Position numbers and translations under genes: made by a program. From contig JANQPV010000058.1 in NCBI GenBank assembly GCA_028285305.1, positions 1 through 49,231 on the forward strand: a DNA stretch of 49,231 bases, in the 5' to 3' direction. The stretch comes from Alphaproteobacteria bacterium (GTDB taxonomy: Bacteria > Pseudomonadota > Alphaproteobacteria > SMXP01). The notes under the pieces are model-generated. The model searched no databases. It saw only the letters and a list, made by a program, of their open reading frames with translations, and was not told where the DNA came from. Shown in pieces: positions 1 through 49,231 of this stretch (the stretch's first letter is position 1; every line of letters starts with the position of its first letter).

Positions 1-3
1 CCG

Positions 4-99
4 TTTTGGTTTTGATGGAAACACAAAACGGCTCCAGATTCCTTGTTTTGCGCGTTTCCTGACGGTGAACCGGATTCCACTTCACCTGGAAACGCTCTA
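4..99 (-). repeat. Left copy of a 96-bp inverted repeat
   Basis: This segment is the reverse complement of 49136-49231, with one mismatch (t at 16). It begins 11 bp after the flhA stop codon. Read on the minus strand it can form two hairpins: an outer one with arms GCGTTTCC and GGAAACGC enclosing GGTGAA and TTCACC, and a second with arms CAAAAC and GTTTTG. A hairpin-rich intergenic element repeated in one genome is typical of dispersed palindromic repeats of alphaproteobacteria (REP or RIME-like). That family assignment is inference. It could also act as a 3' end structure for the flhA transcript. Confidence 0.9.
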
Positions 100-110
100 A
101 GAGAATTTTC

Positions 111-2216
111 CTAGAGCTGACCCATGGTCTGGAGCTTGATTTGGGGGTGAATTTCGTTTTGGGAGAGAACGGCTGTCTGTGCCCGGAACCGCTCAACGAT
201 GGATCGCACATACGGTCGAAGCAACGGACTGGTTAAGAGAACGGGAACTTCGCCTTGGCTGGCGGCCTCGTCGAACCGGGTCCTAAGATCGGCGATGAAC
301 TCTTGGAGTTTGCTGGGTGCCATCGACAGTTGTTTCTCATCGCCCTGGCCGATCAAGGATTCGGCAAACGCATGCTCCCATGGCGGCGAGAGCGTTACGA
401 TTGGCAGATTGCCTTGCGGATTGAGGTTCTGGTGACAGATCTGACGACCCAAGCGCGCCCGCACATGCTCCGTGATGTGGATGACGTTTTGAGACTGCGG
501 CAGTGCTTCTGCCACACCCTCAAGGATGGTTGGCAAATCGCGAATGGAAATCCGCTCCTTGAGAAGAGATTGCAAGATGCGTTGAATAGCTGTGATGGAT
601 ATCTGTGCGGGAACGACATCGTCATAGAGTTTCTTATGGTCAGCGGGCAAATCCTCCAAAAGCTTGCGCACTTCCGCGTAAGAAAGCAGATCCGCCATGT
701 TTTCTTTGATGATCTCGGTGAGATGGGTTGTCAAAACCGCACCCGGATCGACGACCGTATAACCACGGAACGAGGCCTCTTCCCGCAAGGACTCTTCAAT
801 CCACATCGCGGGCAGGCCAAATGTCGGTTCTTGTGTCGGGTGGCCAGTCAATTTGATCGGGTTCCCGCTTGGGTCCATAACGAGCAGATGACCGATCATC
901 AGCTCACCGCGGCCGACCTCCATTTCCTTCACCCGAAGGACATACTCTTGCGGCGGCAATTGCATATTGTCCAAGATGCGCACAGACGGCACGACGAATC
1001 CTAAATCGCCTGCGAGTTGGCGTCGCAGCGATTTGATCTGATCGGTGATCCGATGACCTTCGGCATCGTTAATGAGAGGCAAAAGCCCATAGCCCAGCTC
1101 AATGCGCAGGGTATCCATGGCGAGCACCCGGCTGATAGGTTCTTCGGCGGGCTTTTGTTCTGCCATGGCTTGCTCGGCCTGTTCGGCTTCGTCAATCTTC
1201 TTTTGTTGCGCTGCTGTGGCGAAGTGCCATGCAGCCCATCCGGTGCCCGCCGCCAAGGTCAAAAATGGCAGCTTGGGGATACCTGGCAAGAAGGCCATGA
1301 CGGCAAGCAGGAATGACGCCATACCCAAGGCTTGCGGATAACCTGTCAGTTGATCCATCAGCGCTTCATCGGCCGCACCGTCGACACCGGCTTTCGAAAC
1401 CAGAAGACCGGCCGCGATCGAAACGATCAGTGCAGGAATTTGACTGACCAGGCCGTCGCCGATTGTGAGGAGCGTGTAGGTGTTTGCAGCATCGTCAAAA
1501 GACATACCGCTTTGCGCGACGCCGATGATGATGCCGCCCGTGATGTTGATCACGGTGATCAAGAGGCCGGCAATTGCATCGCCCCGCACGAACTTGGACG
1601 CACCGTCCATTGCGCCAAAAAAGTTGGACTCGTCTTCCAGTTTGCGCCGGCGCGCCTTGGCTTCCTCTTCGTCAATGAGCCCCGCGGACAAATCCGCGTC
1701 GATCGCCATTTGTTTGCCGGGCATGGAATCCAACGAAAACCGAGCTGAAACCTCCGCTATTCGGCCGGATCCCTTGGTGATGACGACGAAGTTGACCAGA
1801 ACGAGGATGGCAAAAACAATGATGCCGATCACCACATTGCCTTGCATGACGAAGTTCCCGAAGGCCTCGATCACGTGACCGGCCGCATCAGTGCCTTCGT
1901 GTCCTTTGGAAAGGATCAGGCGAGTCGATGCGATGTTCAGGGCCAGCCGCAACATGGTGGTGATCAAAAGGACCGTTGGAAATACGCTGAATTCAAGCGG
2001 TTGTTTGATGAACAGGACGGTCATCAAGACAAGAACGGCAAGCGTGATCGATATGGCAAGGGCAAAGTCCAACAGCAGACTGGGCAGGGGCAAGATCAGC
2101 AAGATCAAGATGGCCACGATGCCAAGGGCTAGGCCAATGTCCGACTGCTGAGCGCGTCTCATGAGTTCTGAAACGCTCAGTCCACTCCCGCCTTGTGTAA
2201 CGCCTGTATCCGCCAT
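111..2216 (-). CDS. flhA: Flagellar biosynthesis protein FlhA
   Basis: FlhA is the major membrane component of the flagellar type III export gate and its cytoplasmic ring receives substrates and chaperones. The 701-residue length is normal for the family. The N-terminal half (about residues 27-335) holds roughly eight hydrophobic segments and the conserved FHIPEP region: VFPTVLLITTMLRLALN, then the cytoplasmic loop with the SMPGKQMAIDADL motif. The C-terminal half (about 365-701) is the soluble nonamer-forming domain. It is the last gene of the fliF-fliG-fliH-fliN-flbD-flhA series, 29 bp after flbD, an order also known from Caulobacter. The 96-bp repeat starts just after its stop. Confidence 0.97.
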   Translation of the reverse strand: MADTGVTQGGSGLSVSELMRRAQQSDIGLALGIVAILILLILPLPSLLLDFALAISITLAVLVLMTVLFIKQPLEFSVFPTVLLITTMLRLALNIASTRLILSKGHEGTDAAGHVIEAFGNFVMQGNVVIGIIVFAILVLVNFVVITKGSGRIAEVSARFSLDSMPGKQMAIDADLSAGLIDEEEAKARRRKLEDESNFFGAMDGASKFVRGDAIAGLLITVINITGGIIIGVAQSGMSFDDAANTYTLLTIGDGLVSQIPALIVSIAAGLLVSKAGVDGAADEALMDQLTGYPQALGMASFLLAVMAFLPGIPKLPFLTLAAGTGWAAWHFATAAQQKKIDEAEQAEQAMAEQKPAEEPISRVLAMDTLRIELGYGLLPLINDAEGHRITDQIKSLRRQLAGDLGFVVPSVRILDNMQLPPQEYVLRVKEMEVGRGELMIGHLLVMDPSGNPIKLTGHPTQEPTFGLPAMWIEESLREEASFRGYTVVDPGAVLTTHLTEIIKENMADLLSYAEVRKLLEDLPADHKKLYDDVVPAQISITAIQRILQSLLKERISIRDLPTILEGVAEALPQSQNVIHITEHVRARLGRQICHQNLNPQGNLPIVTLSPPWEHAFAESLIGQGDEKQLSMAPSKLQEFIADLRTRFDEAASQGEVPVLLTSPLLRPYVRSIVERFRAQTAVLSQNEIHPQIKLQTMGQL

Positions 2217-2245
2217 GGGGACGTGCTCGTTTTCGGCTTAGCCCA

Positions 2246-3640
2246 TTACAGGCCCGTTCCCGAACGGCGGACATCGCCTGGAACTGGAACGGCGATCCCG
2301 TCTTCAGAGTAGGCTTTGAGTTTGTTGCGCAGTGTACGAATGGAAATACCAAGAATATTTGCGGCATGGGTACGATTGCCAAGACAGTGATCGAGAGTCT
2401 GGAGAATGAGATCGCGCTCAACTTCCGCAACGGTCTGGCCGACAAGCGCAGGGGCAGGGACGACCCCATCGCCCTGGCCGCCAGGTGCGGTTACCGCGGA
2501 CCCAGCGACGCCAAAGCCCGTGAGCGAGTCGCCTACGCGCGTTCCATCCGGCATACGGATGGATTCCGCATCGATCTCCGGTCCGGTCGACAAAAGGACC
2601 GCTCGGTGGATCGTGTTCTCCAGCTCGCGGACGTTTCCGGTCCATGGATGCCGCTTAACATTGAGCTCGGCATCCTGCGAAAGCGGACGATACGCGACGC
2701 CGTTCGCGTCCGCATATTTGCGCGCAAAATGGTCGGTCAGTTTGAGAATGTCTTCGGGCCGCTCTCGAAGCGGTGGAATCTTCAGGTTCACAACATTCAA
2801 ACGGTAAAGCAGGTCTTCGCGGAACGTTCCGTTTTTCACTTCCTCGGCTAAGTCACGGTTTGAAGTTGCCAAAATGCGAATATCAACCTTCACCGGCTTG
2901 GAACCGCCAACGCGGTCGATCACCCGTTCTTGAATCGCGCGAAGGAGTTTCGCTTGCAGACGAATATCCATCTCGCTGATTTCATCAAGGAGGAGCGTTC
3001 CGCCATTGGCTTCTTCGAACTTACCAATCCGCCGCGAAACGGCGCCGGTAAACGAGCCTTTTTCGTGGCCGAACAACTCGGACTCCAGGAGATTTTCTGG
3101 AATGGCGGCGCAATTCACGGAAATAAACGGCTTGTCGGCGCGTTTGGACTTGCGGTGAACATAGTGTGCCATCACTTCTTTACCGGTACCGGACTCACCC
3201 GTAATGAGAACGCTCGCATCGCTTGGTGCGATCTGATCTGCCAGATCAATGACGCGTTTCATGGCGGCATCGGCGAATATGAGCTGTTTAGCGTCATCAG
3301 ACACCGCTTCCAGAACAGCTGCGATAAGATCGGCATCAGGCGGCAGCGGGATATATTCTTTCGCTCCGGCATGGATAGCTTCAACGGCGGCGCGGGCATC
3401 GGTCCCGATGCCGCAGGCCACCACCGGCAAACAGATATGCTCTTCATCGAGGTGCGTAATCAACGCACTGATGTCCTCATCAACGTCGACCATCAACAGG
3501 TCTGCACCGCGTCCGGATCGCAGCGCGTCGAGCGCCATTGCAATGGACTCGACGTGCGCAACCTTTGCGCCTCGATCCATCGCAATTTTTGTGGCAGTGC
3601 TTAATTGCCCATTCAGCTTACCGACGATCAGCAAACGCAT
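2246..3640 (-). CDS. flbD: Sigma54-dependent flagellar regulator FlbD
   Basis: A 464-residue bacterial enhancer-binding protein that activates sigma54 (RpoN) promoters of late flagellar genes. Residues 1-115 form a receiver-like domain whose usual N-terminal acidic pair is absent (it begins MRLLIVGKLNGQ), although Asp52 remains. The AAA+ domain has Walker A GESGTGKE (148-155), a GSFTGA loop (195-200, a variant of GAFTGA) that contacts sigma54, and Walker B TLLLDE (215-220). A Fis-type helix-turn-helix lies at the C-terminus (about 410-445). The opening residues match Caulobacter FlbD as I remember it. There, activity is tuned by FliX rather than by a kinase; no fliX is seen in this window. 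It is probably co-transcribed with fliN and flhA. Confidence 0.93.
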   Translation of the reverse strand: MRLLIVGKLNGQLSTATKIAMDRGAKVAHVESIAMALDALRSGRGADLLMVDVDEDISALITHLDEEHICLPVVACGIGTDARAAVEAIHAGAKEYIPLPPDADLIAAVLEAVSDDAKQLIFADAAMKRVIDLADQIAPSDASVLITGESGTGKEVMAHYVHRKSKRADKPFISVNCAAIPENLLESELFGHEKGSFTGAVSRRIGKFEEANGGTLLLDEISEMDIRLQAKLLRAIQERVIDRVGGSKPVKVDIRILATSNRDLAEEVKNGTFREDLLYRLNVVNLKIPPLRERPEDILKLTDHFARKYADANGVAYRPLSQDAELNVKRHPWTGNVRELENTIHRAVLLSTGPEIDAESIRMPDGTRVGDSLTGFGVAGSAVTAPGGQGDGVVPAPALVGQTVAEVERDLILQTLDHCLGNRTHAANILGISIRTLRNKLKAYSEDGIAVPVPGDVRRSGTGL

Positions 3641-3689
3641 CGCTAGCTCCCTTTAGTATTCATAGCAAGCGAGTCAAGGGTCAACCCCT

Positions 3690-4073
3690 TTACTCTCCTT
3701 GGATGATTTCGGTCATGGTTACACCGAGTTGTTCTTCCACGAGGACCACTTCACCGCGGGCGACCAGACGATCATTGACATAAATGTCGATCGCTTCACC
3801 CACCTTGCGGTCGAGTTCAATCACCGCTCCGCGAGACAAATGCAGGAGCGTACTTACGTCCATTTCCGTTTTTCCCAGAACCGCCGAAATATTAACCGGA
3901 ACGTCGTAGACCGCCTCCAGATCCGCCGCAGACCTCTCCGCCGCTTTGTCTTCCTGGCCGTCGCGAACTTCGTCGACTTCACCAGGAGAGTCAGCCGCAG
4001 CAGGCAGTGTCTGTTGATCATCCAGTTCCGGCAGTTCAACGCCTTCGCTTGTGTTTTCGGTTTCGTCTGACAT
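3690..4073 (-). CDS. fliN: Flagellar motor switch protein FliN
   Basis: FliN forms the bulk of the cytoplasmic C-ring together with FliM and FliG and helps dock the export ATPase complex through FliH. The 127-residue product has an acidic, low-complexity N-terminus (residues 1-45) and a C-terminal SpoA (surface presentation of antigens) domain (about 50-125) containing VPVNISAVLGKTEMDVSTLL and the VGEAIDIYVNDRLVARGEVV stretch typical of FliN. It lies between fliH and flbD with short gaps (27 and 49 bp), consistent with one operon. Confidence 0.95.
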   Translation of the reverse strand: MSDETENTSEGVELPELDDQQTLPAAADSPGEVDEVRDGQEDKAAERSAADLEAVYDVPVNISAVLGKTEMDVSTLLHLSRGAVIELDRKVGEAIDIYVNDRLVARGEVVLVEEQLGVTMTEIIQGE

Positions 4074-4100
4074 CGATTCCTCTATCGCACTTAAGCGGTC

Positions 4101-4775
4101 CTATTGTGTTGCGTCATCTGATACTGAGAAAAGGTCCAATTGGCCTTCAATTGGCTCCTCCGCACAAAGATGGTCATGAACGAGGGAGTTAATCCGTTCG
4201 GTCAGGTGTTTGGGATCAAAGGAGCTGACGCCGAACTCGTTCGTGTCGGTATCCCACTTGAGCTCGCAAAAGACCCGCGAATAATCGTCGCCCGATAAGA
4301 TCGAGATTGCAGGGGACGGAGTCGGTGTTGTATGAGCGGTGAACAAGTCTGAGATCGGTTCAGCCAGCCGTTCCGGAACCGAGATCTCGATGCGAGCGGT
4401 CGTCGGGATGACCTCAAGTGCGGTTTGGATGATTTCTTCGATCGCTTGGTCGGGAAACATGTCCAAGGCGCGCCCCGCGACAGTAGACGAAACCGCCAGC
4501 GCCAATTCGTACGCTTCTTTCTTATGCGCAAAAGCAAATCCATCCAAGCGCCCCAAAACATCTTGGAGCTGAGTTGCAATGGATCCCACGGTGAGGGCTT
4601 GGTCTTCTGCCGCCCGCGCTTCAACCGATTGTTGCCCCTCAACAAAGGCCCGCTGACGAATTTCCTCGACTTCTTCGGCCGAGTATTTGGTCTTCGGGCG
4701 TGCTGGTGCAGCCTTCTGATTGCGTGCAGAGAAGTCTGTCAAAAATGTCTGGGATTGGCTCGTCGCTTCGGTCAT
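4101..4775 (-). CDS. fliH: Flagellar assembly protein FliH (FlbE)
   Basis: FliH regulates the flagellar export ATPase FliI and links it to FliN on the C-ring. In Caulobacter the gene at this place between fliG and fliN is also called flbE. The predicted protein is 224 residues. It has a charged helical N-terminal half (EEVEEIRQRAFVEGQQS resembles the Gx-repeat or stalk area) and a C-terminal domain (about 85-200) like the FliH/HrpE family. I chose ATG at 4775, four bases after the fliG stop. A longer GTG reading from 4802 would overlap fliG by 23 bp and adds nine residues of no evident value. FliI itself is not encoded in this window. Confidence 0.85.
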   Translation of the reverse strand: MTEATSQSQTFLTDFSARNQKAAPARPKTKYSAEEVEEIRQRAFVEGQQSVEARAAEDQALTVGSIATQLQDVLGRLDGFAFAHKKEAYELALAVSSTVAGRALDMFPDQAIEEIIQTALEVIPTTARIEISVPERLAEPISDLFTAHTTPTPSPAISILSGDDYSRVFCELKWDTDTNEFGVSSFDPKHLTERINSLVHDHLCAEEPIEGQLDLFSVSDDATQ

Positions 4776-4779
4776 GACA

Positions 4780-5811
4780 TCAATACACCAGTTCGTCTTC
4801 ACCCTTATTGTCAGACAAAAGAATTTCGCCTCTGGCAGCCAGGTCTTTCGCCATATTCACAATGAGACTTTGTGCTTCATCAACGTCCTTCAAACGGACA
4901 GGCCCCATATTTTGCATATCTTCTCTCAGGATTTTGGCGGCCCGCTCCGACATATTTGAGAAGAACAGATCGCGGATCGTGTCCGATGCGCCTTTCAGCG
5001 CCAATCCCAATTTGTCCTTGTCAACGGCCCGGAGAAGCGTTTGAACGCCGGCGGGGTCGAGGGATCCAAGGTCCTCAAAGACAAACATGAGGGCCTTAAT
5101 CCGCTCGGCAGAATCGCGGTTCCGCTCTTCCAGCGAAGTGATAAACCGGCCTTCCGTTTGCCGGTCGAAATTGTTGAAAATCTCAGCCATCACCTCGTGC
5201 GAGTCGCGCTTATTGGTCCGGGCAAGGTTTGACATGAACTCATTTCTTAGCGTGCCTTCGATTTTCTCCAATATCTCCTTCTGTACGGGATCCATCGTCA
5301 GCATGCGCGAAATGCACTCGATAGCGAAATCTTCGGGGAGGGCGCCGAGGACCTTGGCAGCGTGTTCCGGCCGTATCTTCGACAACACCACGGCGACTGT
5401 CTGCGGGTACTCATTCTTGAGATAGTTTGCCAGAACTGTCTCGTTCACATTCCCCAACTTATCCCACATCGTTCGGCCGGCGGGCCCTCTGATTTCTTCC
5501 ATCAGAGCAGAGACTTTATCCGGATCCAGATATTGCGTGAGCAGGCGTTCTGCGGCGTCATATGAACCGAGCAGGGATCCGGTCGTCGACATTTTGGTCA
5601 CGAACTCGAGCATCAAATTGTCGACGAGCCCGGAGTTTACAGCGCCCAGCGAAGCGATCGTTTGGGAAACTTCGCGGATCTCGTCTTCGTCCATCAACGC
5701 CCACACGGGCGCACCTTGTTCTTCGCCCAAGGCCAGCAGAAAGATGGCCGCTTTTTCCGGTCCTGTGAGATTGCGCGGATCTTCGCCAGTTATTTTAACC
5801 TTTGCCGACAT
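4780..5811 (-). CDS. fliG: Flagellar motor switch protein FliG
   Basis: FliG sits on the MS ring and interacts with the stator to generate torque. The 343-residue product shows the expected three-domain helical plan: an N-terminal domain opening [17 protein letters not shown] that binds FliF, a middle domain with the [14 protein letters not shown] region (EHPQ-like FliM-binding motif), and a C-terminal domain (about 235-330) with the charged torque helix ([18 protein letters not shown], followed by [14 protein letters not shown]). The downstream fliH begins four bases after its stop, and the upstream fliF ends 12 bp before its ATG, so they are translationally close-packed. Confidence 0.97.
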
Positions 5812-5823
5812 CAGACTCTCGCT

Positions 5824-7488
5824 CTATGCCTCTTGCATCCAGGTGCGGACGATGGAGAGGGATTCCTCCGGGTGGACATTGACGAGTTCGCCGACCTTCT
5901 TGATGGAGGACTCTTGGACCCTCCCTTCGATCTGGGCGATATCGATGCGCGAAGCGATATCGTTTCCAGGCGGGGGCAAGGCAACCGGTCCTGCGGCGCC
6001 TTGCTGCGCCAAAGCTGTTTGTTCAGGCGTCATGGGCTGACCGTCAGGTCCAGTGAGCTGCGGCGCGCCCTCAGCGCTGAGTGCGCCGCCCTCTGCGACT
6101 GAACTTGGTCCGGAGCTCATGCTCTTCATCACCGAGCGGAAAACAAGCAGCAACAAAATGCCGACAATAATCGCGCCTGCGATTTCCCCGATTCTTAAGA
6201 AGTCCTCCTTGGTCAAACTGAAAGAAGAGCCTTCTCCTTGTGTGGCGTCTGGCTTGGGGACCTGGGCAAATTGAAGGTTGACAACTTCGATGAGATCACC
6301 GCGCTGCTGGTCATAGCCGATCGCCGACTGCACCAAAGAACGGATCTGGTCCATTTCGTCTTGGCTTCGCGGCGCATACGAACGCGACCCATCGGCGGCC
6401 TCGGTATACGAACCATCCACAACCACAGCAACGGAGAGACGGTTGATGCGACCACCTTCTATCGTTTCGGTCTTGGTTGTCCGCGAGATCTCGTAGTTGA
6501 TGACTTCTTCCAATCGGTTTTCCGCTGATTGAGATTGGGGGCCGTTCGGGTCTTCTAAATCCGCATCAGGAAGATTGCCTTCCACACTCACACCATCCGA
6601 TGCCGCCGTTTCGCTGTCGGAGGCACTTTCTTCAACCGTTTGCGTGGAACGGGCCACCTGGCTGTCGGGGTCAAATGTTTCTGATTGTTGGACAATTCGA
6701 TTGAAATCGAGATCTGCCGTTATTTGAACGCGGGCGGCCCCTGGCCCCACGATCCGCTCAACGATGTTTTCGACTCGGGTCCGCAATCGGTTCTCGAAAG
6801 TCGCTGTGCGGTCGGCAACCGTTGTCATGAACAAGCCTTGATCGTCTTGCCCGGCAGGGCTCGTCAACAGATTGCCGCTCTCATCGATGACCGACACATT
6901 GGTCGTAGACAGGCGGGGGACCGCGGAGGCCACCAAATTCTGGATCGCCTGGACTTGCGCAGGCATCAGCCGGCCCGAACCGGCCCCGACGACGATGGAT
7001 GCTGATGGTTCGGACGTATCCTCACCGAATAAGCTCCGCTCAGGGATAACCAAATGGACCCGGGCCGAGGTGACAGACTTGAGCGACGCTACTGTCCGCG
7101 CCAATTCCCCTTCCAAGGCGCGTAAGCGATTGATGTTTTGCACAAAGCTGGTTGTCCCCAGCGCATCCATTTTGTCGAAGATTTCGTAGCCAACGGAGCT
7201 TCCACGCGGAATGCCTTGGCTTGCCATGTCCATTCGCAGCTTCAAGACTTGATCGTCGGGGGCAAAGATCATCGTTCCATTGCCCTTGACTTCATAGGGG
7301 ATACCGGCCGAATCCAGGGTCTGCATGATGCGTCCGGCATCTTCGTAATCAAGATTGGAATAGAGCAAGGAGAACTGAGGCTCTGCGAGGCGCATGATAA
7401 TGAGCAAGAGACCGATCAAGACGGCCCCGGTGACGCCGATAATCGTACCTAACTTAGCGACACCAAATTCTCTCAGAAACGCAACCAC
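5824..7488 (-). CDS. fliF: Flagellar MS-ring protein FliF
   Basis: FliF forms the MS ring in the inner membrane, the base on which the rotor and export gate assemble. The 554-residue length is typical. A transmembrane helix lies near residues 13-33, followed by the YscJ/FliF ring-building domains (QFSLLYSNLDYEDAGRI and the ARVHLVIPERSLF region are characteristic), then a low-complexity acidic linker. A second transmembrane helix (GAIIVGILLLLVFRSVM) precedes the cytoplasmic tail that binds FliG, ending RIDIAQIEGRV...ESLSIVRTWM. It is the first gene of its operon; a good CtrA box lies about 157 bp upstream of the start. Confidence 0.97.
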   Translation of the reverse strand: MVAFLREFGVAKLGTIIGVTGAVLIGLLLIIMRLAEPQFSLLYSNLDYEDAGRIMQTLDSAGIPYEVKGNGTMIFAPDDQVLKLRMDMASQGIPRGSSVGYEIFDKMDALGTTSFVQNINRLRALEGELARTVASLKSVTSARVHLVIPERSLFGEDTSEPSASIVVGAGSGRLMPAQVQAIQNLVASAVPRLSTTNVSVIDESGNLLTSPAGQDDQGLFMTTVADRTATFENRLRTRVENIVERIVGPGAARVQITADLDFNRIVQQSETFDPDSQVARSTQTVEESASDSETAASDGVSVEGNLPDADLEDPNGPQSQSAENRLEEVINYEISRTTKTETIEGGRINRLSVAVVVDGSYTEAADGSRSYAPRSQDEMDQIRSLVQSAIGYDQQRGDLIEVVNLQFAQVPKPDATQGEGSSFSLTKEDFLRIGEIAGAIIVGILLLLVFRSVMKSMSSGPSSVAEGGALSAEGAPQLTGPDGQPMTPEQTALAQQGAAGPVALPPPGNDIASRIDIAQIEGRVQESSIKKVGELVNVHPEESLSIVRTWMQEA

Positions 7489-7644
7489 GCACTTACCCTG
7501 ATACGCAACAATTGAATTCTTTGGTTACTGACGCGTTACTTGCTAGTTGCAGTTTTGATTCAAATAGCGCGACAGCTATAGGCACAAATTACCTACTGTC
7601 GTTTAAGAAAGTCTTGAACGAAGGAAGAGTTCGAAGGGGTCTGA

Positions 7645-7660
7645 GTTAACCCTGATTTAG
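7645..7660 (-). promoter_or_regulatory. CtrA box upstream of the fliF operon
   Basis: Read on the minus strand this is CTAA-N7-TTAAC, one base off the CtrA consensus TTAA-N7-TTAAC. It lies 157-172 bp upstream of the fliF start, in a 301-bp region without a convincing gene. In Caulobacter the fliF operon is an early (class II) flagellar operon controlled by CtrA, so site and position agree. Binding itself is inferred. Confidence 0.6.
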
Positions 7661-7762
7661 GGGAATTCGTACGCGGAAAATAGTCGTTAGACTGCCTGAT
7701 GGCTCGCGTGAAGGCGATAGAGCGCGGAGGGCGCCGGCGCAGAGGGACGGCACAAGCGCAGG

Positions 7763-7784
7763 CCGTGCCCGGAAAAGGGCACGG
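7763..7784 (-). terminator. Hairpin just after sciP
   Basis: Perfect 8-bp inverted repeat CCGTGCCC / GGGCACGG with a 6-nt loop, beginning 6 bp downstream of the sciP stop. No clear U-run follows on the minus strand, so it is either a weak intrinsic terminator or an mRNA 3' end-protecting hairpin separating sciP from fliF. Confidence 0.5.
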
Positions 7785-7789
7785 TCCGT

Positions 7790-8095
7790 TTAATTGCTAT
7801 CGCGGTAGTGTTGCAAACGTGTTGTTCTCAATCCAGGCATGCCATGCTTATCGATGGCAATTTGCCAAGCCTCGAACTCTTCATTCGTCAACTGATAACG
7901 CTCGCAAGCTTCCTCGAGTGAAATCAGATTTCCGCGAACCGCAGCGACAACTTCCGCTTTTCGGCGAATAACCCATCGCTTTGTATCGGCGGGGGGCAGG
8001 TCGGCGAGTGTTAGCGGCGTTCCATCGGGGCCGATAACGTAACTCGGTTTTCCCTGCTGCTGGTCATCTAAATGACCGCGAACATGTTCCACCAT
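7790..8095 (-). CDS. sciP: CtrA inhibitor SciP (DUF1153)
   Basis: A 101-residue DUF1153 protein. The core KRWVIRRKAEVVAAVRGNLI followed by SLEEACERYQLTNEEFEAWQ matches Caulobacter SciP almost word for word and forms a helix-turn-helix-like fold. SciP binds CtrA and DNA at CtrA-dependent promoters and switches them off in the swarmer-cell stage. As in Caulobacter it lies among flagellar genes, here between flgE and fliF. A CtrA box stands about 75 bp upstream of its ATG, which would make CtrA drive its own antagonist. Function is inferred from very close similarity. Confidence 0.92.
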   Translation of the reverse strand: MVEHVRGHLDDQQQGKPSYVIGPDGTPLTLADLPPADTKRWVIRRKAEVVAAVRGNLISLEEACERYQLTNEEFEAWQIAIDKHGMPGLRTTRLQHYRDSN

Positions 8096-8167
8096 TACTC
8101 ATACTCCGTACTAACCAACTAGCTGCAACTTATCTCACGCGCTTTAAAAAACGGTTGAACGGTAGGG

Positions 8168-8183
8168 TTAATTGCCACCTAAC
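8168..8183 (-). promoter_or_regulatory. CtrA box upstream of sciP
   Basis: On the minus strand the sequence reads GTTAG-N7-TTAACC, a full TTAG-N7-TTAAC CtrA site (plus-strand half sites at 8168-8171 and 8179-8182, seven bases apart). It lies about 73-88 bp upstream of the sciP start codon, a plausible promoter position. CtrA activation of sciP is established in Caulobacter; here it is inferred. Confidence 0.65.
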
Positions 8184-8215
8184 TTATTGTGTTCCTTGGT
8201 AAATATGATCTTGCC

Positions 8216-8236
8216 GGAGTCTCATAACAAGACTCC
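8216..8236 (-). terminator. Hairpin downstream of flgE
   Basis: Perfect 7-bp inverted repeat GGAGTCT / AGACTCC with a 7-nt loop, 16 bp beyond the flgE stop. There is no U-tract, so termination is uncertain, but it lies exactly at the boundary between the fliK-flgD-flgE transcript and the sciP promoter region. Confidence 0.45.
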
Positions 8237-8251
8237 AGCTAACCATTGCTC

Positions 8252-9586
8252 TTACCGTAGACGGATGAGTTCCTCCAACATCTCGTCTGCAGTCGTAATG
8301 ATCCGGGTTGAGGCTGAATAGGCTCTTTGCGTCTTGATCAGTTCTGAAAATTCTTCCGCCAGATCCACGGTAGAAGCTTCTAGTGTTCCCGACGAAATCA
8401 GACCCGCGCCTGCAACGCCGGGAACCTTCAAGCTGAAGTTACCGGAAAGATTGGTGATCGCGTAGGCGTTGCCCTGTTCCCGCTGAAGCCCGTTGGGGTT
8501 GACAAAGGTTGCGAGCGGTAACTGGTAGATGTCGCGCTGAATACCGTTGTCAAAGACCGCAATAATCCGGCCCGATTCATTGACTTCAATACCTGAGAGG
8601 TTCCCGAAGACCGCACCGTTCACCTGGCTGGACAACAAAGAAGAGGGGCTGTCGAATTGCGTGAGACCGCCGGCCGAGGAGCCCACACCAATATCAAGTG
8701 TGATGGGTTGCGGTGTGGTGATGCCGAGGCTCGCAACCCAGTTAATATTGATGGAGTTCAGAAAGGCCGCCGATGTGTTTGTGGTGTCAAGCAAGCCGTC
8801 TGTTGTGAACGCGATCGTGCCCGTTGCGATTTGACCGTCGGTTCCCGTTACTTGAGCAGCCGGTGTTACATGAAGTTCCGCATGCCATTCGTTGGGTGTT
8901 GAACTCTTTAGTGCGGACAAGTTGACCGTGCGAATGCCGCCCTGGCTATCAAACACCTGAATCGAGGTGGTGAAATCAGGCGTAACTGTGCCGGACGCCA
9001 TATTGTTGGTAGCCGCATTGTAGGTCGCCTCCTGAGCAGAGATAGCTGTGCTGGATTGGAAGTTTGCATCGACTTGCACGGTCGTCGATGCTTCCGCCGT
9101 TCCGCCCAACTGGTCCACTTGCACGGGCTCCAACAGCGTCAAATCGCTCGGGTTGGCTGTGAAGTTTCCGTTATTGTCAACCGGCCAGCCCTGCAAGAAA
9201 TAGCCGCCTGCGTTGCGCAAAAATCCGCTATTGTCCGTGGTGAAGGAACCGGCGCGCGTGAAGAGGACACTGCTGATGGCGCCTGTATTTTGGGGCGACT
9301 CCGACACAACAAAAAAGCCGTCGCCCGATATACCCAAATCGGTTTCGGATCCTGTTCCTTCCAAAAGCCCTTGGTCCGTAATCTGGGTGCGGGCGACTGG
9401 AGCCACACCGCCGGCAGAGTAGCCGCTAATCCCTGATGTGCGTGTCACCAGCGTTGAAAAATTCGCGTTCGTTTTCTTGTATCCGACCGTATTGGCATTG
9501 GCGATGTTGTCGGAAATGACACCCAGAGCGGTTGAGTTGGCCGCAAGGCCGGAAACACCTGCAATTAGTGCGCTACTGATACTCAT
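8252..9586 (-). CDS. flgE: Flagellar hook protein FlgE
   Basis: FlgE polymerises into the extracellular hook that joins rod and filament. The 444-residue protein begins with the rod/hook motif (SALIAGVSGLAANSTALGVI, then SDNIANANTVGYKKT) and ends with the matching C-terminal helix (EEFSELIKTQRAYSASTRII), both needed for assembly. The middle is a Ser/Thr-rich beta domain as expected. It follows flgD by 28 bp in a fliK-flgD-flgE operon, so hook structure, hook cap and hook-length control are made together. Confidence 0.97.
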   Translation of the reverse strand: MSISSALIAGVSGLAANSTALGVISDNIANANTVGYKKTNANFSTLVTRTSGISGYSAGGVAPVARTQITDQGLLEGTGSETDLGISGDGFFVVSESPQNTGAISSVLFTRAGSFTTDNSGFLRNAGGYFLQGWPVDNNGNFTANPSDLTLLEPVQVDQLGGTAEASTTVQVDANFQSSTAISAQEATYNAATNNMASGTVTPDFTTSIQVFDSQGGIRTVNLSALKSSTPNEWHAELHVTPAAQVTGTDGQIATGTIAFTTDGLLDTTNTSAAFLNSININWVASLGITTPQPITLDIGVGSSAGGLTQFDSPSSLLSSQVNGAVFGNLSGIEVNESGRIIAVFDNGIQRDIYQLPLATFVNPNGLQREQGNAYAITNLSGNFSLKVPGVAGAGLISSGTLEASTVDLAEEFSELIKTQRAYSASTRIITTADEMLEELIRLR

Positions 9587-9614
9587 TTATACTCTCCTGT
9601 TACTGAGTTCTTCT

Positions 9615-10286
9615 CTAGCTGCTTTCAGATTCGGTAGGGGGTTCTTCGATGGCGAGAATTTCGTCTAGCGTATAGATTGATGAGCCGACTTTGATCGAAG
9701 GCGGCGAGGACTGAAGGTCTACCCCGGTAACGCGGCCTCCCACCGAAGCGCTTACGGCAATGGGATCTCCGTCTGCATCAACGGCGGAGATGCTCATCGT
9801 GTACGAACCATCCGGCAGCTGAGTGCCGGAGCTGTCTTTTCCGTCCCACACAAAGTTATTGGAGCCCGCCGAGGTTGTGCCATTCGTAGAGTACACAACA
9901 GTTCCCGATGAATTGAGAATAGAGATACTGACGTCGCTCGCTTGCGCAGACAGATCGTACGCCCATTTCGCCTCACCGTTTGCAAGCGTCGCCGTCTTTG
10001 ACGCGATGCTCACATCTTTGCCCAGATAAGCAACGGCGGTAGAGCCTGCGGACGTTTGGGTCAGCGCGATCAGCTCTTCCAAATTGCTGTTGGTTTGGAT
10101 GGATTGCTCCACACCCGAGAACTGGACCAACTGGTTGGTGAATTCAGCAGTATCCAAAGGCTCCAAAGGATCCTGATACTGAAGTTGAGCCGTAAGAAGC
10201 GTCAGAAACGTATCGAGATCGCTCGCCAGATTGGTGCTGGCGCTCTGGGATGCTGTTGGAGTGGTGTTGGTCTGATTGATTTCCAT
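9615..10286 (-). CDS. flgD: Flagellar hook assembly protein FlgD
   Basis: FlgD is the hook cap or scaffold on which FlgE subunits assemble. The 223-residue product has the conserved N-terminal block (DTFLTLLTAQLQYQDPLEPL, followed by DTAEFTNQLVQFSGVEQ) and a C-terminal half with the FLG_D Ig/Tudor-like region (NFVWDGKDSSGTQLPDGSY is the recognised motif). It lies 24 bp after fliK and 28 bp before flgE on the same strand. Confidence 0.96.
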   Translation of the reverse strand: MEINQTNTTPTASQSASTNLASDLDTFLTLLTAQLQYQDPLEPLDTAEFTNQLVQFSGVEQSIQTNSNLEELIALTQTSAGSTAVAYLGKDVSIASKTATLANGEAKWAYDLSAQASDVSISILNSSGTVVYSTNGTTSAGSNNFVWDGKDSSGTQLPDGSYTMSISAVDADGDPIAVSASVGGRVTGVDLQSSPPSIKVGSSIYTLDEILAIEEPPTESESS

Positions 10287-10310
10287 GTCTGTTCTCGTGG
10301 GCTGCGATTC

Positions 10311-12089
10311 TTAAACGCGAATGCTAATGCCTGTTTCCGTCCGGGTCCGGAAACCGTAAGATTCGGAGACGAGCGGCTCGCCGACAATTTCAGCGAGATG
10401 GGTTACGCCGTCTTCATGATCCAAAATCACATTTGGCAATCCCTCATCATGCTCGCCGCGTCGGTCTTCTCCCCCTCGCTCATCGTTGAGAGAAAAACTG
10501 AGCGAGTCTTGATCGAGGTCAAGTCCGCTGTCTTGGAGCGCCTTGTGTAGGTGCTTCTGATCCCGCTGCAGAAGATCGAGGGTTTCCTGGTTATCCGCAC
10601 TCAGAATGGCTTGAACGCGTCCATCTTTGGAGAGTTCCATCTGGACTTCGATCCGGCCAAGGTCGGGAGGATCCATCTGGATCTCAAATCTGGTGATGCC
10701 ATCCCGCAGGCTGCGTGACATGGCAAGTGCCAGATCGGATTGAAGCGTTGCCGGGGTGCTCACATGTGCCCGAGCCAGTGTTGAGACATCGGCATTGCGG
10801 CCATTGGAAAGCGATGCGCCATCAGGTTTGGCGATTGGCAAAACCGGCTCCTCGATCGAGAGAGGTTGAGCTCCTTGAAGGAGGGAGAGTTGTCCGGGTG
10901 CGGCGCTTTCGGCAACCGGCGCCGGAGCAGGAGACAAAGGCGCTTGCGCAAGCGGCTCCGCCTGCGGGGGGAGCGTTGGGGCGCCGGGAACCTGCGTCAT
11001 TTGCGGCGCTGATGCCGTATTCGGTGTTTGAGGTTTCACGGTTTTGGACAGGCCAACGGCCTCTGGACGTGGTCTGGCTTCATCGGTCGCAATGGAGACA
11101 AGATCGACGTCGGCATCTTGAGCCGAAACTTGAGTGGTCTGTGGAATGACGGTATGCGGCTTTCCGTCACCACCCGGTACTTTACCAGTGACCGTCTGTT
11201 GCGGAACAACCGCAGAAGGAAGAACGGTTTTCTCAGGGGTGGCCGTGTTGGCGGCGCCCGTCTGAAGAGATTGCGTAACGGCTTGTGCGGTGGCATTGGC
11301 TTCGGCAGGAAGGATCGGGCCGGCTAGGGGGTCCAACTTACCCTGCGTTTGCTCCCCCCTATTGAGAGGTGCGGGCGCAGTCTCATTTGACATCGTTTGT
11401 GCTTGAGTGGTGCCTTTCATCTCGGCGATCAACTCAGAAACGGAACGAGGTACGCCCTCAGTGCCTATCACCGGCTGTGTCCGAGGAGACTCCGTCTGAA
11501 CGGGTTGGCCATTTCCGGCTCCAGGCTCCTTGAGGCCCGATTGAGGCTGCACGGCAGCGCTAGCGAGTTGCTCCGGTGTCGGCGTCACGACCAATTCATC
11601 GATCAACGGCGTGGGCTCAGACGCTGATACGAGTGCGTCGTCAGCCTGCAAATTGGCCGGGCTCTCAATAGGTGTCACCGTCGGAACCAACGACGGGGAT
11701 TCCGTTGGAACCTGCGGTGAGTTGGTGTCATCCGTTAACACGACCTTTTGAGCGTACGATTGGTCAGCAGCCGGAAGGCCTGAAGACTTTTCAATAGGGG
11801 CCTCATCTAAGCCTTGCGGCACATCTTCATCTTGCGGGATGTCCCGTCCGTCTCGATGAAGCTCGCGCTCATTATTTCGGTCGTATTCGTCGTCTCGGTC
11901 ATAGTCGTTTCGTTCGGCGCGGTCCGTCTCGCGGCGCGCATCTGGCCGCTCAGGGCGTTCAGGGCGGTCCTCGATCTCGCGGTCGAAAATGTCTTCGAAA
12001 CGATCACCGTCAATGGGCTTCTCAAAACCTAGGTCGGTCTGAGGCGTATGCGGATTGCTCCTGGAAAAAAACTCAATTGCCGAAGTCAT
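10311..12089 (-). CDS. fliK: Flagellar hook-length control protein FliK
   Basis: FliK measures hook length and switches export specificity from hook to filament proteins. The predicted protein is 592 residues. The N-terminus carries a strikingly Asp/Arg/Glu-rich tract (about residues 28-90), followed by a long Pro/Ala/Gln/Thr-rich, probably disordered ruler (90-440). The C-terminal Flg_hook domain (about 455-545) contains ITRFEIQMDPPDLGRIEVQM and DGRVQAILSADNQETLDLL. I chose ATG 12089. An alternative TTG at 12137 would fall inside the sigma54 promoter at 12133-12148. It is first in the fliK-flgD-flgE operon. Confidence 0.9.
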   Translation of the reverse strand: MTSAIEFFSRSNPHTPQTDLGFEKPIDGDRFEDIFDREIEDRPERPERPDARRETDRAERNDYDRDDEYDRNNERELHRDGRDIPQDEDVPQGLDEAPIEKSSGLPAADQSYAQKVVLTDDTNSPQVPTESPSLVPTVTPIESPANLQADDALVSASEPTPLIDELVVTPTPEQLASAAVQPQSGLKEPGAGNGQPVQTESPRTQPVIGTEGVPRSVSELIAEMKGTTQAQTMSNETAPAPLNRGEQTQGKLDPLAGPILPAEANATAQAVTQSLQTGAANTATPEKTVLPSAVVPQQTVTGKVPGGDGKPHTVIPQTTQVSAQDADVDLVSIATDEARPRPEAVGLSKTVKPQTPNTASAPQMTQVPGAPTLPPQAEPLAQAPLSPAPAPVAESAAPGQLSLLQGAQPLSIEEPVLPIAKPDGASLSNGRNADVSTLARAHVSTPATLQSDLALAMSRSLRDGITRFEIQMDPPDLGRIEVQMELSKDGRVQAILSADNQETLDLLQRDQKHLHKALQDSGLDLDQDSLSFSLNDERGGEDRRGEHDEGLPNVILDHEDGVTHLAEIVGEPLVSESYGFRTRTETGISIRV

Positions 12090-12132
12090 GAGCGAAGATC
12101 TTGCAAGTTGTGGATCCAGATGCTGTTCAAAT

Positions 12133-12148
12133 AGCAAGCGTCGGGCCA
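12133..12148 (-). promoter_or_regulatory. Sigma54 promoter of fliK-flgD-flgE
   Basis: On the minus strand the sequence is TGGCCCGACGCTTGCT, with GG and GC separated by 10 bases. It differs from the sigma54 consensus TGGCACG-N4-TTGCT at one conserved position. It predicts transcription from about 12122, giving a leader of roughly 33 nt before the fliK ATG at 12089. Confidence 0.75.
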
Positions 12149-12227
12149 GTCAAAATTCGCAGAATTCAGGGGAAATCTTGTTCGCAAGGATCTGGCGAGG
12201 TCAAATCGGCAGGGCAAAAAACGCCGT

Positions 12228-12243
12228 ACCCGGCAAATAGTTC
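12228..12243. promoter_or_regulatory. Candidate FlbD (ftr-like) site upstream of fliK
   Basis: ACCCGGCAAATAGTTC resembles the motif near flgK (12520), the flagellin gene (21854) and flgF (42165): an AA-N3-TT-GCCGG pattern. It lies about 80-95 bp upstream of the fliK sigma54 promoter, an enhancer-like distance. It is the weakest of the four matches. Confidence 0.35.
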
Positions 12244-12378
12244 TATGATTTGGGGCTGGTTTTCCTATTACCCGATCTTGGCGCTGACCATTAATGGGCA
12301 GGATCGAGGATCCCAGCTTTCAGATCGAGGGCACCGTTAGTTCGTAGTCAAATCGCGTAGTTGATATCAACACAGCAC

Positions 12379-12394
12379 TGGCATCAGCATTGCA
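12379..12394 (+). promoter_or_regulatory. Sigma54 promoter of flgK-flgL
   Basis: TGGCATCAGCATTGCA has the exact GG-N10-GC spacing and a TTGCA -12 element. It lies in the 494-bp divergent region between fliK and flgK and points to flgK. The start site would be near 12405, leaving an untranslated leader of about 180 nt, which is unusually long. Confidence 0.7.
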
Positions 12395-12519
12395 ACTGAC
12401 ACTTGCCGAAGACGCCGGCATATCGGCTAGTGTCGCGAACATAATTGAATAAGCCATTGAATTACATGCAGTTTTTGAAATGGAATAAACGACTCCATAT
12501 GAAGGCGCGCTTAGAGTTG

Positions 12520-12535
12520 CCCGGCAATATTTGCC
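12520..12535. promoter_or_regulatory. Candidate FlbD (ftr-like) site before flgK
   Basis: CCCGGCAATATTTGCC is a near-palindrome (GGCAA-N-type arms). Its reverse complement closely matches motifs next to two other sigma54 promoters. It lies about 126-141 bp downstream of the flgK sigma54 promoter, inside the leader. FlbD sites downstream of promoters are known in Caulobacter. Identity as ftr is inference from recurrence and position. Confidence 0.45.
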
Positions 12536-12583
12536 AAGTGCTGTGGAATATTCCGCCCAAAAACGAGGTGAGGAGTGCGGCGA

Positions 12584-14752
12584 ATGCGAGTTGATACGAT
12601 CATGAACAACGCGTTAAGCGCGCTTCAGGTCAACCAAGAAGCGCTCCGCATAACGTCGGCTAACATCGCCAACGTCAACTCGCCCGACTATGCACGCCGA
12701 GAGGTCGAATTCCAGGCGCGGGCCGTCGGTGACGCAATCGGCGGTGTGGAGATCGGCGAGATCAAACGCATCGTGGACGACTTTCTCCTCAAGGAATCTC
12801 TTACAACGTCCTCGGCCTTTAATCGCTACGACACGGAAGCAAAATACCACGATCAGCTGCAATCCTTGCTCGGATCGCCGGATCAAAATTCATCGGTCCC
12901 AGGAAGGCTTGCGGACGTGATGAGCGCTTTCTCCAACTTTGCGATCAATGTTGATTCCGGTGTGGTACGTACAACAACGCTGGATGAACTTCAGGACCTT
13001 CTGAACACCATCTCTACACTGGGTGGGCAAGTCACGTCGATGAGAAGCGAAGTGAGCCGCGAACTCTCCCAAGAGGTGACAGCGCTGAACGAAGCGTTTG
13101 AACAGGTTTCCGAGTTGAACGCTAAGATTGTTAGGCGGACGACCGTTGGCGATGATCCGGCGGACCTTCTCGACCAGCGGGACGCCACCGTCCGGCAGAT
13201 CGCGGAAAAGATGGACATTGAAGTACGAAATCAACCCGACGGCTCGGTCAATTTGTTTACCCGTGATGGCTTTGCGCTTTTGAGCTCGGCCTTCACGCCT
13301 ATCTTGTCCTATCCCCATCCCAACGCATTTATAGCGGGTACGGTACCCGACCAAATCTCAGTGACCCGGATCAATCCGGTCTCGAAACAGACGTTCGGAT
13401 CCGTTGAAGCACTCGACTCTCACTTATCGGGGGGCGAACTCAGAGGTCTGATCAATATGCGCGATGATACGCTACCTGCGCTCGCCCAGTCCCTGGGTGA
13501 ATTAGGGGCGCAAGTGGCTGATCAGATCAATGCGATCCATAACAACAATGTGGCCTATCCTCCGCCGGAAACTCTCACGGGCCGTAATACCGGTCTCGTC
13601 GCAGCTGATGCTCACAATTTTTCTGGCGCCACGACTCTTGCGGTTGCAGCGGCCGATGGAACGCTGGTAAGCCGGATCGATATCAATTTCGATGCAGGGG
13701 CGAACGGAGAATACTCGGTAAACGGCGGACCCGCTGTTGCGATCGGAGCTACCGTAGGGGATCTCCAATCTGCTTTGAACACGGCGCTCTCCTCAACTGG
13801 AAACGGAACGGCGACGTTTTCGGGTGGCGTGTTGACCCTGGACGCGAATCCAGCAAGTCACGGATTAGGCTTTCTTGAGGACAGCACGTCCCCCAGCAGC
13901 CGAGGCGGGCGTAGCCTCAGCCATTTTTTTGGACTGAACGACCTTGTTACGGGCAGTCAGCCCAGTCACTTTGAAACGGGTATCGCCGGCACGGAAAGCC
14001 ACGGTTTCGGCGCTGGCCAAATAGTGGATTTCGTTATTCGGCACCCGGATGGCCGTTCCTCCGACACAATCACGTTCACGGTGGCGGGAACCAGTTTCAA
14101 CGATCTCATCACAGACCTCAACAATCCTTCCGGCTTAGGCGCCTACATGAGCTTTTCTCTTTCAGCCTCCGGTGAGTTGGTCTCGACACCCAATGCAGGT
14201 TTCGAAGGGTTTGAGATCCTCGTAAAAGGCGACGGCACAATCCGCTCCGGCTCGGGTGTCTCGTTGTCGGGGTTTTTTGGGCTTGGCACGAAGTATCAAA
14301 TGCAACAGGGCGATGGACTCGCTGTCAACCCCACTATAGCGGGGAGCTCGAATTTGCTCGCGGGCGCCCAACTGGACTTGGCCACGGCAGTCGCCGGAGA
14401 TGTGGTCGTTTCTCAGAGCGACAATCGAGGTGCATTGGCCTTGGAACAATTGAGCGACCTGTCTGTCTCTTTTGGTTCCGCAGGCCATCTTCCGGCGCAA
14501 TCGGCAACGCTTTCTGAATACGCAGCTGGAATTTTAGCTGATGTCGGCGCTCAGGCCGCACAGGTCGATTCCCTTAAGGACAATGCGCAGGCTCTCAACG
14601 AAGAAGTACAGCGCCGCAAGCTGGAAGCCCAAGGTGTCAATATGGACGAAGAACTCGCCAACATGATTGTCTATCAAGAGGCATACAACGCGGCAGCAAG
14701 ATTGATCAGTACAGCTCAAGAATTGTTAGACGAGTTGCTCAGCATCGTATAG
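12584..14752 (+). CDS. flgK: Flagellar hook-associated protein FlgK
   Basis: FlgK (HAP1) forms the first junction ring between hook and filament. The predicted 722 residues are long compared with about 550 in enterobacteria; the extra length lies in the central beta-rich region (about 330-590), a common variation in alphaproteobacteria. The N-terminus has the flagellar helix motif (ALSALQVNQEALRITSANIA, then NVNSPDYARR), and the C-terminus closes with NMIVYQEAYNAAARLISTAQ. ATG 12584 is preferred because GAGGTGAGGAG stands nine bases before it; GTG 12575 and ATG 12602 are alternatives. flgL follows 15 bp later. Confidence 0.95.
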   Translation: MRVDTIMNNALSALQVNQEALRITSANIANVNSPDYARREVEFQARAVGDAIGGVEIGEIKRIVDDFLLKESLTTSSAFNRYDTEAKYHDQLQSLLGSPDQNSSVPGRLADVMSAFSNFAINVDSGVVRTTTLDELQDLLNTISTLGGQVTSMRSEVSRELSQEVTALNEAFEQVSELNAKIVRRTTVGDDPADLLDQRDATVRQIAEKMDIEVRNQPDGSVNLFTRDGFALLSSAFTPILSYPHPNAFIAGTVPDQISVTRINPVSKQTFGSVEALDSHLSGGELRGLINMRDDTLPALAQSLGELGAQVADQINAIHNNNVAYPPPETLTGRNTGLVAADAHNFSGATTLAVAAADGTLVSRIDINFDAGANGEYSVNGGPAVAIGATVGDLQSALNTALSSTGNGTATFSGGVLTLDANPASHGLGFLEDSTSPSSRGGRSLSHFFGLNDLVTGSQPSHFETGIAGTESHGFGAGQIVDFVIRHPDGRSSDTITFTVAGTSFNDLITDLNNPSGLGAYMSFSLSASGELVSTPNAGFEGFEILVKGDGTIRSGSGVSLSGFFGLGTKYQMQQGDGLAVNPTIAGSSNLLAGAQLDLATAVAGDVVVSQSDNRGALALEQLSDLSVSFGSAGHLPAQSATLSEYAAGILADVGAQAAQVDSLKDNAQALNEEVQRRKLEAQGVNMDEELANMIVYQEAYNAAARLISTAQELLDELLSIV

Positions 14753-14767
14753 TCAGAGAGGCAGGAC

Positions 14768-15694
14768 ATGACACGTGTAGCCACAGCATCGCAGAACGAA
14801 TTTCTGTTATTGGAGTTACAGCGTCTCCAACGCCAACAGTTTGAGACCCAACAACAAATCTCAAGCGGTAAAAAGACGCAATACTATAAGGACATCGCCA
14901 ACGATACGAGCGCCCTCTTGTCGGCAAAGGCTGTTGAGAGTCAGACGGCGCAGTTCCAAGATGCGATTCTGCATACACAGGCACGTCTTGATCAGCAGAA
15001 TATTCATCTCTCTGAGATTGAGAAAGCCGCCAATAGGCTTCATGAATCGGTGCTTGAGTCCGTGAGTTTGGAGTCCGGCATTACGCTTATGGCCGATCTC
15101 GAAAATATATTTGGCAGTGTCGTGGGGATGCTTAACGCGCGCCTGGACGGCGAATATCTTTACAGTGGCACACGGTCCGACATACCCGCCGTCTCGAGCA
15201 GCAATCTAAATGACCTCGTCGCTGCTGCGGCCGCCTCAGATCTGTTTCAGAACAACAACCTAAAGCACTCGGTGCGGATTGACACAAGCACGACTATTGA
15301 AGTTGGACTGCTCGCAGACGATATCGCGCAACCTCTTTTTGACGCCATGAAAAGGATCGCCGACTACAATGCCGGTGTGAACGGTCCTTTCACAGATCAA
15401 TTGACCATCCAGCAACGCGACTTTCTGGCCGGAGAGGTGTCCAATCTTAAACAGGTTGCACAAGATCTGGTGACGCAAGTGGGGCTCAATGGTGTCAAAA
15501 TCGCTGAGACCGAGGACGTATATCTGCGTCACGAAGCGACTGACATATACATTAAAGGCTTCATCTCAGATCTCGAAGATGTAGATGTGGCAGAAGCCGT
15601 CATTCGTTTGAACCAAGATGAAGTTGCTCTGGAAGCGACGATGAATCTCATCGGTCAGCTGTCCCGCCTTAGCCTGATCGACTTTATCCGCTAG
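14768..15694 (+). CDS. flgL: Flagellar hook-associated protein FlgL
   Basis: FlgL (HAP3) is the second hook-filament junction protein and is a flagellin homologue. The 308-residue protein has the flagellin-like N-terminal helix (ELQRLQRQQFETQQQISSGK) and the C-terminal helix ending VIRLNQDEVALEATMNLIGQ, with the LDGEYLYSGTRSDIPAV segment typical of alphaproteobacterial FlgL. It is co-directional with flgK, with a 15-bp gap and a GAGAGG ribosome-binding site. Confidence 0.95.
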   Translation: MTRVATASQNEFLLLELQRLQRQQFETQQQISSGKKTQYYKDIANDTSALLSAKAVESQTAQFQDAILHTQARLDQQNIHLSEIEKAANRLHESVLESVSLESGITLMADLENIFGSVVGMLNARLDGEYLYSGTRSDIPAVSSSNLNDLVAAAAASDLFQNNNLKHSVRIDTSTTIEVGLLADDIAQPLFDAMKRIADYNAGVNGPFTDQLTIQQRDFLAGEVSNLKQVAQDLVTQVGLNGVKIAETEDVYLRHEATDIYIKGFISDLEDVDVAEAVIRLNQDEVALEATMNLIGQLSRLSLIDFIR

Positions 15695-15760
15695 GGTTTT
15701 CCTGAAGGGCCTGAAGACATCGGGAGAGGCAACCGCTGTCTGTTCCGACTTTTAGCCGAA

Positions 15761-16936
15761 CTAGCGGCTCAGCTCCTTCATGGCGTGATCCAGGCCCTCC
15801 AGTGTCATGGGGAACATCCGATCACCGATAATCTGACGGATCATATCGATTGAGGGCGTATATTCCCAATGGCGCTCTTCAACGGGATTGATCCACGTCA
15901 CGCTCTCATAGATATCGCACACGCGTTGCAGCCAGATGGCGCCTGGCTCTTCGTTCCAGTGTTCCACCGAACCGCCCGGATAGGTGATCTCGTAGGGGCT
16001 CATCGTGGCATCACCCACGAAGATGACTTTATAATCGTGGGGATACTTGTGGAGAATATCCCAAGTCGGGCTTTTTTCATTGTGCCGGCGTCGATTGTCT
16101 TTCCAAACATCTTCATACAAACAGTTATGGAAATAGAAGAAGTCCATGTGTTTGAATTCCGTTCGCGCAGCTGAAAACAGTTCTTCGCACACCTTAATAT
16201 GCGGGTCCATGGACCCGCCCACATCGAAAAACAAGAGCACTTTAATCGTATTGTGCCGCTCCGGGATCATCTTGATGTCGAGATAGCCTTTTTGGGCCGT
16301 GTGCTTGATGGTATCGTCAAGATCGAGCTCTTCTTCAGCGCCGGTCCGGGCAAACTTTCTCAACCGCCGCAGGGCAAGCTTTATGTTCCGGGTACCAAGT
16401 TCAACGCTGTCATCGAGATTTTTGTATTCTCGCTTGTCCCAAACTTTTACCGCCTTGCCATGACGGCCTTCTTCTTGGCCGATCCGAATCCCTTCAGGAT
16501 TGTATCCGTGCGCACCAAACGGGGAAGTTCCGCCCGTACCGATCCACTTATTGCCGCCTTCATGGCGTTTCTTTTGTTCTTCGAGGCGCTTTTTGAGCTC
16601 CTCCATGAGTTTTTCCCAGCCACCCAGCGACTCAATCATCGCTTTTTCTTCTTCGGTGAGATATTTCTCCGTGAGCTTGCGCAGCCACTCTTCTGGAATC
16701 TCAGCAGTTCCGGTATCGTCCAGGCTTTCCAGCCCTTTAAAGACATGGCCGAACACTTGGTCGAACTTGTCCAGGTTCCGTTCGTCTTTGACGAGCGCCG
16801 AGCGCGAGAGATAGTAGAAGTCTTCCACCCGCATACCGGCGACTTCTTTATCCATCGCCTCCATCAGCATCAGATACTCTTTCAGCGTGACGGGTACATT
16901 ATGGGTGCGCAATTCGGCAAAAAAGTTCACGAACAT
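15761..16936 (-). CDS. VWA-domain protein, CoxE-like family
   Basis: A 391-residue protein with an N-terminal helical region (FFAELRTHNVPVTLKEYLML is typical of the CoxE-like VWA family) and a C-terminal von Willebrand A domain (about 200-385). The metal site appears as DVGGSMD, in which the first Ser of the usual DxSxS is Gly. Such proteins usually work with a MoxR-type AAA+ ATPase as a metal-insertion or chaperone pair, and in many alphaproteobacteria the two genes are adjacent. Here the likely partner begins at 20454, with two unrelated genes between. A central glycine-rich loop (GTGGTSPFGAHGYNPEG) is also characteristic. The substrate is unknown. Confidence 0.85.
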   Translation of the reverse strand: MFVNFFAELRTHNVPVTLKEYLMLMEAMDKEVAGMRVEDFYYLSRSALVKDERNLDKFDQVFGHVFKGLESLDDTGTAEIPEEWLRKLTEKYLTEEEKAMIESLGGWEKLMEELKKRLEEQKKRHEGGNKWIGTGGTSPFGAHGYNPEGIRIGQEEGRHGKAVKVWDKREYKNLDDSVELGTRNIKLALRRLRKFARTGAEEELDLDDTIKHTAQKGYLDIKMIPERHNTIKVLLFFDVGGSMDPHIKVCEELFSAARTEFKHMDFFYFHNCLYEDVWKDNRRRHNEKSPTWDILHKYPHDYKVIFVGDATMSPYEITYPGGSVEHWNEEPGAIWLQRVCDIYESVTWINPVEERHWEYTPSIDMIRQIIGDRMFPMTLEGLDHAMKELSR

Positions 16937-17223
16937 CTAGGGCGGCCTCTGCGATTGATCGAATTCGATAGGTGCGGTTCTTATAAGCGGAGCGGCCGGT
17001 CTCGGTCAAAGAAGAACCGGCGGGCCAACAAATCCGCTTAGAACTTGTCCTGGCGATGGCCTGAAGTCAATGAGACGAGGCCACGCGTTGCCGCATAACT
17101 GGGTCCGTAGGCGCGAAAACCGCCCATTCTCAGCAACAGAGCCGGATCACCGATTCGCCTATTTATCTACATAGAAGAACTATGTTAACCACCCGTATTC
17201 AACCAGTAACTCAGGGTGGAGTG

Positions 17224-18558
17224 ATGAGTATGAGACCGCGTATACTTCTGTCATTGGTTGTTTTATTGGGGGGAATTTCGCCTATACATGCCCATGAAGT
17301 GGACCCCATAAAGTATAGCTCATCGCCGCTGCTCAAGGATTCCAAGTGGGGGTTTATCGCGGCCGTCCAAAGGGCGCTGAATCGCGAGTTGAAATCATGC
17401 CCGGACGAGTATCGGACCACGATTGGTGTCGACGGCGTGTTCGGCCAATCGACGAGTTCGATGTTGGATCTGTTGGGACGCTGCAAGAACAAGGTGGGCT
17501 CAATCAACGGCGGTTCCATAAACCATGCGGCGGTGAGTGAACTCTTTCCCCGGGACAAGATCCCAACCGCCCTCGACCGGGCCTCAATGCTGACGTTCAC
17601 CATGCAGGGCAGAGACTTTGATTGCATGCAGTGGAACGTGGCGGAGTGCCCCCGAAAAGGGGCGGGCTACTATCGAAGGACAGCGCGAGTAAGTCAGTGT
17701 CCAGATCATAAAGCATCCGGATACTCGTTTTCCTGGGGGCCGTTCGGCGCCTCCGCAACTCAGCCGGGCAGCGCAGCTCATTCCCTTTCCCGCAAGCCCG
17801 GCGAGGCGACGGAAATTTTGCGGGCACTGAGCCGCAAGGACTCAGATCGCCTTTATGAAGTCTTCGACGAAGCCAACGCAACAGGCTTACGCTCCATCCT
17901 TCAGTATCGGCCGTCCGGAACTTACGCGACGGGGGAGCCGCTGGAATCCATGTATAAGTCCATTTGCCAAGACGAAAGTCAGCGGAACGCCTGGAAAAGA
18001 GCCTTCAAAAATCTGGGCAAAGAACAGTTCGTCAGAGAGGCATATGACGAGCACGCCTTTGGACGAGGATGGCTGCTCACCGGCTTAAGAAGACGCTATG
18101 ACATATATGATGATGTGGGACTTAAACCATCGGAAGTCGACTTTGGTTTTATCTTGGATCGTACAATCCATCGCGGAACGGCGGTAAACAATGGCGGGGG
18201 AGGGTGCAGAATCCAAGACCGGTACTGGGATCTGTACGATCTATTGTCAGGTGTTGTCAGCGACAACGCCTTGATGCGGTATGCGTTTTTGATGTGCGCC
18301 CAGGATCCCGATCCCACGTTGGATCGCGGAGCCAGAGACTTGGTGTATTTGCGGCACGCGTTTGGACCAACAAGCACGTTGATCCGAAAGGCAACAGATA
18401 CCGGGCGTGCGCGCGCGTTTTTGGAGGACTACCGTCTCGCGGTAAGCCCCTATCGGTCGTCGTTTGGCACGCTGACCGCCGAATCGGTCGGCCTAAGCGA
18501 CGAACAAGCCGGCCCCAAGAAAGGCCAGCTCTCCAAGCTCAAGCGAACGCAGTGGTAG
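17224..18558 (+). CDS. Secreted Cys-rich protein with peptidoglycan-binding-like domain
   Basis: I do not recognise the whole protein. A signal peptide is clear (MRPRILLSLVVLLGGISPIHA, cleaved before HE). The mature protein contains eight cysteines, suggesting disulfides and a periplasmic or extracellular location. Residues about 43-90 (WGFIAAVQRALNRELK ... GVDGVFGQSTSSML) look like a peptidoglycan-binding (PG_binding_1) fold. The C-terminal 200 residues (RYDIYDDVGLKPSEVDFGFI, then LDRTIHRG) faintly recall lysozyme-like or chitosanase-like helical enzymes; this is a guess. ATG 17224 and ATG 17230 both follow the GGTGGAG ribosome-binding site. It stands alone on the plus strand between the VWA gene and a MaoC gene. 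The 287 bp upstream hold no other gene that I can see. Confidence 0.7.
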   Translation: MSMRPRILLSLVVLLGGISPIHAHEVDPIKYSSSPLLKDSKWGFIAAVQRALNRELKSCPDEYRTTIGVDGVFGQSTSSMLDLLGRCKNKVGSINGGSINHAAVSELFPRDKIPTALDRASMLTFTMQGRDFDCMQWNVAECPRKGAGYYRRTARVSQCPDHKASGYSFSWGPFGASATQPGSAAHSLSRKPGEATEILRALSRKDSDRLYEVFDEANATGLRSILQYRPSGTYATGEPLESMYKSICQDESQRNAWKRAFKNLGKEQFVREAYDEHAFGRGWLLTGLRRRYDIYDDVGLKPSEVDFGFILDRTIHRGTAVNNGGGGCRIQDRYWDLYDLLSGVVSDNALMRYAFLMCAQDPDPTLDRGARDLVYLRHAFGPTSTLIRKATDTGRARAFLEDYRLAVSPYRSSFGTLTAESVGLSDEQAGPKKGQLSKLKRTQW

Positions 18559-18616
18559 GACGAAAGTCACCGACGGCGCCGCGAGCGGCCCATTCGCGAC
18601 GACGACACTCGGTATC

Positions 18617-19492
18617 TTAATCAAATACGGCGAAGCCCTGATCGATCGCTGTCGAACCATCATGAGTTCGGACATCGAATCGGACAAGGTTGGCGCTTTG
18701 CGCATTACGTTCGAAACGAATTTGAATGTCGTGACCGGGGATCACCATCCCAACAAAGCGGCCGTGCAGTCTCTTTAAACGCCGCCCTTCGCTCGCTGCG
18801 CTGGCGCGCGTCACTTCGCGTGCGGCCAGAGCCCAAGTTGCCGTCCCATGCAGTATGATGTCGGGCAATCCAGCCGCCAGTGCGACCTCACGTTCTGTGT
18901 GGATTGGATTCCAAATATCCGCACACTCCGTATATGTGTGAGGCATCTCCCGCGGGATCGGGACGCGGACACGATCGGCATCATCTCCCAAACCATCGAG
19001 AGCGCCCTCCGGAAGAGGCGGCACAGGCTCAAGCGTCTTCGCTTCTCCGTCCATCTCAACACCTCTGTAAATGGCGCTGGACCAAGACGTGACAACCGGG
19101 TCTCCTGTTGCGGCATCTACGGTGTCAAGCTTCGTGACGGCGAGAGTACCGGCTTTGATAGGGTGTGCGGACACGATTTGGGCACGAGTCGTCAGCGTGT
19201 CTCCGGGCACAACAGGACGATGAAAAATCGAATCTTGAATGGCGTGAACGCCCCGGCGCGCTTCTTCAAGGGGAAGCGCAATCTGCGCCTGGCGTTTGTC
19301 GATAGCGACCACGGCCCATTCGAGCGAAACACAAAAGGCGGGGGGTGCATAGATCCCGGCTGTATGGGCATCGTCAAGATAGTGATCGGCGGTTTCACCC
19401 ACGCCGGCCGCATAGGACAACACACGACGTGTGGAAACGGTTACGGTGTTTGCTTCGAACTCACTGCCGACGGCGCTGCTGGGAAAGGCCAC
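18617..19492 (-). CDS. MaoC-like hot-dog dehydratase
   Basis: A 291-residue protein of the MaoC/hot-dog superfamily, which includes (R)-specific enoyl-CoA hydratases and acyl dehydratases. An N-terminal hot-dog half (about 5-140) contains RRVLSYAAGVGE and PGDTLTTRAQIVSA. A C-terminal half (about 155-290) has the hydratase-like signature DIWNPIHTEREVALAAGLPD, followed by HGTATWALAAREV, which places the Asn/His catalytic-type residues and the conserved HG. The natural acyl substrate is not evident. It lies between moxR and the secreted-protein gene, 113 bp after moxR ends, on the same strand. Confidence 0.85.
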   Translation of the reverse strand: MAFPSSAVGSEFEANTVTVSTRRVLSYAAGVGETADHYLDDAHTAGIYAPPAFCVSLEWAVVAIDKRQAQIALPLEEARRGVHAIQDSIFHRPVVPGDTLTTRAQIVSAHPIKAGTLAVTKLDTVDAATGDPVVTSWSSAIYRGVEMDGEAKTLEPVPPLPEGALDGLGDDADRVRVPIPREMPHTYTECADIWNPIHTEREVALAAGLPDIILHGTATWALAAREVTRASAASEGRRLKRLHGRFVGMVIPGHDIQIRFERNAQSANLVRFDVRTHDGSTAIDQGFAVFD

Positions 19493-19605
19493 GTTCGCGT
19501 GTCTCGGATAATCCGTTTATCACCCAAGCGGCGATGATAACATGAAGCCGGACATCATCAACATCCGTGCGATGACTTCGCTGCCGGACGTCGCCGCCGC
19601 AAAAA

Positions 19606-20454
19606 CTAAGACCGCTCTCTGCGTGCAAGGAAGGCCAGGCGCTCGAACAAGTGGACATCTTGCTCGTTCTTCAAGAGCGCGCCGTGGAGCGGCGGGATCA
19701 GTTTATTGGGATCGCTTTCGCGAAGTGTCTCAGGATCTACATCCTCGTTCATGAGAAGTTTCAGCCAATCGAGCAGTTCTGATGTGGACGGCTTTTTCTT
19801 CAGGCCCGGTACGTCCCGTACTTCGTAGAAGCGCTTTAGGGCGTTGGCCACCAAGCGCTCTTTGACGCCGGGATAATGCACCTCAATGATTTCACGCATG
19901 GTGTCGGCTTCGGGAAACTTGATGTAGTGGAAGAAACAGCGGCGCAGGAATGCGTCCGGCAGCTCTTTTTCGTTGTTCGATGTGATGATGACGATGGGAC
20001 GTTGCTTTGCCGAGATGGTTTCGCCCGTCTCATAAACAAAGAACTCCATGCGATCGAGTTCTTGCAGCAAGTCGTTGGGAAATTCGATGTCGGCCTTGTC
20101 GATTTCGTCGATCAGCAGAATGGGGCGCTCCCCGGATTCAAAGGCATCCCACAACTTGCCCTTTTTGATGTAATTCTTGATGTCTTTGACCCGCTCATCG
20201 CCCAACTGAGAGTCGCGCAAACGCGAAACCGCGTCATATTCATACAGGCCTTGTTGAGCTTTCGTCGTGGATTTCACATGCCACTCGATGAGGGGCGCAC
20301 CAATGGCTTTGGCAACCTCGATGGCCAAAACGGTCTTTCCTGTTCCAGGCTCACCCTTGACCAGAAGCGGCCGTTCCAGAGTGATCGACGCGTTGACAGC
20401 GATCCGCAGGTCATCGGTTGCGACGTAATCTTTGGTTCCCTCAAATTTGGTCAT
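19606..20454 (-). CDS. MoxR-family AAA+ ATPase
   Basis: A 282-residue AAA+ ATPase with Walker A GEPGTGKT, Walker B ILLIDEIDKAD, a sensor-1 region VIITSNNEKELPDAFLRRC and a C-terminal lid. The HVKSTTKAQQGLYEYD loop is typical of the MoxR subgroup that pairs with CoxE-like VWA proteins, as a co-chaperone for metal cofactor insertion or complex activation. ATG 20454 has GAGGGG four bases upstream; a longer GTG start adds four residues. Its presumed VWA partner ends 2.7 kb away on the same strand. Confidence 0.9.
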   Translation of the reverse strand: MTKFEGTKDYVATDDLRIAVNASITLERPLLVKGEPGTGKTVLAIEVAKAIGAPLIEWHVKSTTKAQQGLYEYDAVSRLRDSQLGDERVKDIKNYIKKGKLWDAFESGERPILLIDEIDKADIEFPNDLLQELDRMEFFVYETGETISAKQRPIVIITSNNEKELPDAFLRRCFFHYIKFPEADTMREIIEVHYPGVKERLVANALKRFYEVRDVPGLKKKPSTSELLDWLKLLMNEDVDPETLRESDPNKLIPPLHGALLKNEQDVHLFERLAFLARRERS

Positions 20455-20616
20455 AGATCCCCTCACATTTTATTTGGGCTCGCGAGAGCGTCCTTCATCG
20501 ATCGGCGGTCTCGCACTGACAATTTGTCGGGACCCTAGTGCGTTCCGTTAGTGGGCGCAAGCATTCCGCTTGACCTCAACGCATACCTCTCCTGAGACGG
20601 TCGTCTTATCGTGCGG

Positions 20617-20725
20617 AAAAAAGAAAAGGGACGACCGCTGGAAGGGGGAAGAGCCTAAGCTCCAATGTGGCGGTCGTCCCAGTTAGCTGGAGGTTTATTG
20701 CAGCAAAATCATCCTCTCAAAAAAT
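20617..20725 (-). ncRNA. Candidate small RNA between flagellin and moxR
   Basis: The minus strand carries a perfect 11-bp stem GGGACGACCGC / GCGGTCGTCCC (20670-20680 and 20628-20638) around a 31-nt loop that contains a small GAGC/GCTC helix and a C-rich stretch. It is followed directly by TTTTCTTTTTT, the pattern of an intrinsic terminator. Upstream lies an AACCTCC (anti-Shine-Dalgarno-like) stretch and, at 20738-20755, a TTGG-N7-TTAAC half CtrA site. A stem with a large C-rich loop before a U-run recalls alphaproteobacterial trans-acting sRNAs (for example suhB/mmgR), but I cannot assign the family. The 5' end is estimated. Confidence 0.5.
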
Positions 20726-20784
20726 GCCTTCTGTTGCGTTAACCCTAAGCCAAATTAGCGTCGTTTTTCGAGAATTGGCGAAAG

Positions 20785-20816
20785 AAAAAACCCGCTTCAG
20801 AAGAACTGAAGCGGGT
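20785..20816 (-). terminator. Intrinsic terminator of the flagellin gene
   Basis: On the minus strand the perfect 11-bp stem ACCCGCTTCAG / CTGAAGCGGGT has a 5-nt loop and is followed by a T-run (TTTTTTCTTTC). It lies about 46 bp after the flagellin stop and is a textbook Rho-independent terminator. Confidence 0.9.
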
Positions 20817-20861
20817 CTCGAAAGTTGAGAGGGGCAGTTGGGAGTTAAGGAGTTAAAACAC

Positions 20862-21701
20862 TTAAGATCGGAACAGAGCCAAGATGGATGTGGGGGCCCG
20901 ATTGGCGATGGCCAACGCTTCGGTGGCCAATTGCTGACGCGTCTGTAACGCTTGCAGCGCGGCGCTTTCTTTACCTAGGTCCGCATCCACAAGATTGCCG
21001 ACGCCCACGGTCAGCGCATCTTGGATATTCACGATGAACTCGGCATGAGACTCGAGCTGCTTGGCGTTGCCGCCGAGAACCGCCAGCCGGCCGTTCACAA
21101 ATTCGATGGCCACATCCAACTGGGCGACCTCGGTTTGGGCGTTTGCCGCCGTTGTCAGATCGCCGAGTTGGCCGCCGTTCGACGTACGGTCCAGTTGTGT
21201 CTTGAAATCGACGGCCTGGATCACGAACGCGGAGCTTGTCGCGGCGGAAGGCTCGGACAGCACAAGCAAGTCCGTTGTCGTTTGGTTGATCAGGTTGAAG
21301 CCACTGAACGTTGCGGAATCGATAATCGTAACCAGCTGATCAATCAGGGCCTGGTATTCCTGGTCATAGAACGTACGCTGAGTATTGCTAAGCGAAGGGT
21401 CCGCGGCCTGGACGGCTGTGGTCTTCATTTCGATGAGCAAATCGGAAATTGACGTGGCGGCGGCGATCGCAACATCGACAATGTTTGTGCCCCGATTAAC
21501 GCTCTGTGCAACGGAATCATAGGAGGAAATATCAGCCCGCATCGATTGCGCAACGGAGAAAATACCGGCGTCATCGACGGCGTCGGCTACGCGAAAGCCG
21601 GTGCTGATCTTCTTTTGAACGTCGTCCAGCTCGCGGTTGGTGCGGTTCAGATTCTGCAGCGCGACCAGCGCGGACTCGTTCGTGTTAATCGTAACGGGCA
21701 T
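20862..21701 (-). CDS. Flagellin
   Basis: A 279-residue flagellin, the filament subunit. The N-terminal D0/D1 helices (TNESALVALQNLNRTNRELD, later VADAVDDAGIFSVAQSMRAD) and the C-terminal helix (ESAALQALQTRQQLATEALA, ending SILALFRS) are conserved. There is almost no surface D2/D3 domain, as in small alphaproteobacterial flagellins. It is transcribed alone: a sigma54 promoter lies 62-77 bp upstream, GGAGGGG precedes the ATG, and an intrinsic terminator follows. FlaF and FlbT, which usually accompany alphaproteobacterial flagellins, are not encoded here. Which flagellin paralogue it is cannot be decided. Confidence 0.95.
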   Translation of the reverse strand: MPVTINTNESALVALQNLNRTNRELDDVQKKISTGFRVADAVDDAGIFSVAQSMRADISSYDSVAQSVNRGTNIVDVAIAAATSISDLLIEMKTTAVQAADPSLSNTQRTFYDQEYQALIDQLVTIIDSATFSGFNLINQTTTDLLVLSEPSAATSSAFVIQAVDFKTQLDRTSNGGQLGDLTTAANAQTEVAQLDVAIEFVNGRLAVLGGNAKQLESHAEFIVNIQDALTVGVGNLVDADLGKESAALQALQTRQQLATEALAIANRAPTSILALFRS

Positions 21702-21762
21702 CAGCCCCTCCTATTGCCTTTCTAGCAGCGCCGAGGATGTTCCTCGAATTTGAAAGCTTAGG

Positions 21763-21778
21763 AGCAATGGATATGCCA
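21763..21778 (-). promoter_or_regulatory. Sigma54 promoter of the flagellin gene
   Basis: The minus strand reads TGGCATATCCATTGCT, with GG-N10-GC spacing and a consensus -12 TTGCT. It predicts a start near 21752 and a leader of about 50 nt, fitting late flagellar gene control through FlbD and RpoN. Confidence 0.82.
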
Positions 21779-21853
21779 CATTCGCCACGGGGTATATCCT
21801 CTTGATTTAATTAGATAAAAGTGAACCGACCGCGCATCTGCCGGGAGACAAAT

Positions 21854-21869
21854 GGCAATTTTCGCCGGT
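21854..21869. promoter_or_regulatory. Candidate FlbD (ftr-like) site of the flagellin gene
   Basis: GGCAATTTTCGCCGGT lies 76-91 bp upstream of the flagellin sigma54 promoter, an enhancer-type distance. It shares the xCAA-N-TT-GCCGG pattern with sites next to flgK and flgF. Between here and about 22240 I see nothing else that I can support; open frames there have no familiar composition. Confidence 0.45.
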
Positions 21870-22249
21870 TTCATTCCGCCGGACGGGGAACAATTTGCCT
21901 AGGCAGGACAGGGTATCTGTCAATCCTTTGAGGTTTCCGGGCATCTATTGCTTGGTCGAACGCTAAGGCCTTTTGCACCAGCAAGATTTGTTTTCGCATC
22001 GGTGTGTTCCCTTCGATTGAACTGACATTTGACGCGGCTTACGGCGCCCTGTCCTCGGGCTCAGAGCCCAAGCGATGTCCTTACGAGCTCTGCGCCGTTT
22101 CGCATGAATTGACGCCGGCTTGTTCCTGTTTTGGATGTCTAAAAACACGTACATTCTGAAATTCTTCCTTTGTGGATCGGCGTACCGGAAGCAAGAGGAC
22201 CTTGTTTCCAGGGCACGACGGCTTGGAACATCTTTCCGGTTTGGCGAGA

Positions 22250-22322
22250 CCCGCCCGGTGGATCGCCGGGCGGGCACCCCCTGAAGCGGCTTCCGCGCAG
22301 AGAGAGGAGAGAGCGGAAGCCG
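22250..22322. other. Two strong tandem hairpins after dps
   Basis: Two perfect inverted repeats lie back to back: CCCGCCCGG / CCGGGCGGG (22250-22258 and 22266-22274, 7-nt loop) and CGGCTTCCGC / GCGGAAGCCG (22287-22296 and 22313-22322). The loop of the second hairpin is purine-rich on the plus strand (GAGAGAGGAGAGA). They start 23 bp after the dps stop on the minus strand. No U-run follows either one, so they are more likely a structured 3' UTR, a bidirectional barrier or a small RNA than a simple terminator. Confidence 0.6.
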
Positions 22323-22344
22323 ACCGATGTAGGGCAATTCAGGC

Positions 22345-22848
22345 TTATTGGACGATCAGCGCATTGAGCATCCAGGCTGACTCCTCGTGAAAGCCAATGC
22401 GAGAGGTGAGCAGGTCTGCCGTGTACACATCATCGGCGTCTTCCGCGACCTTGACGATTTCGCGCAATTGTTCGGCTAGCGTTTGATGATCACGGGCCAA
22501 TTGCTGCACCATCGTCCCGGTATCAGGAAACTCCAAGACATCTTCAACCATGCTTTCCCGGGCATAGCGGCTCAGTCCGATGGGTGTGGGGAAGCCGATG
22601 GCGCGGACCCGTTCTGCGATTTGGTCGACGGCCTCGGCCATATCCTTATACTGTGCATCCGTCAGATTGTGGACAGCGTAGAACAAGGGACCTGTGACGT
22701 TCCAGTGAAACGCGTGGGTCTTGTGATAAAGAACATAGGTACTCGCCAAAGCACGTCCAAGCAGCTCCGACAATACCTCGCGGTCGTGGCGTTCAACGTT
22801 GGTACGTACAGGGAGTTCCTCATTGCGGATGTTCAGAATCTTGTTCAT
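22345..22848 (-). CDS. dps: Dps family DNA-protection/ferritin-like protein
   Basis: A 167-residue four-helix ferritin-like protein. Dps forms 12-subunit cages that oxidise and store iron and shield DNA during oxidative or stationary-phase stress. The ferroxidase signature is present: THAFHWNVTGPLF, then HNLTDAQYKDMAEAVDQIAE with the expected His, Asp and Glu. The C-terminal helix FHEESAWMLNALI is also typical. It lies downstream of a MarR gene on the same strand with a 111-bp gap, so MarR-linked stress control is possible. Confidence 0.93.
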   Translation of the reverse strand: MNKILNIRNEELPVRTNVERHDREVLSELLGRALASTYVLYHKTHAFHWNVTGPLFYAVHNLTDAQYKDMAEAVDQIAERVRAIGFPTPIGLSRYARESMVEDVLEFPDTGTMVQQLARDHQTLAEQLREIVKVAEDADDVYTADLLTSRIGFHEESAWMLNALIVQ

Positions 22849-22959
22849 TTTTTCTTCCTTTCATGTTGGGCTCGACTTGCCCGGGGGGCAAGGAACCTCG
22901 TTTCTAGGGATATGACGCATTTGATTTTCTCGAGGCCGAGCTCGAGGGGAGGCCGCCAG

Positions 22960-23502
22960 TCAATCGCGTTTTACTGGCGGGGCCACCGTTAGAACCGGTG
23001 AGGCGTCGATCTCATCGGCTCCCATCATGCGCGCCACTTCTTGCAGCGCTGCAATGATTTCCGTCTGACGTGTTTTCGTCAGGAGAGAGAAAGTCTGAGC
23101 AAACTCTTCTTGCAGCAAAGGCGGAGAGTTTTTAAGCATCTGTGCGCCTTCGCTCGAAAGCTTTGCGTGGACGATCCGTTTGTCCCTGGTGCTGCGATAG
23201 CGTTCGACCAGGTTTCTGCTTTCTAAGCGATCTAGGATAGTCGTAACCGTCGCCTGACTGAGACTGACATTGGCGGACAGCGACCGCATGGTCACCTCAC
23301 CCATTTCGTCTATTGCCCTTAAGACGACAAGTTGAGGGACGGTGAGGCTCGTGTCACGGCTCAACTTCTTAGAGTACATATCAGTCGCGCGAATGATCTG
23401 CCGCAAGACGGTCAACACCTCGTTCGACAACTCCACATTAGACTTCGACGGTTTTCTAGCCATAAAGGGTTCTATATCGAGACTGATTTCCGTTTCAAGC
23501 AT
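22960..23502 (-). CDS. MarR-family transcriptional regulator
   Basis: A winged-helix regulator of about 180 residues. The core (VLRAIDEMGEVTMRSLSANV, then SLSQATVTTILDRLESRNLV and the wing STRDKRIVHAKLSSEG) is classic MarR. Members sense small molecules or oxidants and repress neighbouring genes. I chose ATG 23502; GTG 23517 and ATG 23463 are alternatives. A near-consensus sigma70 promoter overlapped by a palindrome lies just upstream, suggesting self-repression and shared control of the divergent gene at 23601. The signal and targets are unknown. Confidence 0.88.
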   Translation of the reverse strand: MLETEISLDIEPFMARKPSKSNVELSNEVLTVLRQIIRATDMYSKKLSRDTSLTVPQLVVLRAIDEMGEVTMRSLSANVSLSQATVTTILDRLESRNLVERYRSTRDKRIVHAKLSSEGAQMLKNSPPLLQEEFAQTFSLLTKTRQTEIIAALQEVARMMGADEIDASPVLTVAPPVKRD

Positions 23503-23541
23503 TTCTTTGACCACCAAACAATTGACTTATTAAGTTTCGTG

Positions 23542-23575
23542 GTCTATTAATTAGACATCAAAACATTAGTTGTCA
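23542..23575 (-). promoter_or_regulatory. marR promoter with overlapping operator
   Basis: The minus strand has TTGACA (23570-23575), a 17-bp spacer and TAATTA (23547-23552), a strong sigma70-type promoter. The inverted repeat GTCTA-TTAAT-TAGAC (23542-23556) covers the -10 box, the usual place for a MarR-type autorepressor operator. The plus-strand gene at 23601 begins within 50 bp, so one operator could serve both directions. Confidence 0.6.
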
Positions 23576-23600
23576 ATGAAAAATCGAAGGATTATCTAAA

Positions 23601-23867
23601 GTGACCAAAAGAACGCCGGAAATGATGTCTAAGATGATGGAAGACTCAGCCGACACCGTCACGGAAGCAATGGATCAGATGCAGGATGTAGCGACCCGGC
23701 TCGAAACGAACGTTGCCGACGGCATTCAACCGGATGTCAGAGAGATGCGCCAATGGCTGACGGCACTCGACGAAAAAGCGGATCTCCGATTAAAGAGAAT
23801 GACATGGGCTCTCTGGGGGCTTGCGGCACTGAACGCGGTGGTCGTCCTTCTTTTGGCGGTCAAATAG
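23601..23867 (+). CDS. Small membrane protein, unknown function
   Basis: An 88-residue protein with GTG start and an upstream GAAGGA. Residues 1-65 are helical and charged (QMQDVATRLETNVADGIQ), and the C-terminus is a single transmembrane helix (WALWGLAALNAVVVLLLAV), so it is probably tail-anchored in the inner membrane. I do not recognise a family. It stands divergent from marR and 26 bp before the ZntB-type transporter gene, suggesting an operon. Confidence 0.75.
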   Translation: MTKRTPEMMSKMMEDSADTVTEAMDQMQDVATRLETNVADGIQPDVREMRQWLTALDEKADLRLKRMTWALWGLAALNAVVVLLLAVK

Positions 23868-23893
23868 ATCTAAGCTTCGACGAAAGACATCAA

Positions 23894-24856
23894 ATGAAAC
23901 ACCCAATTATCTGCGCTTATGACATCAAACTTGAAGGCGAGGTCGCCGAGCTGACGGCAGAAGACGTGTCTTCTCAGCTCGCGTCCGACGCAATCTATCG
24001 CTGGGTCCATGTCGACCTCACTCAGGCAGGCGCAAAAGACATTATTCGAACCTTTGCGGACGATTTGGCTACTGATGCACTGACGGCGGAAGAAACAAGA
24101 CCGCGTTGCAGTAAGCTGGAGAACGGAACGATCTTGAACTTGCGGGGTGTCAATCTAAATCCGGGTCAGGATCCCGAGGATATGGTCTCCATCCGCATTT
24201 GGTTCACGTCCGGATTCATTTTGTCGGCCCGGGTTCGGAAACTGGCTGCCGTAACGGATCTTCGTAACGAAATCGATGCCGGCCGTGCACCAGAAAACGT
24301 GAGTTCATTTCTGGCGCGCCTCACGCAAGGCCTGACGGAACGCATGGATCCGGTTATCGGCGATCTGAGCGATCAGGTCGACGCTCTCGAAGATCGAAGC
24401 CTCGAAAGTACAGAAGGGCTGCGTGCGGAGCTCTCGGACGTACGCCGGACAGCCATCAAGCTAAGGCGGTATGTGGCCCCCCAACGGGAAGCTATATCAA
24501 GGATGGTTTCGGATGGAACGTTTATGCTCGACAGTTCGGCCCGCATACAGCTCAGCGAAACGGCCGACAAAATCACTCGCATAGTTGAGGAGATGGATGC
24601 GATCCGGGAACGCAGCTCAATCCTCTCGGATCGGCTGGCCGACCGGCGCGCGGAAGAAATGAACAATCACATGCTCGTGCTTTCTGTCGTTGCCGCGATA
24701 TTTTTGCCCTTAGGCTTTTTGACCGGACTTCTGGGCGTGAATATAGCCGGGATCCCAGGCGCCAGTTATCCATTGGCGTTTCTTGTCTTTTGTGCACTCC
24801 TTATCGTGATTGGGTTTTTGCTTCTGTTCCTGTTCAGACGAATGAAGTGGATTTGA
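23894..24856 (+). CDS. zntB: CorA-family ZntB-type metal transporter
   Basis: A 320-residue CorA-superfamily protein with a large cytoplasmic N-terminal domain (1-255), a long helix, and two C-terminal transmembrane segments (about 262-282 and 292-312). The pore motif is GVNIAGIPG; a GVN followed by GIPG favours ZntB (zinc transport) over CorA (GMN). ATG 23894 starts at the conserved domain and an upstream in-frame extension overlaps the preceding gene, so it was rejected. An MscS-like gene follows four bases after its stop. Confidence 0.87.
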   Translation: MKHPIICAYDIKLEGEVAELTAEDVSSQLASDAIYRWVHVDLTQAGAKDIIRTFADDLATDALTAEETRPRCSKLENGTILNLRGVNLNPGQDPEDMVSIRIWFTSGFILSARVRKLAAVTDLRNEIDAGRAPENVSSFLARLTQGLTERMDPVIGDLSDQVDALEDRSLESTEGLRAELSDVRRTAIKLRRYVAPQREAISRMVSDGTFMLDSSARIQLSETADKITRIVEEMDAIRERSSILSDRLADRRAEEMNNHMLVLSVVAAIFLPLGFLTGLLGVNIAGIPGASYPLAFLVFCALLIVIGFLLLFLFRRMKWI

Positions 24857-24860
24857 TTTC

Positions 24861-27209
24861 GTGCGCAAGTTCTTCCTTGTTTCGATAGTATGTCTACTCC
24901 TTACTGGGACACTCTGGGCTCAAATCGATGTCGGTCTGGTTCAGAAAGGCATCGAGGAGAGAGCCGGCCAAATCGAGCAGGTAAACGAAGACTTAGCCGA
25001 TTCGGCGCCCGATTTTATCGCATTGCGCGAGCAAGTGCGGGACCTCAAGCGGGCATCGGAACTACAGACTCTGCCGGCGCGAGAACTCCTGGAAACCCTT
25101 AAGTCGGACCTCGACAAACTTGGTCCGCTGCCAGAAGAGGGCGAACCGCCGGAATCGGAAGAGGTGATCGCCGAGCGCACGCGTCTGAATGAAGAAATCA
25201 GTGAGCTAACGGGAATCATCCTCCAAGCCGACCTCAATATTGCCGCAGCAGACCGACTCCTAAGCGAAATCTCAGACCGCAGGCGCGAGAGCTTCTCGTC
25301 AAAACTCTTGTCGCGCGGTCCTTCCATTTTGGAGGGAGACGCTTGGGGCTCGGCAATCGAGACATTTCGTGGCGGCATGTCAAGACTCTCACGTATGTTC
25401 GAAGATTGGGCCGAAACCCGCACCGATATTGGCTTTGGGTCCAATTCTATGTGGACGCTTGGCATCGCAATCCTCATCGCGCTTGCACTGTTCGGCCCAC
25501 TGAGAAGCGCTATCAACCGAAGCATAGACAAGAGAACCGAGGGACTAGAGCCCCTGCGCTCCAGAAAAGTTTTGGTGGCCGCTGCCAGAAGCCTGGCCGT
25601 TGTGGTTCCAGGAATTGTGGGCGGCTATCTCGTCTTCGAAGTGCTTCGCTCGCAAGATTTTGTAAGCTCAGACGGGGAACCAATTGCAATCGCTATATGG
25701 CTCGCATTCGTCAGCGTGCTATTGGCTGATGGAGCGACGGTGGGAATTCTTTCTCCCAGGCGGCCCGATTGGCGTGTCGCAACAGTGCCCCAAGACCGAA
25801 TATTCACGATCAGGCTATTGCTGATAACGGGAACTCTCATTCTCGGCGTTGAGCTAATTCTTTTGCAAGGCGCGGAACTCTTGGGGAGGTCCATTGAGCT
25901 CGATCTGATTCAGAAGGGCATCTTCACTTGGGCTCTCAGCATCCTCCTTTTTGTCCTGTGTTCGCCAAGCCTCTGGATCCCGGACGAACAACGTTCGGAG
26001 GCTGAAAACGGTTCCAATAAAACGATCCGCCGTCTGCTTTTTGTTGGACGAGGGATTGCTGTCTTTTCAGTTCTTGCCAACATAATGGGTTTTGCGGTGC
26101 TCGGCCACTTCGCCGTTACACGCACGTATTATCTCGCCGGTCTGTTCGCCGTCATATGGCTTTTGCGCTCGCTTCTGAGGGAGGGTGTGCGCCTGTTCGA
26201 CGAGAACTTCACCAGCGCACAAAAGACCGAAGAGGACGGTGAGAAACTTGTCTATTTTTGGGTCGGCACTGCGATCGATACGATCGCCATCCTGGCCTTT
26301 ATTCCACCGGCCGCGCTTATCTTGGGCGCGGAAGCGTCCGATCTCAGAGACTTAATCGTTGATGCCTTTTTCGGTTTCAATATTGGTTCCGTTCGAATTT
26401 CGTTCGCGGAATTTCTTGGCGCTTTAGCGCTGTTTCTCGGACTGCTTTATGTGACGCGGCTCATCCAACGTACCGCAGAAAGCCGCCTCTTTCCCAAGTC
26501 TCGCATTGATGTGGGTGTACAAAACTCACTGAAAACACTTATCGGTTACGTGGGATTGGTCATCGCGTTCGCCGTTGCCGTAGGCACGCTGGGATTCGAT
26601 CTTTCGAATTTGGCCATCATCGCCGGTGCCCTTTCGGTGGGTATCGGTTTTGGTCTCCAAAGCATTGTCAATAACTTCGTATCAGGATTGATATTGCTCT
26701 TTGAGAGGCCGATCAAAGTGGGGGATTGGATCGTAACATCATCGGGGGAGGGCATTGTCAAGCGGATTAGCGTGCGGTCAACCGAGATTGAAACGTTCGA
26801 TCGATCATCCGTCATTGTTCCAAACTCCGAACTCATCTCCAACTCTGTCACAAACTGGACGCATAAAGACAAAATCGGCCGGGTCATTGTCCCGATTGGA
26901 GTGTCCTATGACGCTGATCCCAAAGAGGTCATCAAGCTGTTGGAAGAAGTCGCGAACGAGGATCCGAAGGTACTGAGCTATCCCGCTCCATTCGTTCACT
27001 TCTGCGACTTTGGGGACAATTCTTTGAATTTCGAATTGCGAGGTTTCATACGCGACATCAACAGCGCCTTGTCCGTTCGAACGCAGCTGAGAGTGGCCAT
27101 TTTCGACAAACTCAGAGAGGCCGGCATTGAAATTCCGTTCCCTCAGAGAGATGTACACATCAAACCTGATGCATATTTGCAGGAACAAGCCACGCCAAAC
27201 GACGCTTGA
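24861..27209 (+). CDS. MscS-family mechanosensitive channel (DUF3772 type)
   Basis: A 782-residue inner-membrane channel. It has a signal peptide (residues 1-20, ending WA before QID), a periplasmic coiled-coil region like DUF3772 (about 25-165), about ten membrane segments (195-590), and a C-terminal MscS domain (about 575-770). The MscS pore-helix signature is GALSVGIGFGLQSIVNNFVS, followed by GLILLFERPIKVGDWI. Such channels release solutes on hypo-osmotic shock. The GTG start lies four bases after the zntB stop. An imperfect hairpin follows the stop (27204-27223), without a U-run. Confidence 0.9.
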   Translation: MRKFFLVSIVCLLLTGTLWAQIDVGLVQKGIEERAGQIEQVNEDLADSAPDFIALREQVRDLKRASELQTLPARELLETLKSDLDKLGPLPEEGEPPESEEVIAERTRLNEEISELTGIILQADLNIAAADRLLSEISDRRRESFSSKLLSRGPSILEGDAWGSAIETFRGGMSRLSRMFEDWAETRTDIGFGSNSMWTLGIAILIALALFGPLRSAINRSIDKRTEGLEPLRSRKVLVAAARSLAVVVPGIVGGYLVFEVLRSQDFVSSDGEPIAIAIWLAFVSVLLADGATVGILSPRRPDWRVATVPQDRIFTIRLLLITGTLILGVELILLQGAELLGRSIELDLIQKGIFTWALSILLFVLCSPSLWIPDEQRSEAENGSNKTIRRLLFVGRGIAVFSVLANIMGFAVLGHFAVTRTYYLAGLFAVIWLLRSLLREGVRLFDENFTSAQKTEEDGEKLVYFWVGTAIDTIAILAFIPPAALILGAEASDLRDLIVDAFFGFNIGSVRISFAEFLGALALFLGLLYVTRLIQRTAESRLFPKSRIDVGVQNSLKTLIGYVGLVIAFAVAVGTLGFDLSNLAIIAGALSVGIGFGLQSIVNNFVSGLILLFERPIKVGDWIVTSSGEGIVKRISVRSTEIETFDRSSVIVPNSELISNSVTNWTHKDKIGRVIVPIGVSYDADPKEVIKLLEEVANEDPKVLSYPAPFVHFCDFGDNSLNFELRGFIRDINSALSVRTQLRVAIFDKLREAGIEIPFPQRDVHIKPDAYLQEQATPNDA

Positions 27210-27336
27210 AGCCGAAGGCTCAAGGTTATCCAATAGAATTCGTTCGCTCAAATGCCCCGAACTTTAATCAACAGAATTACTTGCATGCATCCTCAACCCA
27301 ACCGGAGATTGGTGCAAAGATCGATTCCCCCTCTCG

Positions 27337-27888
27337 CTAGCAGGGCGCCGCGCCGATATAATCGCGATTCTCCTTGATCATCCAGCGGCCCAAATTCGGG
27401 TTAAAGACAACGCCGTAGCTTTCCTTTATATCTCTCTCCGCGTACCCCTCTTTGGCCGCGTCGTGATATTCATAGCGCATGGAGTACGTCACAAAGAGCA
27501 TATGCTTGCCATCATGGGGACCGTAATAGCAGACGGTATAGTCTTCGACGTCCACCAGGGAGAATTCTTCGAAGTTGCGCTGACGCCGTTCGTAGAGGGC
27601 TTGGTAGTCTCTCGTGTCGTTGGGCGTAAACTGCTGCGTGTCCAAGGTCCATTGACCCATGTAAAGACTTAGGTCCTTCGACTCCCAGGCCGTGAAAATA
27701 CGATCAATGGGCCCCCGCATCTGAGCAACTTCTTCCTTGGAGGCAAAACCAACGGAGGCCACGACCGTGTCGCTGCCGGCATCTTCACCCAGATGATTTG
27801 TGATTTCAAAGACAGAGGCCAGAGCGCCGACGATCACCGCGAACCCCGCAATGACTTTGAAGATCAGATGATCGCCCAGATTTCCCAT
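27337..27888 (-). CDS. Membrane-anchored protein, possibly NTF2-like
   Basis: A 183-residue protein with one N-terminal transmembrane helix (about residues 9-27) and a soluble domain of about 130 residues, presumably periplasmic. The arrangement of helices and strands, and segments such as IFTAWESKDLSLYMGQWT and RQRNFEEFSLVDVEDYTVCY, recall SnoaL/NTF2-like (DUF4440-type) folds, but this is weak. It stands alone, convergent with the MscS gene. No function is assigned. Confidence 0.7.
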   Translation of the reverse strand: MGNLGDHLIFKVIAGFAVIVGALASVFEITNHLGEDAGSDTVVASVGFASKEEVAQMRGPIDRIFTAWESKDLSLYMGQWTLDTQQFTPNDTRDYQALYERRQRNFEEFSLVDVEDYTVCYYGPHDGKHMLFVTYSMRYEYHDAAKEGYAERDIKESYGVVFNPNLGRWMIKENRDYIGAAPC

Positions 27889-28007
27889 AAGTGACGTCCC
27901 TTACCGCTCACTTGTTTTACAGTGGGGTCGGGATTTCGCAAACACCACAGAATCACATGACCAAGGGAGCGTTGCCGGACGAACGCTTGTCCCGGACACA
28001 ATCTGGG

Positions 28008-28082
28008 ATGAAAGCCGGTTCACCTAGAAACAGGCAGAACAAGAAATAACGGGCCGCTTTGTGTTTTCGCGAAAACCAAAAC
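28008..28082 (+). repeat. Degenerate third copy of the terminal repeat
   Basis: This segment aligns with the right-end repeat over most of its inner part: CCGGTTCACC, then AAAC, AACAAG, GGCCG, TTTGTGTTT and AAAACCAAAA occur in the same order, with scattered substitutions and 2-3 short gaps. Its orientation equals that of the copy at 49136-49231. It lies in the 272-bp gap between two minus-strand genes, next to the phasin terminator. Confidence 0.7.
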
Positions 28083-28105
28083 GAACTCAGGGGCGGGGAA
28101 TCAAA

Positions 28106-28137
28106 CAACAAAAGCGCGGAGCCAAGGCCCCGCGCTT
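28106..28137 (-). terminator. Intrinsic terminator of the phasin gene
   Basis: On the minus strand the 8-bp stem AAGCGCGG / CCGCGCTT (10-nt loop) is followed by TTGTTGTTTG. It lies 23 bp after the phasin stop and has the shape of a Rho-independent terminator. Confidence 0.75.
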
Positions 28138-28160
28138 AAAATTCGGACAGTTGAGACCGG

Positions 28161-28718
28161 TTATGCAGAGGCGCGCTGCTCGCGAACCTTTGTATAGAAA
28201 TTGGTGACGCCTTCGGAAATCGGCTCGAACGATTCACGCGTCTTTTCAACGGTCAGTTCGGAAATCTCTCGTGCTTGTTTGACCTGCGCTTGGAAAGACT
28301 CCTGAACGAATTCTGATTGGATCTCAACGGCTTCTTTCAAGTTCTTGGCTTCGAGCAAAGACCTTGTTGTCTCAAAGAGGCGGTTTATATCCGATTGTGC
28401 GTTATCGAGAATTTGCAAATTCACGCTGCGCACACCGTCCGCCATGAGCGTTGAACTGTTGCGCAGGACCTCGACCGTTTCGTTGGCGGCAGAACGTACT
28501 GCCTCAACATTATCCTTCAACTGGCCGGGCACGTCGTCAAATCTTGCCCGAACGGTTTCAAACGTGTCGCCAAGACTGTCAAAACTCCAGCTGTTCGTTT
28601 TGGCCGAAGCTTTGGTTGAAGAGGATTTTGTCCCCGTCGATTTGGCCGAGCTGGCCGCCGTTTTTGTGCGCTTCGCTGAAGATGCGGTTCCATTACTCGT
28701 CGTCGACTTTTCTGACAT
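28161..28718 (-). CDS. Phasin family protein
   Basis: A 185-residue phasin (Phasin_2-type), an amphipathic helical protein that coats polyhydroxyalkanoate granules. Residues 1-43 form a Ser/Lys/Ala/Thr-rich, lysine-basic tail resembling the DNA-binding C-termini of PhaM or PhaF-type proteins. Residues about 50-180 are long amphipathic helices (QSDINRLFETTRSLLEAKNL, EFVQESFQAQVKQAREIS). It lies downstream of an alpha/beta hydrolase gene on the same strand and has its own terminator. Confidence 0.87.
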   Translation of the reverse strand: MSEKSTTSNGTASSAKRTKTAASSAKSTGTKSSSTKASAKTNSWSFDSLGDTFETVRARFDDVPGQLKDNVEAVRSAANETVEVLRNSSTLMADGVRSVNLQILDNAQSDINRLFETTRSLLEAKNLKEAVEIQSEFVQESFQAQVKQAREISELTVEKTRESFEPISEGVTNFYTKVREQRASA

Positions 28719-28902
28719 TTTTTCTTCTCCTAGGAATGTGGCCTATCCGAATACATTCAGAACGAATCTTTAACCCTAATACATCCTACTTTGTTGCAAT
28801 GCAACATGAAAGTGTTAACTTTCACTTAATGGGAGAAGAACATCGCAAGGTTTCGGAGACCTGCGGCGATCAAACTCCGGCGGGAAGGTTTACGAGCCTA
28901 TG

Positions 28903-29787
28903 CTATGCGGTGCCTTCCGCTTGATGAGGATACCAGTAAGGAATGGCCGGCCGAACGGAACCGGGCAGGTAGGCGCCGGGATTGAAGGGCGTCCAATCGT
29001 CCACGTCTTCCGTCAGACGGTCCGTAATCGCCAGCAACGAAAGTGGATTAACCGCCATGCCGCAATGAGATGAAAGCACTTCAATGTTTTCGCGCGGCGT
29101 CCCGTCCGTAGAAATCAAATCCTCGTCCGGAATGCGCGTTGAGCATCCGGAAACGACACCGTCATAACGGCTATAGATCGAGACGAGCGGAACCGACGGC
29201 GGAGCCGCATGATTGCGGTCGGACTCTTCCACATGGTCGTGAGGCTCTGATCCTGTCATGGCCGTAAACGCCCGTCCGATCGTTCGATTGAGCTTTTGGG
29301 CTGAACGCATATTCAAATAGGCCGGGCTGCCAAGGGTGATGACGCGCTCAACAAGTTCAGGATGGTCCCGCGCCACTTCGCGCGCATAGATCCCGCCTAA
29401 ACTCTGCCCAATCAATGAAACTGGTCTCCCGTAGTCCTGCGCCATCTCGTCCAGCCGTCTATACAGTATACGGCTTAAATTATCGTAGAAATCCTCCCCT
29501 TGCGGACCAACATTCATGCCCAGTCCCCATGGCTCGGCAGCAAAACCGTTCTGCTTCAAAAAGAAGTTAAGGGGCGCCAGAGAAAATTCAGGCCCTGAAA
29601 ATCCGGGTAAGGTTAAAATAGGATGTTCGCCGTCGCCTTGGCGTACGAAGGCCTTCAGGGCCGCCACGCTAAATGTGCTCGCTAAAAGCTCGCTCCCCGC
29701 CCACATCAGATCGAATTGGATCCGGGCGGCGTCCCATATGCACTTGAGCGGACTCGCTCCAATAAACGCAATTTGGTCTTTGCTCAT
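28903..29787 (-). CDS. Alpha/beta hydrolase, lipase-like
   Basis: A 294-residue alpha/beta hydrolase. The nucleophile elbow GQSLGG places Ser near residue 129. The likely acid is Asp in SRYDGVV and the likely His is in SSHCGMAVNPLS, which gives a complete Ser-Asp-His triad in the right order. The LTLPGF oxyanion-side strand is present. It has no signal peptide. I chose ATG 29787 because GGGGAG stands four bases upstream. Proximity to the phasin gene allows a role in storage lipid or ester turnover, but the substrate is unknown. Confidence 0.85.
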   Translation of the reverse strand: MSKDQIAFIGASPLKCIWDAARIQFDLMWAGSELLASTFSVAALKAFVRQGDGEHPILTLPGFSGPEFSLAPLNFFLKQNGFAAEPWGLGMNVGPQGEDFYDNLSRILYRRLDEMAQDYGRPVSLIGQSLGGIYAREVARDHPELVERVITLGSPAYLNMRSAQKLNRTIGRAFTAMTGSEPHDHVEESDRNHAAPPSVPLVSIYSRYDGVVSGCSTRIPDEDLISTDGTPRENIEVLSSHCGMAVNPLSLLAITDRLTEDVDDWTPFNPGAYLPGSVRPAIPYWYPHQAEGTA

Positions 29788-29799
29788 CAGACTCCCCAC

Positions 29800-30234
29800 T
29801 TTCTAGACCCCGCAGTGCCTCGTTAAACGGGCGGCGGCCAAATACTTGGCTCTTTTCCGCGAGATCTACCCTTTATCTTTGTCGTCCGAAGTTATTCTCC
29901 AGTCTTCACAACTGTATCGAAGTTGATCCTGAAAGAAATACACAATCGACAAATATTAAGGTGTCCCCGGTAATTGTATGGTGTGTTATTTAGTTCGCAT
30001 TTTAGACGAAATTGAGCGAATGCCGGGGCGATTTGGCGGTTAATTTTCGGCGGTTTGCTGCGGTGCGAAGCTGCGGACTTAAGGCGACGTCCCTTCAAAG
30101 GATGGACTTTGCTCTCGTTGCATGTCACTGCCAAAAACACACAGAACCGGTTCGGTCAAGCAAGGCGATCAGCGGATGATGTATCTATGAAACCACCGCC
30201 GGTCGCCCGGCCGTAAGCACATGCCAAGGGTGTT
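29800..30234. other. Intergenic region, no supported gene
   Basis: About 435 bp between the hydrolase gene (minus) and the PhzF gene (plus), relatively AT-rich in its middle part (about 29880-30060). The open frame at 29892-30140 has no ribosome-binding site or recognisable composition. The region presumably carries the two divergent promoters, but I could not assign clear -35/-10 boxes. Confidence 0.5.
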
Positions 30235-31029
30235 ATGACGTACAAATACCATTTCATCGACACTTTTATTGGGGAACGTCTCCGCGGCAACCGCGCCTGT
30301 GTGGTGGAACTCGAGGACTGGCTGCCTTCGGATGCTCTGCAAGGTATTGCTGTGGAGATTGGTCTGCCGGAAACATCGTTCGTCGTTCGTCGTTCGAACT
30401 CAGATGGTTCAGTTCCCCTGCGTTGGTTTTCCAAGCGGGCTGAAGTGGATTTGTGCGGACACGGAACGCTGGGCGCGGCTCATCACATTTTCTCCAACAC
30501 GGATCAAAACAAAGTATCATTTTCGACCCGGAGTGGAGTCCTCACGGCTGAGAGACTCAGTGAAGGAACGATTTCCGTCAAATTCCCTCGGCGGGAAATT
30601 GGCAAGCCGGTAGAAGGTGACGCCATCCTTGATGATGTGGGCCGCGCGGTTGATGCTATTCCGGACTCGGTGTGGTTGGGTGCCAATCTCACGGCGATTT
30701 ACTCCGACCCCAGCGCGGTCCGCAGCGCCTCTTTTTCGCATCAAATTCAACCTCTGTTGGATCGGGTAGGGGCGTTTGGCCTTGTGTTAAGCGCGAGGGC
30801 GCTGGATGCAGAGCAAACAGATTTCGTCACCCGGTTCTTCACGCCCGCCAAAGGGGTTCCAGAAGACCCGGTGACCGGCAGTATCCATTGCGCTTTGGCT
30901 CCGTTTTGGGGGGAACGGCTCAAAAAAAGAAGCCTCATCGCGCACCAACTCTCATCGGAGGGCGGCCGTCTCATCTGCGAGGTAGAGGAGGATCATGTCG
31001 TGATTGGTGGACGCTGCTGCATGGCCTAA
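30235..31029 (+). CDS. PhzF-family isomerase
   Basis: A 264-residue protein of the PhzF/diaminopimelate-epimerase-like fold. The opening (YKYHFIDTFIGERLRGNRACVVEL) with GNxA/C, the catalytic-type Glu in GLPETSFVV, the LCGHGTLGAAH motif and the later DPVTGSIHCALAPFWGERL are all family hallmarks. Most PhzF proteins outside phenazine operons have unknown substrates, and no phenazine genes are nearby. It stands 140 bp before an Hpt gene, probably as a separate transcript. Confidence 0.92.
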   Translation: MTYKYHFIDTFIGERLRGNRACVVELEDWLPSDALQGIAVEIGLPETSFVVRRSNSDGSVPLRWFSKRAEVDLCGHGTLGAAHHIFSNTDQNKVSFSTRSGVLTAERLSEGTISVKFPRREIGKPVEGDAILDDVGRAVDAIPDSVWLGANLTAIYSDPSAVRSASFSHQIQPLLDRVGAFGLVLSARALDAEQTDFVTRFFTPAKGVPEDPVTGSIHCALAPFWGERLKKRSLIAHQLSSEGGRLICEVEEDHVVIGGRCCMA

Positions 31030-31172
31030 GAGATTGGCGACCCCGACATTTGCTCGCCGATGCGCGAGCCTTTACGGCCCGTTAACTTCGCGAGATCCCG
31101 TTAACCCTTTCTCATGGAACCGGTTCTACTCTCACCCATTCGCATAAGCGCACAACAAGGAATGAGACTGTG

Positions 31173-31535
31173 ATGAACGGCACCAAGAACTGCGGCACAC
31201 CGATTGATTTCGAGCATTTGCGTCAATTCACCGCCGGCGATGTGGCGTTGGAGCGTGAGGTTCTGGGGGTGTTTGTGGAACAAACCGATATGTGGCTGCG
31301 CGTCCTGCAACAATCGTGCGATGGGGAGGCTTGGAAAGACGCAGCCCACACTTTGAAGGGATCAGCACGGGGCGTGGGAGCCTGGAAAGTCGCAGAATTA
31401 TGCGAAAAGGCCGAAGCGCTCGCAAACGACGGGTGTGCGGCCGAGCGCAGCATCACGCTGGGCGATCTCAAGTCGGCCGTCGATGACGCTGTTCAGTTCA
31501 TTAATGGACATCTGTACGAGGCCCAAGCCTCGTAA
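31173..31535 (+). CDS. Orphan Hpt-domain phosphotransfer protein
   Basis: A 120-residue single-domain histidine phosphotransfer protein. The phosphorylatable His is in AAHTLKGSARGVGA, matching the HxxKG(S)A signature, on a four-helix bundle. It has no linked kinase or response regulator, so its partners are elsewhere. Upstream, two GTTAAC elements (31081-31086 and 31100-31105) resemble CtrA half sites but with wrong spacing. It is distinct from ChpT, which is longer. The nearest genes (PhzF, chorismate mutase) give no functional hint. Confidence 0.87.
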   Translation: MNGTKNCGTPIDFEHLRQFTAGDVALEREVLGVFVEQTDMWLRVLQQSCDGEAWKDAAHTLKGSARGVGAWKVAELCEKAEALANDGCAAERSITLGDLKSAVDDAVQFINGHLYEAQAS

Positions 31536-31552
31536 AGGACCGTCTCTGGTCT

Positions 31553-31924
31553 TCAGCTTTGGTTCGCGTCGAACGTATCAAATTCGTGAGCAATGGACCG
31601 CTCGATCAGGCATCGCCAAACGGGTTCTGCGATGTGTTTGCTCAGGCCGGCCCGTTGGGCTGAAGCGAGCACCTTCGACACCACGTCCTCGATGCGCGCC
31701 TGATCTCGAACTTGATCGCGCTGAGGTTTAATGCGCGCGGCCGCCTCAATATAGGTTTGACGTTCTGCAATGAGATGAACCAGAAAGCGGTCGAGGCGAT
31801 CAATCTCGTACCGGACGTCAGACATGGTTTCGCACTCTGGCCCGGAGCGTTTTCGCTGATGCCCGGCGAGCTCACGAACCGGATCGCGGTGACCGGGGGA
31901 GATGACCTGTTCCATTGATCGCAT
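31553..31924 (-). CDS. Chorismate mutase (AroQ type)
   Basis: A 123-residue AroQ-fold chorismate mutase, which converts chorismate to prephenate for Phe/Tyr synthesis. The C-terminal 90 residues show the pattern VRYEIDRLDRFLVHLIAERQ and IEAAARIKP, in which Arg and Lys of the active site lie at the expected helical positions, and the closing helix ends VWRCLIERSIAHEF. ATG 31924 has AAGGAG six bases upstream, so a 30-residue N-terminal extension rich in Arg/His/Glu is part of the protein. It is divergent from the unknown gene at 32020. Confidence 0.9.
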   Translation of the reverse strand: MRSMEQVISPGHRDPVRELAGHQRKRSGPECETMSDVRYEIDRLDRFLVHLIAERQTYIEAAARIKPQRDQVRDQARIEDVVSKVLASAQRAGLSKHIAEPVWRCLIERSIAHEFDTFDANQS

Positions 31925-32019
31925 CGCATTCTCCTTGGCTCATTCCTTGGTAGAAGTAGGGATTCGCGCCTTCGTTGAGAAGGCTTGCCGTTAGTGGCAA
32001 AAGAGCGCATCAAAGGCCT

Positions 32020-32652
32020 ATGAACGTCGCTTCCATTCCCATTTGCATTGGCGGCCCCACTTATCGAGTGGGCGTGTCGGCACTTAGGGCCCAAGATTGC
32101 GAATTGACAACGAAATTCAAGACCCGCCCGCCGGGAACGCTTGACGAATTTGTGGGGGCTCTCGAGGCGGAAGTCGATCAGTTTTGGCTCGAGGGGAGCG
32201 ATAACATCCATGTCGCCATGGCGCGGTCTGCGGAACGTACTTCTCAGTTGGATAATGCGTGGGGCGCACCGAATCCGGCTTGGGAACTGCTGACCGCCTA
32301 CGAGTGGCCGCGACAGGTGGGCTCGGGCTCACGAGTTCAAACGAAGGCCGCGTGCGTGTTAGTGCTGCCTCGTCGCGCCGGGACGGCGGCCGCTGTGGCG
32401 GACACTCTGAAGGATGCCACAGCCCTTGTGCACGACTGGGCGGAGAGAATGGCGGAGCGCATTCGTGACCTGACAAACACGCGAGCCGGCGCAGTCTGGG
32501 ACGAACTATCGCACGGCATCCGCATGCTGACCGAATTGAAACATCAAAGACAGATACGTGCGGCGGCGCTCACGCTTCATGGACGGGGACGGGTCACAGG
32601 ACCGGTCCGAGTCGATCAATTGATCCGCTTCGGCGTGTCAGAATGGCGATAG
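32020..32652 (+). CDS. Unrecognised cytoplasmic protein
   Basis: A 210-residue protein that I do not recognise. It has no signal peptide or membrane segment. The N-terminal half is mixed (PICIGGPTYRVGVSALRAQD), residues about 45-85 contain an acidic helix (TLDEFVGALEAEVDQFW), and residues 130-180 are a charged helix pair (DTLKDATALVHDWAERMAER, then RDLTNTRAGAVWDELSHGI). ATG 32020 is chosen; an in-frame extension upstream to 31975 lacks a better ribosome-binding site. The methyltransferase gene follows nine bases after the stop, so the two are probably co-transcribed. Confidence 0.75.
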   Translation: MNVASIPICIGGPTYRVGVSALRAQDCELTTKFKTRPPGTLDEFVGALEAEVDQFWLEGSDNIHVAMARSAERTSQLDNAWGAPNPAWELLTAYEWPRQVGSGSRVQTKAACVLVLPRRAGTAAAVADTLKDATALVHDWAERMAERIRDLTNTRAGAVWDELSHGIRMLTELKHQRQIRAAALTLHGRGRVTGPVRVDQLIRFGVSEWR

Positions 32653-32661
32653 GAGGAAACA

Positions 32662-33282
32662 TTGGGTTTTTATCAGAAGCACATCGTGCCGCGTTTCACG
32701 GCCTTTGTAATGGGGGCAAAGCCCATCACCAAACAACGCGAGAAGGTTGTTCCGCTGGCGGAGGGGCGTATTCTTGAGATAGGTATGGGAGCGGGGCACA
32801 ACTTGCCGTTCTACGATCCATCCAAAGTCGAGAAAGTCTGGGGACTGGAGCCGGATCCGGGAATTCGCAAGTACGCGATGCCTAAGGCGGAGGCAGTTCC
32901 GTTCGACGTCGAGTTTTTGGATTTACCCGGCGAGGAAATTCCTCTTGAGGACAAAAGTGTTGATACGGTCTTAACGACATTTACGATGTGCTCGATCCCG
33001 GGCGTGCACGACGCACTTCTCGGTATGCGCCGGGTCCTGAAGCCGGGCGGGCGAATGATTTTTTGCGAGCACGGAACAGCGCCGGATGAAGGCGTGCGAA
33101 AATGGCAGGACCGCGTCAACCCCATCTGGAGAGGGATCAGCGGCGGCTGCAATGTCAACAGGAATATTCCCAAACTGATCGATGACGCCGGGTTCAAGGT
33201 TGAAAACATGGAGAACATGTATCTGCCGGGCACGCCGAAGTTCGCGGGCTACAATTTTTGGGGCTCGGCGACAGCGAGGTAG
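32662..33282 (+). CDS. Class I SAM-dependent methyltransferase
   Basis: A 206-residue Rossmann-type methyltransferase. Motif I is ILEIGMGAGHNLPFY, motif II is the acidic GLEPDPGI, and motif III-IV reads DTVLTTFTMCSIPGVHDALL, then RRVLKPGGRMIFCEH. It resembles the small METTL7/UbiE-like group. The start is TTG at 32662, supported by AGGAGG six bases upstream and lack of a better ATG. It follows the unknown gene by nine bases. The methyl acceptor is unknown. Confidence 0.88.
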   Translation: MGFYQKHIVPRFTAFVMGAKPITKQREKVVPLAEGRILEIGMGAGHNLPFYDPSKVEKVWGLEPDPGIRKYAMPKAEAVPFDVEFLDLPGEEIPLEDKSVDTVLTTFTMCSIPGVHDALLGMRRVLKPGGRMIFCEHGTAPDEGVRKWQDRVNPIWRGISGGCNVNRNIPKLIDDAGFKVENMENMYLPGTPKFAGYNFWGSATAR

Positions 33283-33294
33283 GGGCGAGGAGGC

Positions 33295-33915
33295 CTAGCT
33301 GGCGGAACGCCGAAACGTGGCCAGCATCGCGCCTAGAGTCACGAGCAAGCCCCCGCTTACCCGCTCGACCCAGCGCACGAAAATAGGAGCTTGGAAGACT
33401 CTGGCGGACCGGTCCGCCGCCAAACCATATCCGCCGAGAACAAGGGCCTCGATGACCTGGCTGGTCACGCCGAGAATGAGCAGTTGTAGCCAAATCGTAC
33501 CGTTCGGATCCACGAACTGAGGCAGTATCGCTCCAAAGAAGATAAAGCTCTTGGGATTCGCTAGCTGCAGGATGAGTCCGCCCCGGTAGATTTTCGCACG
33601 AGGCGGCGATGTGCCAACTGCGGCTTCGGAAGAGGGCGCGAAAATCAAGCGGATCCCGAGCCAAGTTAGATAAGCCACGCCCGCCCACTTGATCGCCACG
33701 AACAAAGAATGGGAGGCCAGCAAGACAGCGCTAAGACCGAGCGCGGATAAGAGAAAGTACACGCTGTTACCGGTGACAACCCCCGCATTTGCCGCGAGAG
33801 AGGCACGCCAGCCATGGCGCGCGCCCGCGGTGAAGGCGTAAAGCACGGCAGGTCCCGGCGTCAGACAGAGCGCTGTTTCAACAAGAACAAAGGCAAACCA
33901 GGCTGTGAAGTCCAT
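33295..33915 (-). CDS. LysE/RhtB-family amino-acid exporter
   Basis: A 206-residue inner-membrane protein with about six transmembrane helices. The N-terminus LCLTPGPAVLYAFTAGARHG and the later GVAYLTWLGIRLI and QLANPKSFIFFGAILPQFV segments are the hallmarks of LysE/RhtB transporters, which export amino acids or derivatives by proton exchange. It is convergent with the methyltransferase gene (12-bp gap). The exported substrate cannot be read from the sequence. Confidence 0.92.
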   Translation of the reverse strand: MDFTAWFAFVLVETALCLTPGPAVLYAFTAGARHGWRASLAANAGVVTGNSVYFLLSALGLSAVLLASHSLFVAIKWAGVAYLTWLGIRLIFAPSSEAAVGTSPPRAKIYRGGLILQLANPKSFIFFGAILPQFVDPNGTIWLQLLILGVTSQVIEALVLGGYGLAADRSARVFQAPIFVRWVERVSGGLLVTLGAMLATFRRSAS

Positions 33916-34011
33916 AGATTGTTAGCTTTCGCGAGGACAAGTCCGCCGCTCCTTTCTATAGCTCGGAACTCGACCCGTCCAAGTCGTGATGTGGAAGGAA
34001 GCGCCTGCTCG

Positions 34012-34866
34012 CTATTTCCAATCAACGTCTACGGGTCGATGGGGCACATCCATGAGTCTTTTGTAGCGGCCATGCTGCAAAATTTCCCCAAACGTGTATG
34101 GGTGTGTCCGATCCGCGACCTTTCGTTCCACCCGGTAGGTGTCCAACTCAAACGTATACTGAAGGAAGCCGAGCGCCGGATCGGCCCCGGGTTTCGGCTT
34201 CGTGTTGACGTGGGCGGTCGATGGACACCAGTGATGGTGGATCCCGGAAATGGTCCGTGACCGGTACTGATGAAGGTGTCCACTGGCCACGAAACGCACA
34301 TCAGCTATATCGATCAGAGATTGGAGCCAGGTGACGGCCGACGGCGCGACTGTTTCGAGGGGGGAGGGAACCTCATCCGGTGACTCCAGGAACCAAGGCT
34401 TGTGAATGAACAGTCCAACGGGTCCTTGAGCCGATTGCAATGTCTCCTCGAGCCAGGAAGACTGTTCGGCTTCCTCTGAAAGTCCGGTACCCAAGAGTTG
34501 GCTGTTGATTCCGATCAATCGCCATTTTTCAACGTCGCGGTACCAATAGCTTCGCTCGTAGAGGGCATGATAAACGTTCAGCCTGTTCTGATTCATCGGT
34601 TGACCGAGTTCCTCCGCGCCGGGCTCCTCGCCAATGTCGTGATTTCCGGGCAAGTAGAGGACCGGTGCTTCGATCTGCCCGTGACACCACCGGGCGAATT
34701 CGAGATCTTGCGGTCTGTCTGGCCCGTTCAAGGACAGATCCCCCGTATTGATCACCAAGTCGGGCTTCAGTGCATTGATCTCTTCAGCAACCAAGCAAAA
34801 GTTGTCGTAAAAGAAGCCGTAAATGTCGCTGAGATGAGTGTCAGAGAGCTGAATAACTTTAATCAT
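34012..34866 (-). CDS. Metallophosphoesterase (CpdA-like)
   Basis: A 284-residue calcineurin-like phosphoesterase. The metal-binding motifs appear in order: QLSDTHL (DxH), NTGDLS (GD), PGNHDIG (GNHD), then FIHKPWF and SGHLHQY (GHxH). This arrangement is close to class III cyclic-nucleotide phosphodiesterases such as CpdA; whether it hydrolyses cAMP is not known. No signal peptide is seen, so it is cytoplasmic. It appears to be a single-gene transcript. Confidence 0.9.
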   Translation of the reverse strand: MIKVIQLSDTHLSDIYGFFYDNFCLVAEEINALKPDLVINTGDLSLNGPDRPQDLEFARWCHGQIEAPVLYLPGNHDIGEEPGAEELGQPMNQNRLNVYHALYERSYWYRDVEKWRLIGINSQLLGTGLSEEAEQSSWLEETLQSAQGPVGLFIHKPWFLESPDEVPSPLETVAPSAVTWLQSLIDIADVRFVASGHLHQYRSRTISGIHHHWCPSTAHVNTKPKPGADPALGFLQYTFELDTYRVERKVADRTHPYTFGEILQHGRYKRLMDVPHRPVDVDWK

Positions 34867-34997
34867 ATTGACTCATAGGGGTCGAAACAGTCGAAAAGAA
34901 CGTTATCCGAGGCCCCAGGAACAACAGCAGACGGACGAGCTGCTTTCTTGCTCCGGGATTGTGGACATAGAAGCTCCTCAGCTGGAATGTGGCGCGC

Positions 34998-36194
34998 TTA
35001 TTCGGCTGCGGTTTGCGATTTGGCGACCTTGCCTGTAGGCGTTTGATTGCTGACCATATTGTAGGGATCGGTATCGATGTCCTCCAATTGGATTTCGCCC
35101 GCCAGCACCTTTTCCTTCCACGCCTGGTGCGCGGGCTCCCGGGCCTGATATTCCGGCATCACTTCCTTCGCAAAAAGTTCCAGACTTGAGCAAATGTCTT
35201 CGTGGGTGTTCTTACCCGCTTGGTTCAGCAAGATCACCTGGTCGATGTTGGACTCCTCAAATTTCTTCAAGCGCTCTCTAATGGTCGCCGGAGAGCCGAT
35301 GAGCCCGCCGCCCGCCTTGGCCTTATTCTTGGGTTCTTCCCGCCACTTCAGGTACTCTTCCCACAGATTGACCGTACCTGGAACGACCGGACCATGCTTG
35401 TTGTAGAAAATGAGCGCGAATTGGAAGAACGTCCAGCCCTCTGACTTCTTGATCGCTTCTTCGTCCGTCTCGGCGCACATGAAGCCGCTGACGACGGCAA
35501 TGTTGGGGTTGGTATTGTAATCCGTCAGCTTTTGCAGGTTTTTTGTATACTGATTGTAATAGGCATTGACCCAAGCGGTTGCTGCGTCCGCACTGACAAA
35601 CTGAAAGCCGAGCGCCCCGATCCCGCGCATCCCGGCCATTTTTATCGTATCCAGCTGAGAGCAGGCGACCCAGAGGGGCGGATGAGGCTTTTGTAGGGGC
35701 TTGGGCACCACATTGCGAAGCGGAAAATCAAAATACTCGCCGTGATACTCCCAGCCTTCGTTCCAAAACATCGGCAAGCAGGCCCGCACGGCATCTTCCC
35801 ACACATCGCGCTTGTCCCGGAAGCGGCGATCGAAGGGATGTAACTCGGTGACGCTGGAGCCCTCGCCGATTCCCATTTCCACGCGGCCGTCGCTGATCAG
35901 ATCGAGCGTTGAGACCCGTTCAGCGACGCGCGCAGGGTGATTGGTTGTTAGCTGAATAATCCCATGACCGAGCCGAATGTTCTTTGTGCGCTGACTGGCT
36001 GCTGCCAGGAAGACTTCGGGAGCCGAAGAGTGGGAATACTCCTCGAGGAAATGATGTTCGACTTCCCACGCATAGTCGTAGCCCAAACTGTCGGCGAGTT
36101 CGATTTGCTCAAGAGAGTTCTTGAAGAGCTTGTGCTCGCTGTCTTCGGCCCAAGGCCGTGGCAGTTGGTGTTCGTAAAAGATACCGAATTTCAT
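34998..36194 (-). CDS. LLM-class flavin-dependent oxidoreductase
   Basis: A 398-residue bacterial-luciferase-like TIM-barrel protein that uses FMN or F420. Typical segments are MKFGIFYEHQ, RLGHGIIQLTTNHPARVAER, LDLISDGRVEMGIGEGSSVT and the C-terminal LIGSPATIRERLKKFEESNI, then DQVILLNQAGKN. It includes the 30-residue C-terminal extension common in this subgroup. Substrate is not evident; related proteins act as alkanal or alkane monooxygenases. It is transcribed alone. Confidence 0.92.
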   Translation of the reverse strand: MKFGIFYEHQLPRPWAEDSEHKLFKNSLEQIELADSLGYDYAWEVEHHFLEEYSHSSAPEVFLAAASQRTKNIRLGHGIIQLTTNHPARVAERVSTLDLISDGRVEMGIGEGSSVTELHPFDRRFRDKRDVWEDAVRACLPMFWNEGWEYHGEYFDFPLRNVVPKPLQKPHPPLWVACSQLDTIKMAGMRGIGALGFQFVSADAATAWVNAYYNQYTKNLQKLTDYNTNPNIAVVSGFMCAETDEEAIKKSEGWTFFQFALIFYNKHGPVVPGTVNLWEEYLKWREEPKNKAKAGGGLIGSPATIRERLKKFEESNIDQVILLNQAGKNTHEDICSSLELFAKEVMPEYQAREPAHQAWKEKVLAGEIQLEDIDTDPYNMVSNQTPTGKVAKSQTAAE

Positions 36195-36248
36195 GGGTCC
36201 GCCCGGGGGTATTTTTCATTTGTGGCCAGCTTAGGACGAGGGAGAACG

Positions 36249-36307
36249 GCGGGCAATGCTTTTGCCCGCTTGTGTGAGGCCGTCATCCTCGTGCTTGTCA
36301 CGAGGAT
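36249..36307. other. Two tandem hairpins between two genes
   Basis: Perfect inverted repeats GCGGGCAA / TTGCCCGC (36249-36256 and 36262-36269, 5-nt loop) and ATCCTCGTG / CACGAGGAT (36285-36293 and 36299-36307, 5-nt loop). They lie downstream of the helicase gene on the minus strand and upstream of the LLM gene. The second is followed on the plus strand by a short T-run (36312-36316). Possible bidirectional terminators; a regulatory role is unproved. Confidence 0.55.
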
Positions 36308-36395
36308 CCAGTTTTTGGGGCGGCCGAGCAAGATTTTTGCTGGATCTTCGTAACAAGTGCGAAAATGACACCGCTGCCGTTCTGCGATAAAAGGA

Positions 36396-37508
36396 TTACC
36401 CGCTCACCACCACGGTCAGCCGTTCCGCGGCCCGCGTGACGCCCGTATAGAGCCAGCGCTCTCTGGCATCGGGAAAGGCGAAGCTCTCGTCGAACAACAC
36501 GACGTCGTCCCACTGGGACCCTTGGGCCTTGTGAACTGTCATCGCATAGCCGAAGTCGAACTCTTCATAGCGTTTGCGGATATTCCAATCGAGCCGGTCT
36601 ATGCCGCCGTCAAAGCATTCCGGTCGCACGGACACCTTGACCTTTTCAAAAGGGCCGCCATCTTCCGGGATAAGATGCATGGTGATGATCCGCTTGCGAG
36701 AGACGGCCCGATCTCTCACGGTCCACAGACCGCCGTTAAACAGATTCTTGCTCCGTTTGTTGCGCAAACACACGAGCTTTTCATCTGCACAGGGATAGTC
36801 ATCGTCAAAGCCTTTGATCTCCCGCAACCGTTTGTTGTAATTGCGGCGGGTGACGTTCCGGCCGACCAGGACTTGATCGGTCTGGTAGACTTGCTCCGGA
36901 TCAAGATCGTTCATCGCGACGACTTCGGTGGCCTCATAAGAGCCGGGCTCCAGCCGTCGGCCCTCACGGATCTCCATCGACAATCGAATGATGGGATTGT
37001 CGGCGGCTTGACGATGGACTTCTGTCAGCATCATGTCCGGTTCGTGGTCGGTAAAGAAACCCCCGCCCTGAATGGGCGGAAGTTGCGCCGGATCGCCAAG
37101 CACCAAAACGGGCTTATCAAAGGAGAGAAGATCCCGCCCCAGCTCTTCATCGACCATGGAACATTCGTCCACAACGATCAGGTCCGCCTTGCCGGCCGGC
37201 GCTTCGTCCCAGAGAAAAAAGTTGGGCACTTCTTCGTCGGTACTGCGCGGTTTGTAGATGAGCCCGTGAATTGTCGACGCGTTAGGGCACCCCTTTTCGC
37301 GCATGACCATCGCGGCTTTTCCGGTAAAGGCGCAAAAGCGGGTTGTCCCATCGATATGGTCCGCAACATGCTGCGCCAGGGTGGTTTTACCGGTTCCGGC
37401 ATAGCCGAAAAGGCGGAACACTTGCGGGGCGCCTTCGCCCGGCTTGTCTTTGAGCCATCGGTCAACGGCCTTTAGCGCATCGTCTTGTTGCGGGGAGAAA
37501 TCGGTCAT
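36396..37508 (-). CDS. RecD/PIF1-like SF1B DNA helicase
   Basis: A 370-residue superfamily 1B helicase. The motifs appear in order: Walker A GYAGTGKTTL (about 34-43), Ia CAFTGKAA, II LIVVDECSMVD, III VLGDPAQLPPI, IV TEVHRQ, V TVHKAQGSQWDDVV, VI LYTGVTRA. It is shorter than RecD2 (about 700 residues) and lacks its N-terminal helix-hairpin-helix domains, and no recB/recC is nearby. It resembles the stand-alone ATP-dependent RecD-like helicases of alphaproteobacteria. The role in DNA repair is inferred. Confidence 0.9.
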   Translation of the reverse strand: MTDFSPQQDDALKAVDRWLKDKPGEGAPQVFRLFGYAGTGKTTLAQHVADHIDGTTRFCAFTGKAAMVMREKGCPNASTIHGLIYKPRSTDEEVPNFFLWDEAPAGKADLIVVDECSMVDEELGRDLLSFDKPVLVLGDPAQLPPIQGGGFFTDHEPDMMLTEVHRQAADNPIIRLSMEIREGRRLEPGSYEATEVVAMNDLDPEQVYQTDQVLVGRNVTRRNYNKRLREIKGFDDDYPCADEKLVCLRNKRSKNLFNGGLWTVRDRAVSRKRIITMHLIPEDGGPFEKVKVSVRPECFDGGIDRLDWNIRKRYEEFDFGYAMTVHKAQGSQWDDVVLFDESFAFPDARERWLYTGVTRAAERLTVVVSG

Positions 37509-37657
37509 GGAAGCTCGTGGAGGTCGACAGAAAGACCTGGATTACTTAGTACGGTCTCGCCGGCAATTCAATTCCAGTGATATGGGCAGCGGCTATAGGG
37601 CCTTATGCAAAAGAAACAAAGACGGCACATTCTGTTCATCTCCCAATGCGTTTGCTA

Positions 37658-37675
37658 AAGTGCCGTTTGGCACTT
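37658..37675. promoter_or_regulatory. Perfect palindrome upstream of DUF2905 gene
   Basis: AAGTGCC-GTTT-GGCACTT is an 18-bp dyad with perfect 7-bp arms. It lies 30 bp upstream of the DUF2905 start, in the divergent gap with the helicase gene. It could be a transcription-factor operator or a small leader hairpin. No T-run follows. Confidence 0.45.
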
Positions 37676-37704
37676 CCAAAGACTGTGATAGTGAACAACG
37701 AGCA

Positions 37705-37911
37705 ATGGATACAGGCCGCTTACTGATCATTATAGGATTGGCGATCGTGCTCGCCGGGCTCCTCTGGCCCTGGATCTCGAAGCTCGGCCTTGGCCGCTTG
37801 CCTGGCGATATCGCCATCGAGCGGGAGAACGTCCGCTTCTATTTTCCGATCGTGACGTCGCTGGTGTTAAGCGCCGTGCTGACCCTCGTCTTTTGGTTGC
37901 TGAATAGGTGA
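37705..37911 (+). CDS. DUF2905 small membrane protein
   Basis: A 68-residue protein with two transmembrane helices (about 5-22 and 48-66) joined by the conserved loop GRLPGDIAIERENVRFYFPI, the hallmark of DUF2905. It is widespread and has no known function. ATG 37705 yields exactly the family length. A GNAT gene starts four bases after its stop, so the two are likely co-transcribed. Confidence 0.92.
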   Translation: MDTGRLLIIIGLAIVLAGLLWPWISKLGLGRLPGDIAIERENVRFYFPIVTSLVLSAVLTLVFWLLNR

Positions 37912-37915
37912 GGAT

Positions 37916-38332
37916 ATGACGCTCATCATCCGCGACTTCCAAGACACAGACCGGGCCGACTTGATTGCTTTGTGGGAGCGGTGCGGCCTGACCCGGCCCT
38001 GGAACGATCCGGATCTGGACATCAACCAGGCCATCACGACGCAAAGTTCAACGATCCTGGTGGGGATAGTGGAAAGCGAGTTACTTGCCAGCGTCATGGC
38101 CGGGAGCGACGGCCATCGCGGTTGGGTTTATTATGTAGCCGTGGATCCGGATCACCGCCGGAAGAACTGGGGCAGGGACCTGATGCGCGCGGCGGAACAG
38201 TGGCTGAAGGATCGGGGCTGCCGCAAGATGCAGCTGATGATCCGTGACGGTAACGAAGAGGCCGATCGTTTCTACCAGGCTCTTGGCTATGAGCCACAGG
38301 CGGTGAAGACCGTCGGCAAGTGGTTCGATTGA
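37916..38332 (+). CDS. ypeA: GNAT acetyltransferase (YpeA-like)
   Basis: A 138-residue GCN5-related N-acetyltransferase. The acetyl-CoA binding motif A is YYVAVDPDHRRKNWGRDLMR (VxPxxRxxGxG/xA-type), and motif B is NEEADRFYQALGYEPQ. The N-terminus LWERCGLTRPWNDPDLDINQ, followed by A, matches the YpeA subgroup. The acceptor is unknown. Confidence 0.9.
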   Translation: MTLIIRDFQDTDRADLIALWERCGLTRPWNDPDLDINQAITTQSSTILVGIVESELLASVMAGSDGHRGWVYYVAVDPDHRRKNWGRDLMRAAEQWLKDRGCRKMQLMIRDGNEEADRFYQALGYEPQAVKTVGKWFD

Positions 38333-38359
38333 CGGAGCAAAGCGACCATATCGTTTGCC

Positions 38360-38632
38360 CTACCGCCCTATAAATGCAGGCTTTTGCGCCTTTGTGCCGG
38401 GCAAGATCTGGGCGAACGTTAAGCCGAGCGAAGCGGCGATGGAACCGAGCAGAAAGAGGCCGCCAAACTTCCGGCTGACTTCATGGCCAAGTTGTTGACC
38501 AACGACGCCCGCCGTTTCGGGATTCGCGATTGATGCCCACACACCGATTGATAGGCCGACAACTACGCTAATCGCGACAAAGAAGACGACGAACCAAAGC
38601 AAACAAAAGACTAGGCGTTTGAAGCTAAGCAT
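38360..38632 (-). CDS. Small membrane protein downstream of flgH
   Basis: About 90 residues with two or possibly three hydrophobic segments (residues 5-28 and 62-80). I do not recognise a family. It begins 39 bp after the flgH stop on the same strand, so it is probably read with the flgF-flgG-flgA-flgH operon, which hints at but does not prove a flagellar link. ATG 38632 is chosen; GTG 38644 is an alternative. Confidence 0.65.
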   Translation of the reverse strand: MLSFKRLVFCLLWFVVFFVAISVVVGLSIGVWASIANPETAGVVGQQLGHEVSRKFGGLFLLGSIAASLGLTFAQILPGTKAQKPAFIGR

Positions 38633-38670
38633 CCGATGTCTCACACGTCGTTGAACGGAGGTGCCCGAAA

Positions 38671-39414
38671 CTAGAACGGCATAATGATGTCGAACACTTG
38701 TTGTCCATAGCGCGGCTGCTGAACATCCGTGATCTGACCACGGCCACCATACGCCACCCGCGCTTCGGCAATCTGAGTATGCTCGATGGTATTCTGGTTC
38801 GAGATGTCCTCGGGGCGAACAATACCGGTCACGTAGAGTTCGCGGACTTCAAAATTCACGCGCACCTCTTGCCGCCCGTAGATGACAAAGTTTCCGTTGG
38901 GCAAAACCTGGGTAATGTAAGCCGCAACGATGAGGTTGATTACCTCCTCACGGTCGACGGACCCTTTCCCCTCGCTGGAACTTTCGGTCGCCACGTCGAC
39001 CAAGTCGGCCGGATTCACGGTGCCGGGCAGCGCCTTAGGAAGGATAGTCTCCAAACCGTAAAGATTTGCTACTCCGGCATCTTCGGCATTCTTGCGCGAC
39101 CGCTTGGTTTCATTGTCAATCTCGGCCTTGTCGGAAATTGCGATATTGACCGTCAAGATATCGCCGATCCGCTGGGCGCGCTGATCCTTAAAGAAGGTGC
39201 GCGCACCACTGCGCCAGAGAGAATTGGCCTGATAGTTGTCCGCCTGGGGCTGGGGCATGGGCATGGACACCGGCTTGTAAGAGCGCTTGTCCGTCGGGTT
39301 TTCAATCGGCGTGAATTCGGGCGCCTTGCCGACATTCTTCAGTCGTTCGCCTGCAACGCAACCGGACAAGAGGGCGACAGTCGCCAAGAGTGATAAAGCT
39401 TTCGTCTTCTTCAT
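38671..39414 (-). CDS. flgH: Flagellar L-ring protein FlgH
   Basis: FlgH forms the outer-membrane L ring, the rod bushing. The 247-residue precursor has a lipoprotein signal peptide ending LLSGC (lipobox, Cys near residue 19). The core (SLWRSGARTFFKDQRAQRIG, then DILTVNIAISDKAEIDN) and C-terminus (LYVTGIVRPEDISNQNTIEH, then TQIAEARVAYGGRGQI) are diagnostic. It follows flgA by 32 bp. FlgI, the P-ring partner, is not in the window. Confidence 0.96.
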   Translation of the reverse strand: MKKTKALSLLATVALLSGCVAGERLKNVGKAPEFTPIENPTDKRSYKPVSMPMPQPQADNYQANSLWRSGARTFFKDQRAQRIGDILTVNIAISDKAEIDNETKRSRKNAEDAGVANLYGLETILPKALPGTVNPADLVDVATESSSEGKGSVDREEVINLIVAAYITQVLPNGNFVIYGRQEVRVNFEVRELYVTGIVRPEDISNQNTIEHTQIAEARVAYGGRGQITDVQQPRYGQQVFDIIMPF

Positions 39415-39446
39415 GGGATATCCTTCTGAATTCTCTCGAAGTGCAA

Positions 39447-40454
39447 TCAGCGGATTGCCGTCAAAATCATGCTGCGGGGGGCGGCGACCGTCGACGGGCC
39501 TGTGACCCGCGCCTCTATGGATTTGTTCGACCTCGTATTCACCACACGGATGACATCCCCCTTGCTGCCGTTTTCCATCGCCTTTCCCTGAACAGAAAGG
39601 GACAGCCCGGGCGCCTCATAGTGGATCGTCAGCGCCGCACCTTTCTGGACCATAATTGGCTTCTGGATGTCGCTTTCCCGGATCATTTGGCCGGGAGTGA
39701 GATGACGCCGGGCCTCCATACCCGCCAAGTCGTCCAGTTCCGTAATTGTATTTTGGCTCAACCTGGAAATCCGAACGTCTTTCCATTCGAGCCCAACCTC
39801 TTCAAGGAGTGTCCCCCTCTCCGCATAGCCGGATAGAACGGGAACCCGGCGCGTCGGATAGGCGCGGCCACCAACAGGATAAAAGCGTACTTGATCGGTC
39901 CCAGAACTGATCGCGACACGGCCGTTGAACACGCCGTTCGCCGGGTTGAAGGTCAAGTCTCGAACCGAAAGATCGATCTCGGCATTCTCAGGCACATGGA
40001 TCTGCATTTGCGGGTCGTTGAAGACCACATCCATCGTCGGATGCGGCCCCTCATCCGCCAGCGCCTCTTTCAGCACGGGCAGAATGTCGTCCGTCTTAAC
40101 AATTTTGCTGTCTCTGCGAACGATGATACGGGCCTGTCGGCCGGAATTTCTCCAGGTCAACTGATGGACGCGCGCAAACGAAGCAATATGTCGCGGCGTG
40201 AAGGCGATCCGCTTGCCGGGCGCGGGCGCCCGCGCCACCGACTCATCGGCAAGCTCGTCGTCCACGTTCATGAAGAGATCGCCCAGAGTAACGTAGGGCC
40301 CTTTGACCGAAATTTCCGTCTTGAGAAAGACTTCCTTGGAGACTTGCGCACCCAGAGGGCCTGCTGCCAACAAGGCAGTCCCCAGAATAAGGAATGGATA
40401 AAGATGCCGCAGCCAATTCTCAGTCCATCTGTATAGTGAGTTATTCACATTCAT
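39447..40454 (-). CDS. flgA: Flagella basal body P-ring formation protein FlgA
   Basis: FlgA is a periplasmic chaperone for P-ring (FlgI) assembly. The 335-residue protein has an N-terminal signal segment (about residues 14-36, ending PLGAQ), a long N-terminal part and a C-terminal SAF/ChapFlgA domain (about 195-330) with LEEVGLEWKDVRI, the MIRESDIQKPIMVQKGAALT region and KGDVIRVVNTRSNKSIEARV. It lies between flgG and flgH on minus, 26 bp after flgG. Confidence 0.93.
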   Translation of the reverse strand: MNVNNSLYRWTENWLRHLYPFLILGTALLAAGPLGAQVSKEVFLKTEISVKGPYVTLGDLFMNVDDELADESVARAPAPGKRIAFTPRHIASFARVHQLTWRNSGRQARIIVRRDSKIVKTDDILPVLKEALADEGPHPTMDVVFNDPQMQIHVPENAEIDLSVRDLTFNPANGVFNGRVAISSGTDQVRFYPVGGRAYPTRRVPVLSGYAERGTLLEEVGLEWKDVRISRLSQNTITELDDLAGMEARRHLTPGQMIRESDIQKPIMVQKGAALTIHYEAPGLSLSVQGKAMENGSKGDVIRVVNTRSNKSIEARVTGPSTVAAPRSMILTAIR

Positions 40455-40480
40455 GGCGTTCTTGCCTTTCTCAATTCAAC

Positions 40481-41266
40481 CTATCTGAGGTTGGACGTCG
40501 TCGACATCATCTCGTCGGCGGTTGTGATTACGCGGCTGTTCATTTCGTATGCCCGCTGTGCGGTGATCAGGGAGCTGATCTCCGAAACGGCATTTACATT
40601 GGATGTCTCCAAAAAGCCCTGCAGCAATCGTCCAAAACCGGTGGAACCCGGAGTTCCGGTTGTGGGCGCCCCCGAAGCGGCTGTTTCAAGAAACAGGTTG
40701 TCGCCAACCGCCTCGAGGCCGGCTTCGTTCGAGAACGTCGCAAGATCCAGATTGCCCACCGTACTGGGCGCGACATTCCCATCTTGCAGGACTTGAATTT
40801 CTCCTTGGTTGGAAATGCTGACATCGAGGGCGTCATCCGGAACCGTCACGGCTGGCAGGATTTGATAGCCTTCCGGCGTAACCAATGTCCCGTCAGCACT
40901 CAAAGCGAACGACCCGGCACGGGTGTAGCCTTCTTGACCACTTGGCAGCTGAACGCGGAAGTAACCGCGCCCTTCGATGGCCACATCATAGGTGTTTTCG
41001 GTCTGGATGAGATTGCCTTGGCCCGTGATCCGGTAAACGGATCCCGTCTTAACACCGACGCCGATCTGTATACCCGTCGGCACGATTGTACCGGCATCGG
41101 ACGAATTCGTCCCCGTACGTTCGATGTTCTGATAAATCAGATCTTGGAACTCGGCCCGCTGGCGTTTATAGCCGGTGGTGTTCATATTGGCGATATTGTT
41201 GGAAATAACCTCCACATTGGTCTGCTGCGCCAACATGCCGGTTGCTGCAATGCTCATCGCTCTCAT
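40481..41266 (-). CDS. flgG: Flagellar distal rod protein FlgG
   Basis: FlgG builds the distal rod. The 261-residue product has the N-terminal flg_bb_rod motif (AATGMLAQQTNVEVISNNIA, then NMNTTGYKRQRAEFQDLIYQ), the central beta domain with YDVAIEGRGYFRVQLPSG, and the C-terminal SNVNAVSEISSLITAQRAYE, then MNSRVITTADEMM. It follows flgF by 26 bp. Confidence 0.97.
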   Translation of the reverse strand: MRAMSIAATGMLAQQTNVEVISNNIANMNTTGYKRQRAEFQDLIYQNIERTGTNSSDAGTIVPTGIQIGVGVKTGSVYRITGQGNLIQTENTYDVAIEGRGYFRVQLPSGQEGYTRAGSFALSADGTLVTPEGYQILPAVTVPDDALDVSISNQGEIQVLQDGNVAPSTVGNLDLATFSNEAGLEAVGDNLFLETAASGAPTTGTPGSTGFGRLLQGFLETSNVNAVSEISSLITAQRAYEMNSRVITTADEMMSTTSNLR

Positions 41267-41292
41267 GGATTTGGTCTCCGACTTCGTCTCAT

Positions 41293-42021
41293 TTATGCTT
41301 CACGGCCGAGCGTGCGGATGGCGTTGAGGAGGGCTTCCTCATTCTTGCTCATCAGATCGCTCGCGGATTTATAGGACCGCATGACCTGCATCATTTCGGT
41401 CATTTCTTTGATGGGGATGACGTTGGAGTTCTCCACGAAACCCTGTAAAATGTTCGCATTGGCGACCGGGCGGGGGTCCTCTTCGCTCGCATAGAGACTT
41501 TCCCCTGCTTTGCTCAGCTCACGTTCATCTTCAAACTCCACCACGCCGATCTGACCGACCTGAGCGTCTCCCACCGTGATAGTGCCATCCTTAGTGACGC
41601 TGATTTGACCCGATATCTCGCCCAAGTTAATCGGCGCCCCCCCGTTCGATAGAACAAGGTGTCCGTTGCGATTTACGAGTTCGCCGTTTTCGTTGACGCT
41701 GAAATGGCCGTCGCGCGTGAAGCGCGGGCCTGCCTCAGTTTCTACCTGAAAGTAGCCGTTGCCTTGGATGGCGAAATCAAGGGGCGCTCCCGTTTGGGTT
41801 TGCGGCCCCTCTGATAGGTTTCGATTGATGCCCATGTCGAGAACATAGGCAACGTCCTGCACGCCTTCGGCCGTCGTGACCTGTTCGATCACTTCCTGAA
41901 ACACCGGGCTCTCTCCTCGAAAGCCGGTCGTGTTCATGTTCGCGAGATTGTTGGCGATGATGTCCATGTGGCGACGCAGTGCAAGCTGGTGCGACAGTCC
42001 AACTGACAAAGAATTGTTCAT
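41293..42021 (-). CDS. flgF: Flagellar basal-body rod protein FlgF
   Basis: FlgF is a proximal/distal rod subunit. The predicted 242-residue protein starts MNNSLSVGLSHQLALRRHMD, followed by IIANNLANMNTTGFRGESPV, and ends with the C-terminal rod helix (MTEMMQVMRSYKSASDLMSK). ATG 42021 is preceded by AAGGACA; a 34-residue upstream extension has no flagellar similarity and overlaps the sigma54 promoter, so it was rejected. It heads flgF-flgG-flgA-flgH. Confidence 0.95.
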   Translation of the reverse strand: MNNSLSVGLSHQLALRRHMDIIANNLANMNTTGFRGESPVFQEVIEQVTTAEGVQDVAYVLDMGINRNLSEGPQTQTGAPLDFAIQGNGYFQVETEAGPRFTRDGHFSVNENGELVNRNGHLVLSNGGAPINLGEISGQISVTKDGTITVGDAQVGQIGVVEFEDERELSKAGESLYASEEDPRPVANANILQGFVENSNVIPIKEMTEMMQVMRSYKSASDLMSKNEEALLNAIRTLGREA

Positions 42022-42094
42022 CGCTTGTCCTTTCTTTGAAGTTCGCACGGGGCGCGAACTGGCCCGTTCTGGCCGGCGAAGCTGGTGGAAGAGG

Positions 42095-42110
42095 TGCACT
42101 TCGTGTGCCA
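42095..42110 (-). promoter_or_regulatory. Sigma54 promoter of flgF-flgG-flgA-flgH
   Basis: On the minus strand the sequence is TGGCACACGAAGTGCA: a perfect TGGCAC -24 element, GG-N10-GC spacing and a GTGCA -12 element (TTGCA consensus). It predicts a start near 42084 and a leader of about 63 nt before flgF. Confidence 0.72.
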
Positions 42111-42164
42111 GCCAAAAAGACAAATGATTTCAGAGGCTTAAGAGAAAAAAGTCGGAAACAGACG

Positions 42165-42180
42165 GCGCAACATTGCCGGT
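42165..42180. promoter_or_regulatory. Candidate FlbD (ftr-like) site of flgF/fliL region
   Basis: GCGCAACATTGCCGGT shares the CAA-N2-TT-GCCGG pattern with motifs at 12520-12535 and 21854-21869. It lies 55-70 bp upstream of the flgF sigma54 promoter, inside the 327-bp divergent flgF-fliL gap. A TTAACC half CtrA site stands at 42254-42259, nearer fliL. Confidence 0.45.
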
Positions 42181-42348
42181 TTCGGAAAGCTTTGCTGGGT
42201 AAGTTTTGCCGCCGCGTGGTGTGGACAGTTTTCTTGAACCTACAAACCAAACATTAACCAGCAGACGGCTAGATTGAGGGTCGGAACGAGAGCGAATTTT
42301 GCTTTTTTTTCAAGTGGTTAATCAGGGTGGAACAGGTCGGGGGTCAGC

Positions 42349-42888
42349 ATGGCCGAAGCGGATGAAGCGCCGGACACAGAAGAAGTCGAAGGCGCAGAGG
42401 GCGAAGCGCCAACCAAGAAAAAGCTCAGTGGCAAGACGCTTGTTCTCTTCATAATCGCGCCCGCACTTCTCCTCATTCTCGGCGGTGGCGGCGCTTACAT
42501 GTTCTTGTTTTCCGGCGGAGACAAGGCGGGGGAGGACGGGCATGCGGAGGTCGAACATCACGAAGAGGAACTATTGGATCCCTCCACACTGGTGTTCTAC
42601 GAACTCCCTGAGATGCTCGTAAATCTCAACACCAGCGGTGACGGCAATTCCTATCTCAAGCTCAAAGTCGCAATTGAGTTGGAGTCGGAGGACGATATCG
42701 CGGTTATCGAACCCTTGCTGCCGCGTGTCGTTGACCGGTTTCAAATCTACTTGCGCGAGCTTCGGATTTCCGAGCTTTCGGGATCGGCCGGGATGTTCCA
42801 ACTCAAGCAGGAATTGCTCAGAAGAATAAACTTGGCCGTGCCCGTAACGGTCCGCGATGTGTTGTTTACCGAGATGCTCATCCAGTAG
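42349..42888 (+). CDS. fliL: Flagellar basal body-associated protein FliL
   Basis: FliL surrounds the stator and supports motor torque. The 179-residue protein has a charged cytoplasmic N-terminus, one transmembrane helix (about 29-51), an acidic His/Glu-rich linker (AEVEHHEEELLDP), and a periplasmic domain (VFYELPEMLVNLNTSGDG and the closing VPVTVRDVLFTEMLIQ) typical of FliL. It heads a plus-strand operon with fliM, divergent from flgF. Confidence 0.95.
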   Translation: MAEADEAPDTEEVEGAEGEAPTKKKLSGKTLVLFIIAPALLLILGGGGAYMFLFSGGDKAGEDGHAEVEHHEEELLDPSTLVFYELPEMLVNLNTSGDGNSYLKLKVAIELESEDDIAVIEPLLPRVVDRFQIYLRELRISELSGSAGMFQLKQELLRRINLAVPVTVRDVLFTEMLIQ

Positions 42889-42937
42889 AGCCTCTTGATT
42901 TGGGAATGTAACAGGAAAGACAAGAAGGTATAGCTCG

Positions 42938-43933
42938 ATGGCAGATGCGTCCGGAGAACGTATCCTCAGTCAAGACGAGATCGACAGTCTGCTTGGATTC
43001 AACAGTGGCGACGATTCGGGTGACCGCAGTGGAATTCGTGCACTTATCAATTCGACTTTGGTCACCTACGAACGGCTTCCGATGTTGGAAAATATCGTCG
43101 ACCGTATGGTGCGCTTGTCGACGACCAGTTTGCGTAATTTTACGTCTGACAATGTTGAAGTCAGTTTAGATAACATTTCATCCATGCGGTTCGGGGATTA
43201 TCTGAACTCCATACCGCTTCCTGCGATCATAGCGGTTGTCCGCGCGGAAGGATTGGACAATTACTGCCTCGTCACAGTCGATTCAAACCTGATTTACTCT
43301 ATTGTCGATGTCTTGTTGGGTGGTCGCCGCGGCACGTCGGCACTGAGAATCGAAGGCCGTCCGTACACAACAATAGAACGAACACTTATCCAACGCTTTA
43401 TAGAAGTGATTCTACACGACATGAGTACGTCGTTCGGCCCTCTTGCCGATATCCAATTTGTGCTCGACCGTGTTGAAACCAATCCCCGTTTCGCAACGAT
43501 TGCAAGACCTTCCAATGCGGCGATTTTCGTAAAGCTGCGTATCGATATGGAAGATCGCGGCGGACGAGTGGAATGGCTTCTCCCCTATGCCACGCTCGAA
43601 CCCGTTCGCAAACAATTGTTACAAATGTTCATGGGGGAGAAGTTTGGCCACGACAATATCTGGGAAAGTCATTTGGCAACGGAGCTCTGGTCAACGAAAG
43701 TCAAAATCGATGCCGTCCTGGACGAGCGGAAAATGTCGCTCAAAGACGTAATGAATTTCCAAGTGGGCGACACGCTCATGTTGGATGCCACGCCCGAGAG
43801 CCCCATTTCGCTCAAATGCGGGGAAGTAGAACTGCTGCATGGAACCATGGGACGGTCCGGTTCCAAGGTCGCAGTACGGATCGATGATGAACTTGAGAAA
43901 CCGGTGCGGACAGAGGATCAGCTAGAGGAATAA
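42938..43933 (+). CDS. fliM: Flagellar motor switch protein FliM
   Basis: FliM binds CheY-P and links FliG and FliN in the C-ring. The 331-residue product starts with the CheY-binding motif ILSQDEIDSLLGF. The middle domain follows (TTSLRNFTSDNVEVSLDNIS, then MRFGDYLNSIP), and the C-terminal SpoA domain (VKIDAVLDERKMSLKDVMNF) ends GSKVAVRIDDEL. It follows fliL by 49 bp; the next gene starts directly after its stop. Confidence 0.97.
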   Translation: MADASGERILSQDEIDSLLGFNSGDDSGDRSGIRALINSTLVTYERLPMLENIVDRMVRLSTTSLRNFTSDNVEVSLDNISSMRFGDYLNSIPLPAIIAVVRAEGLDNYCLVTVDSNLIYSIVDVLLGGRRGTSALRIEGRPYTTIERTLIQRFIEVILHDMSTSFGPLADIQFVLDRVETNPRFATIARPSNAAIFVKLRIDMEDRGGRVEWLLPYATLEPVRKQLLQMFMGEKFGHDNIWESHLATELWSTKVKIDAVLDERKMSLKDVMNFQVGDTLMLDATPESPISLKCGEVELLHGTMGRSGSKVAVRIDDELEKPVRTEDQLEE

Positions 43934-44401
43934 ATGGACGTGGATGTAACCACCCTGCCAATCAGTCTTATTCTGGAAGGTCTTGTGACGGTCTTATTGG
44001 CGGTAACGACCTGTTATTGCTTCGTTCTCGATCGCCGTCTGAGCGCGCTGAGAAACGGCAGGGATGAACTTCGTGAGTTGATAAAAGGCCTCAGCGAGTC
44101 CGTAGAGAAGGCGCAAACGAGTGTTTTACAGCTCAAAGCCACCGGACAGGTCACGAACAAGGAACTCCAAGCCGTCATAGAGAAAGGCCGCATATTGGCC
44201 GACGAGCTTTCTATGATGATCGAGAGTGGAAACAATATCGCCGATCGGCTTGCGAATACGGCCACCTCCGAAAGCCGGAAAAGGGCCGAAGAGCTGACCG
44301 AAAAAATCAGCCGGCAAAAGAGGAAACTACAGGGCCAACCTGACACGGATCAAAGTGAAAACGACCATCGACTTATGAAAGCGCTGCAAAAGGCGCGGTA
44401 A
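43934..44401 (+). CDS. DUF6468-type bitopic protein (fliM-linked)
   Basis: A 155-residue protein with an N-terminal transmembrane helix (about 8-31, LILEGLVTVLLAVTTCYCFV) followed by coiled coil (LDRRLSALRNGRDELRELIK). It fits the DUF6468 family, which in alphaproteobacteria follows fliL-fliM. In Caulobacter the gene in this neighbourhood is, as far as I recall, pflI (flagellar positioning), but that identity is tentative. The ATG abuts the fliM stop (TAAATG), so translation is coupled. Confidence 0.8.
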   Translation: MDVDVTTLPISLILEGLVTVLLAVTTCYCFVLDRRLSALRNGRDELRELIKGLSESVEKAQTSVLQLKATGQVTNKELQAVIEKGRILADELSMMIESGNNIADRLANTATSESRKRAEELTEKISRQKRKLQGQPDTDQSENDHRLMKALQKAR

Positions 44402-44444
44402 GAGATGATCGGTGTACGCGTAAACTGGACATGAGGGAGTGCGT

Positions 44445-45230
44445 ATGACGGACTCAGTCAAGATATTGCCGGCAGTCGTTATATGCTGTGGGCTGTTATT
44501 TGGGTTAAAGAGTGTCGGTCTTTGGACGGATGTTCAGAACGAACTTGCGGGCATTAGCGAGGCGCAAGCTGCCGGGAAGCCGAAAGAAGCTCAAAAACCA
44601 TCCAAGACCAAGACAACGCAAAAGTCCGAAAGTCATCAGGAACACGGCAACGACGAAGATGACCACGCGAAAATGAACCAAGACGGACACAGCGACCACT
44701 CGGCTCATTCCGACACGCACGAAACAGACGCCCACGACTTTTCCTCCACCGACTTGGTCCCGTCAGCCTATATGAGCGCATCCGAAGTAGAAGTCTTACA
44801 AAGCCTGTCGGAGCGCCGAAGAAAGATCGATGAGCGCCAAAAAGAGTTAGACCTGCGCGAGAAGCTTCTGGCCGCTGCCGAGCAAAAGGTCGATGACAAG
44901 ATCACGGAACTCAAAGCAATTGAAGCCAACATCAAAAGCCTCTTGCGTCAAAAAGACGAGGAGGAGGAAGCCCAAATCGAGAGTTTGGTAAAAGTGTATG
45001 AGACCATGAAGGCGAAAGACGCGGCGCGTATCTTCGAACGGCTGGACAACGACATATTGCTGGATGTTGCCATGCGGATGAAAGAGGCGAAGGTCGCTGC
45101 CATCATGGGGGCCATGTCTGCGGACTCGGCCGAAAACCTGACTGTTCTGCTTGCGACGAGTATCTCGGAACCAGCTGATTTACCATTTTTAGAGGAAGAC
45201 GAAGATCTCGCGTTTGGTGCCAACGGCTAA
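44445..45230 (+). CDS. motE: MotE-like periplasmic flagellar protein
   Basis: A 261-residue protein with an N-terminal signal/anchor (about 7-24), a Lys-rich and then strikingly His/Asp-rich linker (residues 64-97 contain eight His and many Asp/Glu), a coiled coil (about 110-175), and a C-terminal MgtE-N-like/MotE domain (VYETMKAKDAARIFERLDND, then ILLDVAMRMKEAKVAAIMGA). In rhizobia MotE is a periplasmic chaperone of MotC. The product probably acts in the periplasm near the motor. ATG 44445 has GAGGGAG five bases upstream. Confidence 0.85.
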   Translation: MTDSVKILPAVVICCGLLFGLKSVGLWTDVQNELAGISEAQAAGKPKEAQKPSKTKTTQKSESHQEHGNDEDDHAKMNQDGHSDHSAHSDTHETDAHDFSSTDLVPSAYMSASEVEVLQSLSERRRKIDERQKELDLREKLLAAAEQKVDDKITELKAIEANIKSLLRQKDEEEEAQIESLVKVYETMKAKDAARIFERLDNDILLDVAMRMKEAKVAAIMGAMSADSAENLTVLLATSISEPADLPFLEEDEDLAFGANG

Positions 45231-45266
45231 CTCCCATCGGTGCACCTATGCGCTCGTCCGCTATAT

Positions 45267-48200
45267 ATGAACACATTTGTCCGCACACTTGCCGTGTTAG
45301 TGCTGGTCTCGTTCTGGGGCTCACATGCCGCTACCGCTCAATCTGCGGCGCGGTTCCTGGATATCGACCAGTCCAAGGGGTTTGCGCGGCTGTCGATGGC
45401 GATCCCCAAGAGCGAACCCTTTAGTGCGGAACAAAAGCACGGCATACTGATTTTAGAATTCAATCGCCCGGTGTCGCTCGATCTTGTCAAACTCAAGCGG
45501 GCTCTAAGCGATTACGTGTCACTCGCAAGAGCGGACAAGGATGGCCGTGTATATCGACTCGCTCTCAAGCAGAATTTCCGCTTTCAAGTCTCGCGGTCGA
45601 ATGATCAGGTTGCTGTGGACATTGTGCCGCGAACCTATAGGGGCATGCCGGCCAAGTTAAAGCTCTCAGCGCCGAACCGCACGACCGAGCAACAATCGGC
45701 AAGCGATTCGCTCGATGACGAAAACAAGATTGCTGAGCTCTATCCAGTGTCTCTGCGCATTCTTGAAAAGAACGAATTTAGCCGCATCATTTTCGACTGG
45801 CCTGAAGTTGTCGACTACACCGCTGAACTCAAAAATGGCAAATTGAAAGTTCATTTTGGCGTGCCCGCCGACCCTGATTTGGTGCGTTTGCGAATTGATC
45901 CTCCCCCCTTCATCGTGACTGCGGACAAGGCGGTTTCGCGTACGGCACTTGATGTCGCCATCTATCTGGAACGTCACGCCGGGATGCGGCACTTCCGGGA
46001 CGGTTCCTCGATCGTGATTGATGTGTTGAAGCCCAATCTCTTTGTTTTGGGTGGAGACTCCGATGCGAATGAACGATCCAAAGCGGCAAAGGATCTCCAA
46101 GAAAAGGAGGTGCCCTCGAAGTCTCAGGCCGTTGAGTCGCATAGTGAGCAGGATGCATCACGGGACGCAAAAGAGCGGGGCCAAGAAAAGGAGATCTCCA
46201 AATCTCCTGCTTCCAAATCTCCTGCTCAGGAGAACGAGGCGCTCCCCGAAAAAGAAAATCGGCCCACGAAAGAACGGTCCGAACAGAGTGGCCCGGCGCA
46301 TGAAAGCGACGAAACCGTCCCGCACCCCTCTAGTGATCATGGCAATTCGTCTTCCAATGACGCCAAGACCAACGCGGACCAACAAGGCGAACACCACGCT
46401 GCCGGTACCCCGGATCTGAATCAAGAGGCGGATGGACGCGGCGAGCATGAGAATAGCTTAGCCCACCTGTCCGAGGACGATGTGCAGGCTCCTGAAGCGG
46501 TCGAAGAGGCGGTATCTGCACAAAGTGCTTCAGAAGATCCGGTGGAAGAAACTGTGGAAAGTTCTGTGGGTAAAGAGACAAAATCCACAAAGTCCACTTC
46601 ACCTGTCCACAAGGAAGAGCAACGAGCGACCCTAGATCCACTTCCCTTGGAACGTGCTGTCGAACAGCAGCCTCTCATGCTGGTCGAGGTCTATGAAGAC
46701 GACCAAGTGCTTTCCCTCAGTTTTGACTGGGGAAAAGAGGTAACCGCCGCCGTATTCAGTCGGAATGAAGAGCTGTGGATTGTCTTCGACGAGATCGAGA
46801 CCGAGCTCGATTTGTCGCTCGTGACGGACGGCAATCGGCGCTACATCCGGCACGTGAAGTCGGAAATCGAAAACGGCGTGCGGCTCGTGCGCATGACTAT
46901 GACAAAAGACTTCCTTGTGGCCGCCAATGCCGAGGAGGATGTGTGGACCGTTGCTTTGGGCGATCGCATCAGCACCCCGCCGGGCCGGCTTGAGCTGAAT
47001 TCGAAAACGACCGTAGACGGAAACTCCTATCTGCGCGCGCAGCTGCCAGGTCACGGCACGATCAATCGGTTCGAGGATCCTTCGTCTGGGGGGGAACTGA
47101 TCGTGGTAACGGGCGCACCGCCTGTAAAGGGTGTTGCTGCCGGACGGTCACATGTGGAGTTTGACATTTTGAGTTCTGTCCACGGTTTGGTGATTAAGCC
47201 GCTGACCGAGGACATGTTCGTCCAACCGCAAAAGGACTCTATCATTATTGGCCGTGACGGCGGCTTGATCGTTTCCCATCCCATGGAGACGGCACAGGCG
47301 CTCGCCCCCAAGCTCTTTGAGGATTCCACCCGCCCTGGATTCATCGATTTTATGAACTGGGCCGGCAATCCGGATCTTTCATTCACCGAGATCAAGCAGA
47401 GTTTGGAATTGAACGCAGTTCGCCAGCCGGCGGTGGGTGAGCACGATGACCAGAACGCGGACTATGGACGAGCGGCACTCGCGCGCTTTTATCTTGCACA
47501 CGGGCTCGCAGCCGAAGCTCTGGGAGTCCTACGAACGATGGAACGGACCAGCGAATCGATCAGTATAGATCCAGGCTTTTTTGCACTCCGCGGCGTCGCC
47601 AACTATTTGGCTGGACGCTACTCCGAAGCGGTCAGAGATTTGTCGTCTACTCTGCTAAAGGACGACTTTGACGCCAAATTGTGGCGGGCCGCCGCGCACT
47701 GGGAGCAAGGAAACTACGCCGATGCACGGCGCGGCTTCGTGGACTCCGGCAATGCCATGTATAACTATCCGGACAATTGGGTAACCCACTTCCATGTCGC
47801 CGCGGCGGATTCTGCTATCCAGCTCGGCGACATCGAAAACGCCGAACATCACGTCACGGCGGCAATCCAAATGGACGTAACCGGAGATGCGGAGGCCGAG
47901 CTGTCTCTGATCCGCTCCCGGTTAAGCGAAGCGGCGGGCGATACGGCGGCGGCCCTTTCCTTCTATGAACAAACGATGGCTCTTGGCCGAGAGCCATTTA
48001 CGACGATCGCAAATTTTGAGCGGACAAAAATTCAACACCGGACGAAGCGGATCAACACGGACGAAGCCATTCGCCGACTTGAAAGGCTTCACTTCCAGTG
48101 GCGTGGTGACGATTTGGAACTGAACATTCTCCACCGTTTGGGCGAACTCTATGTCGAGCGCGGAGACTACAAACGCGGTCTGTCGCTGATGAGGAACGTC

Positions 48201-49070
48201 ATCGCCAGTTCGAAGCGCACCGATGCCGTGGACGAAATCAGTTCAACCATGGAAAACGTCTTTAAACACCTCTTCCTTGACGAAGGCGCGAACAAAATGT
48301 CGCCCGTAAAGGCCCTCGGCCTTTACTATGAGTTCAGAGAACTGACACCGCTTGGAGAAGAAGGCGACCGAATGATCCGCCGGTTAGCAGACAGGCTCAT
48401 TTCAGTCGATCTTTTGGGACAAGCGGCCGAACTCCTTGCGCATCAAGTCGAACACCGCCTTCGCGGTTTAGGGCGGTCACAAGTCGCGAACAAACTGGCG
48501 TTGATTTACTTGCAAGACCGGAAACCCGACAAGGCTTTGCAGATCATTCGAAAAACCCGGCTCACGCGGCTGCCCGAGTCCATCAGACAAAACCGGCGTC
48601 TTCTGGAAGCGCGCGCTTTGGCGGAGCTAGACCGTTTCAATCACGCCTTGGAAGTGATCGAAGGCTACTATGATCCTGTATTTGAGGAACTGCGCGCCGA
48701 CATTTATTGGGATTCAGAAGAGTGGGAAAAAGCGGCTCAAAAGCTCCAGGAACTGGTTGGCAGAGCTTGGGAAGGCCGCGGTGACTTGAACCCGGCCCAA
48801 CGCCGCCAGATCATGCGCGCCGCCGTAGCTTATGCGCTCGCTGACGACCAAACAAGCCTGCAAGCCCTTCGGGCAACGTATGCAGATCAAATGGCTTCAA
48901 CGCCCGACGCCAGTGCATTTGATATCGTAACCGCACCGATTGATCGTCAGGGGTCAGATTTCCGGCGGTTGGCGGGAGAGATTGCTGGCATCGATACACT
49001 GGAAGCATTTATGGATTCCATGAATCAGCGGGTCGAAACAGAACCGAAAGACCTAGATCCAACTGGTTAA
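45267..49070 (+). CDS. Large secreted TPR protein of the fliLM operon
   Basis: A 1267-residue protein with a signal peptide (MNTFVRTLAVLVLVSFWGSH, cleavage near AATA-QS). Residues about 30-110 and 455-570 are beta-rich and look like AMIN-type domains. Residues 260-455 are a highly charged low-complexity linker (Glu, Lys, Asp, Ser) with a tandem 15-bp repeat. Residues about 715-1240 consist of TPR-like helical repeats (ALARFYLAHGLAAEALGVLR, ALRGVANYLAGRYSEAVRDL). No exact function is known to me. It begins 36 bp after motE and is last in the operon, so a periplasmic flagellar or motor role is likely. ATG 45267 begins the signal peptide; a longer start at 45240 adds nine residues. Confidence 0.85.
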   Translation: MNTFVRTLAVLVLVSFWGSHAATAQSAARFLDIDQSKGFARLSMAIPKSEPFSAEQKHGILILEFNRPVSLDLVKLKRALSDYVSLARADKDGRVYRLALKQNFRFQVSRSNDQVAVDIVPRTYRGMPAKLKLSAPNRTTEQQSASDSLDDENKIAELYPVSLRILEKNEFSRIIFDWPEVVDYTAELKNGKLKVHFGVPADPDLVRLRIDPPPFIVTADKAVSRTALDVAIYLERHAGMRHFRDGSSIVIDVLKPNLFVLGGDSDANERSKAAKDLQEKEVPSKSQAVESHSEQDASRDAKERGQEKEISKSPASKSPAQENEALPEKENRPTKERSEQSGPAHESDETVPHPSSDHGNSSSNDAKTNADQQGEHHAAGTPDLNQEADGRGEHENSLAHLSEDDVQAPEAVEEAVSAQSASEDPVEETVESSVGKETKSTKSTSPVHKEEQRATLDPLPLERAVEQQPLMLVEVYEDDQVLSLSFDWGKEVTAAVFSRNEELWIVFDEIETELDLSLVTDGNRRYIRHVKSEIENGVRLVRMTMTKDFLVAANAEEDVWTVALGDRISTPPGRLELNSKTTVDGNSYLRAQLPGHGTINRFEDPSSGGELIVVTGAPPVKGVAAGRSHVEFDILSSVHGLVIKPLTEDMFVQPQKDSIIIGRDGGLIVSHPMETAQALAPKLFEDSTRPGFIDFMNWAGNPDLSFTEIKQSLELNAVRQPAVGEHDDQNADYGRAALARFYLAHGLAAEALGVLRTMERTSESISIDPGFFALRGVANYLAGRYSEAVRDLSSTLLKDDFDAKLWRAAAHWEQGNYADARRGFVDSGNAMYNYPDNWVTHFHVAAADSAIQLGDIENAEHHVTAAIQMDVTGDAEAELSLIRSRLSEAAGDTAAALSFYEQTMALGREPFTTIANFERTKIQHRTKRINTDEAIRRLERLHFQWRGDDLELNILHRLGELYVERGDYKRGLSLMRNVIASSKRTDAVDEISSTMENVFKHLFLDEGANKMSPVKALGLYYEFRELTPLGEEGDRMIRRLADRLISVDLLGQAAELLAHQVEHRLRGLGRSQVANKLALIYLQDRKPDKALQIIRKTRLTRLPESIRQNRRLLEARALAELDRFNHALEVIEGYYDPVFEELRADIYWDSEEWEKAAQKLQELVGRAWEGRGDLNPAQRRQIMRAAVAYALADDQTSLQALRATYADQMASTPDASAFDIVTAPIDRQGSDFRRLAGEIAGIDTLEAFMDSMNQRVETEPKDLDPTG
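46197..46226 (+). repeat. Tandem 2 x 15-bp repeat in the TPR gene
   Basis: The unit TCCAAATCTCCTGCT occurs twice head to tail, in frame, encoding SKSPA-SKSPA within the low-complexity linker. An in-frame 15-bp unit would let the linker lengthen or shorten between strains without a frameshift. Confidence 0.85.
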
Positions 49071-49135
49071 GAGGCACAAGGTCGCGGAAGGGGGGAGCAC
49101 GTACCTCATACGGACCGCCTAGTTCCTTAGCTGCC

Positions 49136-49231
49136 TAGAGCGTTTCCAGGTGAAGTGGAATCCGGTTCACCGTCAGGAAACGCGCAAAACAAGGAATCTG
49201 GAGCCGTTTTGTGTTTCCGTCAAAACCAAAA
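49136..49231 (+). repeat. Right copy of the 96-bp inverted repeat
   Basis: Reverse complement of 4-99 with one difference (c on the other strand pairs with the t at 16). It begins 65 bp after the stop of the TPR gene and runs to the last base of the window. It can fold into the same two hairpins (GCGTTTCC with GGAAACGC, and CAAAAC with GTTTTG). The intervening 49071-49135 holds nothing I can identify. Confidence 0.9.

Follow-up and report, generated by a model that had tools for sequence, protein, structure and literature searches.

A long open reading frame downstream of motE

The window (the whole stretch of 49,231 nucleotides that was analyzed) ends with five genes in the order fliL-fliM-pflI(DUF6468)-motE-motK-like. 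The last of these is an open reading frame lying directly 3' of motE, with 161 bases from its stop codon to the contig end. This open reading frame and the gene calls of its neighbors bear out the preliminary description, which had placed a 1267-residue protein at the end of the fliL/fliM operon. The genes were assigned as follows:

42349..42888, + strand: fliL
42938..43933, + strand: fliM
43934..44401, + strand: pflI (DUF6468)
44439..45230, + strand: motE (FlgY/FlbB-like E-ring protein), called from sub-cut-off MgtE_N and FlbB matches plus an alignment
45267..49070, + strand: MotK/FssB-like protein of a class-wide family, 1267 aa plus stop, ATG start

The window MotE matched the NCBIfam FlbB E-ring/collar model with an E-value of 4.9e-7, which lies below the model's cut-off, and its match to MgtE_N was also below cut-off. 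An alternative in-frame start of the motK-like gene, a GTG at 45240, is found 27 bases upstream of the ATG and would add 9 residues. The motA gene of the source genome is located on a different contig. Rfam gave no match in the window, and a scan with a CtrA-type motif found no exact site upstream of fliL, the sole exact full site in the window being at 28815-28829.

Within the motK-like protein the following regions were delimited:

45267..45341, + strand: signal-peptide-like N-terminus, residues 1-25, by inspection
45342..45644, + strand: AMIN-like D1, residues 26-126, by profile-profile comparison and AlphaFold2 model
45729..46040, + strand: AMIN-like D2, residues 155-258, best fold match to the AMIN domains of AmiC/PilQ/PflA
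46059..46661, + strand: acidic low-complexity linker, residues 265-465, by composition
46686..46982, + strand: AMIN-like D3, residues 474-572, by profile-profile comparison and AlphaFold2 model
46983..47336, + strand: beta domain D4, residues 573-690, which does not align with D1-D3
47382..49040, + strand: TPR-like alpha solenoid, residues 706-1258, about 15 helix pairs

The N-terminus, judged by eye, has a hydrophobic start and an A-x-A-like site. The linker is rich in E and S and contains 46 D/E, 23 K/R, 14 P and 20 ILVFMWY among its 201 residues, a composition indicating that the charged linker of the preliminary description is real. The TPR array named there also held up, with TPR family matches at residues ~774-1133 and a modelled solenoid spanning residues 706-1258.

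Neither AMIN nor AMIN-like of Pfam matched the window protein, and when D2 of relatives was compared with Pfam, AMIN-like was matched in 10 and AMIN in 5 of 14. Comparison of sub-alignments with hhalign gave 99.1 % for D1-D2, 97.9 % for D2-D3 and 96.6 % for D1-D3. With D4, TPR segments and shuffled columns as controls, no value against D1, D2 or D3 exceeded 2.8 %, and pairs with shuffled columns stayed at or below 1.9 %. Judged by these profile-profile comparisons and by AlphaFold2 models, the protein has three predicted AMIN-like domains (D1, D2 and D3). The preliminary description had recognized two AMIN-like regions, which correspond to D1 and D3. Both stand, and their AMIN-like character was upheld when these regions were modelled with AlphaFold2, but the count was too low, as D2, which gives the clearest fold match, had been missed.

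Structure models and fold matches

AlphaFold2 models were obtained for residues 22-275 (mean pLDDT 87.0, from a 51-row alignment of relatives) and for residues 445-1267 (mean pLDDT 90.6, from a 58-row alignment of relatives). The best PDB matches of the D1-D2 model were PilQ, in a type IVa pilus model, and AmiC. A second structural comparison aligned D2 with the AMIN domain of AmiC (Z 13.0, rmsd 2.1 over 100 residues), the B2 domain of PilQ (Z 11.2) and the N-terminal domain of PflA (9leq_A, Z 9.0), and unrelated rows for the D1-D2 model, which were small heat-shock proteins, appeared from Z 8.3 downward. An N-terminal AMIN-like fold is thus present in the window protein, as seen from D2 against AmiC and PflA and from the mutual relatedness of D1-D3.

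For the D3-D4-TPR model the top Foldseek match among 350,542 chains was 9hmf_K (E 3.9e-11, the next match being at 1.6e-8). 9HMF is a C. jejuni flagellar periplasmic scaffold entry described in PMC12222027, and from its length we infer that chain K is PflA. The TM-scores of this match are 0.24/0.25 and its rmsd is very large. The VIA-align list for the residues 445-1267 model mostly covers the solenoid and contains generic TPR proteins only, PflA-like rows being absent from it. TPR solenoids are alike one another. Given the low TM-scores and the generic TPR proteins in VIA-align, we regard the match to 9hmf_K as supportive and not decisive. Searching the PDB with phmmer and the window protein gave weak TPR matches only. 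Matches to the Type III chaperone SctY, T9SS PorW/SprE and MamA fell below the cut-offs and were read as generic TPR similarity.

Relatives and their association with flagellar genes

The loci of the best 80 of 416 relatives were analyzed; these relatives come from Hyphomicrobiales, Rhodobiaceae, Roseibium, Bradyrhizobium, Caulobacteraceae (Brevundimonas) and others. The motE gene was found at 66 of the 80 loci, pflI and fliM at 63 each and fliL at 59. In 12 of the 14 loci without motE the DNA upstream of the motK-like gene is shorter than 1.2 kb, and the other two (L085 and L094) have motE elsewhere in the genome; MotE was present in all five genomes searched from this group (L085, L093, L094, L121 and L130). 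Among the neighborhoods of 20 further relatives, 15 carry motE on the same stretch. A single-sequence scan of genome contigs with the window protein yielded no match.

The domain plans of the same 80 relatives are D1-D2-D3-D4 in 67, D2-D3-D4 in 6 and D3-D4 in 7, a census that leans to the window's own type because the 80 are the best of 416. A contig edge cuts 6 of the 13 shorter relatives. Two of the six D2-D3-D4 relatives are from Caulobacteraceae (L085 and L130), and L085 shares 35 % identity with the window protein over 482-1259. Among relatives near the window's type, the usual form carries two or three AMIN-like domains.

We then considered 387 genomes of the class with a completeness of at least 90 %, using thresholds of E<=1e-25 for the MotK profile and E<=1e-3 for FliF and DUF6468. 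Any match to the MotK profile was found in 222 genomes, of which 23 with weaker matches were dropped to leave 199; FliF was found in 231 and DUF6468 in 200. Both MotK and FliF were found in 184 genomes, while 15 had MotK without FliF, 47 had FliF without MotK and 141 had neither. FliF is present in 184 of the 199 MotK-positive genomes versus 47 of the remaining 188 (odds ratio 36.8, Fisher p 1.4e-45, a value uncorrected for relatedness and computed on non-independent genomes). The 47 out of 231 FliF-bearing genomes without the MotK family count against a motor role. MotE was found in 14 of these 47, and in 25 of 33 MotK-positive genomes checked, the 33 being taken from the 199 and partly picked as discordant.

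DUF6468 was detected in 8 of the 15 MotK-positive genomes without FliF. Among those having neither FliF nor DUF6468, one (G175) has FliM and MotE, one (G118) has MotE on the contig of MotK and one (G271) has a partial FliM. In G031 a truncated motK lies next to a piece of fliM that contains a stop. Three genomes (G196, G276 and G351) carry short MotK fragments of 50-190 residues and are without all four flagellar markers tested. These MotK traces in genomes without flagellar markers look like decay. Exceptions to the linkage, which also count against a motor role, are four small genomes (G010, G014, G023 and G024) in which flagellar genes are present but the motK-like gene is located outside the flagellar cluster.

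The link to flagellar genes anticipated in the preliminary description is thus seen both at the locus (motE in 66 of the best 80 of 416) and across the class (FliF in 184 of 199). The contrary pattern named there was that non-motile species regularly have homologues apart from flagellar genes; full-length homologues regularly present in non-flagellated genomes were sought in the 387 class genomes and were not found. Since just three MotK-positive genomes are marker-less and all of them hold fragments, a motor role is well supported. In all, MotK/FssB, known experimentally from two species, is extended by sequence alone to roughly half of the Alphaproteobacteria sampled and to 80 % of those with FliF (184/231).

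Proposed role and comparison with known motor proteins

The preliminary description knew of no assigned function for such a protein. This is outdated by two proteins in print, MotK of Cereibacter sphaeroides (PMC10954123) and FssB/CC_2058 of Caulobacter crescentus (PMC7885107); here and below, published systems are described as in the available parts of the papers cited. Cereibacter MotK is a periplasmic AMIN-like and TPR protein that is essential for Fla2 rotation, and its loss results in a paralysed flagellum. It binds MotE and MotB2, is located at the flagellated pole depending on MotA2/MotB2 and is needed for the stability of MotE, and its authors noted distant homologues in Roseobacteraceae and Caulobacteraceae (PMC10954123). 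The Caulobacter FssB/CC_2058 null has paralysed flagella and has lost stator-dependent holdfast stimulation (PMC7885107), and the CC_2058 gene adjoins motE (CC_2059) (PMC13023049); fssB is not mentioned in the available part of PMC11580411. A 2026 review of the E-ring takes MotE to be the counterpart of FlgY, an E-ring protein, and treats MotK, MotC and CC_2058 as PflA-like spokes (PMC13023049). PflA consists of an AMIN domain, a loop and 17 TPRs, and its AMIN domain contacts FliL and FcpO in two-hybrid tests (PMC11870540).

We consider it very probable that the window protein belongs to the MotK/FssB type and, in the manner of PflA, is part of the periplasmic scaffold of the flagellar motor. 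The link to MotK and CC_2058 is one of position, structure and sequence to the Caulobacteraceae relatives L085 and L130, MotK and CC_2058 themselves being compared by description. The motor scaffold suggested in the preliminary description, there for a motor taken to be polar, is well supported as a periplasmic one by architecture, fold matches, operon position and flagellar co-occurrence. By analogy with the studied relatives, the protein would bind MotE and MotB, take up a spoke position and give a paralysed phenotype when lost. It would be exported to the periplasm, where the C-terminal TPR solenoid would dock on the E-ring that MotE forms around the MS-ring and extend from there as an outward spoke. 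Its outer end would be held by the AMIN-like domains, two of which sit on a long flexible tether, through contacts with the stator region (MotB, FliL) and/or peptidoglycan. These contacts may recruit or activate stator units, and loss of the protein would be expected to leave flagella assembled but paralysed. Any assignment of a given AMIN-like domain to a given contact is purely conjectural.

A stricter version, which is that of the preliminary description, is that the AMIN domains would bind peptidoglycan and so anchor the motor to the cell wall; it is possible, and we give it somewhat less than an even chance. D2 folds like the AMIN domain of AmiC, the presence of several AMIN copies could provide avidity and a wall anchor was proposed for MotK (PMC10954123); however, the fold alone does not reveal the ligand, the window protein lacks a Pfam AMIN match, and the AMIN domain of PflA bound FliL and FcpO by two-hybrid (PMC11870540). 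Contacts with FliL or MotB, as suggested by analogy, would be a strong rival to wall anchoring.

It is rather unlikely that the protein is a chaperone or stabilizer of MotE or stator proteins and is not itself built into the motor. Chaperone activity is common among TPR proteins, and the motE and motK-like genes are adjacent. The dependence of MotE stability on MotK in C. sphaeroides points the same way, but MotK localizes to the flagellated pole in a MotA2/MotB2-dependent manner (PMC10954123), and a chaperone of 1267 residues with several domains and a solenoid that looks like a structural spoke would be unusual. A general envelope AMIN/TPR protein, serving pilus, division or secretion and merely lying beside flagellar genes, is highly improbable and was rejected on co-occurrence: AMIN domains do occur in amidases and PilQ too, the distant homologue of G010 adjoins secretin and N-methylation-motif genes and generic secretion proteins are among the TPR matches, but the strong association with FliF and motE argues against it, as do the short fragments in the only three genomes that have a match but none of the four markers.

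Within the preferred reading of a MotK/FssB-type motor scaffold, we tentatively suggest that the common alphaproteobacterial form could be a multi-AMIN spoke, with two AMIN domains on a long disordered tether and a third at the base of the solenoid, an extensible E-ring arm able to take hold of FliL/MotB or the wall and to signal load. If so, the short MotK of Rhodobacterales would have arisen by reduction, and FssB-dependent surface sensing would receive its load signal through the arm. The extension to many relatives offers a choice of species for cryo-ET, together with a domain map that could help to decide between the wall and protein contacts as what holds the stators.

The MotK/FssB kind is already published; what is new, and well supported, is a longer form with a richer domain plan than the available text reports for MotK. 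Among the titles and abstracts found, none deals with MotK proteins that carry several AMIN domains or with a census across the class. TPR proteins near flagellar genes were surveyed in 1,365 flagellated species in a preprint (PMC11870540), so its tables may include some of the relatives.

Among the known systems, MotC of Sinorhizobium meliloti is a TPR-rich periplasmic MotE partner (PMC13023049), as the window protein is predicted to be. It differs in being reported without AMIN and in having its gene downstream of motB (PMC10954123, PMC13023049), whereas the window gene follows motE. PflA of Campylobacter jejuni resembles the window protein in its N-terminal AMIN-like beta-sandwich, flexible linker and long TPR part, which in PflA is a spoke joined to FlgY of the E-ring and in the window protein would be one, but has one AMIN, is shorter and has PflB as partner (PMC11870540, PMC12222027). 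The traits of such an E-ring spoke found in the window are the AMIN-like, linker and TPR architecture and the adjoining FlgY/MotE-type gene. FssB/CC_2058 is a secreted TPR protein, as is predicted for the window protein, with its gene adjoining motE (PMC7885107, PMC13023049) and with an AMIN-like N-terminus (PMC10954123); the Caulobacteraceae relatives L085 and L130, with one N-terminal AMIN followed by D3 and D4, have one domain fewer. MotK of C. sphaeroides is a periplasmic protein, as the window protein is predicted to be, with the same AMIN-like and TPR make-up and a gene in a fliL-pflI-motE operon (PMC10954123). It has 652 aa and one reported AMIN-like domain (PMC10954123), versus 1267 aa and three predicted AMIN-like domains in the window protein, which has in addition an extra beta domain and the long acidic linker, and motA lies between motE and motK in C. 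sphaeroides but not in the window. With the MotK/FssB family the window shares the fliL-pflI-motE cluster, the N-terminal AMIN-like fold and the C-terminal TPR solenoid.

MotB-like genes near motK and the stator genes of the window's own genome

In several loci of relatives (L-numbers; coordinates are those within each locus), one or two MotB-like (MotB_plug) genes per locus were found between motE and motK, the MotK/FssB-type AMIN/TPR gene, or immediately 5' of motK:

L036:10932-13430, MotB_plug and chemotaxis-like genes near motK
L039:7105-7722, MotB_plug gene(s) near motK
L057:9174-9878, MotB_plug gene(s) near motK
L093:479-1192, MotB_plug gene(s) near motK
L121:98-808, MotB_plug gene(s) near motK

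Some of these MotB_plug proteins have an OmpA domain, and L036 additionally carries CheY-like and CheZ-like genes in the same position. Because a second, longer MotB-type ORF is present elsewhere in two genomes (G005 and G013), the motK-adjacent proteins may be extra stator B-like proteins. The window's own assembly (G000, 95 % complete) gave zero MotB_plug matches, with motA found as follows:

G000, contig C35:34546-34818, motA

MotB_plug was found in two of the three same-family assemblies searched; G000 probably lacks a match owing to a gap in its assembly, or else its MotB has diverged.

MotE and the remaining window features

All three MotE proteins scanned (window 44439-45230 and two relatives) matched the NCBIfam model of FlbB, the spirochaete collar protein, with E about 1e-7 but under the model cut-off; at the sequence level these matches support MotE being an E-ring protein. 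Window ORFs 17182-18555 and 28906-29799 had no Pfam match at E<=1e-4. The contig end (49100-49231) is intergenic and, by eye, repeat-like and partly palindromic, which may have caused the assembly break there.

Unlinked, truncated and TPR-only motK-like genes

Four small genomes (1.6-1.8 Mb; loci L047, L048, L049 and L050) have a motK-like gene away from the flagellar cluster, neighboured by chorismate synthase/Mrr, MipZ/EVE, secretin and N-methylation-motif genes, or NAD kinase/PrmC. Genome G031 has a truncated motK adjoining part of a fliM gene that is interrupted by a stop (L051:8428-10483), and neither FliF nor DUF6468 was matched in this genome; the locus looks like a decaying flagellar operon. 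Two short motK-like ORFs lie 3' of fliL..motE:

L168:5496-7463, 655 aa
L169:5997-7775, 592 aa

None of the AMIN-like domains D1-D3 or the further beta domain D4 was detectable in either, leaving TPRs only, a form reminiscent of MotC, the TPR-rich periplasmic MotE partner of Sinorhizobium meliloti.
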